Source of the DNA: Sulfurospirillum diekertiae
Lineage (GTDB): Bacteria; Campylobacterota; Campylobacteria; Campylobacterales; Sulfurospirillaceae
DNA length: 64,000 nt
Reading direction: 5' to 3'
NCBI RefSeq assembly: GCF_002162315.1
Contig: NZ_CP021416.1
Location: 1,872,207 to 1,936,206 of the forward strand
In this document: positions 1 through 64,000 of the stretch, one piece after another
Numbering within the stretch: position 1 is the first letter of the stretch
How the letters are laid out: each line of letters starts with the position of its first letter
Notes under the pieces: model-generated
What the model was told of the DNA's origin: nothing
Database searches by the model: none
The model's input: the letters and a program-made list of their open reading frames with translations, nothing else
Position numbers and translations under genes: made by a program

Positions 1-817
1 AAGAATCATGAAAAAATGTTGAAGAAAAGTTGTTTTTTTGTGCTATCTGATATTTTAATGCCTTTATTTTTAATCTCCATGCGAATAAAGATAATATACT
101 AATTGATAACAATGCCCAAAAACCAATAACAGGATAAGCATGTGTTGTAAATTGAGCAACTTTCCCGTCACCAAGAAGAATAGGCATAAATGGTTCAATC
201 TTAATGGCACCGTCTTGCAGAGTATGTCCAAACCAATAAAGCCAATACCCGTAAATTCCTATAAACAAAAAAGGTAGGAGTACGGGAATGAGCATAAATG
301 TGTCAATCCATTTAATGTCATAAATAATGAATAACGCAAGTAACATTGCAAGCATAATGAGAGAATAAGGAGCAAGTGCCCGCTCGTAAATTCCTCCTCT
401 TTCCATATGAGCCATTCCAACATAATGATTAATGGTATTCATTTCATGTACCTCTCCACTTAATCCATCAAAATGAATAAATACGGGAAGGCCATAAGGA
501 AAAGCTTCTTTAGGATAATTCGGAGCTTCAAGAGAAAATTTCCATATAGGCATTGAGGGGACACCGATTTCTTCAGAAATCTCTATCATTCCTCTTAAGT
601 TGCCCCTGGTTTTTTGGGGCGTATTAATACTAATATACCTATCTTTTTGATAAAAATTCCACAGAGGATACACATATGATGGAATATCGCCTATTCTACC
701 ATCTTTGATACGTTCCAAAGTTCCATGAAAACCTACCGACGGAATTACGAATCCATACAATATAATGGTTAAAGCAAATACTGCAAGTATTTTTGATATG
801 AAATAAGTAACTTTCAT
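1..817 (-). CDS. nosB: NosB-like integral membrane protein, 3' end beyond window
   Basis: The frame is open from ATG at 817 to the left edge (272 codons), so the C-terminus is missing. AAGGAG lies 8 bases before the ATG. The protein has an N-terminal membrane segment (about residues 8-26), a long loop, and three more hydrophobic segments (about 150-166, 173-198, 225-246). The loop contains an N-H-Y-V-G-M motif near residues 130-135. This layout matches NosB, a membrane protein of unknown function encoded between nosZ and nosD in Wolinella-type nitrous oxide reductase clusters. The assignment is from memory of the family, not a search. No nosZ precedes it here; an IS110 element lies upstream. 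A TATAAT-like -10 sits at 842-837 on the minus strand, but that leaves a very short leader. Confidence 0.5.
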   Translation of the reverse strand, partial: MKVTYFISKILAVFALTIILYGFVIPSVGFHGTLERIKDGRIGDIPSYVYPLWNFYQKDRYISINTPQKTRGNLRGMIEISEEIGVPSMPIWKFSLEAPNYPKEAFPYGLPVFIHFDGLSGEVHEMNTINHYVGMAHMERGGIYERALAPYSLIMLAMLLALFIIYDIKWIDTFMLIPVLLPFLFIGIYGYWLYWFGHTLQDGAIKIEPFMPILLGDGKVAQFTTHAYPVIGFWALLSISILSLFAWRLKIKALKYQIAQKNNFSSTFFHDS

Positions 818-1049
818 AACCAGCTCCTTATAACTTATTATAAAAAATAACTAATCTTATTTTTTTATTTTATAACTTCATTAGTTTCTTTTTGGTCGCT
901 AATAAGAAAAAATATAGAAAATTATTTTAATTATTTATAGTGATGGAGTGAAAACTATCTTTAAGAAATATTGATATGTATGAATCAAAGCCAAGACACT
1001 TATTAATATCGAATGCTTGCTATTATCGAGGAAGGAAATAAGAAAAATA
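818..1049. other. AT-rich intergenic region between NosB-like gene and IS110 element
   Basis: No convincing coding frame is seen on either strand. The stretch is very AT-rich, with T- and A-runs near 855-880 and 905-935. It may hold the promoter of the NosB-like gene (TATAAT on the minus strand at 842-837). It also contains the outer flank of the IS110 element, whose exact left boundary I could not fix. Confidence 0.5.
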
Positions 1050-1125
1050 AGAAGGGGGTCAGTTACCACCTTAAAACACCCTAAAAATATTAATAAATCA
1101 TAACCATTATTTTGTATTTTTTCCT

Positions 1126-2122
1126 TTAAGCAACATTGGAATTTTGAGCCACCATCCCACAATGAGCCTGATAGATTTCACTTGAATAACCTTGGTTGGA
1201 ATGAAAGAGTGCTCTAGCAATAATAATCAATTTTTTCATAACAGCAATTTGTATCAAAGTCGTATGTTTACCTTTTTCTTTAAGTCTGTCATAGAAACAT
1301 TTCATCTCTTCATTAAAACGAATCGTTACCATTGTCCCCATAAATAATGACCTTCGATACAGTTTATTACCCGCTTTTGAAATGCGTGTTTTTCCTCTAA
1401 CCGAAGTACCTGAGGTTTTTTCAATTGGGTCAAGTCCTGCTAAAGAGATAATCTGTTTTTGATTGGCATTGGGATATTTTAGAAAAAGATGGATTAACGC
1501 AATCGTTGCAATATCGCCAAGTCCTTTAATGGTTTGGATACTTTGGTATTTCAACGCTAATTTACTATCTTTGGTGATGAGTCTTTTTATTTCATCGATC
1601 GTATGCTGTTCTTTTTGTTTAAAGGCTTTTTTTTAAAGTTGCAGTACTCTCTTTATGCTGCAGTTTTTCTAAGTGATTGCTTGTTTGGACTCTTTGTTTT
1701 ACTAATAGTTGGTAATAGCTCATCAAGTCATTTATTTGCTCTACAATCACATCAATCACAGGAATATGAATCTCTTCTTCTTTTGCCAGCATTCCTGCAT
1801 GACAGAGCATCCTTGCATCTACTTTATCGGTTTTATTACGAATCGATAGCGCTTTAGCAAAGTTATGCGAAGCTTTTGGATTGATCTTAAAGACTCGAAT
1901 GTGTTTATTGGCACAAAAGAGTTCTAGGGTACTGCTATAACTTGATGTTGGTTCGTAAACAAAAACGAGGGAATCGTGTTCTTTTTTATAAAGTTTTTTG
2001 AGTTTAGAAAATAACTGCGTAAAGCCTTTAACGGTATTGGCTATTTCTATCTCTAGCTCACTTTGTGGGATAAACACACTCACAGTTGACTTAGAGACAT
2101 CCAATCCGATAAAATTATCCAT
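1126..2122 (-). pseudogene. IS110-family transposase, frameshifted
   Basis: Start is ATG at 2122 with GGAGG 7 bases upstream. The N-terminal RuvC-like domain carries the DEDD residues: D8 in IGLDVSKS, E57 in YEPTSSY, D99 and D102 in KTDKVDARM. That frame stops at 1619, just after an A8 run on the coding strand (T8 at 1627-1634). Removing one base from the run restores a continuous protein into the C-terminal transposase_20 domain, which has IKGLGDIA and AGLDPIEKTSG-type motifs and ends at 1126. The break may be a real inactivation, a sequencing insertion, or expression by slippage on the A-run. A -1 shift would hit a stop, so a standard -1 programmed frameshift is unlikely. Confidence 0.8.
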
Positions 2123-2288
2123 GATAAACCTCCATGACATGATTGGAGAGTTTGGTAGGCAAGAGGATAATTCCTCTTGCTGATGATTCAACCTTATCGC
2201 ACATTAACTTCGCCTCGTACAATACAGTCTAACCTCAAAGTTGACTTTGTTACCACTCAAGTTTTTAGTGCAATTACCTAACTGACCC
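2123..2288 (-). ncRNA. candidate IS110 bridge RNA in transposase leader
   Basis: IS110 elements are known to encode a guide (bridge) RNA in the non-coding end upstream of the recombinase. This leader contains a perfect 9-bp hairpin (arms 2159-2167 and 2172-2180, loop TAAT) and a 5-bp hairpin with a 4-base loop (2236-2249), and it is bounded by the inverted repeat at 2279-2288. Position and structure fit a bridge RNA. I did not identify the target- and donor-binding loops, so this is a structural and contextual inference. Confidence 0.45.
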
Positions 2289-2468
2289 TCAAGCTAATTC
2301 TATTTTTTAAGATAAAAGAACCGCTCTGGGCTAAACCCAGCATCTTAACATCCCAAACTCTATGAGTAACTGTATAACTTTTTGGCTTTTTTCATTATAC
2401 GAGGGATAAACTTTTAACTTTTTTATCATTTAACCTTTTATATATAAAGACTCAACATTACTAAAATA
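2289..2468. other. intergenic region between IS110 element and sirtuin gene
   Basis: No gene is seen. A 5-bp hairpin with a 5-base loop (CTGGG/CCCAG arms, 2326-2340) lies just outside the right inverted repeat and could be part of the insertion target or of the element end. The remainder is AT-rich with T-runs near 2390-2430. Confidence 0.4.
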
Positions 2469-3164
2469 TCACCCTTGCATAAATCGCTCAATATCCTCAA
2501 CGATCTCATCAATCGCCTCAGTCGCTTTTTGATGCAACACTTTCGTATAAACCCGCTCATTTATAGCGTCACTTGGCTCTAAATTATTGAGGATGGAAAC
2601 CTTTACATGTAAAGCGAAATGATCCATGGCAATGACATTTCCGCTTGAGCCGATGATGACTAAAAATTGGCAATCTTCCATCGTTTCGTAGAGATGTTCG
2701 TACATTGGAGCGGCTTCGCCGAAGAAGACGATGTCGGGGCGAAAGGAGCCGCCGCAAGTTTTACATGTAAAGGTTCGCTCTTGTTTGCTATAGCCGATGA
2801 GATGAGTTGTGCCGCACTGTTCACAGCGAAGGCGAGGCAAAAAGCCGTGCAAGTGTAAAATGTCCTTGCACCCTGCTCGCTCGAAAAGGTCGTCTACATT
2901 TTGGGTGATGAGCGCGATGTCGTTGGGGTATTTTTCTTGCAGTTTGGCGATGGCATAGTGCGCGGCATTAGGCTTAACGGAGTTTAGTTGTTCGCGCCTT
3001 GCGTCGTAAAATGTTAGGGTGTTTTCTCTGTTCCAAGACAGACAGCCGGCCGTGCAAATCTCTTCGATGCGGTACTTTTCCCAAAGTCCACCTGTGTCGC
3101 GAAAAGTAGAAAGCCCACTCTCCGCACTGATGCCTGCTCCTGAGAAAATTACAACCCGTGCCAT
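2469..3164 (-). CDS. cobB: Sir2-family NAD-dependent protein deacylase
   Basis: The 231-residue sirtuin uses NAD to remove acyl groups from protein lysines. It shows the NAD-binding GAGIS (9-13), TQNVD (87-91), catalytic His106 in LHLHG, four zinc cysteines (114, 117, 134, 137) and the late GSSGNV motif. Tyr53 and Arg56 in YDARR match the residues that let class III sirtuins such as E. coli CobB accept succinyl groups, so it may desuccinylate as well as deacetylate. The start ATG at 3164 lies 11 bases after the upstream hydrolase stop, which suggests co-transcription. Two copies of TTTACATGTAAA lie inside the gene (2602-2613 and 2760-2771); the second encodes the F-T-C-K that supplies zinc ligand Cys134. 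Confidence 0.9.
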   Translation of the reverse strand: MARVVIFSGAGISAESGLSTFRDTGGLWEKYRIEEICTAGCLSWNRENTLTFYDARREQLNSVKPNAAHYAIAKLQEKYPNDIALITQNVDDLFERAGCKDILHLHGFLPRLRCEQCGTTHLIGYSKQERTFTCKTCGGSFRPDIVFFGEAAPMYEHLYETMEDCQFLVIIGSSGNVIAMDHFALHVKVSILNNLEPSDAINERVYTKVLHQKATEAIDEIVEDIERFMQG

Positions 3165-3175
3165 GGTTTACCTCT

Positions 3176-3967
3176 TTACAGTTTTGCTAAAAATGCCTTG
3201 ATCGCTTCATTACTCTCTTCTGGATTTTCAACCACACTCATGTGTGCCGCATTTTTGATAAGTGCAAACTCTGAACCCTCTATCTGCTTTGCCATCGTTT
3301 GCATTCCTGAAGGAGGGGTTAATGTGTCATGCTCGCCGCACAAAAGCAGTGTTGGAATTTTTATGGAAGGAAGGAACTCAGTCATGTCATTACGTGTCAA
3401 CATGGCAAAGACACATCCTTTCACACCAATGGAGTTAAATTTCATGGACTTATTGATGCGCTTATCGACGAGCTCTTTATGCTCTTTTTTGTAGGTATCG
3501 CTGTAACACTGTGCAATAAAATGTTTCGAAAAGGATGTTAACCCTTTTGCATTAATGCGCTTAATAGCATCTGAGCGTCTCAGTTTGGCGTCATTGTTGT
3601 CGGCATGTGCCGCCGTGTCACATAAAATAAGTGCTGAAAATTTATTTTCCATGCGCTCTAAAGCACGCAAGGCGATGTAACCACCCATCGAAAACGCACA
3701 TAAAATAGGTGGTTTTTCATCTTTTAGGTCACCAATCATTAATTCAAGGTCATCCACAAATGACTCCATCGTAAACTGTCCATCACCAACAGATGAGTCG
3801 CCAAGCCCACGTATGTCGTACGCCACACAGTAGTAGGTTTCACTAAGAGCCGCTATTTGGGCGTGCCACATCGTGTGGTCATACGGAAAACCGTGTAAAA
3901 AAATGATTGCTCTATTTTTTTGATTGCCTTCCAATAAAACCGATAACCCGCCAACTGTTTTTTTCAT
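3176..3967 (-). CDS. alpha/beta-hydrolase fold protein
   Basis: This 263-residue cytoplasmic protein has the full alpha/beta-hydrolase layout. It has an HGFPYDH oxyanion region (25-31), a nucleophile elbow with Ser93 in AFSMGG, an acid Asp214 in CGEHD and His242 in NAAHMS. The architecture is that of small esterases and of 3-oxoadipate enol-lactonase-type enzymes, but the substrate cannot be read from sequence. It precedes the sirtuin by 11 bases and probably shares its transcript. Confidence 0.85.
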   Translation of the reverse strand: MKKTVGGLSVLLEGNQKNRAIIFLHGFPYDHTMWHAQIAALSETYYCVAYDIRGLGDSSVGDGQFTMESFVDDLELMIGDLKDEKPPILCAFSMGGYIALRALERMENKFSALILCDTAAHADNNDAKLRRSDAIKRINAKGLTSFSKHFIAQCYSDTYKKEHKELVDKRINKSMKFNSIGVKGCVFAMLTRNDMTEFLPSIKIPTLLLCGEHDTLTPPSGMQTMAKQIEGSEFALIKNAAHMSVVENPEESNEAIKAFLAKL

Positions 3968-3997
3968 TATCTATCCTTTGTATAAAACCATTATACA

Positions 3998-6900
3998 TCA
4001 GACATTAAAATATAAGGCCTCCCTATGGTGCATCACAATCGCCGTGGTACTTTGCTCAGGATGAATTTGAAATGTTTCACTGAGTTCTATGCCAAACTCT
4101 TCGGGTTTTAAAAGATCAAAAATAATTTTGGTATCTTCCAAGGCAGGGCACGCGGGGTAACCAAACGAGTAACGACATCCAAGGTAACGCTTCATCTGCA
4201 CATCGCGCAAACTATGCCCCTCTTTTTCGGCAATGCCAAGATCAAGGCGTATCTGTTTATGCGCAATCTCTGCTAATGCTTCAGCGAGTTCAACACCGAG
4301 TCCATGCACGAAAAAGTATTCTGTAAAATTGCCCGCATCGTACAGCTCTTTCTCATACGCCGAAAATTTTGCACCCGCACTCACGCATGTCAAAGCCAAA
4401 ACATCGTGACGATCTGGAGCGATAAAATCACTCAAAGAACGGTACGGATTTCTATTTTGACGAGGAAAATCAAACGTCTTAATGGCACGTTCTTTGATAG
4501 CTTCGATGCTCTCACGATTGACTTGCGCCTCGCTGAAATAACCTTCACTTTCATCAAAAAGGTAGAGATGATTTTCGCTTGAGCGTGCTGGGTAATAACC
4601 GTAAATGATGGTCGGCTCAAAAAGTCCTAGTCGTTCGATGTCCGCTTTGATGCGCTCAAAGGCAGGCCATAAAACCTCATCAAGCTGTTTTTGTTTCGCT
4701 TCTTTGCTCTGTCCTTTGCCACTGTAGCCCCAACGTTGTGCAAAAAGAATTTTATGGTTGATCCACGAAAATGCCAACTCTTTGACATTGGTTTTTAGCA
4801 CACGTCTGCCCCAAAATGGCGGTGTGGGAATAGCAATGTCACGGCTAGGCATTTTAAGCTCATGAAACGGTGGAATTTCCTTCGCTTCTTTTGTGGCGCG
4901 ATTGACACTGTTTTCAAGCACGACGCGACTAAACGAGGTGTCATAGTTTTTTGTTTCAATACGCGACATTGCCGTTATGCCCTCAAACGCATCTTTGCAG
5001 TAATAAATCGGGCCATCGTAAATCGGACGGCAAAACTCTTCCACAAAGGTATCGGTCAGTGCTGCTCCGCCTAAAATGACAGGGATTTTAATGCCCATCT
5101 TTTGCATTGCTTCGAGGTTTTCTTTCATGACATTGGTCGATTTCACCAAAAGTCCGCTCATACCGATCGCATCGGCGTTGTGCTCTTTTAAAGCTTCTAA
5201 AAATTGATCCAAATCCGCTTTAATGCCAATATTAATGACCTTAAAACCGTTGTTACTCAAGATGATGTCAACCAAGTTTTTACCGACATCATGCACATCG
5301 CCTTTAACCGTTCCAATAATGAGCGTGGTGGTGGTGTTCTTCTCCGTCTTCGGCAAGTAAGGTTGCAGATAATCCACCGCCGCTTTCATCACTTCAGCGG
5401 ATTGTAGGACAAAGGGCAACTGCATTTTGCCACTGCCAAACAGCTCACCAACGACTTTCATCGCATCGATCAATATTTCATTGACAATGACCTCAGCGGC
5501 GATCTCATCTTTAGCGGTGGGTAAAAGAGTGAGCATACGCTCTTTATCGCCATCAATCAGCAGGGTTGAAATCTTCTCTTTCGTACTCATGGCAAGATAC
5601 GCCGCGTCACTCTCGTCTTTGTTCTCCACAACCCCGGCAAAATGGTCGATGAATTTAAAGAGCGGATCGCCCTCTTCTCTATGATTAAAGAGTAAATCTT
5701 CACAGATTTTTTTATCCACGTCACTGATCTTGTGCATCGGAAGCGTATTTTTAACATTGACAATCGCCATACTCAGCCCCGCTTCGACACAATGGTGCAA
5801 AAAGACGGAGTTTAGGTATTCGCGTGCGTGTTTGGCTAAACCAAACGAGATGTTAGAAACACCCAATACAAAGCCCACTTCTGGATGAAGTGCATGAAAT
5901 TCACGAATCGCTTCAATGGTCTCAATCGCCGCAGTATGATACTCAGGATCGCCACTGCCTACGGTAAATGTCAAAAGATCAAACACCAAATCTTCGGGGT
6001 GAATGCCGTGTTTTTCTGTCGCTAAAGTATAAATGCGCTCCGCAATCGCCACCTTTTGTTCTTTACTTTTTGCCATGCCCACTTCATCGATGGTCAGACA
6101 CACGAGTGCCGCGCCAAAACGCTTCGCTAAGGAACAGACTTTGTCAAACTTCTCTATGCCATCTTCAAGATTCACAGAGTTAATGATAGGCTTTCCACCA
6201 ATGAGTTTCAAGGCAACTTCAAGTGCTGGAACTTGAGTGGTGTCAGGCATAAGTGGCAAGAGAATCTTTTGCACATAACGCCCCATCACCTCTTTGGTAT
6301 CTTTGTGCTCATCTCGTCCTGCAAAACCGACACTCACATCGATGCCGTGCGCACCACTGCGTACTTGTTGTTGAGCAACGCTCAGTGTGCCATCGTAGTC
6401 TTCGGCAAGCAGCAACTCACGAAAGGCTTTGGAACCTGTGGCATTACTTCGCTCACCAATGAGAAACGGTGCTGGGTCTTGTTTTAACGCTCTGGTTTCA
6501 AACAACGAGGCGATGCTACGAGGCATCTCGCCTTTAGGTGCAAGCGGTTTTTTACCTTCCACGCGTTTGGAAAGCTCTAAGATATGTTGAGGCGTTGTAC
6601 CACAACATCCTCCAAGTATGGCAACTCCCGCAATTTCCGTAAATTTTTCTTGAAGTTCCGCAAATTCACGAGGTCCCATCGGGTAGAACGTATAACCACC
6701 ACGGTTTTGCGGAAGCCCTGCATTGGCGTGTACACTGATGGGTTTACCCCAAACGGAACTGAGTGTTTTGACATGCTTTTCAACCTGCTCAGGTCCTGTG
6801 CCACAATTAAAGCCAAGGCTTAAAAGATCAAAGGGTTCTAAGATCGCGGCAATCGTGGTAGCATCGGTTCCAATGAGCATCGTGCCGCTCAGTTCAATGG

Positions 6901-7468
6901 TGACTGAAACCATGATGGGAAGTTTTACATGTAAAGCATTTTGAGCATCGTGTATCGCATGCAAAGCGGCTTTAATTTGAAGGGGGTCTTGCGCCGTTTC
7001 GATGAGAAAAAGATCACATCCGCCATCTATTGCACCGCGTGCCGCTTCTTTGTAGCCCTCATACATTGCATCGTAACCGATATGACCTAAAGAGGGCAGT
7101 TTCGTCCCTGGTCCAAAGGCGGCAGCGGTAAAACGAGGTTTTTGCTCTGTGGTAAATTCTGCACACGCTTCTTTGACGATCTCAACACCCGCACGGGCAA
7201 GTTCATACGCCCTCGCCCCGATACCGTAATCTTCCAAAACCCACGGCAATGCGCCAAAGGTGTTGGTCTTGATGATGTCTGCGCCTGCAAGCAAATAACC
7301 GCGATGAATTTTTGAAATGGCATCTTTACATGTAGCGTTCAAAAGCTCGTTACAGCCTTCTTTGCCTTCCCATTGCTCAGGTGCAATTTCTAACGCTTGA
7401 ATCTGCGTACCCATCGCACCATCGATGACTAAAATTTTTTCTTTGATAAGTTCTTGAAGTGTTGCCAA
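3998..7468 (-). CDS. metH: cobalamin-dependent methionine synthase
   Basis: The 1156-residue enzyme transfers the methyl group of methyltetrahydrofolate to homocysteine via cobalamin. All four modules are visible: a homocysteine-binding barrel with zinc cysteines 222, 288 and 289 (GGCCGTTP); a pterin-binding barrel (about 330-620); the cap and B12 domain with GDVHDVGKN at 723-731, where His726 replaces the lower cobalamin ligand; and a C-terminal reactivation domain ending near [11 protein letters not shown]. It is slightly shorter than E. coli MetH (1227). I see no cobalamin riboswitch in the roughly 120 bases upstream. A TTTACATGTAAA copy at 6924-6935 is read as L-H-V-K. Confidence 0.97.
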
Positions 7469-7543
7469 GTCGAATTCCTAGTGTGTTATAACTAGAATTA
7501 TAGTATCAAAACTTTGGTAAGGAGAGGCTAAAAGGGTAGGAGT

Positions 7544-7575
7544 AAACCAAAGAGGCAGCATTGCCTCTTTGGTTT
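7544..7575 (-). terminator. terminator after first branched-chain amino acid binding protein
   Basis: A perfect 14-bp hairpin (arms 7544-7557 and 7562-7575, loop of 4) lies 13 bases past the stop at 7588. A one-mismatch copy of the iterated palindrome (7574-7585) overlaps its base. There is no long T-tract on the minus strand. Confidence 0.7.
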
Positions 7576-7587
7576 TACATGTAACGC

Positions 7588-8712
7588 TTAGGGATTAACG
7601 GTAGATTTGTAAACAGCTTTGCCATCTTTGATCTCTTTGATAATGGCTGAGCGGGTTGCATTGCCTTTATCATCAATGGAAATAAAGCCTGAAACGCCCT
7701 CATATTGAGAAGTTTTACGAATTTCTGTGTTGATACACACACTGTCTTCTGCATTAGCACAACGGTTCATTGCATCAACCATCACATTATACGCATCTGC
7801 GCCCAGTGCGGTAAAGGAGTTCAACTCTTTTTTGCCTGTTTTTTTCTCATACGCCGCGATAAAATCTTTTGATTTTTGGGTTGGAGGTGCACTATGATCG
7901 AACGCATCGGTAAACATATACCCCTCAACCGCGTCACCACCTAAATCAATAAAGGTTTGATTGGCAACACCATCCCCTGAGATAAACGGTTTATTCAGAT
8001 CAATCTGTTTGGCTTGACGTTTAATCATAGATGCTTCGGTGTGATACAGTGGCAAGAACACAAAGTCCGCATTCAGTGCTTTGACCTGCGAAACCACCGC
8101 TTTAAAATCTTTATCGCCTGAGCTGATACGAATCTCTTTAAGCACTTTGCCACCATTTTTAACAAACGCTTGTGTAAAGGCTTTAGAAAGACCTAGTGAA
8201 TACACTTGTGCTTGATCGGTTACGATCACAGCCGTTTTTAAACCCAAATCTTTTGCCGCATAATTGGCAACAACGGTTCCTTGAAATGAGTCACTAAAGC
8301 AGACGCGGTTTGCGAATGCCCTATTTTCAGTCAGTTTATCATTGGTCGCAGCAGGGGCAATGACAGGAATTTGCTTTTTATCGGCAATAGCGATAATCTG
8401 AGCGGTGTTCGTACTAATCATCTCACCAATAATTCCCACCACTTTATCGGAAGTAATGAGTCTGGTTGCCGCATTAGCGGATTCGACTTTATCGCCTTTG
8501 GTATCGACTAAAACAAGCTTTATGCTATCACCGTTTTTCAGTTTTGGCTGAAGTGAATTTGCAAGCTCAACACCCTCATACGCCACTTGACCATACCCAG
8601 CGAGAGGACCGCTCATAGGCATGATGACACCCACGTTGATCTCTTTCTCTTTGGCAAGGGCCAATGTTGCTACTAAACTGGTAATGGTTGCCAGTGCTAT
8701 GAATTGACGCAT
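7588..8712 (-). CDS. ABC transporter periplasmic amino-acid-binding protein (LivK type), copy 1
   Basis: This 374-residue protein has a cleavable signal peptide ending near residue 20 (LATLALA) and the type I periplasmic-binding fold of branched-chain amino acid receptors. The mature protein opens INVGVIMPMSG-L, followed by GxVxSANAATRLI and GVSGFISIDDKG-type motifs. I chose ATG 8712 because AGGAG precedes it and the signal peptide starts there; the longer frame to 8787 adds an implausible 25 residues. No permease or ATPase genes lie nearby, so partner subunits must be elsewhere. It may bind leucine, isoleucine or valine, but the ligand is unproven. It is paralogous to the next gene. Confidence 0.88.
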   Translation of the reverse strand: MRQFIALATITSLVATLALAKEKEINVGVIMPMSGPLAGYGQVAYEGVELANSLQPKLKNGDSIKLVLVDTKGDKVESANAATRLITSDKVVGIIGEMISTNTAQIIAIADKKQIPVIAPAATNDKLTENRAFANRVCFSDSFQGTVVANYAAKDLGLKTAVIVTDQAQVYSLGLSKAFTQAFVKNGGKVLKEIRISSGDKDFKAVVSQVKALNADFVFLPLYHTEASMIKRQAKQIDLNKPFISGDGVANQTFIDLGGDAVEGYMFTDAFDHSAPPTQKSKDFIAAYEKKTGKKELNSFTALGADAYNVMVDAMNRCANAEDSVCINTEIRKTSQYEGVSGFISIDDKGNATRSAIIKEIKDGKAVYKSTVNP

Positions 8713-8853
8713 CTTTATTTCTCCTATCCGTCTAAATTTTGGAAAGTTTAACAAAATTATCATTACGATAGACTCAAAGTAATACAAATTGATACAAAAT
8801 CATATACTCTCAAAGTGACAAAAGAGGGATGAAATGAAGTCGTGTATGAAGGA

Positions 8854-8887
8854 AAAGAGAAGAAGTAGAGATTTGCTTCTTCTCTTT
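8854..8887 (-). terminator. terminator after second LivK-type protein
   Basis: A 12-bp perfect hairpin (arms 8854-8865 and 8876-8887) is followed on the minus strand by a further T, giving a TTTT tail. It starts 11 bases past the stop at 8899. Confidence 0.75.
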
Positions 8888-8896
8888 ACATGTAAA
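8885..8896. repeat. TTTACATGTAAA iterated palindrome
   Basis: Exact copy placed between the stop codon of the second LivK-type gene and its terminator, sharing three bases with the terminator arm. Confidence 0.9.
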
Positions 8897-8898
8897 GC

Positions 8899-10017
8899 TT
8901 AGGGATTGACTGTAGATTTATAAACAGCTTTACCGCCTTTAATCTCTTTGATTACAGCAGAGCGGGTTGCATTACCATTTTTATCAATGGAAATAAAGCC
9001 CGAAACGCCTTCAAAGTTGGCAGTTTTTTTAATTTGATCGTTAATACATACACTATCGTTAGGGTTAGAACAACGGTTCATCGCATCGACTAAAAGATTG
9101 TACGTATCAGCGCCCAACGTTACAAATGAATTAACCTCTTTTTTGCCCGTTTTTGTCTCATACGCAGCGATAAAATCTTTTGAACGTTGTGTCGGAGGAG
9201 CGTTATAATCGAAAAAGTCCGTAAACATATGTCCTTCGGCACTATCACCTGCCAACTCTATAAACGTTGGATTAGCCACACTATCTCCCGATAAAAAAGG
9301 TTTCGTAAGTCCAATTTGCTTCGCTTGACGGGTAATCATAGAAGCTTCTGCATGGTAAATAGGTAGAAAAATCATATCGGGATTAAGTGATTTCACTTGC
9401 GCAACAACTGCCTTAAAATCTTTATCTCCTGAACTCACACGAATCTCTTTAAGCACTTTACCACCATTTTTAACAAACGCTTCGCTAAAGGCTTTCGAAA
9501 GTCCCAACGAGTACACTTGTGCTTGATCCGTAATAACCACAGCCGTTTTCAAACCCAAATCTTTAAGCGCATAATGCGCAACAACGGTTCCTTGAAAGGA
9601 GTCTGTAAAACAGACACGACTCGCGTAAGCTCTGTTTTCCGTCAGTTTGTCATTGGTTGCCACGGGAGCGATGACAGGAATTTGCTTTTTATCCGCTATG
9701 GAAATAATTTGAGCTGTATTGGTGCTCGTAATCGCACCTAAAATGCCTACAACTTTATCAGAAGTGATAAGCCTTGTTGCAGCATTGGCGGATTCTACTT
9801 TGTCCCCTTTATTATCAACCAGAACCAATTTTAAATGGTCTCCATTTTTGAGGGTTGGTTGCAGTAAATGAGCCAACTCAATACCTTCATAAGTCGTCTG
9901 CCCGTACGATGCTAAAGAGCCACTCATAGGCATCACAACACCCACATTGATCTCTTTGGCAACGGTAAATGTCGCGATTAGAGACGTAATAGTGAGAACA
10001 GTGAATAATGGACGCAT
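8899..10017 (-). CDS. ABC transporter periplasmic amino-acid-binding protein (LivK type), copy 2
   Basis: At 372 residues it is colinear with copy 1 and largely identical in long stretches (for example SANAATRLITSDKVVGI and LGLSKAF), so the pair arose by tandem duplication. A signal peptide ends near residue 20 (FTVAKE), and AAGGAG precedes ATG 10017. Each copy has its own terminator, and about 190 bases separate them, so they may be regulated separately. Substitutions such as IKKTANFEG in place of IRKTSQYEG lie near the C-terminal lobe and could alter ligand preference; that is inference. Confidence 0.88.
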   Translation of the reverse strand: MRPLFTVLTITSLIATFTVAKEINVGVVMPMSGSLASYGQTTYEGIELAHLLQPTLKNGDHLKLVLVDNKGDKVESANAATRLITSDKVVGILGAITSTNTAQIISIADKKQIPVIAPVATNDKLTENRAYASRVCFTDSFQGTVVAHYALKDLGLKTAVVITDQAQVYSLGLSKAFSEAFVKNGGKVLKEIRVSSGDKDFKAVVAQVKSLNPDMIFLPIYHAEASMITRQAKQIGLTKPFLSGDSVANPTFIELAGDSAEGHMFTDFFDYNAPPTQRSKDFIAAYETKTGKKEVNSFVTLGADTYNLLVDAMNRCSNPNDSVCINDQIKKTANFEGVSGFISIDKNGNATRSAVIKEIKGGKAVYKSTVNP

Positions 10018-10174
10018 AGGTAACTCCTTTAGTTAAAATATGAACGGAAGCATAACAGAATCATTGTTTAATGTCAAGTAATTTGACTTTTTTACTAGTG
10101 TATAGGATACTCTCTTTAAATCATCAAAAGAAGCATTCTATGTAAAAATGAGTGAGGATGCCATCATCAAAGAT

Positions 10175-10200
10175 GAAAAAGAGGTGTTAGCCTCTTTTTC
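10175..10200 (-). terminator. terminator after soluble chemoreceptor
   Basis: A 10-bp perfect hairpin (10175-10184 with 10191-10200, loop TGTTAG) ends in five U on the minus strand. It lies about 18 bases after the stop at 10218. Confidence 0.8.
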
Positions 10201-10217
10201 ACACTGAAATGAACAAT

Positions 10218-11399
10218 TTATGCGTGATTGTTTTCTGCTGTATCAAGTGCTTGTGAAACATCAACAATGATTTGAAGTTTTTTGATAATTTCGCTCATTG
10301 CACGACTCTCTTCTTGTGCAGCAAGGCTAATACGCTCAACTTCAGCCTGTGTTTTAATAATTTCATCAACCGTACGTTGTAACGCAGGAACGATTTGATC
10401 AACGACTTTTTGAACATCCATAATGGAGATACGAATATTATCGGTCGATTTGTTACTTTGATCGGAAAGTTTTCGTACTTCACTGGCGACAACGGCAAAT
10501 CCACGTCCATGATCACCTGCACGTGCTGCTTCAATCGTTGCGTTGAGAGCCAAAAGATTCGTCTCACTCGCAATATATTTGATAGCCGTCGTTATAGTAC
10601 CAATTTGTTCTACCGCTTCGGTTAACTCTTGCGCCATATTGTTTGTTACTTGAATATTTTGTACTTCAGAAGCTAGCTTGCCATTGACCACGACAATTGT
10701 GTTGGCAGTATTTTCGATGGACTGAGAGGCTGTTTGCGTTATCCCAGATATCTCTTTGGTTAATGTCGCAAGTTTTTTAGAAATATCACGTGCTTCTTGC
10801 AAAGCCTTATCGCTATTAATCGCCGTAACGACTTGTGCCAAACCACTCACACTCTCAGCAGTCGCTGTTCGAGGAGGACTTGGAATAACCGTGACATCTT
10901 GGCGCAAATAGTGACTGAATTTGGTATAAAGTGCTTTACCTGAAGAGACATAACCATCGGTTCCAATAATATATTTAGCTTCCAAAAGAGCATCTTTCGT
11001 TTCAGCTTCACTGCACTCATCAAAAGGAACAATTTTATACCCAACATGATTAAGATTGTAAAATTTAAGAAATTTGAGTAAAACATTCGCACCAGAAGTG
11101 CTGTTATTGAAGATAACTACATTTTCGCCATTAGGAATGCGACCAACGGTGACAAAAAAATCCGTTGGAGGAACAAATTCAACAGAAACTACTTTTTCTT
11201 TGCCATATTTTTTGACCATTTCATCATAACGATTCGCAAAACAGACAACCAAATCGAAATTTGCGACATCATAATTTTGATAGTTACTTAAAGTAGCTTT
11301 TTGGTACGTGGCAGCGGTGGAAAGAGTAGCATCGACTAATGAAACAAGCTCTTGAGTTGTTGCTTCATTGGCTCCGATTAAAAGTAGATTAACGCTCAT
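10218..11399 (-). CDS. soluble methyl-accepting chemotaxis protein with uncharacterised N-terminal domain
   Basis: This 393-residue protein has no membrane segment or HAMP domain. The C-terminal half is a chemoreceptor signalling coiled coil whose tip (about 277-313) carries [20 protein letters not shown] and so should bind CheA and CheW. Residues 1-190 form an alpha/beta domain ([10 protein letters not shown], then [14 protein letters not shown], then IIGTDGY) that I cannot place with certainty. It recalls the N-terminal sensory region of some sigma-54 activators (PrpR_N-like). The protein is expected to sense a cytoplasmic signal. AGGA lies 4-7 bases before ATG 11399. Confidence 0.85.
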
Positions 11400-11592
11400 G
11401 TACTTCCTTTAAATCAGTATATTAATGACAAAATAATGAAAAGTATCGCCCCTATTCTATGCGCTCTTTTCAATCAAGCAATTCTCTACCTTTATATTAT
11501 AGACAAAAGGTTGGACAAAAAAGGGACGAAAAATAAGCAATGCTTTTGTTCGAATCATAGTACAATAATCCAAAATTTAATAAGGGGTTTGT

Positions 11593-12213
11593 ATGTTTGA
11601 CATTCAAAACTATTACAGCTTTATAGCTGCGATTTTAGTTTTTCAACTGATACCGGGTGCGGGAACCATTGCAATTTTGAATGCGACGGCTCGTAATGGT
11701 ATTCAAGCAGGACTTGGTGCTGTTTTTGGAACACTCTTAGGTGATTTTGCCTTTATGATAGCTGCTCTAGCAGGACTTGCAGCTATTATGCAACAAAATC
11801 CTTTTTTGTTTGAAATTCTTCAATATTTTGGTGCAGGCTACTTATGTTGGTTAGGAATTGGTTTGCTTCGTTCTAAAATTGAACCAGAGACAGGAAAAGT
11901 AGAACCCAAAAAGTCAGCCTTGATTTATTTTAAACAGGCCTTTTTTGTAAGCATCACCAACCCAAAAGTCATGCTCTTCTTTGTAGCATTTTTTCCGCTT
12001 TTCTTACGCCCGGATGCTTCCAGTGTAACACTTGGTGCTATGATTTTACATGTAAGCCTTATCAGCCTTGTATATCAAACGCTTTTAGTCCTTTTGGGCA
12101 ATACGTTAGCGCATAAACTCAAAACTTTCCCTCTTGCGCGTAAAATAGCAACACGTCTTGCAGGTATTGCGCTGATTGCTTTTGGCATTAAACTCGCCAG
12201 TAACAACCGTTAA
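11593..12213 (+). CDS. LysE/RhtB-family amino acid exporter
   Basis: The 206-residue inner-membrane protein has about six hydrophobic segments. Family motifs include an early PGAGTIAILNATARNG and a central FFVSITNPKVMLFF. RhtB-type proteins export amino acids or homoserine lactones; the substrate is not predictable. AAGGGG precedes ATG 11593. The broken EamA gene starts 12 bases after its stop, so the two exporters are likely one transcript. A one-mismatch copy of the iterated palindrome lies at 12045-12056, read as L-H-V-S. Confidence 0.88.
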   Translation: MFDIQNYYSFIAAILVFQLIPGAGTIAILNATARNGIQAGLGAVFGTLLGDFAFMIAALAGLAAIMQQNPFLFEILQYFGAGYLCWLGIGLLRSKIEPETGKVEPKKSALIYFKQAFFVSITNPKVMLFFVAFFPLFLRPDASSVTLGAMILHVSLISLVYQTLLVLLGNTLAHKLKTFPLARKIATRLAGIALIAFGIKLASNNR

Positions 12214-12225
12214 GCGTTGTGATAA

Positions 12226-13099
12226 ATGCCTCCTAGACATATCTTACTTGCACTCAGTGTCGTTGTCATCTGGGGAGTTAATTTTGTAGTGATTCAAGTC
12301 GCTCTTCAAGAATTACCTCCCCTCTTGCTCACGTTTTTACGTTTCTTTTTTGTTGCGTTTCCAGCGGTCTTCTTTTTCAAGCGCCCTCAAAACACCTCTT
12401 GGAAAATGCTCTTTTATTATTCATTGAGCATGTTTATACTGGACTTTGCCTTTTTATTTTCAGGTATGTACTCAGGGGTAAGTTCGGGTATTGCTTCGCT
12501 CGCCCTTCAAACCCAAGTCTTTTTTACCGCCATTTTAGCGGTCATTTTCATCAAAGAAAAGATGACTATGGCTAAAACCATTGGTGCGATGGTTGCATTT
12601 TCTGGTATCGTATTTGTGGGTTTTCACACCGGTGGTGATGTCAATCTCTTGGGGCTTGTATTGGTCGAATGTGCGGCTCTTTCATGGGCGATTGGCAATC
12701 TTGTCTCCAAACAGATTGGTAAAGTGGATATGCTTAGTCTTGTTGTCTGGGGAAGTTTCATCTCGCTTCCGTTTTTACTAGCACTCTCCTATATCTTTGA
12801 ATCGCATCTGTGGAACTTGGGAATATTCACACATCTCACCTTCAAAAGTATTGGCGCTATTGTGTATCTTGCTTATCCTGTCACATTTTTTTGGCTTTGG
12901 TGTTTGGAGTTGGTTGCTGAGTCGTTACCCAGCCACGACCGTTGCTCCTTTTACGCTTTTAGTACCTGTGGTAGGATTTTCTGCTTCAGCCATTTTAGTA
13001 GGAGAAGCCTTACCCAGTTGGAAGCTCATTGCGGCTTGTTTAATCGTTACAGGGCTTTTCATCAACCTCTATGGAGATCGCCTCACTAAGCGAACTTAA
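12226..13099 (+). pseudogene. EamA/DMT-family transporter, frameshifted in a T7 run
   Basis: The frame starting at ATG 12226 encodes a drug/metabolite transporter up to about residue 222 (first EamA repeat with VVIWGVNFVVIQVAL, second repeat from LVLVECAALSWAIGNL). After the T7 run at 12886-12892 it changes to unrelated sequence ending at 13089. Removing one T restores the expected FFGFGVWSWLLSRYPATTVA and a normal C-terminus ending at 13099. The intact protein would have about 290 residues and ten membrane segments. It is either a recent pseudogene, a slippage-controlled gene, or a sequencing insertion; the same defect type recurs in three other genes here. Confidence 0.85.
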
Positions 13100-13203
13100 T
13101 CCTTATAACATCACATCTTTTTTAAACTACTACCTTTTTTGGTAACCGTTTTGTTTTTTTTTATAGACTAAAATGACCAGAACAATTCCAAAAAAGGTTC
13201 TCT

Positions 13204-15087
13204 GTGCTATTTAAAACGAAAATTATTCTGACGGTATCTGTTTTAATGTTTTTAAGTCTTATCTCCTTTAGCCTCTTTAGCTATCAAGATACCAAAGAGA
13301 ACAGCATTCATCAAATAGAATCAAGCCTAACAATGGCATCGCGTTCTTTTAAAGACTATATAGATCTTCTGTTGAGTACAAAAAAGAATAACATCGAAAG
13401 TGCTTCACGCTATTACAAAGACATTGACATCAGAACCCTTCACGATATGGTTGAAAAACTGGGAGAGACGACTAAAATCATTGGAGCAGTTGATTCGTAT
13501 GTAGGATTTGAAGATGGAGGCATGATCTGGGGAAGCGAGAAGAATAGACCTCAAGGATATGATCCTCGCACTCAAGCGTGGTACAAGCAGGCAAAAGAAA
13601 GTAAAAAAATTGGTATCACCGATGCATATGAAGATCCTGCGACTAAAACACTGATGATCACAATGATGACCCCTATTTTTGATGAGAACAGTGTCATTAT
13701 AGGTGTTCTTGGTGTCGATATTGCGCTGAATTCTTTGACGAAGACCCTCTCTGAAATCACCTTTGAGGGAGGTTATGGCATCTTACTCGATACAAAGGGA
13801 ACGATTGTTGTTCACCCTAATAAAGCACTCATTGGTAAAAATTTAGCCAGTGTTGTTCCAAACCTCACACACCAATTTAAAGATAAACAAGAGGGTATCC
13901 TCAACTATACCTATGACGGTGTCGATAAATTATTTGCCTCCACCATTTCAGCTCAAAGTGGTTGGCGAATTGCGATTGCATTTGATAAATCAACGTCTTA
14001 CTCTTTTTTAAATTTACAAATACAAAAGCTTTTTCTCATGGGTACGCTGATGCTTTTTGGTTCTATTGTTATCATTGTCTTTTTAATGAAAGCTCTTTTA
14101 AAACCGCTTGATAGATTAGGCAACATTGCTTATGAACTTTCAAGTGCACATGGTGATCTTAGCCAAAGGCTTGAAGTCATAGGAAATGATGAATTTGGAA
14201 AGGTGTCATCGTACATTAATACTTTCATTGCAAAACTGCACGAAATTGTCACCAATTCTAAAATCATTAGTCATGAGAATTTTTCTATCTCGCAACAACT
14301 TTCAAAAAATACTTCAGAGATGGTGCGCAATGTTGAAGCAGAATCAAAAATTATTCTCACCACAAAAGAGGAAGGAAATGCCCTCACACACGCCATTGAA
14401 AATTCTGTCGATAAGGTCAAATCATCCCATATCGTTTTAGAAAAAAACACAAAAGAGATGCACAGTGTTAAAACAAAATTTGATACGTTAGAACACACCA
14501 TGCAAATAACCGCACAAAAAGAACAAGACTTGGCGGAAAAACTCAATCATGTGAGCCATAATACCAATGAAATTAGAGATATTTTAGGCATTATCCACAC
14601 GATTGCAGAACAAACTAATCTTTTAGCGCTCAATGCTGCCATTGAAGCAGCACGGGCTGGAGAGCACGGGCGTGGCTTTGCTGTGGTTGCTGATGAAGTG
14701 CGAAAATTAGCCGAGAGCACACAAAAAAGTCTGATCGCGATTGATGCGACTGTTAATGTGGTTGTTCAATCTATTATGGATGCCAACACCGATATTGCCC
14801 AAAATGCGCATGAAGTGCATAATCTTGTAACCCTTTCGTTGGAGTTAGAAGAAAGCATCAACGATATTGATCTTATTATACAAGAGACGATTGCCAATAC
14901 AGCGCAAACCGTCGATAGTTTTATCTTTACCTCAGGGAAAATCAATCATATGGTCGAAGAAGTTGAAAAAGTCAATATTCTTTCACACGAAAATGTCTGC
15001 AGTATTGAAAATATATCGAAAGCATCCGAAGATCTTCACCGTATGAATGAAAATCTCAATAATGAACTCCAAAAATTCAAATCTTAA
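13204..15087 (+). CDS. methyl-accepting chemotaxis protein with dCache sensor
   Basis: This is a 627-residue transducer starting at GTG 13204, with AAAGG 8 bases before it. A membrane segment (about 7-26) is followed by a periplasmic dCache domain (about 35-270) that includes [16 protein letters not shown] and the second-module [17 protein letters not shown] second membrane helix (about 278-298), HAMP and the signalling hairpin with [20 protein letters not shown] follow. dCache domains of this form commonly bind amino acids or other small carboxylates; the ligand here is unknown. A single gene, it converges with the OpgB-like gene. Confidence 0.93.
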
Positions 15088-15103
15088 AAGAGACGAAAAT
15101 CTT

Positions 15104-15115
15104 TTTACATGTAAA
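15104..15115. repeat. TTTACATGTAAA iterated palindrome
   Basis: Exact copy in the 41-base gap between convergent stops at 15087 and 15129. With flanking bases it extends to a longer inverted repeat (CTTTTTACATGTAAAGAG) that could act as a bidirectional terminator. Confidence 0.9.
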
Positions 15116-15128
15116 GAGAGATAATCAC

Positions 15129-17067
15129 TTATTTCTCTTTAATTTGCATTAGACTTTCACGTCTTTGGATCGCTTTTTCTTCCTCAGAAGGAAGGGTTAA
15201 TGTTTGGTTTAAGAGCTCTAAACTGAGCTTCTTTTCGGTACTAAGGACTTCTGTTGTTATCTCGCCACCTAATTTTCCTAAAGCAAAGCAATATTTACCT
15301 TTGAGCGATACATTATTTTCACTGCTTAATGTATTAATACGTGAACATTTATCCACCCATAAAAACGCATCTTCAGCATGGTAATCATGTAAATACCCAA
15401 AAAGCTTGACTGTCTCAAAAAACTTGAGTTTGACTTCAAAGAAAGGGCTTACTTCCAAATTTTCACTTATATGCAATAAAATCGGGAATTTGTAAAGGGT
15501 TGAGCCTATTTTAAGACTGTTTTTTGTCGTATCTAAGACTAACTCTTTCTCTATTTTTGGAAACTCCCAAAAACGACTAATCTCATTGGACCACGCATTT
15601 AAAAGTTTATCTACATCTTTAAATTCTTCCATCAAGGAAGGCTCATCGCCCAAAAGATCTCTGCTTAAACCCACACTGGCTTTGTATCCGAGAAAAGGTA
15701 AAAGTGTCGCACTGATATCAAGGGTACTCCCCGTCTTCTCAATCTTATCGCCATGGCTAAGACGCGGATCAATGATCATAAATTGATCGCGACGTTCTCC
15801 TCTCATAAGATCATCAATTGCCATATTGTGCATCGCAAGATGGTCTGAGCCAACGACAATAATTGTATTTTTACCATAAGGTGAATCTTGAATCTGCTTA
15901 ATAAATTTTGCAATTAACTCATCCGAACAAATCACCGCATTGAGCATGGAATTGCTGCCATCTTTATACTCTTGTGCCTTGCAGCTTTTTGAGACATGCC
16001 CATAAGGATGATGCGTATCCATAGTAGAGAGGAACATCGCAAATTTTTGTTTGCCTTTGGAGTATTTTTTAAAATCATTCATCGCAATATCAAACAGGGT
16101 ATCATCATACAATCCCCATGGTGTTTGATAACTTGGATTTGAAAGTAAAGGTTTAAGCTCTTTAATGCCTTTTATATCATCAAACTGATGGGTTTTATAG
16201 AGTTTATCAACACCTGCAAACTCCAAAGGGGAACCACTGCGGTAGATGAGTTTATAGCCTTCTTTATGGAGCATATCACTCATACACACAGCACCTGAAT
16301 AAAATGTACTCATCTTAGACATAGAATTGCCTTGAGGAGAGTCTGAGTTTCGTGAAGGGGTCACTAGAGGCAGTCCACACATCACCGATGTCATTCCTGC
16401 AATCGTCCAACTGGTTCCCCATGCTTGTTTAATCTGCGTAAAGGAGATACTCTGCTCTCTTATTGGACGTAAAGCGGTGACTAAAGAGGGAAATATTTTT
16501 TCATCAAAATAGGTATCTTCGAAACTCTCTGCAAAAATATAAACAAGATTAGGGTGATTTTCGCTAATAGCCGATAATGAAGCTGTTTTATAATAATCTG
16601 AAAAATTATATTTAAGGCTCAAAGGATTTTCAACCCCAAGGACACTAAGCGCACTCTCACCTAAAAAGCGTACTGTTGGGTGGATGATTAAAGCCACTAT
16701 CAACGACACCGTTGAAATAACACGTTTCAGCTTTTGATGCTCAGAGAGAACACTATTTTTAAGCATTCGATAGTAAAAAACAGAGAGCATTAAACTGCTG
16801 ATCAATAGTCCAATTCCTACTGCTATGATTAAATAATAATCAGCAAATCCAGAGCCATCCAGCCCATATCGAAGATGGAAAATAACGGCATCGTTAATGC
16901 CCTCTCCCGTAAAATAGTTGGAAACAATATAACACGCACTGAGTACCATATAAAGAAAAATAACGACCGCACCAATAGACGCAGTCCTAGAAGTATAGGT
17001 ACGATTTTTAGAGGTAAATAAGGCGATAAGAAAAAAGTCCTGCGGATAACCATAACATGTTATTCAT
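15129..17067 (-). pseudogene. OpgB-like phosphoglycerol transferase / sulfatase-fold membrane enzyme, frameshifted near the N-terminus
   Basis: The main frame (606 codons from 16949) resembles MdoB/OpgB, which transfers phosphoglycerol to periplasmic glucans. It has the SNYFTGEGINDAV motif, membrane helices, and a periplasmic sulfatase fold with a nucleophile region (GTSWTIAGMTSVMCGLPL) and a metal-binding GSDHLAMHN. E. coli OpgB has extra N-terminal residues before that motif. These are found in another frame from ATG 17067 (AGAGG upstream). Removing one base from the A6 run at 17031-17036 joins MNNMLWLSAGLF to the main frame. The gene is therefore complete except for one homopolymer base. 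No glucan synthase (opgGH) lies in the window. Confidence 0.8.
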
Positions 17068-17201
17068 TGTTGTTTATATTCCTCTTTTATTTTAGATCGA
17101 TATTATAGCTTGTTGTTAAAAATTTGCATGAAAAATTCTTCTTTTTAAAAACTGATTAAATTTTAATCATTTAGCTGAGTATATTAAAATCGTCTAAGTG
17201 A

Positions 17202-17207
17202 TACAAT
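17202..17207 (+). promoter_or_regulatory. putative extended -10 promoter of amt-glnK
   Basis: TACAAT is preceded by TG at 17199-17200 (an extended -10) and lies about 30 bases before the amt start codon. No clear -35 is seen. I found no convincing sigma-54 element upstream, although nitrogen control of amt-glnK is common. Confidence 0.4.
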
Positions 17208-17237
17208 TTCATCAGTTCAACATTTTAGGAGGAATTC

Positions 17238-18563
17238 ATGAGAAAACTACTTTCTCTCGCAACATTGTTGCCTTTATCAACATTGTGGGCTGCAGAAGAA
17301 GCGGCTACTGAAGCAGCAGCAGATGTTGCTGAAAAGGTTTTAACCCTTGACGTGGGAAACACTGCTTGGGTTTTAACAGCAACCGCACTCGTCATGTTTA
17401 TGACACCAGCGGGTTTGGCACTTTTTTACGGCGGTATGTCTCGCTCTAAAAACTTGCTTAACACGATTGCAATGAGTGTTATGGGGTATATCGTTGCAGC
17501 CGTTGTTTGGGTTGTAGCGGGTTACACCTTGGCGTTTGGTACAGATATTGGTGGTGTTATCGGTTTTGATAGCCTCTTTTTAAGCGGCATCAAAGTAACT
17601 GACCTTTGGGCAACTGGTAGCATTCCTGTCCTTCTTTTTGTAGCGTTCCAAATGACCTTTGCAGGTATTACGGTTGCTCTTGCAAGTGGTGCTATTATCG
17701 AGAGATTAAAGTTTTCAACTTGGATCGTTTTTGCGGCTATTTGGATCTTAGCAGTGTATGCTCCTATTGCTCACTGGGTATGGGGCGGCGGTTTCTTATC
17801 AAAACTTGGCGTTCTTGACTTTGCAGGTGGTACGGTTGTTCATATCAATGCAGGTGTTGCTGGCTTAGTCGTAGCATTAATGCTAGGTCGTCGTGCAGAT
17901 TATGGTAAAGCAATGTTCCCTTCATCTGTAACACTTACAGTACTTGGCGCAAGTATGTTATGGTTTGGTTGGTTCGGATTCAATGCAGGTAGCGAACTTG
18001 GAGCGGATGGTATTGCAGCGAGTGCATTCCTTGTCACCAATACAGCAGCAGCAGTTGCAGCACTTGCTTGGATGATCATCGAATACATCACTTATAAAAA
18101 ATTCACATTGCTTGGTATCGCTTCTGGTATCGTAGCAGGTCTTGTTGCGATCACTCCAGCAGCAGGTTTTGTTGATACAAGCGCTTCACTTATCATTGGT
18201 GCAGTTGCTGGTATTGTAGCGTTCTACGGTGTCAATGGCTTGAAAAAAGCACTTAAATACGATGACTCATTGGATGCATTCGGTATCCATGGTGTTGCAG
18301 GTATCTGGGGCGCACTTGCTACGGGTATTTTTGCAAACCCAGAAGTTAACGAACTTGGTAAAGGTTTACTCTACGGAAATGCAGAGCAAGTCATGATTCA
18401 AATCGAAGGTATCATTGTAACCATCGTTTACACAGCGATTGCTACTGCAATTGTCTTTAAAATCGCGTCTATCTTAACAGGTGGTGCAAGAGTAAGCGTA
18501 GAAGCTGAGTCACAAGGTTTGGATGAAGTAGAGCACGGCGAAAAAGCTTTTAACTTAAGATAA
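17238..18563 (+). CDS. amt: ammonium transporter Amt
   Basis: This 441-residue ammonium channel of the inner membrane starts at ATG 17238 behind a strong AGGAGG. Residues 1-18 look like a cleaved signal peptide, as in E. coli AmtB. The pore histidine pair is present (His202 in VVHINAG and His351 in GIHGVAG), as are the GLALFYGGM and FAGGTVVH signatures. Eleven membrane segments are expected. glnK follows 12 bases downstream, the usual coupling in which PII blocks the channel when nitrogen is plentiful. Confidence 0.97.
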   Translation: MRKLLSLATLLPLSTLWAAEEAATEAAADVAEKVLTLDVGNTAWVLTATALVMFMTPAGLALFYGGMSRSKNLLNTIAMSVMGYIVAAVVWVVAGYTLAFGTDIGGVIGFDSLFLSGIKVTDLWATGSIPVLLFVAFQMTFAGITVALASGAIIERLKFSTWIVFAAIWILAVYAPIAHWVWGGGFLSKLGVLDFAGGTVVHINAGVAGLVVALMLGRRADYGKAMFPSSVTLTVLGASMLWFGWFGFNAGSELGADGIAASAFLVTNTAAAVAALAWMIIEYITYKKFTLLGIASGIVAGLVAITPAAGFVDTSASLIIGAVAGIVAFYGVNGLKKALKYDDSLDAFGIHGVAGIWGALATGIFANPEVNELGKGLLYGNAEQVMIQIEGIIVTIVYTAIATAIVFKIASILTGGARVSVEAESQGLDEVEHGEKAFNLR

Positions 18564-18566
18564 TAA

Positions 18567-18914
<348 letters not shown>

Positions 18915-18921
18915 TCTTTAC

Positions 18922-18947
18922 TCTGGGCAGAATTTATTCTGCCCAGA
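18922..18947. terminator. bidirectional terminator between glnK and convergent gene
   Basis: A perfect 11-bp stem (18922-18932 with 18937-18947) has loop TTTA. It starts 8 bases after the glnK stop. The stop codon of the convergent gene (18936-18934) sits in the loop, and the stem encodes that protein's last residues V-W-A-E. Confidence 0.85.
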
Positions 18948-19656
18948 CCTCTTCATCTTCCTCTTGTAACGCTTTTTCCTCTTTCATCCGATACGTCATC
19001 ACTAAATTAAAACAGAGCTCACTGAGCATTAAAAGATCCCACATGGAAAGAATGTCCAAAAAGGGCATTCCCTCTTCAAGACTTTCAAAATCAATATTAC
19101 ATGTAAAGATATAAGCATCATTGGGAGCACCTAGCTCTGGGAGATTGAGCGAGTATTGAAACGCAAAATGCATATCCGCTTTGCGCCCCATTCTGCGAAT
19201 ACGTTTGAGCGTTCCATCAAAATCTTTTTCATTGAGGCGAATTTCTGAGTGAATGTTATGCGAAAGTACATTGCGGACAAAAGAGACAATGTCAAAAAAG
19301 TTCTCATACTGTTCACCAAAGAGTTTTTGCATAAAAACTTTAAAGGGACTTTCAAATCGTAAGCTCTCTACTGTTGCCATACAAATACCACGAAAAGCAT
19401 TGAATTCAACAAAATATTCAAAGAGTGAAATTTCTTCTTTTTTAGTTTGTCTGGCATTGAGTAAAAGCTCTTGAATGATTTCCGCATTAAAATAGTAGGC
19501 TTTATCATTTTCATACTTTTTCACCACAAACAAACTTCGATCACTTAGGTCTTCCGTTTTGGAAAGCCTGCCTAAAAACTCTCCCATATGCAAAAAATAG
19601 AAGTTCTGCTCTACCAGTAAAAGAGCATCATCCAGTAAAATATCCGTGTCGGTCAT
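18934..19656 (-). CDS. hypothetical protein with a HEPN-like motif, partner of molybdopterin oxidoreductase
   Basis: I do not recognise this 240-residue soluble protein. I chose ATG 19656 because it overlaps the upstream stop as ATGA; the longer frame to 19701 would run far into that gene. The predicted protein is mostly helical and acidic at the C-terminus. Near residue 133 it has FVRNVLSHN, an R-x4-H arrangement like that of HEPN-domain proteins, which are often RNases or nucleotide-binding helpers. Its translational coupling to an oxidoreductase instead suggests a chaperone or maturation partner, as small helical TorD-type chaperones accompany molybdoenzymes. Neither role is shown. Confidence 0.6.
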   Translation of the reverse strand: MTDTDILLDDALLLVEQNFYFLHMGEFLGRLSKTEDLSDRSLFVVKKYENDKAYYFNAEIIQELLLNARQTKKEEISLFEYFVEFNAFRGICMATVESLRFESPFKVFMQKLFGEQYENFFDIVSFVRNVLSHNIHSEIRLNEKDFDGTLKRIRRMGRKADMHFAFQYSLNLPELGAPNDAYIFTCNIDFESLEEGMPFLDILSMWDLLMLSELCFNLVMTYRMKEEKALQEEDEEVWAE

Positions 19657-21398
19657 GTCACTTTTTCCAATCGTACTTTCATCTCTTGATATGTTGCACA
19701 ATTTCCCTCTTGACTCATTGCATGAGGGGTAAGCCTATTGGCATTTTTTGCCCCACTGTAAAGGAGCAGACAGTCATCTCGAAGTATAGCAGTAGGCATG
19801 ACAGCATATTCACATGTGCCATAACGGTTGGTAAGTCGCACACGCTCTTCTTGCTCTAAGCCTAAACAAAGAGGAACATAGAGATACTCATCGGTCACAA
19901 ACTGTGAATTTAGCGATTTATTTTGTTTTGCGGCAATCAAGTAAAAACCTTCTTCATCCTCAAAGTCATCGTCAAATTCGTCCATGAATTCAAATTGCCC
20001 ACTTTTTGTGTAAAACGTCTTTTCATACGGTAAATCTTCATAGGTTTTAGAGATTAAAAAGCCATCTTTTTCCACGCTATTGGAAGCAATCACTTTTTCA
20101 ATAATCGTCGCTTCACTTTCCAAAGAGTCATGCCCAAAAGCAGCCAATAACATTTGCGTGAGCGCATACTCACTAATGCCTATGGGGCTCTCGACAATTT
20201 TTGGCATACGTCCCACAAAGGGATGCCCATAGCTTAATTTGACGTCGTCTTTTGCCAAAAATGTTTTAGCGGGAATGATCAAATGGGCGCGCGCAGATGT
20301 CTCATTTTCATGCAAACCAAAATAAACAATGCATTTCGCTTTATCCAGACCCTCTTCCACTTTAGAAGTACAAGGCATTTGGTTAAGCGGGTTACCCCCT
20401 TGAATAAATACCAGATCATACTTCCCAAAATTAGCTATCGGTAGAGGCTCTTTTTTTGCATCAACTTTAAACGGTAAACTGTAACCAAATCCACTGTTGG
20501 AAAGATACCCAACCCCACAGCCTACTTTACCAAACAGTCCAAGCATGGCACCTAGTGCATCTATGGCTCTTAAAACACTGTGCCCAAAGCTGTATTTTTG
20601 CACTCCAATTCCCACTAAAATAGAAACTTTTTTACCTTTAATAAGATGAAGTAACTCACCTATTTCATCCAAATTCACGTGGGCTTTATCAAGTAGCTTT
20701 CGCATCGGAATACCACTGATAAAGTCTAAAAAGTCTTTATAATTTAGTGTTCGCTCATTCAAAAAAGTGCAATCTTCCATCTCTTCCATAGCAACCAATC
20801 GGCAGAGTAAAAGTGCTAAATATAGATCGCCCCGTGGTTTAATTTGAATGTGAAGATCAGCATGATGGGAGAGGTCAATTTTGACAGGGTCAATGACAAT
20901 AAGTGTCTTACCCTTTAAAGAAGGAAGCATATGTGAGTTTGTCACCGTAGGATTTCGTCCCCACAAAATAACAACCTCTGCATCTTTTACATGTAAAGGC
21001 GAAAGGCATAAATTAGCACCTCTTCCCTCACAAACACCCGCATCCCCTGCTTCATCACACAGTGAGCCAGAAGCTAGCACTGCACGATGCGAAGCAAAAA
21101 ATTGTTTGGTAACACCTTGCATAATACCTAAGTTTCCACTCCCTTTAAAAAAGAGTGTACGAGAGGGTTCGTATGTGTTTAATTTCTCTTGAAGAATGGT
21201 AAGGGCTTCTTCCATTTTGATACTTTGACCCAAATAGCGTGGCTCTTCAATGCGTTCAAAGGTATGAAAGTGATTAAGGTGGTGGCAGAGATAGCCTTGT
21301 GTAATCGGGTGAGCTTTATTGCCTTTGAGCTTAAGCTCTTTGCTCACAGCAATACTACACCCATCAAAACAGTCTAGTGGACACGTAGTAAAATGCAT
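19653..21398 (-). CDS. molybdopterin oxidoreductase family protein
   Basis: The 581-residue member of the DMSO-reductase superfamily has an N-terminal 4Fe-4S motif with Cys6, Cys10, Cys14 and Cys38, followed by molybdopterin-binding domains (ILWGRNPTVTNSH, FIQGGNPLNQMP, and a late GTCEYAVMP barrel). It is shorter than formate dehydrogenases or nitrate reductases (about 700-1000 residues), matching a compact cytoplasmic class of unknown substrate. There is no twin-arginine signal. The metal ligand position (near SLCDEAGDAG) cannot be assigned with certainty. It overlaps the next gene by 4 bases. A TTTACATGTAAA copy lies at 20986-20997. Confidence 0.85.
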   Translation of the reverse strand: MHFTTCPLDCFDGCSIAVSKELKLKGNKAHPITQGYLCHHLNHFHTFERIEEPRYLGQSIKMEEALTILQEKLNTYEPSRTLFFKGSGNLGIMQGVTKQFFASHRAVLASGSLCDEAGDAGVCEGRGANLCLSPLHVKDAEVVILWGRNPTVTNSHMLPSLKGKTLIVIDPVKIDLSHHADLHIQIKPRGDLYLALLLCRLVAMEEMEDCTFLNERTLNYKDFLDFISGIPMRKLLDKAHVNLDEIGELLHLIKGKKVSILVGIGVQKYSFGHSVLRAIDALGAMLGLFGKVGCGVGYLSNSGFGYSLPFKVDAKKEPLPIANFGKYDLVFIQGGNPLNQMPCTSKVEEGLDKAKCIVYFGLHENETSARAHLIIPAKTFLAKDDVKLSYGHPFVGRMPKIVESPIGISEYALTQMLLAAFGHDSLESEATIIEKVIASNSVEKDGFLISKTYEDLPYEKTFYTKSGQFEFMDEFDDDFEDEEGFYLIAAKQNKSLNSQFVTDEYLYVPLCLGLEQEERVRLTNRYGTCEYAVMPTAILRDDCLLLYSGAKNANRLTPHAMSQEGNCATYQEMKVRLEKVT

Positions 21399-21444
21399 TG
21401 AAGCCTCTTTTTAATAGAGTTTGTAGATACAATTATACAGTGTT

Positions 21445-23130
21445 CTATAAACGAAGTAGTTTATCTTCTAATATTTCCCATGTCAAATGCTCATCAATCT
21501 CTAAATCAATATGCTGATACACCATGACAAGTTCGTGTTCAGTCACTAATGCATCAATTTTAGAGTAGTTCATCTGTTGCTCGTTTTCTTTTACATGTAA
21601 AACCAAAAAATTATCACTATACGCTCTTACAATGATAGATTCAGGATACAGTTCACCAATCATTTTAGCAATTAAACACAAGAATTCATCACCTTTTTTC
21701 CAGCCATATTTTTTATTATATAAGGAAAAATTAGTGCAATTCAGATGATCTACACTTAAAATTTTCAACTGACAATCACCCGCATGGGCAAAAATAAATT
21801 TCAGGTAATTAACATTGTAAAAGCTTGTTAATTGATCGCGAAAATAGTAGGAAAAACGCATCTCTTCCAGTAAATCCTTGGGCATTTGCGTGGTATTTTT
21901 AGGAAGGTTCACGTTGGCAAAAACCACTTTTGCCACATTCACAATATAAGGGTTAAACTGTTTGCCTTTCTCTTCTTCCAAAATAGCAAAAGCCTCTTGC
22001 CTGCTTAAGCTTTTACGATAAGCGCGATTGGTTGTCATTGCATCAAAAGCATCTGCTACCGTAATAATCTGTGAAAAGAAAGGAATTTGGTCGGCTTTTA
22101 AGCCATCAGGATACCCCATGCCATCATAACGTTCGTGGTGATGCAACACGACATGGGCAAGCCCTGAAAAAGGTTCACGGGAAAGGAGTTCATAACTTGC
22201 TGTTGAATGGCGCTGAATGAGAGAATACTCAATGGACGTTAGTTTATCGGGCTTCAGTAAAATCGCATCAGGAATTTCAATTTTGCCGATGTCATGCAAC
22301 ATTCCCGCTTTATAAATAAAATCAACATCATCGCCACTGTAGTCCATTTCAAGAACAAGCATTTTAGAATACTCTGCAACTCTTTGGCTATGACCTGCCG
22401 TGTAACTATCACGTTTTTCCATCATATCGATGAGCGCATACATACTCTCTTCATACATCTTTGTTTTTTCATTCAGGTAATTGCGGCCACGTGCATGGAT
22501 CCACCAAATGGCAAAAAGACCCAAAAGCCATGTTCCCAAATAAGTGATGATGAGAAAATAATAACTCTGGGGATTTGCATTTTTAAATGTAGGGACTTTC
22601 ATCTGAATAGTCGTAAACCCTAGCAAATCACCAATGGCAGATTCACTATGCACATGACAAGAAATACACGCATTATTGGCAAACATAGGCTTCACATAGA
22701 AAAGGTGTTTGATACCCTTATCTTCATAAAGAGCAAAACTATCATGGTGCTCATTTTTAACATTTTGAAAGGCTTGTTTGAGAGAAGGTTTTAAAGCAGA
22801 ATGTGTAAAGTCTTTGGAAACAGGTGCAATATCAAATTCCATACTGCTCTGTTTTGCAAGTAAGGCAAGAAGATCTTTGAGTGAAAAATTCGTTCGAAAA
22901 TTGTAGCGTTCATCATCATTCATCGCTTTCGCTTTTTGCTCATAAACCCAAAAAACAAAGGCAAGAGACTCTTCAGCAACACCTTTAATGCGTTCTAGCG
23001 AGTTTTCTTCAATATGCTTTTCTTCATTATAAAACTGATATACCACAAAAACGGTTGTTAAAAGTGTCCAAAAGATGGTTAGTAAGATAGCAAGTTGTTT
23101 AAAATAACGAATTCGTTTACTGACAGACAT
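21445..23130 (-). CDS. heme-sensor HD-GYP protein with degenerate GGDEF domain
   Basis: This 561-residue membrane protein has a membrane helix (about 13-33), a periplasmic DUF3365-type sensor with heme-binding C155-I-S-C-H159, a second helix (about 190-212), and an HD-GYP domain (about 230-400). The last has HD at 279-280 and HHERYDGMGYP, so c-di-GMP hydrolysis is likely. The C-terminal 120 residues look like a GGDEF domain (FRDQLTSFYNVNYLKFI) whose signature is replaced by YSDNF, so it should not make c-di-GMP. The heme site suggests redox or gas sensing. A TTTACATGTAAA copy at 21590-21601 is read as L-H-V-K. Confidence 0.88.
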   Translation of the reverse strand: MSVSKRIRYFKQLAILLTIFWTLLTTVFVVYQFYNEEKHIEENSLERIKGVAEESLAFVFWVYEQKAKAMNDDERYNFRTNFSLKDLLALLAKQSSMEFDIAPVSKDFTHSALKPSLKQAFQNVKNEHHDSFALYEDKGIKHLFYVKPMFANNACISCHVHSESAIGDLLGFTTIQMKVPTFKNANPQSYYFLIITYLGTWLLGLFAIWWIHARGRNYLNEKTKMYEESMYALIDMMEKRDSYTAGHSQRVAEYSKMLVLEMDYSGDDVDFIYKAGMLHDIGKIEIPDAILLKPDKLTSIEYSLIQRHSTASYELLSREPFSGLAHVVLHHHERYDGMGYPDGLKADQIPFFSQIITVADAFDAMTTNRAYRKSLSRQEAFAILEEEKGKQFNPYIVNVAKVVFANVNLPKNTTQMPKDLLEEMRFSYYFRDQLTSFYNVNYLKFIFAHAGDCQLKILSVDHLNCTNFSLYNKKYGWKKGDEFLCLIAKMIGELYPESIIVRAYSDNFLVLHVKENEQQMNYSKIDALVTEHELVMVYQHIDLEIDEHLTWEILEDKLLRL

Positions 23131-23220
23131 CTATTTTGGCAATCTTTCATTAGTTTTGTAAAAATAATTTTACCAAATTATGCCAAATTTAACCTTAATA
23201 CTCTATTTTACATAAAAGGA

Positions 23221-23243
23221 GAAAGCACTTCAACAGTGCTTTC
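23221..23243 (-). terminator. terminator after glyS
   Basis: A perfect 9-bp hairpin (23221-23229 with 23235-23243, loop of 5) lies 13 bases past the glyS stop. On the minus strand it is followed by TCCTTTT. Confidence 0.75.
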
Positions 23244-23255
23244 ACGGCAACGAAG

Positions 23256-25307
23256 TTAAATACTAATCTCTTTAATATCCGCAATTGATTTAAAAGCATT
23301 ATAAACGGATGCAATAAGATTTTGACGATTTGCTCTTATTTTTACATCTTCTGTATTAACCATCACATTGTCAAAGAAGGCATCAATTTGGGGTTTTAGT
23401 GCAAAAAGAGCATCAAGATTTTCTTCAAATGAAGCATAGTTTTTAGCAATAACCACTTTGAAAGCAGCGTAAAGTTCTTTTTCATAACTATTGTCAAAGA
23501 GTGCTTCATTGACAGGTGTTTCAAGGGAAACGTCCATATTTTTGATAATGTTTGCGACCCGTTTAAACGTTGAAAACATCTCTTTAAAACCATCGTCTTG
23601 AACAATACTTGCGAGTGCTTTAATCTTTTGTGAAAGTTTCACAATATCACGTTCACCACTGCTAATGACCGCTGAAATAATTGAAGGGTTGACATCAAAG
23701 AATTGGTACATACGTTCCAAGAAAAAGGTCTCTAACACTTCAAAATCAAATGCTTTATACGATGCACTTAATGCTTTGAGATCGCTTTTAATATCAAAGG
23801 CAATACCCTGATCTAGTACAATTTTGATGATACCATTCACCGCACGACGAAGCGCATACGGGTCTTTATTGCCTGTTGGAATTTTGTCGATGCTAAAGAG
23901 CGCAATGAGGGAATCAAGCTTTGAAGAAAGCGCAACAATCGCGCTAAAAAGTGTACTAGGAAGCGCACTCTCCTCTGAATTGGGAAGATACTGCTCTTTG
24001 AGAGACAATGCCAAAAGCTCATCTTCGTGTGCCGCATTCGCATAGTAATACCCCATTAAGCCCTGAAGTTCCGTGAATTCATAAACCATCTCACTTAAAA
24101 GATCGCTTTTGCTGTACATCACAGATTTGTCCATCAGTGCTTTCAAGGTTGAAGCATTAAGACGGGCATTTTGAGAAAGAAGGGTTGTTTGATATTTTGA
24201 AATAAGGTACGTTGTGATCTCTTTTTCACGAAGCTCTTTATCGAGCAGTGAACCCAAACCATCAAGGTAAGTGATGTCTTTCAATCCTTCGTAACTCAAC
24301 CCATGTTTAAGGTCATTGTCCAAGAAGAAAAGCGCATCAGAAAGACGTGCGCGAAGCACTTTTTCATTACCTCTTACGATTAAGTCATAATCATCGCTGA
24401 TCGCATTGGAAACAACAATAAAATGATTGGTGAGTTTACCCTGTTTGAAGACAGGAAAATAACGTTGATTCTCTTTCATGGACGTGATAATCACTTCAGG
24501 TGGTAGACGTAAAAATCGTTCTTCAAAACTACCCATCAATGCTTTTGGATGCTCTGTAATCGCTACAACTTCCGCTAAAAGCTCTTCATCAATTTCGATG
24601 TGAATACTCTCTTTTTTCTCAATCGCTTTAAAATCATTTAAAATGATCTCTTTACGTTTGGTTGGGTAAAGCACAACACCGCGCTCAGCCAGTCTATCAA
24701 AATAATCACCTGCAAACATGTACGCAAAAGGCTCATACGAAATAGTTCTATGTGGATACGAAAAAGGCGTTGATTCTACGCCAAAAAGGGAGAAAGGTAC
24801 ATGCTCATCGCCTAACATACAACCCACCCAGCGAATAGGACGAATAAAATGCTCTTCCAAAAAGCCCCAACGCATGGACTTTCCAAAATTCAGCCCTTTG
24901 ATAAAACTTTCAATCATCTCTTTAAGAAGGAGCTTTGAGTTTTGACCTGCAATGGTTTTTTTATAGTAAAGCACCTCTTTACCATCTTTCGTCGCACGGG
25001 AAACTTCACTAAAATCAACACCACATTTTTTAGCAAATCCAAGTGCAGCAGGTGTTGGTACGCCTTCCTTAAGGGCAACAGAAAGAGGCGCTCCAAAAAA
25101 CTCTTCTTCACGTTCCTCTTGTTCAGTAGGAAATGCTTCATGCCAAAGCACTAAACGTCTAGGAGTGTAATAAAAGTTAAACTCACAGCCCAGAGCATTT
25201 TTTTCTAAAATATCAAGCCAGAGTGTTTCAATATTGGGGAGTTCTTTCAAAAAAGGGATTGCAGGAAGTTCTTCGACGCCTATTTCTATCAAAAGGGGTT
25301 TGATCAT
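23256..25307 (-). CDS. glyS: glycyl-tRNA synthetase beta subunit
   Basis: This 683-residue beta chain of the bacterial alpha2beta2 glycyl-tRNA synthetase begins with the family-typical LLIEIGVEELPA and includes YTPRRLVLW, YPHRTISYEPF and KDPYALRRAVNGI. The catalytic alpha subunit (glyQ) is not in the window. AAAGG, contributed in part by a TTTACATGTAAA copy (25317-25328), lies 7 bases before ATG 25307. The length is close to the usual 690. Confidence 0.97.
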   Translation of the reverse strand: MIKPLLIEIGVEELPAIPFLKELPNIETLWLDILEKNALGCEFNFYYTPRRLVLWHEAFPTEQEEREEEFFGAPLSVALKEGVPTPAALGFAKKCGVDFSEVSRATKDGKEVLYYKKTIAGQNSKLLLKEMIESFIKGLNFGKSMRWGFLEEHFIRPIRWVGCMLGDEHVPFSLFGVESTPFSYPHRTISYEPFAYMFAGDYFDRLAERGVVLYPTKRKEIILNDFKAIEKKESIHIEIDEELLAEVVAITEHPKALMGSFEERFLRLPPEVIITSMKENQRYFPVFKQGKLTNHFIVVSNAISDDYDLIVRGNEKVLRARLSDALFFLDNDLKHGLSYEGLKDITYLDGLGSLLDKELREKEITTYLISKYQTTLLSQNARLNASTLKALMDKSVMYSKSDLLSEMVYEFTELQGLMGYYYANAAHEDELLALSLKEQYLPNSEESALPSTLFSAIVALSSKLDSLIALFSIDKIPTGNKDPYALRRAVNGIIKIVLDQGIAFDIKSDLKALSASYKAFDFEVLETFFLERMYQFFDVNPSIISAVISSGERDIVKLSQKIKALASIVQDDGFKEMFSTFKRVANIIKNMDVSLETPVNEALFDNSYEKELYAAFKVVIAKNYASFEENLDALFALKPQIDAFFDNVMVNTEDVKIRANRQNLIASVYNAFKSIADIKEISI

Positions 25308-25316
25308 TGATTGACC

Positions 25317-25328
25317 TTTACATGTAAA
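25317..25328. repeat. TTTACATGTAAA iterated palindrome
   Basis: Exact copy directly before glyS; read on the minus strand its final AAA joins GG to make the Shine-Dalgarno AAAGG. Confidence 0.9.
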
Positions 25329-25370
25329 TAATTTAGGTCTATTTTAACCTAGTGTTGGTTAAATCGTCCT

Positions 25371-25382
25371 TTTACATGTAAA
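25371..25382. repeat. TTTACATGTAAA iterated palindrome
   Basis: Exact copy 13 bases past the stop of the DUF2892 gene. Flanks extend the symmetry to CCTTTTACATGTAAAGG, so it may double as a terminator. Confidence 0.9.
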
Positions 25383-25394
25383 GGAGCTTGAGAG

Positions 25395-25598
25395 TTAACG
25401 ACTGCTTTTACAGTGTCCTACGAGCTTTGAAAAGAGCCAAATGGAAGGACAAAAATCGGTAATGGCCCATACAAGAATCATTGCGATGACAAATCCAAGC
25501 AATATCGTGCCATAAATGGAGCCTGCGCTCATGAGACAACATGCAACAAAGAGCACTATTGCCATCATGAAACGTTGAAGTTTTTCAGCACATATCAT
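25395..25598 (-). CDS. small inner-membrane protein, DUF2892 family
   Basis: The 67-residue protein has two hydrophobic helices (about 11-28 and 31-48) and a short cysteine-containing tail (TDFCPSIWLFSKLVGHCKSS). This is the DUF2892 (YgaP C-terminal membrane) layout, often linked to sulfur-transfer proteins. AAAGGAT precedes ATG 25598. No rhodanese gene is adjacent. Function is unknown beyond membrane location. Confidence 0.75.
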   Translation of the reverse strand: MICAEKLQRFMMAIVLFVACCLMSAGSIYGTILLGFVIAMILVWAITDFCPSIWLFSKLVGHCKSSR

Positions 25599-25672
25599 AT
25601 CGAATCCTTTTATGTTAGTTATAAGATGTAACTATAAAAGCACTCGACTTAAAAAGGTGTTATTTTTTTTAC

Positions 25673-26638
25673 CTAATATGAAGATGTATGGAAAATTGCA
25701 GTCAAGGGAAAGTGATCCGAAAAGCCTTCACCTTGGTGTACCCCTCTTCCTCTATCGCTTATTTGCCACCGTTTTGGATTATTGTTTTCATCGAGCATAT
25801 AAGGGCGCACAAAAACGGCAAGTGACGCTTCATTATAATCAATCCCTTTTCCATCACTTAACGTTTTGGGGATAATAATATGGTCCAATGTTGCTTTTTG
25901 TTTGCCGTAACTATGCGAATAGCGTTTTTCTACAGGCAGATCATACCAAAGGTTGTACAATGTACTTTTTTTGTCTCCAGCATTAAGAATAGTCACTAAG
26001 CCCATACCCCAATCTTTTTGTACTTGATACGGTGAGTTAAAATCTCCTAGAAGAAGATACTCTTTGCCCTCTTCTTTTAGTAGAACATTATGCAATGTCG
26101 TTGCATATAAAAGCCTCTCTTCTTCTTTCTCTTTTTGCGCAGGCCAATGGTTGATATAAACATCTAAGCGCTTATTATCGATTTTAAGGGTAATGCGATG
26201 AATACCTCGCGCTTGATCTTTAATAAAAATGGATGATGTTTTTTCAATAGGGAAACGTGATAAAAGTGCCGTTTCGATGTTCACGCGTTCTTTTTTGTTG
26301 GGATAAAACAGATACGGATACGCTTTATTTCCAAGAGCGGTATTTAACTTTTGAAGAACAGCTTTGTTTTCAACCTCTTCAAGGGCAATAATGTCCGCAT
26401 CCATGTCGGTAATGACACGAGCAATATTGGCAATCTTGATCTGCAACATTGCCTCATTCCAACCATGTTTAGTGTTGGGTTTGTACTCTTCATACTCACT
26501 GCCGTCATTTTGAGCATCGAACAAATTTTCAACATTGTACGTTGCCACTTTAAACTCAAGAGCTGAGAGTAAGAGCGGGATAAAAAGCAGAACCCAACGG
26601 ATCAATATTTGTGACTTTGCATTAATTTTCACTTCCAA
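25673..26638 (-). CDS. endonuclease/exonuclease/phosphatase-family protein, exported
   Basis: The 321-residue EEP-fold metallohydrolase has metal and catalytic motifs in order: TYNVENLF, EEVENK, NHWPAQ, LGDFNSPY, and a late SDHFPLTA. A hydrophobic stretch at about 13-26 ending in ALEF suggests a signal peptide, so it probably acts in the periplasm on nucleic acid or phosphodiester substrates. The start is uncertain: TTG 26638 or GTG 26632, both overlapping the end of the carbonic anhydrase gene by about 10-17 bases. The overlap implies coupled translation. Confidence 0.82.
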   Translation of the reverse strand: MEVKINAKSQILIRWVLLFIPLLLSALEFKVATYNVENLFDAQNDGSEYEEYKPNTKHGWNEAMLQIKIANIARVITDMDADIIALEEVENKAVLQKLNTALGNKAYPYLFYPNKKERVNIETALLSRFPIEKTSSIFIKDQARGIHRITLKIDNKRLDVYINHWPAQKEKEEERLLYATTLHNVLLKEEGKEYLLLGDFNSPYQVQKDWGMGLVTILNAGDKKSTLYNLWYDLPVEKRYSHSYGKQKATLDHIIIPKTLSDGKGIDYNEASLAVFVRPYMLDENNNPKRWQISDRGRGVHQGEGFSDHFPLTAIFHTSSY

Positions 26639-27269
26639 TCATGGGTTCAAACTCGCCCGATTCCGTATTAAAATACTCTAAGTCTCCTGTTTCAAGATGG
26701 TAGTACCATGAACGAATGAAAAGCTCGCCCGCATGAACACGACGTTCCACATCTGGGTAGGTTAAAAGATTTTTCGATTGGAAAAGCAGTGAAATTTTTT
26801 CGGTTAATTCAAGCCTTTTAGCATGGCTGACATCTTTACTCAATTTTTGTGTCACATAATTTTTAGCATCCAATCCTAACTCTAACCACTTTTTAACATG
26901 CACCAAATTAATGTCCGTAATGTTGGTATACATCGTTTCAATGGCACCGCAATGGGAGTGTCCACAAATCACGATGTCTGTAACACCCAAAACAGAAACA
27001 GCATACTCAATCCCTGCGGCGGTTGCGTGAAAGTCATTATCGGGTGCAAAAGGAGGAACGAAGTTGCCAATGTTTCGAAGCACAAAAAGATCGCCAGGAG
27101 ATGAGAGTGTAATTAACGAGGGATCCACTCTAGAATCACTACACGCAATAAATAAAACCTTAGGGTTTTGACCATTTTTCACAAGATCCAAAAATTTATT
27201 TTCATACTTTTTAAATTTGGTATCTTTAAACTTTTCGTATCCACTAATTAACTCGGCTATTTTCATCAT
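26622..27269 (-). CDS. beta-class carbonic anhydrase
   Basis: This 215-residue zinc enzyme interconverts carbon dioxide and bicarbonate. Counting from ATG 27269 it has Cys43, Asp45 and Arg47 in CSDSRVDP, and His104 and Cys107 in GHSHCGAIE, the three zinc ligands and the catalytic dyad. I chose this start because GGAG lies 8 bases upstream; ATG 27266 is equally possible, and the frame extending to 27338 has no support. No signal peptide is seen, so it should be cytoplasmic. Confidence 0.93.
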   Translation of the reverse strand: MMKIAELISGYEKFKDTKFKKYENKFLDLVKNGQNPKVLFIACSDSRVDPSLITLSSPGDLFVLRNIGNFVPPFAPDNDFHATAAGIEYAVSVLGVTDIVICGHSHCGAIETMYTNITDINLVHVKKWLELGLDAKNYVTQKLSKDVSHAKRLELTEKISLLFQSKNLLTYPDVERRVHAGELFIRSWYYHLETGDLEYFNTESGEFEPMIGSEN

Positions 27270-27385
27270 CAAACACACTCCAAAGTTTTTAGATGCAACA
27301 TTATATAGAAACAGAATGAAAAAGAAATTACAAGCCAAAAGTTATTATAATTATGAGATCTTACTTAACCCAATAAAGGAAAACA

Positions 27386-27697
27386 ATGGAATTTAAAAAT
27401 GTGACTGTCGTCAAAAAAGCCAATATCTATTTTGATGGTAAAGTCGTTAGTTATACCGTGAAATTTGAAGATGGCACGACCAAAACCCTTGGCTGTATGC
27501 AAGTAGGTGACTATACTTTTAACACTGGCGCTGCCGAAGTTATGGAATTTTTAAGTGGTGAATTGAGCGTCGAACTTCCTAACCAAAAAGAGCCTTTGAT
27601 CATTCACTCTCAAGCAACATTTGAAGTGCCTGCAAACTCAAGTTTTACGTTACATGTAAAATCTATTGCGGATTATTGCTGTTCTTACGCAAAATAA
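27386..27697 (+). CDS. ppnP: pyrimidine/purine nucleoside phosphorylase
   Basis: The 103-residue single-domain cupin (formerly DUF1255/YaiE) splits nucleosides to base and ribose-1-phosphate. Diagnostic are YFDGKVVSYTVKFEDG, GDYTFNTGAAEVMEFLSGEL and FEVPANSSFTLHV. AAAGGA precedes ATG 27386. Its last 35 bases overlap the 3' end of the convergent GGDEF-EAL gene. A one-mismatch palindrome copy encodes the L-H-V-K near the end. Confidence 0.93.
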   Translation: MEFKNVTVVKKANIYFDGKVVSYTVKFEDGTTKTLGCMQVGDYTFNTGAAEVMEFLSGELSVELPNQKEPLIIHSQATFEVPANSSFTLHVKSIADYCCSYAK

Positions 27698-30281
27698 TTT
27701 CGGGGTGTTTCAATAACGCCTCAAGATCGGTGACATTCAAGGGTTTGCTAAAGTAATACCCTTGAGCTTCATCACATCCATTTTCTTTTAAAAAGTCCAA
27801 TTGCTCTTTAGTCTCAACACCTTCTGCAATGGTTTTCAAACCTAAACTCTTACCCAAGGCAATAATCGTTTTAACGATTTCACGATCTTCTGGGTCAATA
27901 CTAATATCGCGAATAAAGGACTGATCAATTTTGAGCTTATAGACTTTAAAGCGCTTCAAATAACTGAGCGATGAATACCCCGTGCCAAAATCATCGATAG
28001 AAAGACGAATTCCTTTTGCATTAAGCTCATTCATCGTCGCAATCGCATGAACAGGGTTTTGTGCTGTCACACTCTCTGTCAATTCAATCTCAAAATAGCA
28101 CGCAGGAAGATTGACCTCATCAATGATTGAACTCACAAGTTTGGAAAGATGCGCATGGTGAAATTGAACAGCGGAGAGATTAACGGCCACACTCATCGCT
28201 GGAAATCCAATATCAAGCCACTCTTTCATAGCCTTAGCTGCAGTACGCATCACCCATTCACCAATCAAAAGTATCTGTCCACTCTCTTCGGCAATAGGGA
28301 TAAATTCGCAAGGTGAAATCATACCAAACTCAGGATGATGCCAACGAAGCAGTGCTTCCACTCCTACAATTTTGCCATCACAAAGTGAAACTTGCGGCTG
28401 ATAATGCAGACTAAGTTCTCCTCTCACTTGCGCATAACGTAGTGCATTTTCTAAGCTTAAAATGCGAGCGGAACGGCTTTGAATTTCAGAAGTAAAGAAA
28501 CGATAACTGTTTCTGCCATTTTGTTTTGCTAAATACATTGCTGCGTCAGCACATTTAAAAAGGGTATCAATATCTGTCCCATCATCAGGATAAAGCGCAA
28601 TACCAATCGAAGCAGTTATAATCAACTCATTATCAGCAATCTTAATCGGCTGTTCAATCGCTTGAAGAAGTCGTTTTGCCATATGCACCGTATCGTCAAC
28701 GCTTACACCAGGTAATACAACCACAAACTCATCGCCGCCTTGACGTGAAAGGGTATCCACTTGGCGTAAAAGAGTCTTCAAGCGATTCGAAACTTTGACC
28801 AACAGTTGATCACCCACAGCATGCCCTAGCGTGTCATTAATATTTTTAAAATGGTCAAAGTCAATAAATAAAACTGCTAACTTTTCATTTTGTTTTTGTG
28901 CAATGTTAAGATCATGCTCAAGACGCAAGTGTAATTGAAGTTTATTGGGCAATGAGGTAAGAGGATCAAAATACTCAAGTTTTTGGATTTTTTCTTCATT
29001 TTCTTTGCGTATAGAAATATCGCGTGAAATACCAAGTATGCCTATAAGATCACTATTTTGATCATAGATAGGTGTTTTAATTGTCTCAAAAAAGCCATTG
29101 TACCCATCGCCTTTAAAACTGAGCTCTTCTTCATTACGAACAGATTGATGCGCATCCATTGCAATAATATCATGTGTTCTAAAAAAATCGGCTTGCTGAT
29201 AGTCCACAAAATCATAATCACTTTTGCCAATAATATCCTCTTCTTTTGCTCCATATAAACGCTCAAATGCTTTATTACACATAAGATAGATGCCATTAGG
29301 ATCTTTAAGCCATATAAGGTCAGGAATAGCATTTAAAACAATTTCTAATTGGCGCGCAAGTACATTTTTTTCATCTGTTGTTTGAAGCACTTTGGATTCT
29401 AGAGCAACTTTAGCCATCTTTAGATCAATAAATAGTTTTACCATAGAGACTAACATCAATGCGAAAACAAATGCCATGAGTTCTCGTACCATCAAAACAG
29501 GTGAATTATTCCATCCTTTTGTTGGAGCCATGCTAATTGTCCATGTATTGTTAGGGACTTCAAAGGTATAAATCACAGGATCAATCAATGAAGAATGGCT
29601 TGTGCTAGCAATGATCTGTTTCGTTTTGTTATCGGGGTGCACACGCCATACTTCATAAGAGAGTCCTTCGTGTTCTAAATGTGCACCTTTCACTGTATCA
29701 AAAATTTCTGAAATACGTATAACGGCTAGAACAAACCCTAAAAAACCCTCTTTTTTCGTTTCATCTTCAAAAAGCGGTAAACGGCCGACTAAACCAATAC
29801 CGCCTTGCACAAGCTCCAAAGGACCCGCTAAGGTCAGTTTACCACTGTCTCGTGTTAGAAATGACTCTTTTTTTTGAGTTTCTATTTCAAATAAATTCAG
29901 TCCAAGTGCTTTTTCATTACCGTGAAGAGGCGCAACTTGAGCAATGACACCAGCAGGTGCAATAGCAAGCTCAATGACACCAGGGTATTCAGATAAAAGA
30001 TTTTTCGAAACTCTTTCAAAATTGCGTATAAAAAAATCATCATTTTGGCTTAGCAGTGCTTGAAGTGTGTGGGTTGAGGAGAGAGCATGTTCGAGATTTA
30101 ATTTAATGTCATAACTGTAGTTTACCGCAGTCGTATAGACTTTAGCACGCTCTTCTTCAGTTTCCAAAGTATCAAAATAATAAATAATAAGCGATAAGAG
30201 TGAGAATGCAACTATAAAAATAATGGACAGAACCATTTTAAGGTTGCGAAATGGCATCAAAACTTCTCTATTCACACACAC
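27663..30281 (-). CDS. CHASE-PAS-GGDEF-EAL cyclic-di-GMP protein
   Basis: This is an 872-residue membrane signalling protein. In order it has a membrane helix (about 15-35), a periplasmic CHASE domain (about 50-245), a helix (about 264-286), PAS (about 310-425), GGDEF with an intact 515-519 motif, and EAL starting at 642 (EALLRW) with DDFGTGYSSLSYL. Both catalytic motifs are intact, so it may make or break c-di-GMP. GTG 30281 is preceded by AAAAGGG but the spacing is short; GTG 30275 or ATG 30257 are alternatives. It overlaps ppnP tail to tail. Confidence 0.9.
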   Translation of the reverse strand: MCVNREVLMPFRNLKMVLSIIFIVAFSLLSLIIYYFDTLETEEERAKVYTTAVNYSYDIKLNLEHALSSTHTLQALLSQNDDFFIRNFERVSKNLLSEYPGVIELAIAPAGVIAQVAPLHGNEKALGLNLFEIETQKKESFLTRDSGKLTLAGPLELVQGGIGLVGRLPLFEDETKKEGFLGFVLAVIRISEIFDTVKGAHLEHEGLSYEVWRVHPDNKTKQIIASTSHSSLIDPVIYTFEVPNNTWTISMAPTKGWNNSPVLMVRELMAFVFALMLVSMVKLFIDLKMAKVALESKVLQTTDEKNVLARQLEIVLNAIPDLIWLKDPNGIYLMCNKAFERLYGAKEEDIIGKSDYDFVDYQQADFFRTHDIIAMDAHQSVRNEEELSFKGDGYNGFFETIKTPIYDQNSDLIGILGISRDISIRKENEEKIQKLEYFDPLTSLPNKLQLHLRLEHDLNIAQKQNEKLAVLFIDFDHFKNINDTLGHAVGDQLLVKVSNRLKTLLRQVDTLSRQGGDEFVVVLPGVSVDDTVHMAKRLLQAIEQPIKIADNELIITASIGIALYPDDGTDIDTLFKCADAAMYLAKQNGRNSYRFFTSEIQSRSARILSLENALRYAQVRGELSLHYQPQVSLCDGKIVGVEALLRWHHPEFGMISPCEFIPIAEESGQILLIGEWVMRTAAKAMKEWLDIGFPAMSVAVNLSAVQFHHAHLSKLVSSIIDEVNLPACYFEIELTESVTAQNPVHAIATMNELNAKGIRLSIDDFGTGYSSLSYLKRFKVYKLKIDQSFIRDISIDPEDREIVKTIIALGKSLGLKTIAEGVETKEQLDFLKENGCDEAQGYYFSKPLNVTDLEALLKHPEIILRKNSNNPQ

Positions 30282-30307
30282 CCTTTTCTATGAAGTGACT
30301 TATTGTA

Positions 30308-31456
30308 TCAAATAATTGCTTTGACAAGAAAGGAAGCAGAAGCAAATGCCCATTGAAAATTAAAACCGCCTAATTCTCCTGTTACATCAAGCACTTCACC
30401 GATAAAATAGAGATCTTTACAGCGTTGACTCTCAAAGCTATGCGCATCAATTTCATCTGTTTTTACACCGCCTCTCGTCACTTCAGCTTTGGTATAGCCA
30501 AAATTTCCAGCAGGTGCAAAGGTGTACGACTTTAAAGAGCAGAGTAATTCTCGCTCGTGAGCCGTCAATTTGGAAAGCACCTTATCTTCCATACCCATAG
30601 CATCCAAAAATGCCTTAATCAGACGTCTAGGAAGTCCAAGTGCTGTAATAATCTGCTTTTTACTCTGTTCTTTCAATAAAGCTTCCATACTCTTGACGTG
30701 TGGCAAAAAGTCAATCGTGATATTCCCTTTTTTCCAATATAACGAACCACTCAAAACAGCAGGACCACTAATGCCTTTGTGGGCAAACAGAAGATTCTCG
30801 CTAAAGCGTTTCCCTTCTACATGTAGGGTGACAGGCAAAGCAATACCACTGAGTTCTTTCATCCAAAATTGCTCTTTTTGAAGCGTTAATCCGACAAGTG
30901 CAGGAGAAGGAGTTACAAAGCTATGTCCAAAAGACTCTGCAATTTTGTAGCCAATATCACTCGCACCAATGCTTGCATAACTCAGCCCTCCACTGGCAAC
31001 GACTACTTTTTTGGCGTGAATTTCACCTTTATCGGTCGTGACACAAAAATGCTCATTTTTCGTTACATGTAAAACCTTAGTGGAAAGATAAAACGTACAA
31101 TACGAAGTCAAACGTCCAAAAATGGAGACCAACTCTTTAGCACTGTTGGCACAAAAGATTTGTCCATGATCACGTTCTTCTATGCTCAGGTGGTGTTCTT
31201 TGACAAATGAAAGCGTAGATGTAGCATCAAAGGAAGAGAGAACGGGCGCAATAAACGCTTGATCTCCCAGATAATTATCAGTTGTTGCAAAACGATTGGT
31301 AAGATTGCATTTTCCACCACCAGAGATCAATAATTTTGCCCCTATTTTAGGATTAACATCCACCAAGGCAACATCATGTCCTTGCAAGTGTGAGGCTGCC
31401 ATCAAAGCGCTTGCTCCCGCTCCGATGAAAAGAATATCGTGAATTTTCAAACTCAA
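30308..31456 (-). CDS. BaiN/HI0933-family FAD-dependent flavoprotein
   Basis: The 382-residue protein has an N-terminal dinucleotide-binding GAGASALMAA, the family mark ISGGGKCNLTN, VVASGGLSYASIGASDIGY, and a C-terminal FAD segment (GEVLDVTGELGGFNFQWAFASA). Members of this family are poorly characterised flavin reductases, related to the BaiN bile-acid enzyme. The gene sits 17 bases after the SIMPL-domain gene in the same direction. Two degenerate palindrome copies lie inside (near 30819 and 31062). Confidence 0.88.
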   Translation of the reverse strand: MSLKIHDILFIGAGASALMAASHLQGHDVALVDVNPKIGAKLLISGGGKCNLTNRFATTDNYLGDQAFIAPVLSSFDATSTLSFVKEHHLSIEERDHGQIFCANSAKELVSIFGRLTSYCTFYLSTKVLHVTKNEHFCVTTDKGEIHAKKVVVASGGLSYASIGASDIGYKIAESFGHSFVTPSPALVGLTLQKEQFWMKELSGIALPVTLHVEGKRFSENLLFAHKGISGPAVLSGSLYWKKGNITIDFLPHVKSMEALLKEQSKKQIITALGLPRRLIKAFLDAMGMEDKVLSKLTAHERELLCSLKSYTFAPAGNFGYTKAEVTRGGVKTDEIDAHSFESQRCKDLYFIGEVLDVTGELGGFNFQWAFASASFLVKAII

Positions 31457-31473
31457 AACTTTACCAAAATCGA

Positions 31474-32172
31474 TTACTTAACTGCACACGTATAATTAAC
31501 AGTTGCCGATAAAGAGAGGGTTTCATCGTGCATGATAGGCTCTTCGGTAGGAACAGACTCTTCTTTTAAAGAGGCATTTGCTCGAGAGAGCATACTCTTC
31601 ATCATGACAGGTTGAGGCTCAGTTCCTTCAAAAGTAACCGCACTTATCTCGCAGTGCATCTTCATCTCTTTTGAAAAAAAGGCTGCTTGTTCGCTCGCTG
31701 TTTGTAACAAAGAGGCACGCATCGCAAGACGTGTGCTATTGCGAGTTTTCAGGCTCACTTCCCATGTTAGGGCACTTTGATTGATGAGAACACTTGGCGC
31801 TTTAACTTTCTGAATTGCCACTAAGAGAGCATTGTAATGATCAATAGACTTAAAATCACACCCAAAAGAGAGCGTTCCACCGTAGCCATTAAAAATCTGC
31901 TTTTGATCTTTATAGGTGTAACGAGGAACAAGATAATAACCACCGCCACGACAAAATTCACCTTTAGGGTCAAACTGCTTAACCGAAGCAACAATGACAT
32001 TAAGATGTTCTTTAATCGCATCAGCACTTTTGTTTTGCTCTTCAAAACCAATCTGGGCACGTAAAACATCAGGCGTTAATGCTTGTGAAACTTGCTCATT
32101 GGTTGTGATATTCATGGCTGCACTGGCAAAAAGGGGTAGAAAGCTGAGTAGAAGCATTACGCTTATTTTCAT
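31474..32172 (-). CDS. periplasmic SIMPL-domain (DUF541) protein
   Basis: The 232-residue protein has a signal peptide (LLLSFLPLFASAA, cleavage near 18-19) and a SIMPL domain ending in LSLSATVNYTCAV. Cysteines at FCRGGGYY, FGCDF, HCEIS and YTCAVK could form two disulfides. The family is of unknown role and is linked to envelope stress in some bacteria. It shares direction and close spacing (18 bases) with trmL upstream. Confidence 0.75.
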   Translation of the reverse strand: MKISVMLLLSFLPLFASAAMNITTNEQVSQALTPDVLRAQIGFEEQNKSADAIKEHLNVIVASVKQFDPKGEFCRGGGYYLVPRYTYKDQKQIFNGYGGTLSFGCDFKSIDHYNALLVAIQKVKAPSVLINQSALTWEVSLKTRNSTRLAMRASLLQTASEQAAFFSKEMKMHCEISAVTFEGTEPQPVMMKSMLSRANASLKEESVPTEEPIMHDETLSLSATVNYTCAVK

Positions 32173-32190
32173 GGTGTCGCCTTTAATAGT

Positions 32191-32670
32191 TTATGACCAA
32201 GAGGTTGATTTAAACGTTTCAAAATTTTGACGAATGGCATCGTATAGAATAATGCCAGCCGAAGTCGCTTGGTTCAAACTTCTGCCGTTTTTGCCCATCG
32301 GAATGGTTATGGCATTTTCCCATTTCATTTTCATCAATTCCATCGGAAGCCCTGTGGACTCACCTCCAAAAAAGAGAAAATCTCCTGGTTTAAAAGAGGC
32401 TTCAAAATAAGTTTTCTTTGTTTTGGTTGTAGCAAAAAAGAAACGTTCCAATTTGTCTTTGTGTGCTTCTAAAAAATCATCTAAATTTTCCCAAACCGTC
32501 ACATCCAACAGATGCCAATAATCTAGCCCTGCACGTTTCACACTCTTATCACTGATCTCAAACATGGTCGGCTTAATGATGTGCAATTTACAATCGGCAT
32601 TAACGCACATTCGACCAATACTCCCCGTATTTTGCGGGATTTGAGGGTGTACTAAAACGATGTTAAACAT
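32191..32670 (-). CDS. trmL: tRNA (cytidine(34)-2'-O)-methyltransferase
   Basis: The 159-residue SPOUT-class enzyme methylates the wobble ribose of leucine tRNAs using SAM. The trefoil-knot motifs are clear: N-terminal HPQIPQNTGSIGRMC, central FLFFGGESTGLP, and C-terminal IPMGKNGRSLNQATSAGI. I chose ATG 32670 because AGGAG lies 8 bases upstream and the family begins there; the frame to 32721 adds 17 unrelated residues. Confidence 0.95.
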   Translation of the reverse strand: MFNIVLVHPQIPQNTGSIGRMCVNADCKLHIIKPTMFEISDKSVKRAGLDYWHLLDVTVWENLDDFLEAHKDKLERFFFATTKTKKTYFEASFKPGDFLFFGGESTGLPMELMKMKWENAITIPMGKNGRSLNQATSAGIILYDAIRQNFETFKSTSWS

Positions 32671-32710
32671 AAAATAATCTCCTAAATAACAAAAAACTTT
32701 CTTCGATCTA

Positions 32711-32803
32711 CTAAAGCGCACAAACCGAATAATTCTGCCTCATCAGAGGCTAGCTTTAGTGCCCCAGTGGCTAACGTAGTATGTCGGGCTTTGCCCAATA
32801 TAC
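32711..32803 (-). repeat. GTAG-hairpin repeat, divergent copy C
   Basis: Between trmL and purU. It shares the core CCCAGTG(GC)TAACGTAG with copies at 37.0 and 52.2 kb. The core is followed by an imperfect hairpin (32779-32803) with the same TTT loop but a different stem (GGGC/GCCC). A second hairpin (GCCTC/GAGGC, 32737-32750) lies on the other side, enclosed by CTAAAG/CTTTAG (32711-32716 and 32754-32759). Confidence 0.6.
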
Positions 32804-32812
32804 GTGTCAAAA

Positions 32813-33655
32813 TTAAAATATAATTGTTTTGTTATCGTGAACGAAAATACGTTCCTCAAAAACCAAATCAAGGGCATTGGAGAGCACCACTTTTTCCACA
32901 TTACGACCTGCGCGTTGCATATCACGCCATGTCATTTCATGATTCACACGTACGACATCTTGCGCGATAATTGGACCTTCATCAAGGTTATTGTTGACAA
33001 AGTGCGCGGTGGCTCCAATGATCTTAACACCCCTTGCAAATGCCTGTTTATAAGGATTTGCCCCCACAAAAGCTGGTAAAAATGAGTGGTGAATGTTGAT
33101 CATTCGCTCGTCATAATGCCCTACAAATTCACTGGATAAAATGCGCATATATTTGGCTAGAACAATATAATCTACCGTGTATTGTGCCAACACTTCCAAG
33201 ACTTTTGTCTCATGTTCGGCTCGGTTCAATCCTTCATGGCTGACACAGTGAAAGGGAATGTTAAATTTATTGCTCAAATCTCTTAAATCTTCGTAGTTCG
33301 AAACAATCGCTAAAATGTTTGCATTGAGATCATCACTATCATGCTTTAGTAAAATATCACCCAAACAATGTGTCTCTTTTGTACCCATTAAGATGATGTC
33401 TTTTTTGCGTGCTTCTGCTACATAAATCTCCGCATGCGCTGGCAACATCGCTTGAAGCGTTCCTTGAAATTCGTTCATGTTGACTTCGCCACTCAGCTCC
33501 GCACGCATAAAAAATTTACCGTTTTCTCTGTCAACATACTCATCATTTTTGATAATGTTCAGCTGATATTTAAATACCACATCCGCAATGCGGTAAATCA
33601 ACCCCTTCTCATCCGAACAATCAATTTTTAAAATATAATTTTTAGCTGTTTCCAT
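32813..33655 (-). CDS. purU: formyltetrahydrofolate deformylase
   Basis: The 280-residue enzyme hydrolyses 10-formyltetrahydrofolate to formate and tetrahydrofolate, balancing one-carbon units and feeding purine synthesis. It has an N-terminal ACT domain (about 8-80) and a formyltransferase-fold domain with catalytic Asn187 and His189 (INIHHSFLPAF) and Asp225 (LDEGPI). It starts immediately after the cca stop, as in Campylobacter. Confidence 0.95.
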   Translation of the reverse strand: METAKNYILKIDCSDEKGLIYRIADVVFKYQLNIIKNDEYVDRENGKFFMRAELSGEVNMNEFQGTLQAMLPAHAEIYVAEARKKDIILMGTKETHCLGDILLKHDSDDLNANILAIVSNYEDLRDLSNKFNIPFHCVSHEGLNRAEHETKVLEVLAQYTVDYIVLAKYMRILSSEFVGHYDERMINIHHSFLPAFVGANPYKQAFARGVKIIGATAHFVNNNLDEGPIIAQDVVRVNHEMTWRDMQRAGRNVEKVVLSNALDLVFEERIFVHDNKTIIF

Positions 33656-34777
33656 CTATTTACACACCTGTTTTATTTTTTCAATTCGTCTTCGTTTTAA
33701 TTCATGCCTAATGGCTTCTTTTTCAAATCCATCACGGATCACCTCTTGGACACTGACGTCTCCTGTAAAAATTTCATTCCAAATTCCAAGTTTACATGCT
33801 TTTTCTTTAACACCATTTCGGTAATTTCCAAGCCAAAGTTTAAGAGGCAATTCAAGGCTTACATGTAAAAGCATTTCATCGCTGATCTCCCCTTCAAAAA
33901 AAGGCTGATACTTGAAGGTTTGCAGATAATGATTGGGTGCATCAAGCATCCTAAACCATTGTAAGGAATCTTGCTTTAAACGATTTGCGACGATATAAAC
34001 AAAATAGTAAGGACGAAGTGCCTCTTCAAAATTTTGCTTGTATCGTAGCAATTCACGTGCAATTTCAAAAAAGTGATTTTCAACTTTACATGTAAAGCAT
34101 TTTTCAAAGAGCCGAAGCTCATACATGTAAAAGAGTCCATAGTGCAAAAAGGAAGCGCGAAAGAGCTTTTCAAACTCCCATAAAATACGCGGACGACTCA
34201 AATCGCTTAGATCAATATTTCGCATCACTTCCGCACTTTGAGGCTCTACCTTAAAGCCAAGGCGTGCACTAAATTGCATAGCACGAAGCACTCTAAGGCT
34301 GTCTTCTCTAAAACTTTTTTCATCTATGATAGAGAGCGTCTTATGCGCAATCGCCTCTTTACCACCCCAGAAATCAAGCAACTGTCCGCTAAAGATATTC
34401 AGCATCATCGCATTCACACTAAAATCACGACGCCTTGATGCCTCTTTTTCATCTTGACAGATAGCAACTTCAAAGGCAGTATGTCCAACACCGCTTTTGT
34501 GCTCAACACGAGGCAGTGAAAAATCGATATTGCCAAGCTTATAGACAAAAAAACTTTTCCCCACACCCACTGCACCCATGCGTGTCATTAAGCGATCAAA
34601 TGCCTCGGGGGCAATATCATAGACTTCGATATCTAAATCGTGCAAAGGTTCATCTAAACAGAGGTCACGCACGCTGCCCCCTACCAAATAAGCTCGCTTG
34701 GTGTAGGGCTTCAAAAATGCAATAGCATTTTGTATTTGTTGATCAAAATGCGCAGGGAAAACGCAATTTAATTTCAT
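33656..34777 (-). CDS. cca: CCA tRNA nucleotidyltransferase / poly(A) polymerase family
   Basis: This 373-residue class II nucleotidyltransferase adds or repairs the CCA end of tRNA. The head domain has GGSVRD (33-38) and the metal-binding DLD (Asp47, Asp49), then RRDFSVNAM and the RRxR-like RVLRAMQFSARLGF element. It overlaps the CiaD-like gene by 4 bases. An exact palindrome copy (34085-34096) and two near copies lie in the C-terminal half, read as F-T-C-K, L-H-V-S and a Y-M-Y context. Confidence 0.92.
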   Translation of the reverse strand: MKLNCVFPAHFDQQIQNAIAFLKPYTKRAYLVGGSVRDLCLDEPLHDLDIEVYDIAPEAFDRLMTRMGAVGVGKSFFVYKLGNIDFSLPRVEHKSGVGHTAFEVAICQDEKEASRRRDFSVNAMMLNIFSGQLLDFWGGKEAIAHKTLSIIDEKSFREDSLRVLRAMQFSARLGFKVEPQSAEVMRNIDLSDLSRPRILWEFEKLFRASFLHYGLFYMYELRLFEKCFTCKVENHFFEIARELLRYKQNFEEALRPYYFVYIVANRLKQDSLQWFRMLDAPNHYLQTFKYQPFFEGEISDEMLLHVSLELPLKLWLGNYRNGVKEKACKLGIWNEIFTGDVSVQEVIRDGFEKEAIRHELKRRRIEKIKQVCK

Positions 34778-35169
34778 TTTTTCGTGGCTTCCATCTGCTC
34801 CAGTTGTTCGTCAATCGTTGCTAAAAGGTACTCTAAAAAATTGAGTGTCAAATCTATTTTGGCTTCTATATTTCGATTATTGGGGGATTGGAACCCTTCA
34901 AAAAGTACCAAAATACGCTCTCTAAGGTTCATATAAAACTGTTTTTGGCTCTCATGGCAAGACTCTTCTTCACTCTCCTGAGGCATACCATACGCTTTGA
35001 TCATGTTGATCTCTTCATTAAGTTCTAACAGTGGCTCTGGTTCAAAAGAACCAATTTCAGGTTCAGGTTCACGTATACGCGGTGGTTGAAGTGTTTGTTG
35101 TTGCTCTTCTTTGGGTACTACCTCTTCAAGCTCTTTGAGCGTTGAGAGAATCATATCTTTTAATTCCAT
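34774..35169 (-). CDS. CiaD-like domain protein
   Basis: This 131-residue acidic protein has a glutamate/proline-rich middle (about 20-65) and a helical C-terminal domain (NLRERILVLFEGFQS, then KIDLTLNFLEYLLATIDEQL). Position between a small ORF and cca, and the C-terminal pattern, match Campylobacter jejuni CiaD (Cj0788), a secreted invasion factor. In a free-living relative the ancestral role is probably different and unknown. I chose ATG 35169, which overlaps the upstream stop by 10 bases. Family assignment is from memory of synteny and domain pattern. Confidence 0.7.
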   Translation of the reverse strand: MELKDMILSTLKELEEVVPKEEQQQTLQPPRIREPEPEIGSFEPEPLLELNEEINMIKAYGMPQESEEESCHESQKQFYMNLRERILVLFEGFQSPNNRNIEAKIDLTLNFLEYLLATIDEQLEQMEATKK

Positions 35170-35408
35170 AGCTTTACCAACCACCTTTCAAATTCTAAAA
35201 ATTCCACTTCTGAGTTCATTGTTAAAAAAAATTTCTTCATCTCTTCATCTACACCCAAATACTTTTTGCGAATCCCTGAAAGACGTTTGATAGCAATTTT
35301 TGCCTCTTTATTGTCAGGATTTTCACGCAATAACTCTTTGTAAATATCCAAAGCCTCGTTTTTGAGACCTTGGAGTTCGTAGATCGAAGCGAGCGTGAGT
35401 GTTTTCAT
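35160..35408 (-). CDS. small TPR-like protein upstream of ciaD-like gene
   Basis: The 82-residue helical protein opens with one tetratricopeptide-like repeat ([20 protein letters not shown], residues about 6-25, ending in NPDNKEA). The remainder is charged and helical. ATG overlaps the leuB stop by 4 bases. The equivalent position in C. jejuni holds a similar short gene (Cj0787). Function is unknown; it may assist the CiaD-like protein. Confidence 0.7.
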
Positions 35409-36478
35409 ATTTTAGCTACATAATCCGCGATAATAGAGCCAATTTGTGTCGTTGAACACACTTCCTTAGCACCATAATTAGCTAAATCTTTGGTGCGATA
35501 GCCATCATGCAATACTTTTTTAATCGCCATTTCAATACGATCTGCCGCTTTTTCTTCACCGAGTGCAAAACGAAGCATCATTGAGGCACTTAAAATGGTG
35601 GCAAGAGGATTGGCGATGCCTTGTCCTGCAATGTCTGGAGCAGAGCCGTGAATCGGTTCAAACAGGCCCACTTTCCCCCCCATAGAAGCGGACGGTAACA
35701 AGCCAATAGAACCACTAATCATACTGGCCTCATCACTAAGGATGTCTCCAAAGATATTGCCCGTTAAAATCACGTCAAATTGGCGTGGGTTACGAACCAG
35801 TTGCATAGCAGCATTGTCTACATACATATGTGTTAAGGTTACTTCAGGGTACTCTTTTGCGATTTCATTCACGGTATCACGCCAAAGTTGACTCACTTCC
35901 AAAACATTCGCTTTATCGACAGAGCAGACCTCTTTGCGACGTTTCATCGCTGATTCAAAGGCAACATGCGCGATACGCTCGATCTCAGGCTTAGTGTACA
36001 CCATCGTGTTGTAGCCTTTAAAGCCATCATTACCACGAGGTTCACCAAAGTAAATACCGCCGATAAGTTCACGAACTACTAAAAGATCAACCCCTTTTAG
36101 CACTTCAGGTTTAAGCGTACTGGCATCTAACAATTCATCAAAAATAGCCGTTGGACGAAGATTTGCAAAAAGTCTCAATGATTTACGAAGTTTTAAAAGT
36201 CCCGTCTCTGGGCGAAACTCACGTGGCAAAGTGTCCCATTTTTGACCACCAATGGCGCCAAACAAAACAGCATCCGCTTTGAGACAACCTTCAATCGTCT
36301 CATCGGGAAGTGGTGTTCCTTTAAAATCATACGCCACGCCACCCATAAGATACTCTTCGTAATGAAGTTCAAAATTTTCATGGGAACAGACACTATCAAG
36401 CACTTTAATCGCTTCATCCACAATCTCAGGACCAATACCATCGCCTCTAATCACCGCTATTTTATAAGTTTTTTTCAT
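35405..36478 (-). CDS. leuB: 3-isopropylmalate dehydrogenase
   Basis: The 357-residue NAD-dependent enzyme makes 2-oxo-4-methyl-3-carboxypentanoate in leucine synthesis. It starts with the typical [14 protein letters not shown], then has [22 protein letters not shown], the [15 protein letters not shown] region and the NAD-binding [18 protein letters not shown]. It overlaps leuD and the next small gene by 4 bases each, so translation is coupled across the operon. Confidence 0.97.
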
Positions 36479-36963
36479 TTCATTATCTCTTTTTTAGCAT
36501 AATTCATCAATCCGCCACATCCAATAAGTTCTTGCATAAAAAGGGGGATCGGGGTAAATTTATAGATTTTTGTACCGTTTTTCACTTCACCACTCTCCAT
36601 AGAAATAACAATAGTATCGCCCTCTTTGATGGTATCAGTTTCTGCCAGTTCAAAAATAGGAAGTCCCGTATTAAATGCATTTCGGTAAAAAATACGTGCA
36701 AAACTCTTCGCAACAACCGCACTCACACCCGCAGCTTTAAGGGCTATTGGAGCATGCTCACGACTACTGCCACACCCAAAGTTTTCACCCGCAACGATAA
36801 TGTCACCCGCTTTGACTTTGTTGACAAACTCTGGATCTGCATCTTCCATAACATGTTTAGCAAGCTCTTTCGGATCAGAAGTGTTCAAATACCTCGCCGC
36901 AATAATAAGATCGGTGTCGATGTTATCGCCAAAGTGCCATACTTTTCCGCTAATAGTACCCAT
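36475..36963 (-). CDS. leuD: 3-isopropylmalate dehydratase small subunit
   Basis: This 162-residue subunit of isopropylmalate isomerase has [30 protein letters not shown] and [15 protein letters not shown], all typical of LeuD. It is first in the leuD-leuB-cca-purU string, with AAGGAT before ATG 36963. leuA and leuC are not in the window. A GTAG-hairpin repeat lies about 40 bases upstream of the start, on the opposite sense. Confidence 0.97.
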
Positions 36964-37000
36964 GGTTATCCTTAGTGCTCTTGATTTAATAGACTTTCAA

Positions 37001-37090
37001 TACGCTTTTAAAGCAAAGCTTAAAAAAGCTACGTTAACACTGGGTTTTCTTCGGCAGAAAGCCCACGCACCTTAGGTGCTTTAACTTCTT
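37001..37090 (+). repeat. GTAG-hairpin repeat, copy A
   Basis: In the gap between an ABC gene and leuD. It has three hairpins in order: GCTTTT/AAAAGC enclosing AAGC-AAA-GCTT (37004-37029), then conserved CTACGTTAACACTGGG, then a 9-bp stem with one G-T pair (37042-37050 with 37056-37064), then GCACC/GGTGC (37067-37079). About three quarters of bases match copy B at 52.2 kb. Confidence 0.75.
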
Positions 37091-37155
37091 GCAAATTTAG
37101 TTTCGTAAGATTTTAATAAAAAATTTTATCTAAAGAGCGTTGTGAAAAAGTTTAA

Positions 37156-37944
37156 TCACCCCACACTTTGAACAAAATAGCGTCCTTTTTCACATTTTAC
37201 ATGTAAAGGTAGATCAAAAATTGCGGAAAGTTGAGCATCGTTTAAAAGTGCTTCTTTTTCTCCTTGCGCAACAATGCAACCTTGTTTGATCAACACCACT
37301 TGTGAAATCTCCTCAAAAATTTCCTCTAAGTGATGAGTCACTAATATGATCGTACGTTGTGTTGCAATTTTACGGATCATCTCAATAAAATTCAACTGCG
37401 CTTTGATGTCAAGTCCCACCGTTGGCTCATCCAGTATCATCGCCTTTGGTTCATGCACTAAAGAACGCGCTATGATGCACTTCCTTAGCTCCCCTGTGGA
37501 CATCTCGGAGATATGTTTGTCTCTTAAATGCCGTATTTCCAAAAAGTCCAAAACCTCTTCCACTTTCGTTACATGTAAAGGTGAAAATTCTTGATGCTCG
37601 TAAATATGAAAACTGCTGTAAAAGCCTGAGAGAGTAACCTCAAAACCACTCAAATTGGGTGCTCTATCGCTAAATTGGTAGTGCAAATCATTGGTGATGA
37701 TACCCAAATGCTTTTTAAGCTCCCAAATATCCCACACCTTTTTGCCAAACACCTCTTTGGTGGTCGCTTCGCTGAAACGTGGATAAATATCGTTGGAGAA
37801 AAGTTTCAAAAGTGTTGACTTCCCTGAACCATTCGCACCTAAAATAACCGTATGCTGACCCTCTTTAATGCTTAGATTGATGTCATGCAACACATCCTGC
37901 TCGTCGTAAGCGACATTGACATGCTCAAAATGAATAATTTCCAT
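37156..37944 (-). CDS. ABC transporter ATP-binding protein
   Basis: The 262-residue ATPase has Walker A GANGSGKST (36-44), signature MSTGEL (148-153), Walker B with ILDEPTVGLD (170-179), and a switch histidine in LVTHHLEE. I chose ATG 37944 since AGGAG lies 8 bases upstream; the longer frame adds 13 residues. No permease is adjacent. The family resembles stand-alone YlmA-type ATPases related to molybdate or iron importers. Exact palindrome copy at 37196-37207 (L-H-V-K) and a near copy at 37569. Confidence 0.88.
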   Translation of the reverse strand: MEIIHFEHVNVAYDEQDVLHDINLSIKEGQHTVILGANGSGKSTLLKLFSNDIYPRFSEATTKEVFGKKVWDIWELKKHLGIITNDLHYQFSDRAPNLSGFEVTLSGFYSSFHIYEHQEFSPLHVTKVEEVLDFLEIRHLRDKHISEMSTGELRKCIIARSLVHEPKAMILDEPTVGLDIKAQLNFIEMIRKIATQRTIILVTHHLEEIFEEISQVVLIKQGCIVAQGEKEALLNDAQLSAIFDLPLHVKCEKGRYFVQSVG

Positions 37945-38043
37945 AATATAACTCCTAATAATCGAATGATTATAGCGCATCATTATTAAGAATATTTAGT
38001 TAAAATGTCACATCTGTAAACACGGTAAAGGTAATGTATCGAG

Positions 38044-41000
38044 ATGTTTTCTAAATTTTTTTATCTTACGACCTAATTTTGCCATCGTTGTTTCACTCAT
38101 TATTATTATCGCAGGTATTATGGCAATTCGAACACTTCCTGTTCAAGAATACCCCGATGTTGTACCGCCTCAGATCATTGTTTCCACCACTTACGCAGGA
38201 GCTGATGCCGCTACACTTGAAAATACGGTAGCCTCTGTATTGGAAGCACAAATCAATGGTGTTGACAACATGCTCTATATGATGTCTACGACCTCACCGA
38301 GCGGACTTCTTACCATGAACCTCTATTTTGAGGTGGGAACCGATATGTCCCAAGCCAAGCTGGATGTCAACAACCGTATACGTTTGGCGGAGAGTAAGCT
38401 TCCCGATGCTGTTAAACGTCAAGGGGTGGAAGTGGCAGAGCGTTCCAACGATACCTTGCGTATGCTCGCACTGACTTCAGAAAACAATCGTTACGATACT
38501 ATTTTTATGTCCAACTACGCTATTAACAATCTTTTGGAAGAGTTTAAGCGCATTCCTGGTGTTTCGGAAGCCATTATTGTCGGCAATCAAGAGTATTCCA
38601 TTCGTGTCTGGCTTGATCCTCAAAAACTCTCTTTTTACAACATTACGACCACAGAAGTGATCAATGCCATTAAAGCCCAAAACGAGCAGTACCCTATGGG
38701 ACAAATTGGGCAAGAACCGATAGAAAAAAATGTTGCATTTACGTACACAGTCACCTCTACAGGCAGACTTAATACACCAGAAGAATTTGCGCAAATTTTG
38801 ATTAAATCAAACACCGATGGCTCCTCTTTGAAACTAGGCGATGTTGCAACACTTGAGCTAGGATCTGAGCGTTACTTTTTCAAAGGACTCTTTAACAAAC
38901 AACCCACGTCTATGATTCGTATTACTCTGACATCTAAAGCCAATGCTCTTGAAGTGTCAGATCTTTTAGATAAAAAAATAGAAGAACTCAAAAAGGAATT
39001 CCCTGAAGGGCTCAAAATCGATGCTACGTACGATCCAACACTGTTTGTTCGCGCGTCTATTCATGAGGTTGTTGTCACCTTATTAGAAGCGATTGCATTA
39101 GTTATTTTTGTGGTCTATCTCTTTTTAGGCAACATTCGTGCGACCATCATTCCAGTCCTTGCCATCCCTGTTTCCATCATCGGAACCTTTGCTGGCTTTT
39201 ATGCCACAGGCTTTTCCATCAACCTTCTCACCCTTTTTGGACTGACCTTAGCCATTGGTCTGGTGGTGGATGATGCGATTATTGTCATTGAAAATGTTGA
39301 GCGAATTTTGCGTAAAGAAAATCTCAGTGTTAAAGAAGCGACCATTAAAGCGATGCAAGAGATTACTGCACCAGTTATTGCCATCGTTCTTGTCTTAAGT
39401 GCCGTCTTTATTCCTGCCGCCTTTATGGGCGGACTCAGTGGTACGATGTCACGGCAATTTGCTATTACCATTGTCATCTCCGTCGCTATTTCTGGGCTTG
39501 TTACTCTAACCCTCACCCCTGCTCTTTGCTCGTTGCTTTTGAAAAAAGAGGAAGAAGCACCTTTATGGATTATTCAAAAATTCAACGATCTTTTTGACTA
39601 TGTCACCCACCATTTTGGAAAAATTGTTCAAAAGGCTATCCGCTTTAGCCTCTTTAATCTTTTATTTTTTGGCATTATGATTTTTGTGATCGTTAAACTT
39701 CTAGGTATTATTCCCTCAGGTCTAGTGCCTAAAGAAGATAAAGGAGTCTTTTTTGCCGTCACGACACTTCCTGCGGCTGCCTCTCTTTCACGTACCCATG
39801 AAGTCAATATCGCTGTAGGTGATGTGGCACTTCAAAATCCATCTGTCAATAAAGTGGGTGGTTTTTCAGGCTCTGATTTTAGTTCAAAAGCGTATACAAC
39901 CGAAGCGGGTTACAGTTATGTACGTCTTACCGATTGGGGACAACGTAAAGAGGCAAATCAAAGTGTCGACGCTATTTCAAAAGATCTTATGCAAAAACTC
40001 TCTTCCAATAAAGAAGCACGTATTGTTGCCGTTTCTCCTTCTGCCATTAGTGGACTCGGTGTATCGGGTGGTTTTGAGATGTATGTTCAAAATAGAACGG
40101 GTGGAAACTACCACCAACTGGAAAGTTATGCCAAAGAGATTGTTGCACGTGCCAGTGAGCGCCAAGAACTTCGTTCGGTTAGAAGCACCTTAAGTTCCAG
40201 TACACCGCAATTTCGCATTGAAGTCAACCATTCAAAAGCTAAAGCGTATGGTATTGATATTGCCGATATTTATACCACCATTCAAGCGACTTTTGGCAAT
40301 ATCTATGTGAATGATGTCAATATTTTTGGGCGCAATTACCGTGTCAATGTTCAAGCAAAAGGCGATTTTAGAGAAGATACTAAAAATTACGGCGATATTT
40401 TCATCAAAGCCAGCGATGGAAATAACATTGCACTCAGTGATCTTGTGACCTTTAAGCGTGTTCTCAATCCGAACATTACCAAACGTTTCAATATGTTCCC
40501 TTCCGCTCAAATATTGGGAGAGACCAATGCAGGTTATTCTTCTGGCGAAGGTATTAAAATCATGGAAGAGATCGCGGCAGAAGTTTTGCCTGAAGGCTAC
40601 TCTATCGCATGGGGTGGTGCATCGCTGCAAGAGAAAAAACTTTTAGAAACAGGCAATCTCTCATTTGTCTTTGCCATTGTTTTCATTTTCCTTATTTTAG
40701 TCGCACTGTATGAGAGCTGGATGATTCCTTGGGCGATTGTGCTAGCGGTTCCTTTTGCGCTTCTAGGAGCAGAGCTGTCTATCTGGCTTCGTGGACTTCA
40801 AAATGACATCTACTTCCAAATAGGACTTATCACGCTTGTCGGACTTTCAGCCAAAAATGCGATTTTGATGGTGGAATTTGCATTGCAAAAAATGGAAGAA
40901 GGATTTAATTTACTAGACGCAACCATTGAAGGGGCAAAAATTCGTTTTCGCCCCATCATCATGACCTCGTTTGCATTCATCGCAGGAACCTTGCCTCTAG

Positions 41001-41176
41001 CGCTGAGTTCTGGTGCAGGAGCCAACAGCCGTCATATCATCGGTACAACGGTTGTTGGTGGCATGGTCACACTCACCCTCATTGGCGTCGTTTTTGTGCC
41101 ACTCTTTTTCTATTTGATTATGAAAGGTAAAGAGAAATTTTTACTTGCGTTCAAGTCCCAAAAGCCCAAGACCTAA
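38044..41176 (+). pseudogene. RND multidrug efflux permease (AcrB/MexB type), frameshifted at codon 6-7
   Basis: The long frame (1018 codons from ATG 38120) is a hydrophobe/amphiphile efflux RND transporter: LPVQEYPDVVPPQI, SPSGLLTMNLYFE, GLVVDDAIIVIENVERI, and proton-relay aspartates in helix 4. Its first membrane helix is missing. That helix is encoded from ATG 38044 (M-F-S-K-F-F) once one T is removed from the T7 run at 38056-38062, giving FAIVVSLIIIIAGIMAI. The full protein would be about 1043 residues. No periplasmic adaptor or TolC gene is adjacent, which is unusual. The 3' end overlaps the convergent LysE gene by 36 bases. Confidence 0.85.
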
Positions 41177-41773
41177 ACCCACAAAAATCGCGCCGCTGAT
41201 ACGGTTAAACCACGTGGCGCGATTACGCGTACGAAACCAACCCTTCAAACTTCGTGCAAAAAAGGCGTAGCTCATTAGTGTCATAAACGAAAATGCCATA
41301 AACGTCAAGGTTAAAATGAAAAACTGGGGTACGATCGGTGCTGTTGGCTCTAAAAAAAGAGGAAACAGGGCTGTAAAAAAGATGATCGGTTTAGGATTCG
41401 TGATACAGATCAAAAATCCTTTACGAAAAATAGCGAAATAATGCACGGAACTCTTGACATGATTCAGCTGGACACGCTCAAAAATGTTGTGAAGATTTCG
41501 AAACTGCTTGATACCAAGATAGATCAGATACAATGCTCCCATAATTTTAAACGCGGTAAAAAGAATCATCGATGTTTTTAACACGACGCCAAGACCTAGC
41601 ATCGCCGCACTGGAAAGTACAAAAAGCCCTAAAACATTCCCCAAAGATGAAAAAATAGTTGCTTTAAGATCGTACATCAAAGAATTATTGATCGCTAACA
41701 GTACCGCTGGACCAGGACTGACTATCGCTATAAACGCAACGGTGGCATACAAAAGCCATGTGTGAAATTCCAT
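41141..41773 (-). CDS. LysE-family amino acid exporter
   Basis: This is a 210-residue membrane protein with about six helices and the family pattern VSPGPAVLLAINNSL near the N-terminus and GFLICITNPKPIIFF centrally. AGGAG lies 7 bases before ATG 41773. The substrate is unknown. Its 3' end overlaps the RND gene. It diverges from arsR; the intergenic gap holds the arsR operator. Confidence 0.87.
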   Translation of the reverse strand: MEFHTWLLYATVAFIAIVSPGPAVLLAINNSLMYDLKATIFSSLGNVLGLFVLSSAAMLGLGVVLKTSMILFTAFKIMGALYLIYLGIKQFRNLHNIFERVQLNHVKSSVHYFAIFRKGFLICITNPKPIIFFTALFPLFLEPTAPIVPQFFILTLTFMAFSFMTLMSYAFFARSLKGWFRTRNRATWFNRISGAIFVGLGLGLLGLERK

Positions 41774-41815
41774 GCTATGCTCCTCATTGAAGTGCTATAT
41801 TATACTCTAACTTTT

Positions 41816-41837
41816 CATATCAATATATCTTGATATG
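41816..41837 (+). promoter_or_regulatory. ArsR operator overlapping the arsR promoter -35
   Basis: A perfect 8-bp inverted repeat, CATATCAA (41816-41823) and TTGATATG (41830-41837), has a 6-base spacer, the form expected for an ArsR dimer. TTGATA at 41830-41835 doubles as a -35 with a 17-base spacer to TATGCT at 41853-41858. Binding would block RNA polymerase, giving autoregulation. Confidence 0.75.
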
Positions 41838-41885
41838 AAAGAAATATTCTGCTATGCTATTCAAAAATCAATTGCGAGAAACCTC

Positions 41886-42200
41886 ATGGAAACTTTTTTA
41901 CAAACCGTTGGCGCGCTCAATGACGAAACACGTCTTCAAATCCTTCGTTTCATTCATCAACACGGTGAAGTGTGTGTCTGTGAAATCGAAGAGGCATTTT
42001 CACTCATCCAGTCGCGTGTCTCACGTCATCTCAAAATCCTCAAAGATGCAGGGTTTTTACGTGTGGATCGTCGTGGGAAATGGGCGTATTATCAGGTTCG
42101 CTCTCCGCTAGATCGTTTTAGGCTTGAATGTCTTGAAGAGATTAGCTATTTAGAGATGCAAATGCCTACGCCAGTCTGTGCCTGCAAGGATGCCAAATGA
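41886..42200 (+). CDS. arsR: ArsR-family metalloregulator
   Basis: The 104-residue winged-helix repressor is released from DNA by trivalent arsenic. Cys30 and Cys32 in GEVCVCEIEEAF form the metal site at the recognition helix, with extra cysteines near the C-terminus (PVCACKDAK). I chose ATG 41886 because the upstream ATG 41835 falls inside the operator and ahead of the expected transcription start, and because relatives begin at this point. It overlaps arsB by 4 bases. Confidence 0.9.
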   Translation: METFLQTVGALNDETRLQILRFIHQHGEVCVCEIEEAFSLIQSRVSRHLKILKDAGFLRVDRRGKWAYYQVRSPLDRFRLECLEEISYLEMQMPTPVCACKDAK

Positions 42201-43450
42201 TCCTCGCCTTTTCACTGTTTCTTATCACCCTGCTCTTTGTCATTATTCAACCGCGTGGAATTCAAATCGGCACGTCTGCCATCATAGGCGCTGCTTTTGC
42301 CCTGCTTTTGGGCGTGGTGAGTTTTGCCGATGTTTTAGTCGTGACCAACATCGTTTGGGATGCCACCCTCGCTTTCATTGGCATCATCATTCTCTCCCTT
42401 GTCCTCGATGAGATAGGTTTTTTTGAGTGGTGTGCGATTTGGATGGCACGATTTTCCAAAGGCAACGGACATGTGATGTTTGTCTATTCACTTTTATTAG
42501 GCTCCATCATCTCCGCTTTTTTTGCCAACGATGGGGCGGTGCTCATTCTCACACCTATTTTACTGGCTAAAATGCGCATTTTAAAACTAGAACCTAAGAC
42601 GATTGTGGCGTTTTTGCTTGCAGGCGGGTTTATTTCCGATTCGGCATCACTGCCTTTTATCTTTTCCAACCTCACCAACATCGTCACCGCCAACTACTTC
42701 CACATCGGTTTTTCCACCTATCTTGGCACAATGCTCATACCTTACATCGTGAGCACCTTTGTTTCCATCGCTGTTTTATGGCTCTTTTTGCGTAAAGATA
42801 TTCCTTTACATGTAAACGTAGAGCTCTTGAAACATCCCGATGATGTGCTAAAGTCTAAACCATTGTTTCACCTCGCGTGGTTTTTTATTGCCGCATTGAT
42901 GGGAAGCTATTTTGTGGGGGAACAGTACCACATTCCGATTAGTTTTATCGCTCTTGGAGGAGCCCTGCTTTTTCTTGCGATCGCAGCCTATTTCAAAGCT
43001 GCTAAACCGTGGCTCACCATCAAAACAGCTCCGTGGCAGGTTGTGTGGTTTAGCATCGGGCTGTACATCGTTGTTTACGGACTGAAAAATGCGGGACTCA
43101 CAACGTATTTGACGCATATTTTAAATGAACTCAATGCACAAGGCAATACGATTGCGATTGTCGGAACAGGCTTTATCGCCGCTATTTTAAGCGCATTGAT
43201 GAACAATATGCCAAGCGTCATGATCATGGACATTGCGCTTCACGACATCCCCAACTCCGCTTTGGCGTACGCTAACATTATCGGCTGTAACCTCGGTCCC
43301 AAAATGACACCTTTTGGCTCACTGGCAACCCTTTTGTGGCTACATGTCATGGCAAAAAAAGGGGTCAAAATCAGCTTTTGGGAGTACTCAAAGTTTGGAC
43401 TCATCGTCACACCACCGATCCTTTTGATCGTACTTCTAAGCCTTGTTTAG
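42197..43450 (+). CDS. arsB: arsenite efflux permease
   Basis: This 417-residue ArsB-type ion-transporter-superfamily protein with about twelve helices expels arsenite. Motifs are FFANDGAVLILTPILL, FIFSNLTNIVTANYF and MNNMPSVMIMDIAL. Its ATG overlaps the arsR stop. The presence of ArsB without ArsA means transport would use the membrane potential. An exact palindrome copy (42805-42816) is read as L-H-V-N. Confidence 0.93.
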   Translation: MILAFSLFLITLLFVIIQPRGIQIGTSAIIGAAFALLLGVVSFADVLVVTNIVWDATLAFIGIIILSLVLDEIGFFEWCAIWMARFSKGNGHVMFVYSLLLGSIISAFFANDGAVLILTPILLAKMRILKLEPKTIVAFLLAGGFISDSASLPFIFSNLTNIVTANYFHIGFSTYLGTMLIPYIVSTFVSIAVLWLFLRKDIPLHVNVELLKHPDDVLKSKPLFHLAWFFIAALMGSYFVGEQYHIPISFIALGGALLFLAIAAYFKAAKPWLTIKTAPWQVVWFSIGLYIVVYGLKNAGLTTYLTHILNELNAQGNTIAIVGTGFIAAILSALMNNMPSVMIMDIALHDIPNSALAYANIIGCNLGPKMTPFGSLATLLWLHVMAKKGVKISFWEYSKFGLIVTPPILLIVLLSLV

Positions 43451-43452
43451 TC

Positions 43453-43464
43453 TTTACATGTAAA
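43453..43464. repeat. TTTACATGTAAA iterated palindrome
   Basis: Exact copy between arsB and arsN2; its AAA runs into AAGGAAA, the ribosome-binding site of arsN2. Confidence 0.9.
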
Positions 43465-43474
43465 AGGAAAAAGC

Positions 43475-43909
43475 ATGCCAATAACTCTACGAAAAGCGAC
43501 AAAAAATGAGTACCGAGCTATCGCTCATTTGCTGGCATCGAACCATCTCCCAACAGCGGATATTGATGAGAAAAATATCACGCTTTTTGTGGGATTAATC
43601 GATGAAAAGATTGTCGCAACCATCGGTGTCGAAACATATGGAAACGAAGCGCTTTTGCGTTCTTTGTGCGTCAAAGATGGCTTTAAAAACCAAAAGCTTG
43701 GTGAGAAAATGCTCTCGTATCTGCTTAACTTTTGTACCCATGAAAACATTCAAACCGTGTATCTGCTGACCACAACGGCGGAGCACTATTTTGCTCGTTT
43801 CGGCTTTGAAACAATCACGCGCGATGAAACACCACCATCCATTCAAAATACCCGTGAGTTTCAAAGCATTTGCCCCTCTTCTGCTATCATTATGGCATTA
43901 AAACTTTAA
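43475..43909 (+). CDS. arsN2: ArsN2-type GNAT acetyltransferase
   Basis: The 144-residue GNAT protein has the acetyl-CoA loop region (LRSLCVKDGFKNQKLGEK) and the family pattern NHLPTADI near the start, VYLLTTTAEHYFARFGFE, and CPSSAIIM at the end. This pattern is typical of ArsN2, found in arsenic operons and thought to act on organoarsenicals such as arsinothricin. Position two bases past a palindrome downstream of arsB supports the call. The actual substrate is not established. Confidence 0.82.
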   Translation: MPITLRKATKNEYRAIAHLLASNHLPTADIDEKNITLFVGLIDEKIVATIGVETYGNEALLRSLCVKDGFKNQKLGEKMLSYLLNFCTHENIQTVYLLTTTAEHYFARFGFETITRDETPPSIQNTREFQSICPSSAIIMALKL

Positions 43910-43919
43910 AAAACTACGC

Positions 43920-43931
43920 TTTACATGTAAA
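43920..43931. repeat. TTTACATGTAAA iterated palindrome
   Basis: Exact copy between arsN2 and xth; its AAA merges with AAGGAAAA, the xth ribosome-binding site. Confidence 0.9.
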
Positions 43932-43942
43932 AAGGAAAACCG

Positions 43943-44707
43943 ATGAAATTAGTCTCGTGGAATGTCAATGGCATTCGCGCCGTTGCTTCTAAAAATGCGT
44001 TTGCATGGGTGGATGTGTTTAAACCTGACATCTTGTGTTTGCAAGAGATCAAAGCCGAAGCGCATCAAATTCCAGAACCACTTTTTAACCATACCTTTAC
44101 ATGTAAACATGTGAACGCAGCTTCCAAAAAGGGCTATTCGGGAACGATGAGTTTTTCGACCATTGATTTTAAAAAGACCGACACCGCGCACTCCATCGAC
44201 CATACGCACGAAGGGCGCATTTTGGAGCACCATTTTGGCGATGTGGTTTTGTTTAACGTTTACTTTCCCAACGGTCAACAAAGCGAAGAGCGTCTTGCGC
44301 ACAAGATGAAATTTTACAGTGATTTTTTGGCACATACCGAAGCACTTAGAGCGGAGGGAAATAGCATCATCATCTGTGGCGATGTGAACACGGCACACCG
44401 CACGATTGATCTTAAAAATCCAAAAGCCAATGAAGAGACTTCTGGCTTTTTGCCCATTGAGCGCGCGTGGATCGACTCGCTTTTAGAACACGGGTACATC
44501 GACACCTTTAGGCACATTCATGGTGACATCAAAGATGCCTACTCGTGGTGGTCGTACCGTTTTGGAGCGAGGGAACGCAATGTCGGGTGGAGAATTGATT
44601 ATGTTTTCATCTCCAAAGAGCTAGAACCGCGTTTGAAAGATGCATTCATTTTAGCCTCTGTTGAAGGCTCAGACCATTGTCCTGTGGGCATTGAGCTAGA
44701 GTTATAG
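43943..44707 (+). CDS. xth: exodeoxyribonuclease III
   Basis: The 254-residue AP endonuclease and 3'-exonuclease of base-excision repair contains WNVNGIRAV (metal), LQEIKAE, the tyrosine-bearing NVYFPNGQQSEERL, ICGDVNTAH and the final SDHCPVGIEL. It follows arsN2 closely and may be on the same transcript. An internal palindrome copy (44096-44107) is read F-T-C-K. Confidence 0.95.
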   Translation: MKLVSWNVNGIRAVASKNAFAWVDVFKPDILCLQEIKAEAHQIPEPLFNHTFTCKHVNAASKKGYSGTMSFSTIDFKKTDTAHSIDHTHEGRILEHHFGDVVLFNVYFPNGQQSEERLAHKMKFYSDFLAHTEALRAEGNSIIICGDVNTAHRTIDLKNPKANEETSGFLPIERAWIDSLLEHGYIDTFRHIHGDIKDAYSWWSYRFGARERNVGWRIDYVFISKELEPRLKDAFILASVEGSDHCPVGIELEL

Positions 44708-44709
44708 GC

Positions 44710-44721
44710 TTTACATGTAAA
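44710..44721. repeat. TTTACATGTAAA iterated palindrome
   Basis: Exact copy filling the 16-base gap between convergent stops of xth and the PAS gene. Flanks ATAG and CTAT extend the dyad, so it can fold as a terminator-like hairpin. Confidence 0.9.
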
Positions 44722-44723
44722 GT

Positions 44724-45125
44724 CTATTTTCGTTGCTGTTTGTACATCTCCACCGTTGTTCTCAGCTCATGAATATCGGTATGTGTGCCCACCACTTTGC
44801 TAGGGTAGCCATGCGGATTGTACGCAACAACTTTCGCTTGATCAAGCACCCATTTGTAACTTCCATCTTGGCAGAGCATACGGTGCTGATGCCTGTAGTG
44901 TTTGATGCGACCGCTCAAAAGTGAGGTCAATTCATTGAGGCAATAGTTCAAATCTTCAGGATGAATAAGCGACATCCACATATCTTTTGTCTGTTGAAAT
45001 GTTTCATATTCATAACCTAACATAGAAACCCATTGAGGCGATAAAGTGATTCGATTGCCAATAGGATCCCACTCCCAAACCCCGTGCCCTACGCACTCTA
45101 AAATATGTATATACTCTTTTTGCAT
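44724..45125 (-). CDS. single PAS-domain protein
   Basis: This 133-residue PAS fold of the PAS_3 type (GVWEWDPIGNRITLSP, MWMSLIHPEDL, YKWVLDQAKVV, VGTHTDIHEL) has no output domain or membrane helix. I chose ATG 45125, since AAAGGT lies upstream and the frame to 45206 adds no family residues. Short PAS proteins often bind a chemoreceptor or kinase. The divergent chemoreceptor next door is a possible partner, by location only. Confidence 0.75.
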   Translation of the reverse strand: MQKEYIHILECVGHGVWEWDPIGNRITLSPQWVSMLGYEYETFQQTKDMWMSLIHPEDLNYCLNELTSLLSGRIKHYRHQHRMLCQDGSYKWVLDQAKVVAYNPHGYPSKVVGTHTDIHELRTTVEMYKQQRK

Positions 45126-45294
45126 TCTCGATGACCTTTTATATCTCTTAGTTTTATGATCGAAAGTGTACCGTGTCAATGTGACATTTACGTTACATGA
45201 CAACAATCATATTTTTCTAACTCCTTATTTTTCCCTTATATTTACATATAATTTACGTTGATTGACTACGATACCGCACAAAAAAAGGAGAGCA

Positions 45295-46908
45295 ATGTTA
45301 TTGGCAACAATTAAAAATAAACTAGCATTTTTACTGGTCATTATCTTTTTAGGATTTAGTGCATTAGGCATTGAGAGCCTCAAAGAAGGAAACGATGCAA
45401 AAATGGCAGCGACTCGTTTGTCTACCATTCCAGAGATAGAAAAATTAGCGATGGAACTGCGCATTGAACAGCGTGATTTTCAACTCTATTTTAAACAATC
45501 AAATTTGGATCGTTATGAGCAGATATTTCAAAAACTCTTGAGCGATTTGGACGCACTTAAACTCATGCTTATGAGCTCTCAAAATCATCAGCGTATTGAA
45601 ACACTCAAAAAGCTCTTGACCGAATGGCACGATATTAACATCCCACGAATGCAGCTGTATAAAAAATATGGCGCAACACTGCATGAACCAAGTTTTGCTC
45701 AAAACAACCCAGAAGATGCCCAAAAACTTGATGAATACCATAAACAAAGCACCCAAGGTTTTGCTAGCATAGCAGATAAATTGGATGACTTAGCAAGCTC
45801 CGTCAAAACAAACAACTTCAATCGTCTTGACACCAATATGATGGCCTCTCAAATGACATTAGCCATTGTGATGATCATTGTTTTGGCTATATTTTTCATT
45901 GTTACACGCTCTATTAAACATTCTGTAGCACGAGCAAAAGCGGGCTGTGAGCAGATGCGCCAGAACAAAGATTTAAGCATGCAAATCAACATTCACTCCC
46001 ATGATGAGATCAATGACATTATTCAAGCGGTTAATTCGCTGATTGCCGATGTTGCCAAAGCACTTAATCTTGCCAAAAGCAACGCCATCGAAAATGCCTC
46101 TGTTGCGGAAGAACTTTCCAGTACAAGCCTCCAAATCGGAAAACGGGCTGAAGAGGAGTCTAAAGTCGTTTATCAAACGACACGCGATGCCAAAGTGGTT
46201 GCGGTAGAAATTGATGAAGCAAGTGTTCAAACCAAAAATGTCAAAGACGTCACGACACAAGCTCAAAAAAGCCTTGATAGTGCCCAAACGCTTCTTAGCA
46301 CAACGATTGCACAACTCAATCAAACCGCCCAAGCGGAAACAACGATCAACGACCATCTCAACCATCTTGCCCAAGAAGCGGAACAAGTCAAAACTGTTTT
46401 AGATGTCATCGGTGATATTGCAGACCAAACCAATCTTCTTGCCCTTAATGCTGCCATCGAAGCGGCACGTGCGGGTGAGCATGGTCGTGGTTTTGCCGTT
46501 GTAGCCGATGAAGTACGCAAACTTGCCGAACGTACGCAAAAAAGCCTCATTGAGACCAATGCAACGGTCAATGTCATCGTTCAGTCCATCAACGACATCA
46601 GTGGCGAGATGAACCACAATGTTCTGCGTATCCATGAACTCTCCGAATTTTCAAACCAAGTCACCGAACAAACCAATGATGCCGTCAATATGCTGGAACA
46701 AAGCGTTGTTGCAACCGATCATGTCGTTGGTAAAGCAAACAGCAATGTGAAGCTTATTAGAACAGCTGTCATCGAAAAAATCGGTGAGATCAATGAACTT
46801 TCAAGCTCAAATGCGAGAAGTGTCGAAGAGATTGCCGCAGCAGCCGAACACCTCTCAAAACTTTCAGGAACCCTCAGCCAAACATTGGCACAATTTAAAA
46901 CAGCCTAA
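45295..46908 (+). CDS. methyl-accepting chemotaxis protein
   Basis: The 537-residue transducer starts at ATG 45295 behind AAGGAG. It has a membrane helix (about 9-27), a four-helix-bundle sensor of about 150 residues ([14 protein letters not shown] and similar, an HBM/4HB-like pattern), a second helix (about 190-210), and the signalling tip [21 protein letters not shown]. It probably senses a small periplasmic ligand. Terminator follows at 46914. Confidence 0.9.
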
Positions 46909-46913
46909 GCTTC

Positions 46914-46947
46914 TATGCCCAAAGAGAGATCAACCTTTTTGGGCATA
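46914..46947 (+). terminator. terminator after chemoreceptor
   Basis: A 10-bp stem (TATGCCCAAA 46914-46923 with 46938-46947) lies six bases past the stop at 46908. Confidence 0.7.
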
Positions 46948-46977
46948 CTTTAGCAAGATTTTGCTATTATTTTGCAC

Positions 46978-46989
46978 TTTACATGTAAA
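46978..46989. repeat. TTTACATGTAAA iterated palindrome
   Basis: Exact copy 10 bases before the nudC start; its AAA joins GAGG to form the ribosome-binding site. Confidence 0.9.
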
Positions 46990-46999
46990 GAGGTTTAAT

Positions 47000-47815
47000 G
47001 TGTTTGAACATACTATTTCGGTAAAACTGACACCCCTTTTTGTGCCAACAGATGGCAAGCAAAGTGTCATTATCGGTTTTTGTGGTGACGCTCTTTTAAT
47101 GGCAGCCGATGGCTCTTTGCCCAAACGTGAACACTTTGAAATATTGGGAAAACCACATCACAGCTTTCACATCGGCGAAGTTCACGATGATCTCTACTCT
47201 TTGCTTGTGTGGAAAGAAGACATTACACTTCCAGAACACCTCGTCAAAACCAATCTCAGGGAATTTCTTGACGTTCATCCACCACATCTTTATGCGATGC
47301 TTGCTCGTGCCAAACAGCTTGCACACTGGCTTTATGACAACCAATATTGCGGTCGTTGTGGCGATCCTATAGGCTACTCACCTAAGTTTTCTGCCCTTAC
47401 ATGTAAAACCTGTGGCTTTACGATTTTCCCGCGCCTTTCTCCTGCTTGTATCGTACTTATTACACGAGGTGATGAGATACTTTTAGCACGTTCACCCTAC
47501 TTTACATCGGGCATGTACAGTCTACTCGCAGGCTTTGTGGAAGCAGGTGAAAGTGTTGAAGATGCCGTGCATCGTGAGATTTATGAAGAAGTCGGCCTTC
47601 GCGTCAAGAACCTTCGCTACTTTGGCTCACAACCATGGCCTTTTCCACACTCTTTAATGATAGGTTTTTTTGCAGAATACGAAAGCGGCGAACTACACTT
47701 ACAACCTGAAGAGATCGAAGATGCCAAATGGTTTACAAAAGACAATCTACCACAGCTTCCAAAACTCGCAACGATCTCAGGCATTATGATCAACGCATGG
47801 CTGAAAGATCATTAA
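47000..47815 (+). CDS. nudC: NADH pyrophosphatase / RNA decapping Nudix hydrolase
   Basis: The 271-residue enzyme cleaves NAD(H) and NAD-capped RNA. Zinc ribbon cysteines are at 117, 120, 135 and 138, the Nudix box at 178-200 (GFVEAGESVEDAVHREIYEE), and the NudC-specific SQPWPFPHS at 210-218. I chose GTG 47000 because AGAGG lies 7 bases upstream; the longer frame to 46784 runs back into the chemoreceptor gene and its terminator. A near palindrome copy encodes the L-T-C-K of the second zinc knuckle. Confidence 0.93.
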   Translation: MFEHTISVKLTPLFVPTDGKQSVIIGFCGDALLMAADGSLPKREHFEILGKPHHSFHIGEVHDDLYSLLVWKEDITLPEHLVKTNLREFLDVHPPHLYAMLARAKQLAHWLYDNQYCGRCGDPIGYSPKFSALTCKTCGFTIFPRLSPACIVLITRGDEILLARSPYFTSGMYSLLAGFVEAGESVEDAVHREIYEEVGLRVKNLRYFGSQPWPFPHSLMIGFFAEYESGELHLQPEEIEDAKWFTKDNLPQLPKLATISGIMINAWLKDH

Positions 47816-47871
47816 TTTTTTATTGATTCTTTTCTGTTAGAATGAGGAGAACTTTCGAATAGGAGTTTGCC

Positions 47872-48789
47872 ATGCTCATCACCCCTGAAGCCCTCTTTGA
47901 GGCACGCAGATACTTTTTAAAACTTGGTGCGGGCGCATTGGTAAGTAGTACCGCTATTTCACAGCTTTTAGCTGATCTTCCGCCCGATATGAGCCTTCAT
48001 TACACACCCGATACCAACCCACTCAAACTCTCACCCAATACGTTGGAGCAGATCACAAACTATGTCAATTTTTACGAATTTTCAACCGATAAAACAGCCC
48101 CTGTCAAGCTCTCACAAAAGATGAAAACAACCCCGTGGGATGTCCATTTTTCGGGGGAACTCAAAAATGAGCAAACATTTGAAGTAGACGACCTTATCGC
48201 AAAATTTGGACTCGAAGAGCGTATTTACCGTTTTCGCTGTGTTGAGGGCTGGTCGATGGTCGTGCCGTGGATCGGTTTTCCGCTCTCCAAATTGCTCGAT
48301 TATTTAGAGCCCAATGCGAAAGCCAAATACGTCAAGTTCACCACGAGACATGACCCCTCTTTGTTTCCCGACCAAGCCAAAGGCATTTTTTCCTCCATTC
48401 CTTACCCGTACGTTGAAGGGTTACGTATGGATGAAGCGCGCCATCCGCTCACCTTTGTTGCTGTTGGAATGTACGGTAAACGTCTGCTTCCACAAAATGG
48501 TGCTCCGATTCGTCTCGTTGTACCTTGGAAATACGGCTTTAAGTCCATCAAATCACTGGATAAAATTGAGTGCGTGGAGAAAGAACCGCTCAATACATGG
48601 CAAGCCATCAACGCCAAAGAGTACGGCTTTTACGCCAATGTTAACCCTGAAGTTGATCATCCACGATGGACTCAGTCAAAAGAGCGCTTGCTTGGGAAAC
48701 TCACCAAACAAGCCACTCTGCCATTTAATGGTTACGAAAAAGAGGTCGCTTCACTCTATGCTGGAATGGACTTAAGGAAATTCTTTTGA
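47872..48789 (+). CDS. msrP: protein-methionine-sulfoxide reductase catalytic subunit
   Basis: This 305-residue periplasmic molybdoenzyme (YedY) repairs oxidised methionines. A twin-arginine signal is present ([16 protein letters not shown] at 12-13), and Cys123 in FRCVEGW is the molybdenum ligand. The family pattern RKFFDMDLRKFF is represented by the C-terminal [14 protein letters not shown] lies 5-8 bases before ATG 47872 (AATAGGAGTTTGCC). It overlaps msrQ by 4 bases. Confidence 0.95.
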
Positions 48790-49346
48790 AAATCTTCCTC
48801 GTCCTTCTTGCCCTCCTTCCTTTAGGCATTGCCTATTATCGACTCGACAACGCCATCGACCCGATTAAAATGCTTTACACCACCACGGGTGTCGGTGCGA
48901 TAACGCTTCTTTTACTTTCACTCATTCCTTCTACATGTAAAAGAGTCTGTGGGCTAAATTGGCTTCGTTATCGCAAAACCATCGGGCTTTTAAGCTTTTT
49001 TTACGTCCTTTTACATGTAAGCGTTTTTGTCATCTTAGACAGTGAACTTGACTTCGTCACCATCTTCGAAAAAAGCCTCAAAAAACCATTCATCTATGTC
49101 GGGGTAATCGCTTTTATCATTCTTCTGTTTATGGCACTCACCTCGTTTAAAAAGCTCTTTGCCACGTTTTCAAAGTATCATAAAATGGTCTATGTAGCCC
49201 TTGCTCTTGCACTGCTTCATAGCTTCTGGGCACAAAAAGTGGCTGGGGTGTTTGAGTATAGCATGGTTGCCATTGGTGTGGTACTTTTAGGGGAAAGAAT
49301 TTGGGCGTGGAAAGCTTTACATGTAAACAACGCCACCCATCAATAA
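48786..49346 (+). CDS. msrQ: heme-binding membrane subunit of methionine sulfoxide reductase
   Basis: The 186-residue b-type cytochrome delivers electrons from the quinone pool to MsrP. About six hydrophobic helices are seen, with heme-ligand candidate histidines in [10 protein letters not shown] and [12 protein letters not shown] and the motif [13 protein letters not shown]. The start is TTG 48786, overlapping the msrP stop, preceded by AAGGAAA. Three palindrome copies (48930, 49010, 49316; only the last exact) lie inside. Confidence 0.9.
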
Positions 49347-49362
49347 AACCATGAGTGGCGTT
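49329..49362. terminator. terminator between msrQ and TonB receptor
   Basis: AACGCCAC-C-CAT (49329-49340) pairs with ATG-A-GTGGCGTT (49351-49362), 11 pairs around one mismatch. The msrQ stop lies in the loop. It probably serves both convergent genes. Confidence 0.65.
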
Positions 49363-49369
49363 AGATTTG

Positions 49370-51355
49370 TTAGAACTTATAATGAAGATTGATATATGCG
49401 TAGCGACCTGGCTCGTTCATCAGCATCACGTCACCGCCACCTGAGAGAAGTGTAATGTCGCTGTAGGTATTGGAAACGGCGTAGGTTTTATCAAAAATGT
49501 TATCAACACCCAGTGTGACATCAAAATGCTTGGTCATTTGGTAGTTGTACTTCATGTTAAAGACCGTGTAGCCTGGAAGCTCTTGTTCTCCATTGTCGCT
49601 ATCGACATTATTCCATCGTTTTGCAGCCACCATTTCAGTTTTAAGGGTATGCTCTGCTTGATGGTAGGTTACACCAACAATGGCTTTAAGAGGGACGATG
49701 TCGGCAAGGTCTTTGTCATTTTGTCCTGCGATTGGGTCGTCTTTTTGACCTCTTAAATAGGTCATTCCATAATTAAGTGTCCATGCTTCACTCATGTTGT
49801 AATACGCATCTAACTCGGCACCGTAAATGACGGCATCAATGTTGACATATTTGGAAGAGTTGTAGTAAATGTAGTCTTTTAAGATGGAGTAAAATATTTT
49901 TCCATTCACACCAAAATTGTCATAATGTGTTTTAAACCCAGCATCGGCTTCATAGTTGGTGGTTTGATCAAGATTGCCTAGCGAGTTTGTGCCCAAGTAA
50001 AGCTCTTTTGCATCAGGAACCCGTGAAGCTTTGCCGAAACCGAGGAAATAATCAACATTGTTATTGACTTTATAGGTGGCAAGAACATTGGCAGAGAGTG
50101 CGTCATAGTCATTTTTATCACGAGCATTGCTGCCTGCAATTTTTTTATTCGCTTTGACTTCCGTATCGTCATAGCGTGTTCCAAATTGAAGTTTTACCGC
50201 GTCAATCGTAGTGATGTATTGAGCAAAAAGCGCTTCATTGGTGGTGTCAACATCAGGTATAAAGACGGTTGAAGCACCTTGAATGCCTGTTGCAACGTTG
50301 GTGGAATATTTGACACCATCCCAATTTCGACGACTCATATCAACACCATACATGAACTCTCCGCCGCCTAAACTCATCACGTTTTTAAGCTTAGCCCCTT
50401 CGATGTCAGTATTTGCTTTAGCTGTCATATAATTTGTTGCACCCGCAACTCTCTCTTTGGTTGACATCGGATGTTCAACCTTGGATTTGTATGCTTCAAG
50501 GTTAATCTCTTTTGAATACGTTCCAAGATCATAGATGCTATATCCAAAGGTGTAAATATCGCTATCGTCATAGTCCGCATCCATCATCCGTGACGGATAC
50601 AAAACATTATCACTGCGATTGAGCGTATAGCCTAAGCGAATCTCTTGATTTTCCACGGGGTTGATAAACACTTTACCCATAAACGTTTTTTTCTCGTAGG
50701 CCTTCAAGTCCCCATCGCGATAACGATTTGTCGCCATTCCCATATGTTGGGCAATAGCATTGTTAAGCTGCTCAGAAAGGGTCTTACCATTGCCATCTTT
50801 GTATTGATCGCTCTGCTCGGTTGATGCGCTGATTAAGGCACGAATATACTCGTTGCCACCACTCGCACTTGCAGCGGCTTTTTTATAGCCATAGCTTCCC
50901 ATACCAAGGTTGACATCGCCACTTGGTTCTTGTGTTGGTGTTTTGGTTTCGGCGACCACTAAACCGCTGAGTGTACCAAAATGTTCCACATCATACGGTC
51001 CTTCAACAATTTTGACATTTTCAATATTATCGGCATTAATGTGTGTAATGGTTGGGTCCATTCGATTGGGACATCCACCGTAAATCTTGGCATCATCCAT
51101 CAAAATATTGATATTATCTTTCTTTTGCCCACGTAAGATAATATCATTGGCAACACCACTGCCTCGAATCATTGTAATAGAAGCACTATTGCGAGAAAGT
51201 GCATCTGCAAGGTCGGCAGATTTTAGGTCATCGCCACGTATATCCTTGACCTCTTTGGAGAGTGTTTCTCCTACCACTGTTATCGCACCCAAATCTATTG
51301 TTTCCGCCATTAAAAACGTCGAAACAATCAAAGACATACCCACTATCTTATTCAT
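49370..51355 (-). CDS. TonB-dependent receptor, OprC/NosA-like (copper type)
   Basis: This 661-residue outer-membrane receptor has a signal peptide (1-17), a plug domain with IILRGQKKDNINILMDD, and a beta-barrel ending in the aromatic YAYINLHYKF. The plug carries GGCPNRMDPTITH (93-105), the hallmark of the copper receptors OprC and NosA, including the single Cys95. AGGAGAGG precedes ATG 51355. Copper uptake would serve nitrous oxide reductase, whose likely accessory gene lies at the left edge. The copper role is inferred from the family motif. Confidence 0.85.
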   Translation of the reverse strand: MNKIVGMSLIVSTFLMAETIDLGAITVVGETLSKEVKDIRGDDLKSADLADALSRNSASITMIRGSGVANDIILRGQKKDNINILMDDAKIYGGCPNRMDPTITHINADNIENVKIVEGPYDVEHFGTLSGLVVAETKTPTQEPSGDVNLGMGSYGYKKAAASASGGNEYIRALISASTEQSDQYKDGNGKTLSEQLNNAIAQHMGMATNRYRDGDLKAYEKKTFMGKVFINPVENQEIRLGYTLNRSDNVLYPSRMMDADYDDSDIYTFGYSIYDLGTYSKEINLEAYKSKVEHPMSTKERVAGATNYMTAKANTDIEGAKLKNVMSLGGGEFMYGVDMSRRNWDGVKYSTNVATGIQGASTVFIPDVDTTNEALFAQYITTIDAVKLQFGTRYDDTEVKANKKIAGSNARDKNDYDALSANVLATYKVNNNVDYFLGFGKASRVPDAKELYLGTNSLGNLDQTTNYEADAGFKTHYDNFGVNGKIFYSILKDYIYYNSSKYVNIDAVIYGAELDAYYNMSEAWTLNYGMTYLRGQKDDPIAGQNDKDLADIVPLKAIVGVTYHQAEHTLKTEMVAAKRWNNVDSDNGEQELPGYTVFNMKYNYQMTKHFDVTLGVDNIFDKTYAVSNTYSDITLLSGGGDVMLMNEPGRYAYINLHYKF

Positions 51356-51484
51356 ACAACCTCTCCTAATATAAAGAGGGTACTATAGGTAGGCTCTGTT
51401 AAATCACTGTTAAATACTTCATCTTAAACCTAAAATTTTTAATTTAGTTCGTCATGTTTTGAGAGTAGCTCTAGCGTGAAAATC

Positions 51485-51496
51485 TTTACATGTAAA
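51485..51496. repeat. TTTACATGTAAA iterated palindrome
   Basis: Exact copy about 60 bases upstream of the argO start, in the gap between the divergent TonB receptor and argO. Confidence 0.85.
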
Positions 51497-51556
51497 AACG
51501 AATTTAACGATTATTTTGCTATCATCATTCCCTATTTTCACCACAAAGAACACACA

Positions 51557-52156
51557 ATGAACGCTTTTATTTCAGGTTTTAGTCTTGGTTTTTCACTTAT
51601 TCTTGCTATTGGGGCACAAAATGCGTTTGTACTCAAACAAGGCATTAAAAAAGAGCATGTTTTTATCATCTGTTTGGTCTGCGCACTCTCCGATGCCATT
51701 TTGATTTTCTTTGGGGTTTCGGGCTTTGGTTATTTAGTAGAGCAGTTTCCTTCCTTGCAAACCGTTGCAAAGTATGGTGGTTTTGCCTTTTTATTTGTCT
51801 ATGGCTTGAAAAGTTTTTACTCGGCGTGGAGCATGTCTCATGAGCTCAGTCCACTCGATCAACCCACACCTTCACTTGCCAAAACCATCCTGCTTGTCCT
51901 CGCATTTACATGGCTAAATCCTCATGTGTATCTCGATACCGTCATTTTACTCGGCTCCGTTTCCACAAAATTTGGAAGCTTGGCGCCGCTTTTTGGCTTT
52001 GGTGCGATGAGTGCTTCGTTTCTCTTTTTCTTTTCACTCGGTTATGGGGCGAGAATCTTAACACCCATTTTTATCAAAGCGATTTCGTGGAAAATTTTAG
52101 AAGTGCTCATTGGCATTGTGATGCTCTCTTTGGCGTTTATGTTATTGGGTTTGTAA
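51557..52156 (+). CDS. argO: ArgO-type arginine/lysine exporter
   Basis: The 199-residue LysE-superfamily exporter of the ArgO branch starts FISGFSLGFSLILAIGAQNAF, with the central LAFTWLNPHVYLDTVILLGS typical of LysE/ArgO. About six helices are expected. I chose ATG 51557 because the frame before it (from 51476) contains the palindrome and no family sequence. No good Shine-Dalgarno is visible. Exports basic amino acids in characterised relatives. Confidence 0.83.
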   Translation: MNAFISGFSLGFSLILAIGAQNAFVLKQGIKKEHVFIICLVCALSDAILIFFGVSGFGYLVEQFPSLQTVAKYGGFAFLFVYGLKSFYSAWSMSHELSPLDQPTPSLAKTILLVLAFTWLNPHVYLDTVILLGSVSTKFGSLAPLFGFGAMSASFLFFFSLGYGARILTPIFIKAISWKILEVLIGIVMLSLAFMLLGL

Positions 52157-52170
52157 AACTAGTTTTCTAA

Positions 52171-52260
52171 GAAGTAAAAGCACCAAAAATGCGTGGGCTC
52201 TCTGCCGAAGAGAACCCAGTGTTAACGTAGTCTTTAGAGCTTTGCTTTAAAGACGTGTTC
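52171..52260 (-). repeat. GTAG-hairpin repeat, copy B
   Basis: Follows argO. On the plus strand GTAG at 52227-52230 leads into GTCTTTA/TAAAGAC (52230-52236 with 52248-52254) with inner AGC-TTT-GCT. The second stem is 52195-52203 with 52209-52217. Its stem bases differ from copy A in paired positions, so pairing is kept. Confidence 0.75.
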
Positions 52261-52280
52261 AGAGTTCTTTAAGAACTCTG
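52260..52280. terminator. putative terminator after chemoreceptor
   Basis: CAGAGTTCTT-T-AAGAACTCTG is a near-perfect 10-bp inverted repeat just past the stop at 52289. It has no T-tract, so termination is only probable. Confidence 0.5.
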
Positions 52281-52288
52281 ATGAGAGG

Positions 52289-53899
52289 TTAAGACTTAAA
52301 TTGATTCAGTTTTTCATTGAGATTTTCAGCCAATTTTGAGAGATGATCTGCCGCTGAGGCAATCTCTTCAACACTTCTGGCATTCTCACTGGTAAGAGAA
52401 TTAATGTTTGTTACCATTGAAACGATTCTATCCGTATCACTAGCGATTCGAATCGAATTTGCCGCACTGGTTGTGACAGAAACGACACTTTCTTGCATCA
52501 CACTGCTTGTCCCAAGGATAGTCTCTTCAACACCCGTTGAAACATCTGAAAGACGTCTGATATTTTTTGCATTACGTCCCATTTGCTCGGAAGAATCTAC
52601 AATTGACTGAACGATGACATTGATGGTCGCGTTAATCTCAGTCAATGAATTTTGGGTACGTTCTGCAAGCTTTCGCACTTCATCGGCGACAACCGCAAAG
52701 CCCCTTCCATGTTCTCCTGCACGTGCCGCTTCGATAGCAGCATTGAGTGCAAGTAAATTGGTTTGATCGGCAATATCAGAGATAACCGTCAAGATTTGTT
52801 TCACTTGTTCAGCATCACTGCTCATCTGCTCTAGTTTAGAAGCCAATGCTGTTTCTGCTTCACTGGCAAGTCCTACTTCATTGCGAAGACTTACCACTTC
52901 ATTTTTAGCATTATCCAGTTTTTGTCCTGCATCGGTAATACTTTTTTTCATCTGTTCTGAAAGCGCCGCTGTCTCTTGTACAAAGGTTTTAATCGTTGCA
53001 ATCTCTTGAATGGTATTTTCAACAATCGTCGTACTCTTTTCAGCATTACGCCCTATTTGCATACTGGTGGTACTAAGCTCATGCGACACAGAAGCATTTT
53101 CGCTTGAAGAATTTTTGGCATCCACAATGGTTTGCTCAAGCGTAGTAACCAAGTCGTTAAAACTATCTGTGATGTCTTTGAGCTCATTCTTTTTCTCATA
53201 ATGTATTCTAAATTTGAGCTCTTTGTGTTGAACAAAAGAGACCACACTATCACGGATAATATGCACCCCTTGGATGATATTGCTACGAATCATCAACCCA
53301 AATAACAATAGAGCCACAGCTGAAGCTATCGCAATGACAACCATCATAATAGCAGCACTATTTTTTACATCGGAAGCATGATTGGCTGATACTTTTGCAA
53401 GTTCAAAATTGAACTTCATATGCTCTTCAAATACCTGTGTAAAATTCGTAATTACCTCTGTACTGTTGGCAAGAAGTGTATTTAAATCAGCGTGATTATT
53501 TGCTCGTGAAAGCGTAATGATCTGTTTAAGAAGCACATTGTAGGCTTCCACCGCTTTATGATCTTTGTCTAAAAATTCTTTATCTTTGTCATCAGAGATA
53601 AATGCATCATAGCTCTTAATCGCCACATTCAACTTCTGGTTGAGTGTTTGCATATTGGCTTCAACTTTATCTTTTCCTGCTATTTCTGTTTGTGAAATAT
53701 GTTGCCAGATAGCAAGTCTTAATCTATAAGCAATCTGCATTGACTCATCAAGCACGAAAACGCTTGGAAGCGTATTGACATTGCTGTAGTTTGTCTCCGC
53801 ATAAACTTGCTCCATTTTCATAAAGCTAATTCCAAAAATCGTACATGTAGCGAGAATTGCAACTGCAAGCATCACTAAAAGTTGTTTTGAGATACTCAT
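52289..53899 (-). CDS. methyl-accepting chemotaxis protein, tandem copy 1
   Basis: This 536-residue transducer has a membrane helix (about 7-27), a four-helix-bundle sensor (about 35-190), a second helix (about 187-207), HAMP, and the signalling hairpin [26 protein letters not shown] lies before ATG 53899. The sensor half is clearly related to, but divergent from, that of the next gene, while the last roughly 235 codons are almost identical at DNA level. The two probably signal alike to different ligands. Confidence 0.93.
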
Positions 53900-53984
53900 G
53901 ATAAACTCCTTTTTGGTTTCTTACAAGAATCATAACGCTCAGGTGTTGCAAATGCGTTATATTTATAAAAGTAATAAAAATTAT

Positions 53985-53996
53985 TTTACATGTAAA
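53985..53996. repeat. TTTACATGTAAA iterated palindrome
   Basis: Exact copy in the 200-base gap between the tandem chemoreceptor genes, near the upstream side of copy 1. Confidence 0.85.
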
Positions 53997-54047
53997 GATG
54001 GTGAGAGGATTCTTTGTTCCTTATAAAAAGGATGTGTAGACTAAAGA

Positions 54048-54077
54048 AGGAGAAAAGTACGTTAAGTACCTTCTCCT
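54048..54077 (-). terminator. terminator after chemoreceptor copy 2
   Basis: AGGAGAA-AA-GTAC (54048-54060) pairs with GTAC-C-TTCTCCT (54066-54077), two helices of 7 and 4 pairs around a small bulge. It lies 25 bases past the stop at 54102. Confidence 0.6.
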
Positions 54078-54101
54078 AAAACGCGGAAGAAAGAAACGCA
54101 G

Positions 54102-55715
54102 TTAAGACTTAAATTGATTCAATTTCTCATTAAGATTTTCAGCCAATTTTGAGAGATGATCTGCCGCTGAGGCAATCTCTTCAACACTTCTGGCATTCTC
54201 ACTGGTAAGAGAATTAATGTTTGTTACCATTGAAACGATTCTATCCGTATCACTAGCGATTCGAATCGAATTTGCCGCACTGGTTGTGACAGAAACGACA
54301 CTTTCTTGCATCACACTGCTTGTCCCAAGGATAGTCTCTTCAACACCCGTTGAAACATCTGAAAGACGTCTGATATTTTTTGCATTACGTCCCATTTGCT
54401 CGGAAGAATCTACAATTGACTGAACGATGACATTGATGGTCGCGTTAATCTCAGTCAATGAATTTTGGGTACGTTCTGCAAGCTTTCGCACTTCATCGGC
54501 GACAACCGCAAAGCCCCTTCCATGTTCTCCTGCACGTGCCGCTTCGATAGCAGCATTGAGTGCAAGTAAATTGGTTTGATCGGCAATATCAGAGATAACC
54601 GTCAAGATTTGTTTCACTTGTTCAGCATCACTGCTCATCTGCTCTAGTTTAGAAGCCAATGCTGTTTCTGCTTCACTGGCAAGTCCTACTTCATTGCGAA
54701 GACTTACCACTTCATTTTTAGCATTATCCAGTTTTTTGTCCTGCATCGGTAATACTTTTTTTTTCATCTGTTCTGAAAGCGCCGCTGTCTCTTGTACAAA
54801 GGTTTTAATCGTTGCAATCTCTTGAATGGTATTTTCAACAATCGTCGTACTCTTTGCGGCATTTCGCCCTATTTGCATACTGGTGGAGCTAAGTTCATGT
54901 GATACGGAAGCATTCTCAGTCGATGATTGTTTCGCATCCACAATGGTTTGCTCAAGCGTGGTGACTAAGGCATTAAAACTATCAACAATTTCTTTAAACT
55001 CATTCTTTTTCTCATAGGTGATTCTAAATGTTAACATTTTATTTTTCACAAAAGAGACCATGCTATCACGAATAATATGCACGCCTTGAAGAATATTGCG
55101 ACGGATCATAACGCTGGTAATAATAACTAAAACAGCCACTAATAATGAAAGCCCTATCATCAGTGCACTGGCGTTATCTTTTGTATTGGAAGCTTCAAGT
55201 GCCTTTGTTTCGGCTAACTCTTTATTGTAATTCATATGATTGCGAAGGGTATCTCCAATCGTTGCTAAAAATGGTCTCTTCGCAAATGCAAGTGTTCGCG
55301 CTTCTTCTTTCTTATTGGCTTTAGAGAGTGCTAAAAACTGATCTAGTAAGGCATTGTATTGATTTAAGATTTCTTTGTCTTTTTCATAGAGCTCTTTATC
55401 TTTTGCATCCGATAAATACTCAGAATATGATGCAACTTTTTTGTCTAATAACTCTCTTACTTCTTTAATCATAGCGGCTGATTCATCCATTGATTTTTCA
55501 TCCGTTGCGGAGAGAAACTCAAATGCGTAGACACGAAGGTAGTAATAATCCTCCATCATGCCATTGACAATTAAAATACTCGGTAAGACATTCTCATTGC
55601 CATAATTTGTATTGGTATAAACCTCGCCCATTTTGTAAAAGCTAATAGCAAAAACGGAACCAATACCTATAATCGCAATTGTAAGCATAACGATAAGCTG
55701 CTTTGCAATATTCAT
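54102..55715 (-). CDS. methyl-accepting chemotaxis protein, tandem copy 2, with altered coiled-coil segment
   Basis: The 537-residue paralogue of copy 1 has the same domain order. DNA from about 54145 to 54860 matches copy 1 almost base for base, except that T5 is T6 (54732-54737) and T7 is T9 (54756-54764). The net gain of three bases keeps the frame but replaces the expected SITDAGQ with KVLPMQDK and adds one residue in the coiled coil. That would upset the heptad register, so the segment is suspect. The sensor and membrane regions are intact. AGGAG precedes ATG 55715. Confidence 0.88.
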
Positions 55716-55834
55716 GATAACTCCTATTTAGTTTCTTATGGAGTATCATAACTATCATGTGTTGTAAATGCGTTATAGTGCTTATAGAAAACGTCGCATC
55801 ATTTTGAGATCATAAAATGACTCTCTCTAAACGC

Positions 55835-55846
55835 TTTACATGTAAA
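55835..55846. repeat. TTTACATGTAAA iterated palindrome
   Basis: Exact copy 2 bases past the AraC-regulator stop. Confidence 0.9.
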
Positions 55847-55848
55847 GA

Positions 55849-56748
55849 TTATAAAGTTTCACTGTACCGTTTGGTATCGCTTTTGGGAGGTAATCCGTAC
55901 ATGCGGGTGTATTCTCTACTAAATTGGGATGGACTAGCGTAACCTACTTGAAACGAAGCAGTAGCAGCATCAACATGTTGGCTTAAAAGTAGTTTTCGAG
56001 CCATTTGCAGGCGTACTTTTTTTTGGTATTGAATCGGTGTTAATGTCGTCACATTTTTAAAATGTCGATGAAACAATGAGTTACTCATACCAAGACTATG
56101 TGCCAGAACGCTAATGCGTAAAGGCTCTTCAAAATGGGTATTGATCTGATGAATTGCTTGCATAATGCGGTAGGCATGACTTCCCATCGTTGCAAACTGT
56201 TTAATAAACATCTGTGGATGATGGTCTAATAAGCGGTACAAAACCTCTTTGACAATCAACGGAGACAAGGTTGCAATCATTTTTGGATTTTTTAAAAGAG
56301 ACACCAACCGTATCAGCGCATCCAAAAGAGCTTCATCCATCTCTCCCATCACCAAAGCGCAGTCACATTTTTTTGTACAAGATTGCATAAAAGCATCTCC
56401 ACTCTCTTGAACCACTTCCATCATTTCATCCAAGCTAAAGGTCAGTTTCAATGCTAAATACGGCGCTTCTTTACTTGCTTCGATGATCTTACCACTTAGC
56501 GGTAAATGTACCGAAGAGATCATATAGGTGGACGCATCATACGTATAAATTTGCTCCGCCAAATGCACTTCCTTAACACCTCTTGCAATAAAATAGATCG
56601 AAGGTTCACTCATCGAACAGGCAAACTCAGAGGTCTTGGAAACTTTTGAAAGACTAAGAGAGGTAATGTCCGTTTGCACCGTGCCCTCTTCGGGTAAAAA
56701 AGACTCTAAGAGCTGAATCAATTCATTTTTTTTAGCAGAGATGTCCAT
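55849..56748 (-). CDS. AraC-family transcriptional regulator
   Basis: The 299-residue regulator has an N-terminal AraC_N-type cupin (about 20-180, with SIYFIARGVKEVHL) and C-terminal twin helix-turn-helix (about 195-295, including FHRHFKNVTTLTPIQYQKK and VGYASPSQFSREYTRMYG). It is divergently transcribed from a flavin reductase gene and is the likely regulator of it, as in YqhC-type pairs. GGAAA before ATG 56748 abuts a palindrome copy. Confidence 0.9.
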   Translation of the reverse strand: MDISAKKNELIQLLESFLPEEGTVQTDITSLSLSKVSKTSEFACSMSEPSIYFIARGVKEVHLAEQIYTYDASTYMISSVHLPLSGKIIEASKEAPYLALKLTFSLDEMMEVVQESGDAFMQSCTKKCDCALVMGEMDEALLDALIRLVSLLKNPKMIATLSPLIVKEVLYRLLDHHPQMFIKQFATMGSHAYRIMQAIHQINTHFEEPLRISVLAHSLGMSNSLFHRHFKNVTTLTPIQYQKKVRLQMARKLLLSQHVDAATASFQVGYASPSQFSREYTRMYGLPPKSDTKRYSETL

Positions 56749-56756
56749 CTGTTTCC

Positions 56757-56768
56757 TTTACATGTAAA
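56757..56768. repeat. TTTACATGTAAA iterated palindrome
   Basis: Exact copy just upstream of the AraC-regulator gene; its AAA continues into GGAAACAG before the ATG. Confidence 0.9.
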
Positions 56769-56880
56769 AGTATATTGTACAGTAATAGGCAATAAATGTA
56801 TCTAAATTGTCTACCTACTTTATCAACACTTACGTTACAATTCAATCAACAAGTACCAAAAATAGAGGAGATAGAAGCAT

Positions 56881-57522
56881 ATGAAAGTAGTAGCGATCAA
56901 CGGAAGTCCAAATAAAAAAGGAAATACCGCACAGCTTATCGATACGATTGCACAAGAATTAGCCCAAGAGGGAATCACCACGGAAGTCTTGCATATCGGC
57001 AATAAAACCATTCGTGGCTGTTTTGGCTGTGGTGGTTGTGCTAAAAACAAAGATGAGCGCTGTATTGCCAAAGATGATGAGCATGTCAATGAATACATCC
57101 AAAAAATGAAAGAAGCCGATGGCATTATCATCGGAACACCTGTGCATTGGGCGGGCATTGCAGGAACGATGAAGTCCTTTTTAGATCGCGCGTTTTATGT
57201 CTCCTCTGCCAACGGCAATCTCTTTCGCCATAAAGTGGGGGCAAGCATCGTAGCCGTTCGCCGATCGGGTGGTGTGAGTACCTTTGATGCGATGAACCAC
57301 TACTTGACCTATGCTGAGATGATTATGCCAACAACCAACTACTGGAATGTCGCGCATGGAAGAGTCCCAGGAGAGGTGCATGAAGATTTAGAAGGGATGC
57401 AGATTGCACGCGTTTTGGGTAAGAACATGGCATTTACCCTTAAAATGGTTCAAAATGCCAAAGCAAACAACCTACCTTTCCCCGAACAAGAAGCTAAAAT
57501 TATGACCAATTTCGTGCGCTAA
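56881..57522 (+). CDS. NADPH-dependent FMN reductase / flavodoxin-fold oxidoreductase
   Basis: The 213-residue flavodoxin-fold protein has the FMN-phosphate loop NGSPNKKGNTAQLI (7-20), an iron-sulfur-flavoprotein-like cysteine cluster (C47, C50, C53, C61 in CFGCGGC and RCIAK) and PVHWAGIAGTMKSFLDRAF. The cysteine spacing suggests iron-sulfur flavoprotein ancestry. AGAGGAG precedes the ATG. It is probably controlled by the divergent AraC regulator in response to electrophiles; this is inferred from arrangement. Confidence 0.87.
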   Translation: MKVVAINGSPNKKGNTAQLIDTIAQELAQEGITTEVLHIGNKTIRGCFGCGGCAKNKDERCIAKDDEHVNEYIQKMKEADGIIIGTPVHWAGIAGTMKSFLDRAFYVSSANGNLFRHKVGASIVAVRRSGGVSTFDAMNHYLTYAEMIMPTTNYWNVAHGRVPGEVHEDLEGMQIARVLGKNMAFTLKMVQNAKANNLPFPEQEAKIMTNFVR

Positions 57523-57525
57523 ATT

Positions 57526-57537
57526 TTTACATGTAAA
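57526..57537. repeat. TTTACATGTAAA iterated palindrome
   Basis: Exact copy 3 bases after the flavin reductase stop, ahead of the bidirectional terminator. Confidence 0.9.
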
Positions 57538-57539
57538 AA

Positions 57540-57563
57540 CCCTGAGGCACGTTTGCCTTGGGG
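57540..57563. terminator. bidirectional terminator
   Basis: A 10-pair stem (57540-57549 with 57554-57563, two G-T pairs, loop CGTT) lies between convergent stops at 57522 and 57574. It is followed by AAAA on the plus strand and TTTTT on the minus. Confidence 0.75.
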
Positions 57564-57573
57564 AAAACGTCAT

Positions 57574-58161
57574 CTACTTGCGCATGCCTCGCATAAACTG
57601 TGAAAAACGTGAACGTCTAGGTATTTCAGTCGGAAAACTTGGATCACTCGCATGCCTTACATCTTCAATGGAATAAACGGCTTGGGGATTGTGCATTACA
57701 ATCAATTCTCGTACATGTGTGATGGAGGAGCGTTTAATGACCGTAAAGATGATATTAACCGATCCAGCATTACCTTCAGCATCCGCAACCGTCACGCTGT
57801 AACGAAGCGCACGCAACGCGGCAACTAAAATATGTGAATCTCTCTTCGTAATAATACGCACCACCACCATACCAATCGCCAAACGATTTTCAATAAACAT
57901 TCCAATGTAATTTCCCATTGAAAACCCAAGTGCATAGGCAATATAATTGATAGGATTGGTCAGATTTTCCATGACTTTAGAGATGGCTAAAAGCCAGATT
58001 GTGACTTCAAAAAATCCTAAAATAGGCGCCCATAATCGCAACCCTTTGGAAACAAAAATGATACGCAGCGTACCAATGCTGACATCACAAATCCGTGCCA
58101 ATGCAATTAAAATAGGAATGCCATATAAGCCAAACCACTCGTGTTGAAGTAACTCACTCAT
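57574..58161 (-). CDS. UPF0316/DUF2179 membrane protein
   Basis: This 195-residue protein has three hydrophobic helices (about 14-31, 40-58, 66-90) and a cytosolic DUF2179-type domain (VVRIITKRDSHILVAALR to VYSIEDVRHA). Family members are of unknown function; DUF2179 domains occur in YitT-type membrane proteins and bind small ligands in some structures. AAAAGGATG overlaps the start region at 58161. Confidence 0.85.
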   Translation of the reverse strand: MSELLQHEWFGLYGIPILIALARICDVSIGTLRIIFVSKGLRLWAPILGFFEVTIWLLAISKVMENLTNPINYIAYALGFSMGNYIGMFIENRLAIGMVVVRIITKRDSHILVAALRALRYSVTVADAEGNAGSVNIIFTVIKRSSITHVRELIVMHNPQAVYSIEDVRHASDPSFPTEIPRRSRFSQFMRGMRK

Positions 58162-58302
58162 TTTTCATCCTTTTTTTCATTATAACATCACTTCGTTAAT
58201 CCTTGCAAAAGTATTACAAAGAATCTCTCTTTATGGTTTATCCCAAAGGATTATGTTAAAATAAAAATCAAATGAAACTCTAACGACCAAATTGGGAATA
58301 CC

Positions 58303-59163
58303 ATGCTTATAAAACTTACCCTTTTTTGCCTTTTGTTATTTACATCACTCCATGCTAAAGAGTATAGTTTTGCAACCTACCCTTCCAATGATCCCATCAA
58401 AGTAAGACAAGCTTTTACCCCTTTAATGGAATATTTAACCGCGCAAAGTGGCGATACCTTTAGTCTTGTTATTACGAAAGACTACGAAGAGCTTGCCGCA
58501 CGTATTGAAGAAAAAAGCGTTGATTTTGCATGGCTTAATACCAAAAGTTTTGTCTTGCTCAAAGAGAGAACGCCTTCACTACGCTACCTTGTAACCTACC
58601 TTGAACATTCTAAAAGTGGGAAGATTACCCCTTATTATCAATCTTATATCGTAACACTCAAAGAGTCCAATATCACGTCACTTGAAGAAGCAAAAGGAAA
58701 AGTCTTTGCATTTACCGATAAAGATTCAACCTCAGGCTATGCTTATCCTATGGTGCTCTTAAAAGAACATCGTATCAGCCCCGACAGCTTTTTTAAAAAA
58801 GTTTTTTTTCTCAAAAAGCATGACAAAGTGATCGAATCGCTGATGCAGCACTCCATTGAAATTGGCGCGATTTCCGATGGAACGTATTATAACGCTTTAG
58901 AAAAATACGGCGATCAATTCAATGTTCTTGCAACTTCAAAGCCCATTCCTCTGGATGTTATTGTCGCTACGCAAACTATTTCAAACAAAGAAGCAGAACG
59001 CATTGCTTTATTGCTGGAAGACATTCCAATGGATTCGCCTTCCAATAAAGCATTTAAAGAGTATTTAGGCTGGCCAAGTGCTGGTTTCATCAAGGAAGAT
59101 GAACACTTCTACGATACCTTTAGCAAAATCCTAAAAGATGCGATGAATGAAACTCTACAATAA
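58303..59163 (+). CDS. PhnD-like periplasmic phosphate/phosphonate-type binding protein, copy 1
   Basis: The 286-residue periplasmic-binding protein (type II fold) has signal peptide LFCLLLFTSLHAK (cleavage about 18). It shows VDFAWLNTKSFVLL, a PhnD-family pocket sequence KVFAFTDKDSTSGYAYPMVLL, and VGAISDGTYYNAL-like IGAISDGTYYN. The gene overlaps the diguanylate cyclase by 17 bases. Without permease genes it may serve as a sensor subunit rather than a transporter part. Ligand unknown. Confidence 0.83.
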   Translation: MLIKLTLFCLLLFTSLHAKEYSFATYPSNDPIKVRQAFTPLMEYLTAQSGDTFSLVITKDYEELAARIEEKSVDFAWLNTKSFVLLKERTPSLRYLVTYLEHSKSGKITPYYQSYIVTLKESNITSLEEAKGKVFAFTDKDSTSGYAYPMVLLKEHRISPDSFFKKVFFLKKHDKVIESLMQHSIEIGAISDGTYYNALEKYGDQFNVLATSKPIPLDVIVATQTISNKEAERIALLLEDIPMDSPSNKAFKEYLGWPSAGFIKEDEHFYDTFSKILKDAMNETLQ

Positions 59164-60619
59164 GATTCTTTTTTTAACCATCATTCAACTCTCAGCCATT
59201 TTTATTTTTGGTATTTATGAGATGCAATCGCTCTATCTTACCCAAAAAAAAGCCTTCGATCAAAATAAACTGTTGCAAATGGAGATGATTCAAAAACGTT
59301 TTGAAGAAAAACTAGACCAGCTTCAAAAAACGGCTGAAATTCTCACCAACTCCCAAGAAGTCGTCACAGGGATTATCAGCAATGATACCGACATGCTTTT
59401 CAATTGGAGTAAACTCTTTCTCTCTTCAAGCATCAATAAAATTCATTTCATGGATATGGACGGCATGATTATCAGCCGAGGTGAGTCGGAATTTCGCTTT
59501 TCAGACGATGTCTCAAAGCGGTTTTACATCCAACAAACCCTTAAAAATGATACATTCTTGGGAATTGATCTCATCGATGGTGAAGAGTGTTTAATCTATG
59601 CAAAACGCATAAAACAGTATGGAACCAAACCTATTGGTATCATCAGCGTTGCCTTAGTGATTGACCAAGAGTTACTCTCTGTTCTGGTGCAAGGAACCAT
59701 GATGAACATTACATATCATTCCGAACATCAAACACTCTCTTCCAATAAAGACCAAAAACTAATCGATATCTCATCCTTACATGTTATATTAGAATCAGGA
59801 AGTATCAAAGATGTTTCCTTCACGATTGGCTTAGCCTCAGAAAAAGAGCTCATAGCGCTCAAAGAGGCACGTACCAACTTTTTTATTGGCATTGCATTTG
59901 CCTTAGTTCTTCTGGTGCTTGCCATTCATTTTACATTGATCAAATCACTCAAAGAATATAAAGCACTCTCTCAAGTCTTGATTGATTTTTATGAAGATCG
60001 CCTGGATATTCAAGAAGTCATAACCACCATAGAGCAAACCACCCAAAAAAACACTACGCCTGAAGTCAAAAAAATTTCAGAAGCACTTTTTAATATGAGC
60101 CAAAAAGTAGCCGAAACGCAAAAGGCACTGGAACTCTTAAGCAGTACCGATCAACTCACCTCTCTTTCCAACAGACGTAAACTAGAAGAGTGCTTAGAGC
60201 AAAAGATTAAAGAGGCCAGTCGAGGCAGTTTCTTTTCCGTGATTATGCTTGATATCGACCGCTTTAAAACGATTAATGACACCTACGGGCATGAAATCGG
60301 TGATCACGTTTTGACACACATGGCACATCTGATGCAAGAGACCATGCGGACGAGTGATTTGCTCGGTCGTTGGGGCGGAGAGGAGTTTTTACTCATCTTA
60401 CCGCAAACCGATCTTGAAGGTGCCCTGTTAATGGCAGAGCAGTTGCGCTCAAAGATTTACAACTTTACATTTGAGCGTTATCCCCAGCGTGTGAGTATGA
60501 GCTTAGGCGTGACACACTATCATAAAGGCGACACACCCAATAGCATTCTAAGACGTGCAGATAATGCCCTTTACCGCGCTAAAAATAATGGAAGGAACAG
60601 GGTTGAACATGACGCTTAG
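59147..60619 (+). CDS. membrane diguanylate cyclase with periplasmic sensor
   Basis: This 490-residue enzyme has a membrane helix (about 7-26), a Cache-like periplasmic domain (about 30-240), a second helix (about 245-265) and a GGDEF domain. The active site is GGEEF at 410-414 with an inhibitory RxxD (RTSD 401-404) correctly spaced, so c-di-GMP synthesis with product feedback is likely. It is embedded between two PhnD-like genes with overlapping ends, which suggests that the binding proteins present a ligand to its periplasmic domain. Confidence 0.9.
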   Translation: MKLYNKILFLTIIQLSAIFIFGIYEMQSLYLTQKKAFDQNKLLQMEMIQKRFEEKLDQLQKTAEILTNSQEVVTGIISNDTDMLFNWSKLFLSSSINKIHFMDMDGMIISRGESEFRFSDDVSKRFYIQQTLKNDTFLGIDLIDGEECLIYAKRIKQYGTKPIGIISVALVIDQELLSVLVQGTMMNITYHSEHQTLSSNKDQKLIDISSLHVILESGSIKDVSFTIGLASEKELIALKEARTNFFIGIAFALVLLVLAIHFTLIKSLKEYKALSQVLIDFYEDRLDIQEVITTIEQTTQKNTTPEVKKISEALFNMSQKVAETQKALELLSSTDQLTSLSNRRKLEECLEQKIKEASRGSFFSVIMLDIDRFKTINDTYGHEIGDHVLTHMAHLMQETMRTSDLLGRWGGEEFLLILPQTDLEGALLMAEQLRSKIYNFTFERYPQRVSMSLGVTHYHKGDTPNSILRRADNALYRAKNNGRNRVEHDA

Positions 60620-61424
60620 AAAATTTATGAGCATTTTCTTACTTCTGTGTATGTCGCTTTTTGCCCAAGAAAAACTGATTCTTGGGGTTAATCCTTACAA
60701 AAGTGTTGAGGAACTCCGTGTGATCCATGCAGAGCTCATTGCGTATCTTGAAAAAGCGCTTGATCGAGAGATTGTCTTTGTCGTGGCTAAAGATTATAAC
60801 CAGATCATGACATTAGTAGAGCAAGGCAGTGTGGATATTGCGTCTGTCTCCCCCAAACTTCTTGCTATCTTGCGGCAAAGAGAGCCAAAACTGCACTATT
60901 TAGCAACTATCAAATTTGCCAATGCACAAGTGGGTACCCGAAGCAGTTACCACGGTTTGATTTTAACTCTTAAAGGAAGTGCCATTCAAAATATTGCCGA
61001 TCTAAAAGGGAAGAGTTTTGGCTTTACCGATCCTGATTCAACCTCAGGATACCTCTACCCTCGCTTTATCATGCAGCAAAATGGCATCAACCCCAACAAA
61101 GACCTAGGGAAGGTCTATATGATCAAAAAACACTCTAAAATCATTGATACAATTTTGGAGGAATCAATTGATGCAGGAGCCGTTTATGATGGTATATACT
61201 ATGAGCTTTCCAAAGAGAAGCAGGAAAAAATACGTATTTTAGCGACCACCGAAGAGATACCCTACGATGCCATGATCGCCTCCAACCATTTAAATAAAGC
61301 GCTAATCGCAAAAATCCATGACCTACTTTTAGCCTTTCATCCATCCCAAGCAACGCAAGCAGGCATTGCAGGTTTTGAGGAAAAACCACTCTCTTTATAC
61401 GATCGTTTACTCAATCTTGAATAG
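60609..61424 (+). CDS. PhnD-like periplasmic binding protein, copy 2
   Basis: The 271-residue protein has a signal peptide (FLLLCMSLFAQ) and PhnD-type motifs VDIASVSPKLLAIL, KSFGFTDPDSTSGYLYPRFI and IDAGAVYDGIYYEL. These align with copy 1 at low overall similarity. I chose ATG 60609, with GGAAGGA about 10 bases before and an 11-base overlap with the cyclase stop. Completes a three-gene signalling operon. Confidence 0.83.
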   Translation: MTLRKFMSIFLLLCMSLFAQEKLILGVNPYKSVEELRVIHAELIAYLEKALDREIVFVVAKDYNQIMTLVEQGSVDIASVSPKLLAILRQREPKLHYLATIKFANAQVGTRSSYHGLILTLKGSAIQNIADLKGKSFGFTDPDSTSGYLYPRFIMQQNGINPNKDLGKVYMIKKHSKIIDTILEESIDAGAVYDGIYYELSKEKQEKIRILATTEEIPYDAMIASNHLNKALIAKIHDLLLAFHPSQATQAGIAGFEEKPLSLYDRLLNLE

Positions 61425-61454
61425 ATTCAAGCATTACATGTAAAACCTGTTTAG

Positions 61455-61652
61455 TTAGAGAATAATCTCTTTCACGCGTCCAACTTCGCCACTTTCCAAA
61501 CGTACTTTAATGCCATGAGGATGGTTTGACGAATTGGTCAGAATGTCTTTAACGACACCTTCGGTGAGCTTGCCACTGCGTTGATCTTCTTTTAAAACAA
61601 TCAAAACTTTCACGCCTTTTTGAATGTTACTGCGACTCTGTCCTGCACTCAT
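61455..61652 (-). CDS. YwbE-family (DUF2196) protein
   Basis: The 65-residue protein is of the small DUF2196/YwbE family (KGVKVLIVLKEDQRSGKLTEG and HPHGIKVRLESGEVGRVKEI), likely a small beta-barrel of unknown role. AAAGGA, formed with a palindrome copy, precedes ATG 61652. It lies 63 bases past the recQ stop, in the same direction. Confidence 0.85.
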   Translation of the reverse strand: MSAGQSRSNIQKGVKVLIVLKEDQRSGKLTEGVVKDILTNSSNHPHGIKVRLESGEVGRVKEIIL

Positions 61653-61660
61653 TGCTATCC

Positions 61661-61672
61661 TTTACATGTAAA
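61661..61672. repeat. TTTACATGTAAA iterated palindrome
   Basis: Exact copy directly upstream of the YwbE-family gene, AAA running into GGATAGCA before the ATG. Confidence 0.9.
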
Positions 61673-61701
61673 AGTGTATTGTACCCTATTGCACATTTTT
61701 C

Positions 61702-61713
61702 TTTACATGTAAA
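61702..61713. repeat. TTTACATGTAAA iterated palindrome
   Basis: Exact copy 2 bases past the recQ stop. Confidence 0.9.
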
Positions 61714-61715
61714 TG

Positions 61716-63503
61716 CTACGAAAGTGTAACGCACAGCTCCAAAAAGGCTTCGCCATAGCGCTCAAACTTCACTTCGCCCACACCACTGATATCGAGCATC
61801 GACTCTTTATCGTGCGGTAGTTTCTCTGCCATCTCTTTAAGAGTCTTATCACTAAAGACGACATACGGCGGAATGCCATTTTCTTTGGCAATTTCGGATC
61901 GCAAAGCGCGCAACTTCTCAAAAATGGAGAGCTCAAACGTTCCTAACAGAACTTTTTTAGTTTTTTTAACTTTTTGTCGCTCTTCCAAACGCTTGGCATG
62001 AATGCTCACCGATAAACGCTCTCTAATAATTTTAGCACCGTATTCACTGAGGCTTATGACACGGTATTCCCCGACCTTAAAAGCATCTAGTTCCATCAGC
62101 CTGTCGCCAATACTTAGCCATTGCGCTTTGGTTCTATCTTTGCCAATGCCAAACACAGAGAGGCTTTGGTGCCCGTTTTGCACGATTTTTTCATTGGTGG
62201 AGCCCATTAACACATCTACGACATATTGCAGTCCAAAACGCTGCCCTGTGCGGTAAACACTCGATAACAGCTTCAGTGCCTCATGGGAGATGTCAATACT
62301 CTGCTTTTCTCCATCGATGCAGTTATCGCACCGCGTTTTACATGTAAGAATCGTATCGTCAAAATAACTCGCAATGTGTTGGTGGCGGCAGACTTGCGAT
62401 GAGGCATATTTTGCCATAGCATCCAGTTTTTCATATGCCACTTTTTGGTACTCAGATGCAGGCTGTTCACCGATGCGGCGTTTATGCTCCACGATGTCGG
62501 AGTTGGAAAAAAGAAGCAGCGTCGAAGAAGGCAAGCCATCACGGCCGGAGCGCCCAATCTCTTGGTAGTAGTTTTCGATGGTTTTAGGCAGTGACATATG
62601 CACCACAAAACGAATGTTGCTCTTATCGATGCCCATACCAAAGGCGATAGTGGCTACAACGACCTGAATCTCATCGTTTAAAAAAGCGCGAAAGGTCTCA
62701 TTTTTCTCTTCGGTCGGAAGTCCCGCATGGTAAGCGCGCGCGAGGATTTTGCGAGTGTTTAAAAACTGCGCTAGACTTTCGGTCTCTTTGCGGCTAAGTG
62801 TGTAAATGATACCGCTCTCGTGTTCAAAGGCACTCAAAAACGTAAGAAGTTGTTCGCGTCCGTTGGCGTTGCGGTAGTCCGCTTTGATCGTGAGATTGTC
62901 TCTTTCCACTTTGGCACGAATGATAAGAGGGTTGGAGAGACTGAGCTGATGCAGAATATCATGCTCAACGATCTTCGTCGCCGTCGCCGTAAAAGCAGCA
63001 ATGGGAGTCTGTGGAAAATAGAGTTTGAGGCGAAAGAGTTGGCGGTAATCTTCCCTAAATTCATGCCCCCACTCACTTACACAGTGCGCTTCGTCGATGA
63101 CAAAAAATTGATAGGAAGGGTTTGTAAAAAGTTTAAAAAACGACTCCCCTTTTAAGCGCTCAGGGGCAACATACAAAAGCTTGAGCTCACCCTTACGACA
63201 CGCGTGCATCGTCTCTTGAATTTCTTGGGGTGACTGCATCGAAGAGATCATAGAAGCTTTAATGCCAAAGGTGGAAAGTGCGGTGATTTGGTCGTGCATC
63301 AACGCGAGCAGTGGCGAAATCACCACGCTCATGCCGTCCATCACCAAAGAGGGAAGCTGATAGCACAAAGACTTTCCAGCCCCTGTTGGCAAGATCATCA
63401 TAAGGTCTTTGTGCGCTAAAATGGCATTGACTGCCTCTTCTTGATAGGCTCTAAAACTGTGATGCCCAAAGACACTGTGAAGAATGCGGTATGGCTCAGT
63501 CAC
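61716..63503 (-). CDS. recQ: ATP-dependent DNA helicase RecQ
   Basis: The 595-residue superfamily 2 helicase is for recombination and replication-fork repair. Motifs are TGAGKS (40-45), DEAHC (137-141), TATAT, AFGMGIDKSNIRFV, and QEIGRSGRDGLPS. Zinc-domain cysteines occur in SQVCRHQH and CKTRCDNC, with a winged helix, then a C-terminal HRDC domain (about 515-590). It directly follows the thioesterase gene with no spacer. A near palindrome copy encodes L-T-C-K in the zinc domain. Confidence 0.96.
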   Translation of the reverse strand: MTEPYRILHSVFGHHSFRAYQEEAVNAILAHKDLMMILPTGAGKSLCYQLPSLVMDGMSVVISPLLALMHDQITALSTFGIKASMISSMQSPQEIQETMHACRKGELKLLYVAPERLKGESFFKLFTNPSYQFFVIDEAHCVSEWGHEFREDYRQLFRLKLYFPQTPIAAFTATATKIVEHDILHQLSLSNPLIIRAKVERDNLTIKADYRNANGREQLLTFLSAFEHESGIIYTLSRKETESLAQFLNTRKILARAYHAGLPTEEKNETFRAFLNDEIQVVVATIAFGMGIDKSNIRFVVHMSLPKTIENYYQEIGRSGRDGLPSSTLLLFSNSDIVEHKRRIGEQPASEYQKVAYEKLDAMAKYASSQVCRHQHIASYFDDTILTCKTRCDNCIDGEKQSIDISHEALKLLSSVYRTGQRFGLQYVVDVLMGSTNEKIVQNGHQSLSVFGIGKDRTKAQWLSIGDRLMELDAFKVGEYRVISLSEYGAKIIRERLSVSIHAKRLEERQKVKKTKKVLLGTFELSIFEKLRALRSEIAKENGIPPYVVFSDKTLKEMAEKLPHDKESMLDISGVGEVKFERYGEAFLELCVTLS

Positions 63504-64000
63504 TTAAAGGTCTATCTCGTCTTTATCGATTCCATCGCTAGGGAACCACTCATCTTCGATAAAATCATTTTCAACAATCTGCGTCACATTGCGTTTCATA
63601 TAGCGACCTGATGCGGTAACGGCGACTTCACCATTTGGTAAAATGAGTTCCCCAGTTCCCTCAAAAATGCGCCCTTTATCACTGGTCATACGCCCAACGA
63701 CTTTGAGTTCTACATCCAAAGGAACGGGTTTTTTATATTTGAGCGTTAGCTCTATCGTCACGCCAAAGCTCTTTTGACCGTAATGCGCCATAATCGCTCG
63801 CCCAATCGTCTCATCGAGAATCGTCGCCGAAATACCACCATGCAATATGCCAGGATAGCTTTGAAGATACGTATGCGGTGTAAAATATGCCACAATCTCT
63901 TTGTTTTCAAGCTCGTAAAACTTCGTTTTCAAACCAAAAGGGTTTTCAATACCACACACCAAACAGTTTTTGGAGATGTGCTGTTTCCCTGTTACTTTAA
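63504..64000 (-). CDS. PaaI-family hotdog thioesterase, 5' end beyond window
   Basis: A hotdog-fold acyl-CoA thioesterase with family marks HGGISATILDETIG and VTIELTLKYKKPVPL. The frame is open to the right edge and continues upstream of the first ATG-like codon with CLVCGIENPFGL, the usual CxxCG(x)NPxGL start of this group. The true start is therefore probably outside the window, and the GTG at 63962 is too late. It ends immediately before recQ. The substrate is unknown. Confidence 0.82.
   Translation of the reverse strand, partial: KVTGKQHISKNCLVCGIENPFGLKTKFYELENKEIVAYFTPHTYLQSYPGILHGGISATILDETIGRAIMAHYGQKSFGVTIELTLKYKKPVPLDVELKVVGRMTSDKGRIFEGTGELILPNGEVAVTASGRYMKRNVTQIVENDFIEDEWFPSDGIDKDEIDL

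What the first reader, a model, noticed from the sequence alone, without database searches (positions are those of the whole stretch)
2123..2345. IS110 leader with strong hairpins: candidate bridge RNA
Upstream of the recombinase lie a 9-bp hairpin (2159-2180), a 5-bp hairpin (2236-2249) and the inverted-repeat end, in the place where IS110 elements encode their guide RNA. The element also has subterminal 10-bp repeats as in IS1111, so it may mix traits of both branches.
Basis: partly seen in the sequence, partly recalled or inferred. Interest (0 to 1): 0.55.

Follow-up and report, generated by a model that had tools for sequence, protein, structure and literature searches.

The report
Guide RNA of a decaying IS110
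The leader of this jumping gene very likely encodes a guide RNA of a type described in 2024, with four short guides that match its insertion site and its own two ends; it is a good new example of a known system rather than a new kind, and its own recombinase gene is frameshifted.

Summary
The leader is very likely the bridge RNA of an IS110-group element, on the minus strand of a chromosome of the genus Sulfurospirillum. The element runs from 2403 (LE) to 1063 (RE), 1341 bp, with a CT core at each junction.

All four guides are present in canonical order: LTG 2328-2336, RTG 2282-2288, LDG 2249-2256, RDG 2214-2223. The target is a dispersed repeat, GTTTAGCC-CT-GACCCC, copies of which flank RAYT (Y1_Tnp) genes. 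Across 14-18 elements (the window and relatives at 40-58% protein identity), LTG, RTG and LDG follow their own flanks (0 of 20,000 permutations each); RDG support is weak (446 of 20,000). A two-loop fold covaries (28 of 45 pairs change on both sides).

The 9-bp hairpin (2159-2180) is conserved; the 5-bp hairpin (2236-2249) is not. The '10-bp subterminal repeat' is no IS1111 STIR: one copy lies half outside the element. It is RTG plus a 3-nt handshake guide, complementary to the right junction.

A covarying hairpin also covers the recombinase's ribosome-binding site, as reported for ISPpu9. No transcript was tested. Known mechanism, new member.

The parts
1063..2403 (-). IS110-group element, 1341 bp, from the left core CT (2402-2403) to the last RE base; right core CT at 1061-1062
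   Evidence: Ends from alignment with other insertions and comparison with empty repeat copies
2404..2422 (-). Host target, left half (AAAAGTTAAAAGTTTATCC; consensus ...GTTTAGCC)
   Evidence: Same sequence occurs dispersed and empty across the genus
1051..1060 (-). Host target, right half (GACCCC...)
   Evidence: 31 of 39 distinct empty copies continue as CTGACCCC within 1 mismatch; 7 of 7 right junctions start GAC[CT] after the core
2394..2399 (-). TATAAT, possible -10 box of the bridge RNA; no good -35 seen
   Evidence: Direct reading of LE; the consensus scan called no promoter here; function inferred
2328..2336 (-). [quoted passage not shown]
2282..2288 (-). [quoted passage not shown]
2279..2281 (-). 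Handshake guide TTA of the target-binding loop, complementary to TAA at the RE end
   Evidence: handshake concept from PMC11208158 (passages)
2249..2256 (-). LDG, GTGGTAAC, equals the RE end plus first core base
2214..2223 (-). RDG, ATTGTACGAG, complementary (one G-T) to core plus LE, CTCGTATAAT
   Evidence: repeat I2; covariation weak
2291..2326 (-). Stem-loop between LTG and RTG (target-binding loop)
   Evidence: Helix 2
2196..2274 (-). Donor-binding loop with its closing stem (2268-2274/2196-2202) and inner stem (2243-2246/2226-2229)
   Evidence: Helices 3, 4, 6
2159..2180 (-). 9-bp hairpin downstream of the donor loop
   Evidence: (I4), helix 7
2126..2153 (-). Hairpin that pairs AAACTCTCCA with TGGAGGTTT, covering the recombinase ribosome-binding site
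   Evidence: Helix 8
2353..2361 (-). AGAGTTTGG, could pair with 2147-2155 as an alternative to the ribosome-binding-site hairpin
   Evidence: I3; not supported by covariation
1619..2122 (-). Recombinase N-terminal part, DEDD_Tnp_IS110 (PF01548), stops early after a frameshift
1126..1632 (-). Recombinase C-terminal part in another frame, Transposase_20 (PF02371)

Best explanation
The leader encodes a bridge RNA. When the element is excised as a circle, transcription from the LE (TATAAT at 2394-2399) would give an RNA with two loops. The first loop (LTG, RTG) would pair with both strands of a RAYT-associated repeat, GTTTAGCC-CT-GACCC. The second (LDG, RDG) would pair with the element's own circle junction, GTGGTAA-CT-CGTATAAT. 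The IS110 recombinase bound to this RNA would swap strands at the CT core, which inserts the element into the repeat. Shown here by sequence: boundaries, guides, covariation of LTG, RTG and LDG, fold, target. Inferred from IS621: transcription, binding, strand exchange, circle. The window copy itself lacks an intact recombinase frame.
For: Target and core: 7 left and 7 right junctions compared with empty repeat copies give a CT core. Guides match in canonical order. LTG with own flank scores 95 of 112 (14 elements) against a shuffled mean of 66.4; RTG 111 of 119 (17 elements) against 84.4; 0 of 20,000 shuffles each, with and without wobble. LDG equals RE in 18 of 18. Fold: 97.7% of 872 cells paired, 28 of 45 pairs with changes on both sides, slid controls 27-38% paired. 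Protein of the intact relative L004: NF033542 'IS110 family RNA-guided transposase' above cut-off; best solved relative IS621, E 2.9e-27.
Against: No transcript or binding data. RDG/LE covariation is weak (106 of 126 against 101.5; 446 of 20,000; LE ends hardly vary). Some single elements fit no better than others' flanks: LTG of L080 (5 of 8) and L088 (4 of 8), RTG of L083 (5 of 7) and L087 (4 of 7). L005's left flank does not match the repeat well. LE starts and guide anchors were partly chosen by eye. No Rfam family matched at its gathering score, and none usefully below it. 15 of 39 elements examined showed no LDG motif and were left out.
Confidence: 0.93

Rival explanations
1. The leader is only a structured 5'-UTR that restrains recombinase translation; no guide RNA is made.
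For: A covarying hairpin covers the ribosome-binding site (helix 8; in 17 elements 0 of 20,000 shuffled pairings bind as well as the true ones). ISPpu9 has such a 5'-UTR (PMC8450116, abstract).
Against: It does not explain guides that follow flanks outside the element. Both functions can coexist.
Confidence: 0.04
2. The element is an IS110/IS1111 intermediate with real subterminal inverted repeats.
For: A 10-bp inverted repeat GGGTCAGTTA/TAACTGACCC exists in the window (direct reading).
Against: Half of one copy is host DNA; the longest exact inverted repeat between the true ends is 5 bp. LE 281 nt, RE 63 nt.
Confidence: 0.01
3. The hairpins are chance or leftover structure in a dead element.
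For: The window's recombinase is frameshifted; the 5-bp hairpin is not conserved; one LTG position no longer matches the window's own flank.
Against: The fold covaries in 20 leaders and guides follow flanks across elements.
Confidence: 0.02

Closest known systems
IS621 bridge RNA system (IS110 group; PMC11208160, PMC11208158)
   Same: LE-encoded RNA with LTG-RTG-LDG-RDG order, CT core, handshake guide, DEDD plus Transposase_20 recombinase, REP-type target
   Different: Recombinase distant (99 bits, E 2.9e-27); own guides; target is a repeat of Campylobacterota; covarying hairpin over the recombinase ribosome-binding site
ISPpu9 of Pseudomonas putida (IS110 family; PMC8450116, abstract)
   Same: Inserted in REPs; 5'-UTR structure that likely includes the transposase ribosome-binding site
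   Different: ISPpu9 regulation also involves two sRNAs (Asr9, Ssr9), which were not looked for here
IS1111 group with seekRNA/bridge RNA (PMC11208160 passages; PMC11187229 search listing)
   Same: DEDD recombinase, RNA-guided
   Different: IS1111 elements carry the RNA in a long RE and have STIRs of 7-17 bp; neither holds here

Membership tests
IS110 group, bridge RNA type | DEDD_Tnp_IS110 (PF01548) plus Transposase_20 (PF02371) | tested here: met
   both in L004, one in each of the two window fragments, all above cut-off
IS110 group, bridge RNA type | Long LE, short RE, RNA in LE | tested here: met
   LE 281 nt; RE 63 nt after the stop codon; guides in LE
IS110 group, bridge RNA type | Two internal loops with four guides that match target and donor around a short core | tested here: met
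   RDG covariation alone is weak
IS110 group, bridge RNA type | RNA expressed and bound by the recombinase | not testable with these tools
   No expression or binding data
IS110 group, bridge RNA type | Promoter formed across the RE-LE circle junction | tested here: inconclusive
   TATAAT in LE; no -35 seen by eye in the junction printed; the scan covered only the inserted state
IS1111 group | Subterminal inverted repeats of 7-17 bp | tested here: not met
   Longest exact inverted repeat between ends 5 bp
IS1111 group | RNA in a long RE | tested here: not met
   RE 63 nt; guides in LE
RAYT-associated REP (the target) | Dispersed repeat, two inverted copies flank a RAYT gene | tested here: met
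   Inverted copies about 0.8 kb apart around a Y1_Tnp gene in L022; a homologue of that gene at 10 of the 24 loci L019-L042
RAYT-associated REP (the target) | NCBIfam model REP_Tyr_transpos | tested here: inconclusive
   63.6 bits against a cut-off of 80
RAYT-associated REP (the target) | Palindromic repeat with a conserved head | not tested
   Not examined

The most novel reading that the evidence does not exclude
The leader is a two-state RNA: 2147-2155 pairs either with 2353-2361, closing the guide-RNA domain and freeing the ribosome-binding site, or with the 2126-2134 strand, hiding that site, so that guide-RNA folding and recombinase translation exclude or license each other.
Probability: 0.15. 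Interest if true: 0.5.

Novelty: new member of a known kind. Interest (0 to 1): 0.25.

Why it matters
It adds a Campylobacterota clade of natural bridge RNAs with readable guides, shows handshake complementarity in natural sequences, and extends REP-type targeting by IS110 elements to a RAYT repeat in this group. It changes no principle.

Tried and rejected
IS1111-like ends: rejected after fixing the boundaries. A first guess that the left 17 bp were element sequence, then a core of CC, and that the 18-mer was a promoter box, was dropped once empty repeat copies showed CT as the core and a Y1_Tnp gene between inverted copies. AATAG near 2300 as RTG: dropped for GGGTCAG. Long-range stem (2353-2361/2147-2155): complementarity exists, but 1,738 of 20,000 shuffled pairings are as good (14 elements), so it is kept only in the novel case. 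Wobble as the main kind of guide mismatch: 8 of 29 LTG mismatches fit, not convincing. Rfam: no match at gathering score, four chance-level ones with E up to 5. Plasmid collection: no match.

Weak or faulty tests of mine: the hairpin-arm test is partly circular (arms were chosen by complementarity, and the finder took other hairpins in some rows), so I rely. In one search L081 was wrongly counted in the RTG test with an empty guide; one search repeats it without L081. In one search L081 was misread (contig start) and counted as two misses, and L086 had no reading and was left out.

Full report
What was checked. The finding places a candidate bridge RNA at 2123-2345, upstream of an IS110 recombinase on the minus strand. 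The recombinase starts at 2122. It reads as two fragments in different frames that hit PF01548 and PF02371. Against L004, L005 and L010 the window copy is a net 20 nt shorter at an A-run near 1630, which shifts the frame; L004 and L005 are intact. A DNA search of the window's own genome found this copy and one 180-bp piece; the protein search adds a distant IS110 relative at 30% identity. The genus is taken as Sulfurospirillum because the contig of G014 has the length and the match position of a named contig of Sulfurospirillum sp. UBA4058.

Boundaries. In one search, 7 of 24 genus genomes had a DNA match. Seven left and seven right junctions were read. The left flank AAAGTTAAAAGTTTAGCC is shared by 6 of 7 left junctions within 2 mismatches; L005 differs. 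It is also a dispersed host motif: 217 places with at most 1 mismatch in 24 of 24 genomes, element-flanking ones included, against 3 for the reversed control (summed from the table). Of 39 distinct copies in the loci L019-L048, none is filled by the element and 31 continue as CTGACCCC within 1 mismatch; 8 diverge. Comparing empty and filled copies, the left junction keeps GTTTAGCC-CT and the right keeps CT-GACCCC, so the core is CT, as in IS621 (PMC11208158, passages). The element runs from 2403 to 1063. The exact 15-mer TTTAGCCCTGACCCC occurs 61 times in 19 of 24 genomes, reversed control 0.

Target. In L022 two inverted copies about 0.8 kb apart flank a Y1_Tnp gene. A homologue of that gene lies at 10 of the 24 loci L019-L042; the other loci are other copies of the repeat. 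RAYT genes are described as always flanked by two inverted REPs (PMC2817692, abstract passage). The NCBIfam REP transposase model scored below its cut-off, and I did not test the repeat for a palindrome, so 'RAYT-associated repeat' is the safer name. IS110 elements that target REPs are known: IS621, ISPpu9, ISPpu10, ISPa11, ISRm19 (PMC1525189, passages).

Guides. By the published convention (PMC11208160, passages and section 5) the leader holds LTG GTTTAGCCC, RTG GGGTCAG, LDG GTGGTAAC and RDG ATTGTACGAG in that order. The window's own left flank has one mismatch to the LTG (T for G). It is complementary to TAA-CT-GACCC, the right junction. That is what handshake pairing predicts for the strand-exchange product (PMC11208158, passages). 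Across 17 elements the two handshake bases follow the RE end in 30 of 34 positions against a shuffled mean of 24.5; 38 of 20,000 shuffles are as good.

Covariation. I examined 39 elements: the window, 26 of the 42 loci and 12 loci of earlier searches; most of the other loci are fragments or duplicates. 24 had an LDG motif; 15 did not and were set aside (L094 has masked bases there). Of the 24, six share guides with another one and four are cut by a contig end, which leaves 14 for LTG. LTG: 95 of 112 (wobble allowed, register within 1 nt for every pairing), shuffled mean 66.4, 0 of 20,000; without wobble 83 against 49.9, 0 of 20,000. RTG: 111 of 119 in 17 elements, mean 84.4, 0 of 20,000; in 12 distinct guides 78 against 57.2, 0 of 20,000. 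LDG equals RE in 18 of 18, shuffled mean 128.4 of 144, 0 of 20,000; the search pattern fixed five of the eight letters, so only three could vary. RDG: 106 of 126, mean 101.5, 446 of 20,000, weak. Single elements against the reading: LTG of L080 and L088 and RTG of L083 and L087 score no better than against other elements' flanks. LE starts and anchors were partly chosen by eye, which favours true pairs to an unknown degree.

Fold. Twenty leaders were aligned. RNAalifold gives two loops, a 3' hairpin and a hairpin over the ribosome-binding site. Counting pairs: 97.7% of 872 cells paired (shuffles 85.4%, slid controls 27-38%), 28 of 45 pairs with changes on both sides (shuffles 18.1), covariation score 0.485 against 0.250; the number of further pair types does not exceed shuffles (57 against 56.3, 238 of 500). 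The structure came from the same alignment, which favours it, and related sequences can beat such shuffles.

Ribosome-binding-site hairpin. AAACTCTCCA (2144-2153) pairs with TGGAGGTTT (2126-2134). In 17 elements true strand pairs bind better than shuffled ones (0 of 20,000 as good). The same strand could pair with AGAGTTTGG at 2353-2361, but this is not supported by covariation (1,738 of 20,000 as good, 14 elements). [quoted passage not shown]

Verdict. A bridge RNA of an IS110-group element: new member of a known kind. A search for papers holding two of 'Sulfurospirillum', 'IS110', 'bridge RNA' found 21; 8 were listed, none of which holds Sulfurospirillum. ISfinder could not be searched, so the element may already have a name. 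That Campylobacterota promoters often lack a -35 box is recalled, not from a call.

Noticed in passing
G007 loci L006, L011, L016-L018: A close copy of the element is split at window position about 1947-1955 by an insertion of about 1.3 kb with a 9-bp overlap, and a second IS110 relative (42% identity) lies next to it.
   Followed up: no
L089 and L090: The same leader (271 nt, identical) in a contig filed as a Nanoarchaeales archaeon MAG and in one of a Campylobacteraceae MAG; possibly a binning error.
   Followed up: no
L080, downstream of the recombinase: Two RE ends (GGTGGCAACTGACCC) 38 bp apart, as if the right end had been duplicated.
   Followed up: no
L083 (same contig as L054) and L102, right ends: RE followed by CTCGTA, which resembles an LE start rather than the expected target; L083's RTG fits it poorly.
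   Followed up: no
L002, G000:C1:840713-840892: A 180-bp remnant of a related recombinase gene, 79% identical, in the window's own genome.
   Followed up: no
window 1619-1640: The frame is lost at an A-run where relatives carry two GCCTT repeats about 21 bp apart, a place that looks prone to slippage.
   Followed up: partly

Follow-up and report, generated by a model that had tools for sequence, protein, structure and literature searches.

What do two secreted PhnD-type binding proteins do when the gene between them encodes a membrane diguanylate cyclase and no transporter is encoded alongside? The question is raised by a locus of Sulfurospirillum diekertiae that lies in the window, the 64,000-nucleotide stretch analyzed here (1872207-1936206 of the 2.88-Mb single-contig genome). 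Its three genes have overlapping ends, as an earlier note had described (Table 1). The downstream overlap follows from the choice of PhnD2 start: the ORF caller picks a GTG at 60555, and the ATG at 60609 yields the 11-base overlap and a clean signal peptide. Both overlaps are identical in three relatives that we checked (L024, L027, and L031), whose cyclases are 65 to 79% identical to that of S. diekertiae, and translational coupling across them is probable. Since the neighboring genes on either side (57574-58161 and 61455-61652) are on the opposite strand, the operon consists of exactly three genes. No permease or ATPase gene adjoins it. In most of the relatives that carry it, the triplet occupies the equivalent chromosomal site, beside a gene for a 195-amino-acid (aa) membrane protein and a 65-aa/RecQ-like pair; outside the genus, its surroundings differ.

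Table 1. Features of the PhnD1-cyclase-PhnD2 operon, from ORF reading, Pfam, alignments, and structure prediction (positions in the window)
Feature	Position	Strand	Description
PhnD1	58303..59163	+	286 aa; secreted PF12974 binding protein, upstream/accessory partner
Membrane diguanylate cyclase	59147..60619	+	490 aa; TM1, periplasmic dCache-like domain, TM2, signaling helix, GGDEF (GGEEF)
PhnD2	60609..61424	+	271 aa; secreted PF12974 binding protein, downstream/core partner
PhnD1/cyclase overlap	59147..59163	+	17 bases; exact
Cyclase/PhnD2 overlap	60609..60619	+	11 bases; exact
Periplasmic sensor domain (predicted double Cache)	59225..59881	+	residues 27-245; signature R111-x3-E115-x2-F118-x-D120, G164 (alignments, AlphaFold2 model)
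GGDEF catalytic domain	60143..60601	+	residues 333-485; Pfam PF00990, E 1.5e-48
Inhibitory (I-) site RTSD	60347..60358	+	residues 401-404
GGEEF active site	60374..60388	+	residues 410-414

Several observations concern the surroundings of the triplet. In one genome (G017; L035 5086-8071), the operon extends past PhnD2 into an overlapping gene for a GGDEF-EAL protein, placing a cyclase and a probable phosphodiesterase in one unit. In several relatives (L024 15235-18032, and L025, L026, L027, L029, and L030), a second pair, PhnD plus a PAS-GGDEF protein (with dCache_3 in L024), lies a few kilobases from the triplet; no such pair was found at the matching place in the S. diekertiae genome. Elsewhere in the window, two adjoining chemoreceptor genes on the - strand (52289-53899 and 54102-55715) are near-identical over ~700 bp at their 3′ ends and differ in their 5′ halves, which points to gene conversion or recent duplication. 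In the latter gene, +2 and +1 indels in A runs cancel within ~30 bp; either the gene carries a frameshift that has been compensated, or the homopolymers were misread in sequencing.

Both binding proteins match PF12974 (E 5e-51 for PhnD1 and 4.5e-55 for PhnD2), pass the threshold of the broader subfamily model TIGR01098, and begin with a Sec-type signal that lacks a lipobox cysteine (in PhnD1, the predicted cleavage falls between SLHA and KEY). In the PDB, the top matches of PhnD1 were ArrX and AioX, and that of PhnD2 was PtxB. ArrX and AioX signal to kinases, and we counted this match in favor of a signaling role. The AioX pocket residues used as a reference are Tyr88, Tyr131, Ser161, Ser163, and His192, plus Cys106 (PMC5908839). 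Alignment to these residues shows that the five oxyanion contacts of AioX are kept as Y61, Y112, S142, S144, and H173 in PhnD1 and as Y63, Y114, S144, S146, and H175 in PhnD2, with T143 and D192 or T145 and D194, respectively, completing the pocket. Both also retain the aspartate that accompanies phosphate in AioX. The Cys106 position, which is a specificity position, is Asn79 in PhnD1 and Ser81 in PhnD2; a Cys of this type occurs in each of the nine domains that make up a separate kinase-linked clade, one of which is encoded at another locus (L021) of the S. diekertiae genome. With the pocket residues kept and the Cys replaced by Asn or Ser, both proteins appear able to bind a phosphate-like group and are unlikely to use arsenite-type chemistry; their ligands may differ from each other. 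An arsenic-sensor reading was rejected, given the missing Cys and the different clade.

The link between PhnD-type proteins and GGDEF proteins extends beyond the triplet. Of six true PF12974 loci in the S. diekertiae genome, five lie next to, or form part of, a gene for a GGDEF protein: the triplet itself, a PhnD-PAS-PAS-GGDEF-EAL fusion (L022), a PhnD beside a LapD/MoxY-PAS-GGDEF protein (L023), a PhnD beside a HAMP-GGDEF-EAL protein (L058), and an NMT1-PhnD/GGDEF gene split into two frames by a frameshift (L059 2766-5352; about 2242350-2243830). The probability of this arising by chance is ~3e-7, given about 50 GGDEF genes, an assumed total of ~2900 genes, and fusions counted as adjacency. 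In the split gene, two different binding-protein domains precede the GGDEF domain. At the sixth locus (L021 4294-7987 with 844-3438; about 975 kb), an ArrX-like PhnD with the conserved pocket Cys, a histidine kinase, and a sigma-54 regulator adjoin a molybdopterin oxidoreductase; this locus probably encodes a sensor for arsenate or similar respiration. Two weak PF12974 matches (L060 and L061) look like members of other binding-protein families and were set aside.

We determined the conservation of the arrangement in 397 Campylobacterota genomes. The full cyclase query matched 14 genomes at an E value of ≤1e-60. A profile of the sensor domain only, containing neither the output domain nor PhnD, recovered the same 14 (E < 1e-60) and gave no match between 1e-62 and 1e-8. 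Weaker matches (G160, G214, G530, G538, G438, G435, and G558) were for the most part chemoreceptors, or else proteins carrying a generic Cache-like domain, and were rejected. The earlier note had allowed that homologues of the cyclase might usually occur without binding proteins; PhnD2, however, is directly adjacent in all 14 strong sensor matches. PhnD1 is present at 67 to 73% identity in 10 further genomes of the genus and is absent from G016, G023, G017, G392, G259, and Malaciobacter halophilus (L086). Conservation of the triplet thus holds in full for PhnD2 and in part for PhnD1, which indicates that PhnD2 is the core partner and PhnD1 is optional. In one genome (G025; L032 and L094), the order PhnD1-sensor-PhnD2 is kept, with a histidine kinase replacing the GGDEF domain. 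This kinase (L032) falls inside the cyclase clade of the sensor tree (support, 100/100), indicating that the output domain was probably exchanged while both flanking binding proteins were retained.

The sensor, accompanied by one or two PhnDs, was found in five phyla or classes, with a cyclase, a histidine kinase, or a SpoIIE phosphatase as the output. The genome-contig loci outside Campylobacterota were retrieved by PhnD alignment, so that sensor-PhnD adjacency there is conditioned on the search, and these loci by themselves are no proof of constant linkage. GGDEF outputs occur in alphaproteobacterial metagenome-assembled genomes (MAGs) with the order PhnD-PhnD-cyclase (L087 and L088), in Marinobacterium (L092), and in a Synergistaceae MAG (L100). 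Histidine kinases occur at L032/L094, at L095, and, as hybrid kinases, in Desulfobacterota (L084 and L098). Two gammaproteobacterial MAGs (L091 and L093) combine a 571-aa tandem PhnD-PhnD fusion with a hybrid kinase and a REC-PAS-GGDEF protein. SpoIIE-type phosphatases are joined to the PhnD-sensor unit in Desulfobacterota (L090 4704-6443 and L096 7004-8764; L097 6854-8635 was assigned to this set by its position in the PhnD and sensor trees). Sensor searches without a PhnD condition yielded four strong sensors in 340 genomes of one class and one in 342 genomes of one order. Of the two not previously seen, one adjoins a PhnD and the other (G474) is at a contig edge, where adjacency could not be judged. 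Recurrence of the same unit with different enzymes points to a role dedicated to chemical sensing and not to transport.

A maximum-likelihood tree of 70 PhnD domains separates these proteins by partner (it is a quick tree with some long branches, and no point made here rests on those rows alone). All 36 sensor-linked PhnDs form one clade whatever the output (SH-aLRT, 100), 10 of 11 ABC-linked PhnDs form a separate clade (SH-aLRT, 97), and AioX/ArrX-like PhnDs form a separate group (SH-aLRT, 99). The tree bears on the possibility that PhnD1 and PhnD2 serve an atypical or distantly encoded permease, being cotranscribed with a cyclase that reports uptake. Genuine PhnD-permease-ATPase operons are present in other Campylobacterota (L066 to L075), which is a point for this explanation, but their PhnDs are distinct from the sensor-linked ones. 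PhnD1 and PhnD2 also score far below the cut-off of the PhnD equivalog model TIGR03431 (118.3 and 120.8 bits versus 261.1 bits). Moreover, no PhnE scores above the cut-off anywhere in the complete S. diekertiae genome; the best sub-threshold match, at 371 kb, is MetI, encoded beside MetN in a MetQNI operon. The absence of transport genes reported in the earlier note extends, for PhnE above the cut-off, from the neighborhood of the triplet to the whole genome, and the remote ABC transporter that would have spoken against the note's reading did not emerge. Neither of the two outcomes that the note had named as refuting its reading was observed. We regard a role in transport as very improbable.

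The tree also bears on whether two binding proteins per receptor have a function. In the alphaproteobacterial loci (L087 and L088), the two PhnD copies share one small clade; at L095 and at L099, the two copies of each locus are mutual nearest relatives; and tandem PhnD fusions occur both in the sensor-linked family and in another kinase-linked family (L114, L117, and L157). Judged from these branching patterns, PhnD pairs arose more than once, and this recurrence suggests that having two binding proteins for each receptor serves a function. A variant of the signaling explanation holds that PhnD2 alone signals, with PhnD1 as a passenger whose role is separate or dispensable. The species that lack PhnD1 fit this variant. 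Against it, PhnD1 keeps all of the pocket residues, its level of identity across the genus and the exact 17-base overlap are maintained, and PhnD pairs, tandem fusions included, recur independently in other lineages. We consider the variant doubtful, though it has a better claim than any role in transport. Tandem fusions were seen at L114, L117, L118, L120, and L157, in Nitrospirota-type and Syntrophus MAGs, with four of the five beside histidine kinases; at L114, L117, and L157, the AioX-type Cys is found in the first half, and the corresponding residue of the second half is Gly.

The presumed receiver of the signal is the cyclase. Its catalytic domain reads RTSD-LLGRW-GGEEF (residues 401 to 414), with RxxD five residues upstream of GG(D/E)EF as for diguanylate cyclases. 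At the level of motifs, the active site is thus intact, as the earlier note had it, and the inhibitory site is present as well; c-di-GMP synthesis is the activity predicted from these motifs. The periplasmic part has no Pfam match, Cache families included. In other bacteria, homologues of the sensor match a Pfam family, namely dCache_3, CHASE4, or dCache_1, and some do so above the cut-off (dCache_3 among these). Foldseek results for the full-length model were dominated by GGDEF structures, and the periplasmic domain was therefore modeled separately, using AlphaFold2 and 19 sequences (pLDDT, 87.9; pTM, 0.83). The model predicts a membrane-distal and a membrane-proximal PAS-like lobe on one long helix between the two transmembrane helices. 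Its PDB matches include DctB, KinD, Tlp3, PctA, LuxQ, and the LuxQ chain of the LuxP-LuxQ complex (1zhh_B); a search of a viral library gave nothing useful. The domain is accordingly described here as a predicted double Cache.

Most of these double-Cache matches (DctB, Tlp3, and PctA) bind small molecules themselves, and the invariant motif R111...F118-x-D120 of the sensor could be a pocket. The cyclase might then bind its ligand directly, with the PhnDs only trapping, buffering, or competing for the same compound. However, LuxQ, which has the same fold, is under the control of a binding protein, LuxP, that docks on it. Scavenging would require neither strict adjacency nor a PhnD clade that tracks the sensor across distant groups, and without a permease a trapped ligand goes nowhere. 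We consider direct sensing unlikely.

The constant adjacency of PhnD2, the lack of a PhnE, the swapped outputs, and the separate PhnD clade together argue that the binding proteins act on the cyclase and not on a transporter. We conclude that the triplet is probably a self-contained chemosensory unit in which the binding proteins control the cyclase through its periplasmic domain. The earlier note had proposed such signaling for both binding proteins; linkage, clade, and output swapping favor the proposal, and only PhnD2 is a constant partner. In the mechanism that we propose, PhnD1 and PhnD2 would be soluble in the periplasm and would close around a small phosphate-like ligand (a tetrahedral oxyanion or a phosphonate). 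The loaded proteins (or the empty ones, loaded being the more likely) would dock on the double-Cache domain, a step that we take as most likely given the LuxP-LuxQ and NspS-MbaA precedents. Docking would shift the transmembrane helices, the dimeric GGDEF domain would be switched, and cytoplasmic c-di-GMP would change. PhnD2 would be the constant partner, and PhnD1 would add a second input or tune the first. We suggest, tentatively and with less conviction than attaches to signaling as such, that the more general form is a non-identical PhnD pair on a dimeric double-Cache receptor, integrating two oxyanion-type ligands, with an output that has been freely exchanged in several phyla.

To our knowledge, the input is known for few c-di-GMP enzymes. 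In this case, the receiver, the proteins presumed to deliver the ligand, and the predicted ligand-contact residues can all be named, which makes the input directly testable. If the proposal is correct, c-di-GMP levels in Campylobacterota are set by compounds resembling phosphate or phosphonates (or by another oxyanion), and a single sensing unit, plugged into kinases or phosphatases elsewhere, provides a natural set for studying transmembrane signaling by docked binding proteins.

The earlier note knew of no described system with this exact arrangement. We found no description of PhnD-type proteins with a separate diguanylate cyclase in the open-access literature; according to a review from 2022, SBP_bac_3 domains were the only members of the binding-protein clan that had been studied in c-di-GMP networks (PMC8846402). 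Nevertheless, binding-protein control of c-di-GMP enzymes is already known; the new part is the spread across phyla, the interchangeable outputs, and the repeated PhnD pairing. In the NspS-MbaA system of Vibrio cholerae and Sinorhizobium meliloti, a c-di-GMP enzyme of the membrane is controlled by a binding protein that acts on the periplasmic domain of the enzyme (PMC8967002, PMC9993111). The triplet likewise links binding-protein genes to a membrane GGDEF enzyme with a periplasmic domain, a likeness known here from the genes. In contrast, NspS is a single PotD-type polyamine-binding protein whereas the triplet has two PF12974 proteins, and MbaA has GGDEF plus EAL domains whereas the triplet cyclase has GGDEF only. 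In Salmonella, the double-Cache diguanylate cyclase STM1987 needs the periplasmic binding protein ArtI for its response (PMC8846402), but ArtI is one arginine-binding protein of another family.

Other known systems share parts of the triplet. AioX-AioS-AioR and ArrX-ArrS-ArrR use a PhnD-fold signaling binding protein with the same Tyr/Ser/His set in the pocket. Their output is a histidine kinase and a response regulator beside a molybdoenzyme, and S. diekertiae encodes such a system at a separate locus, L021; the triplet PhnDs, unlike AioX and ArrX, lack Cys106, belong to a separate clade, and have no such partners. The PhnD and PtxB proteins of the PhnCDE and PtxABC transporters have the fold, the PF12974 domain, and the core pocket in common with the triplet proteins, which differ in their clade and in having no cognate permease or ATPase. 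LuxP belongs to another binding-protein family, specific for AI-2, and the output of LuxQ is a kinase; the double-Cache periplasmic domain of LuxQ nonetheless matches, in structure, the one predicted for the cyclase.
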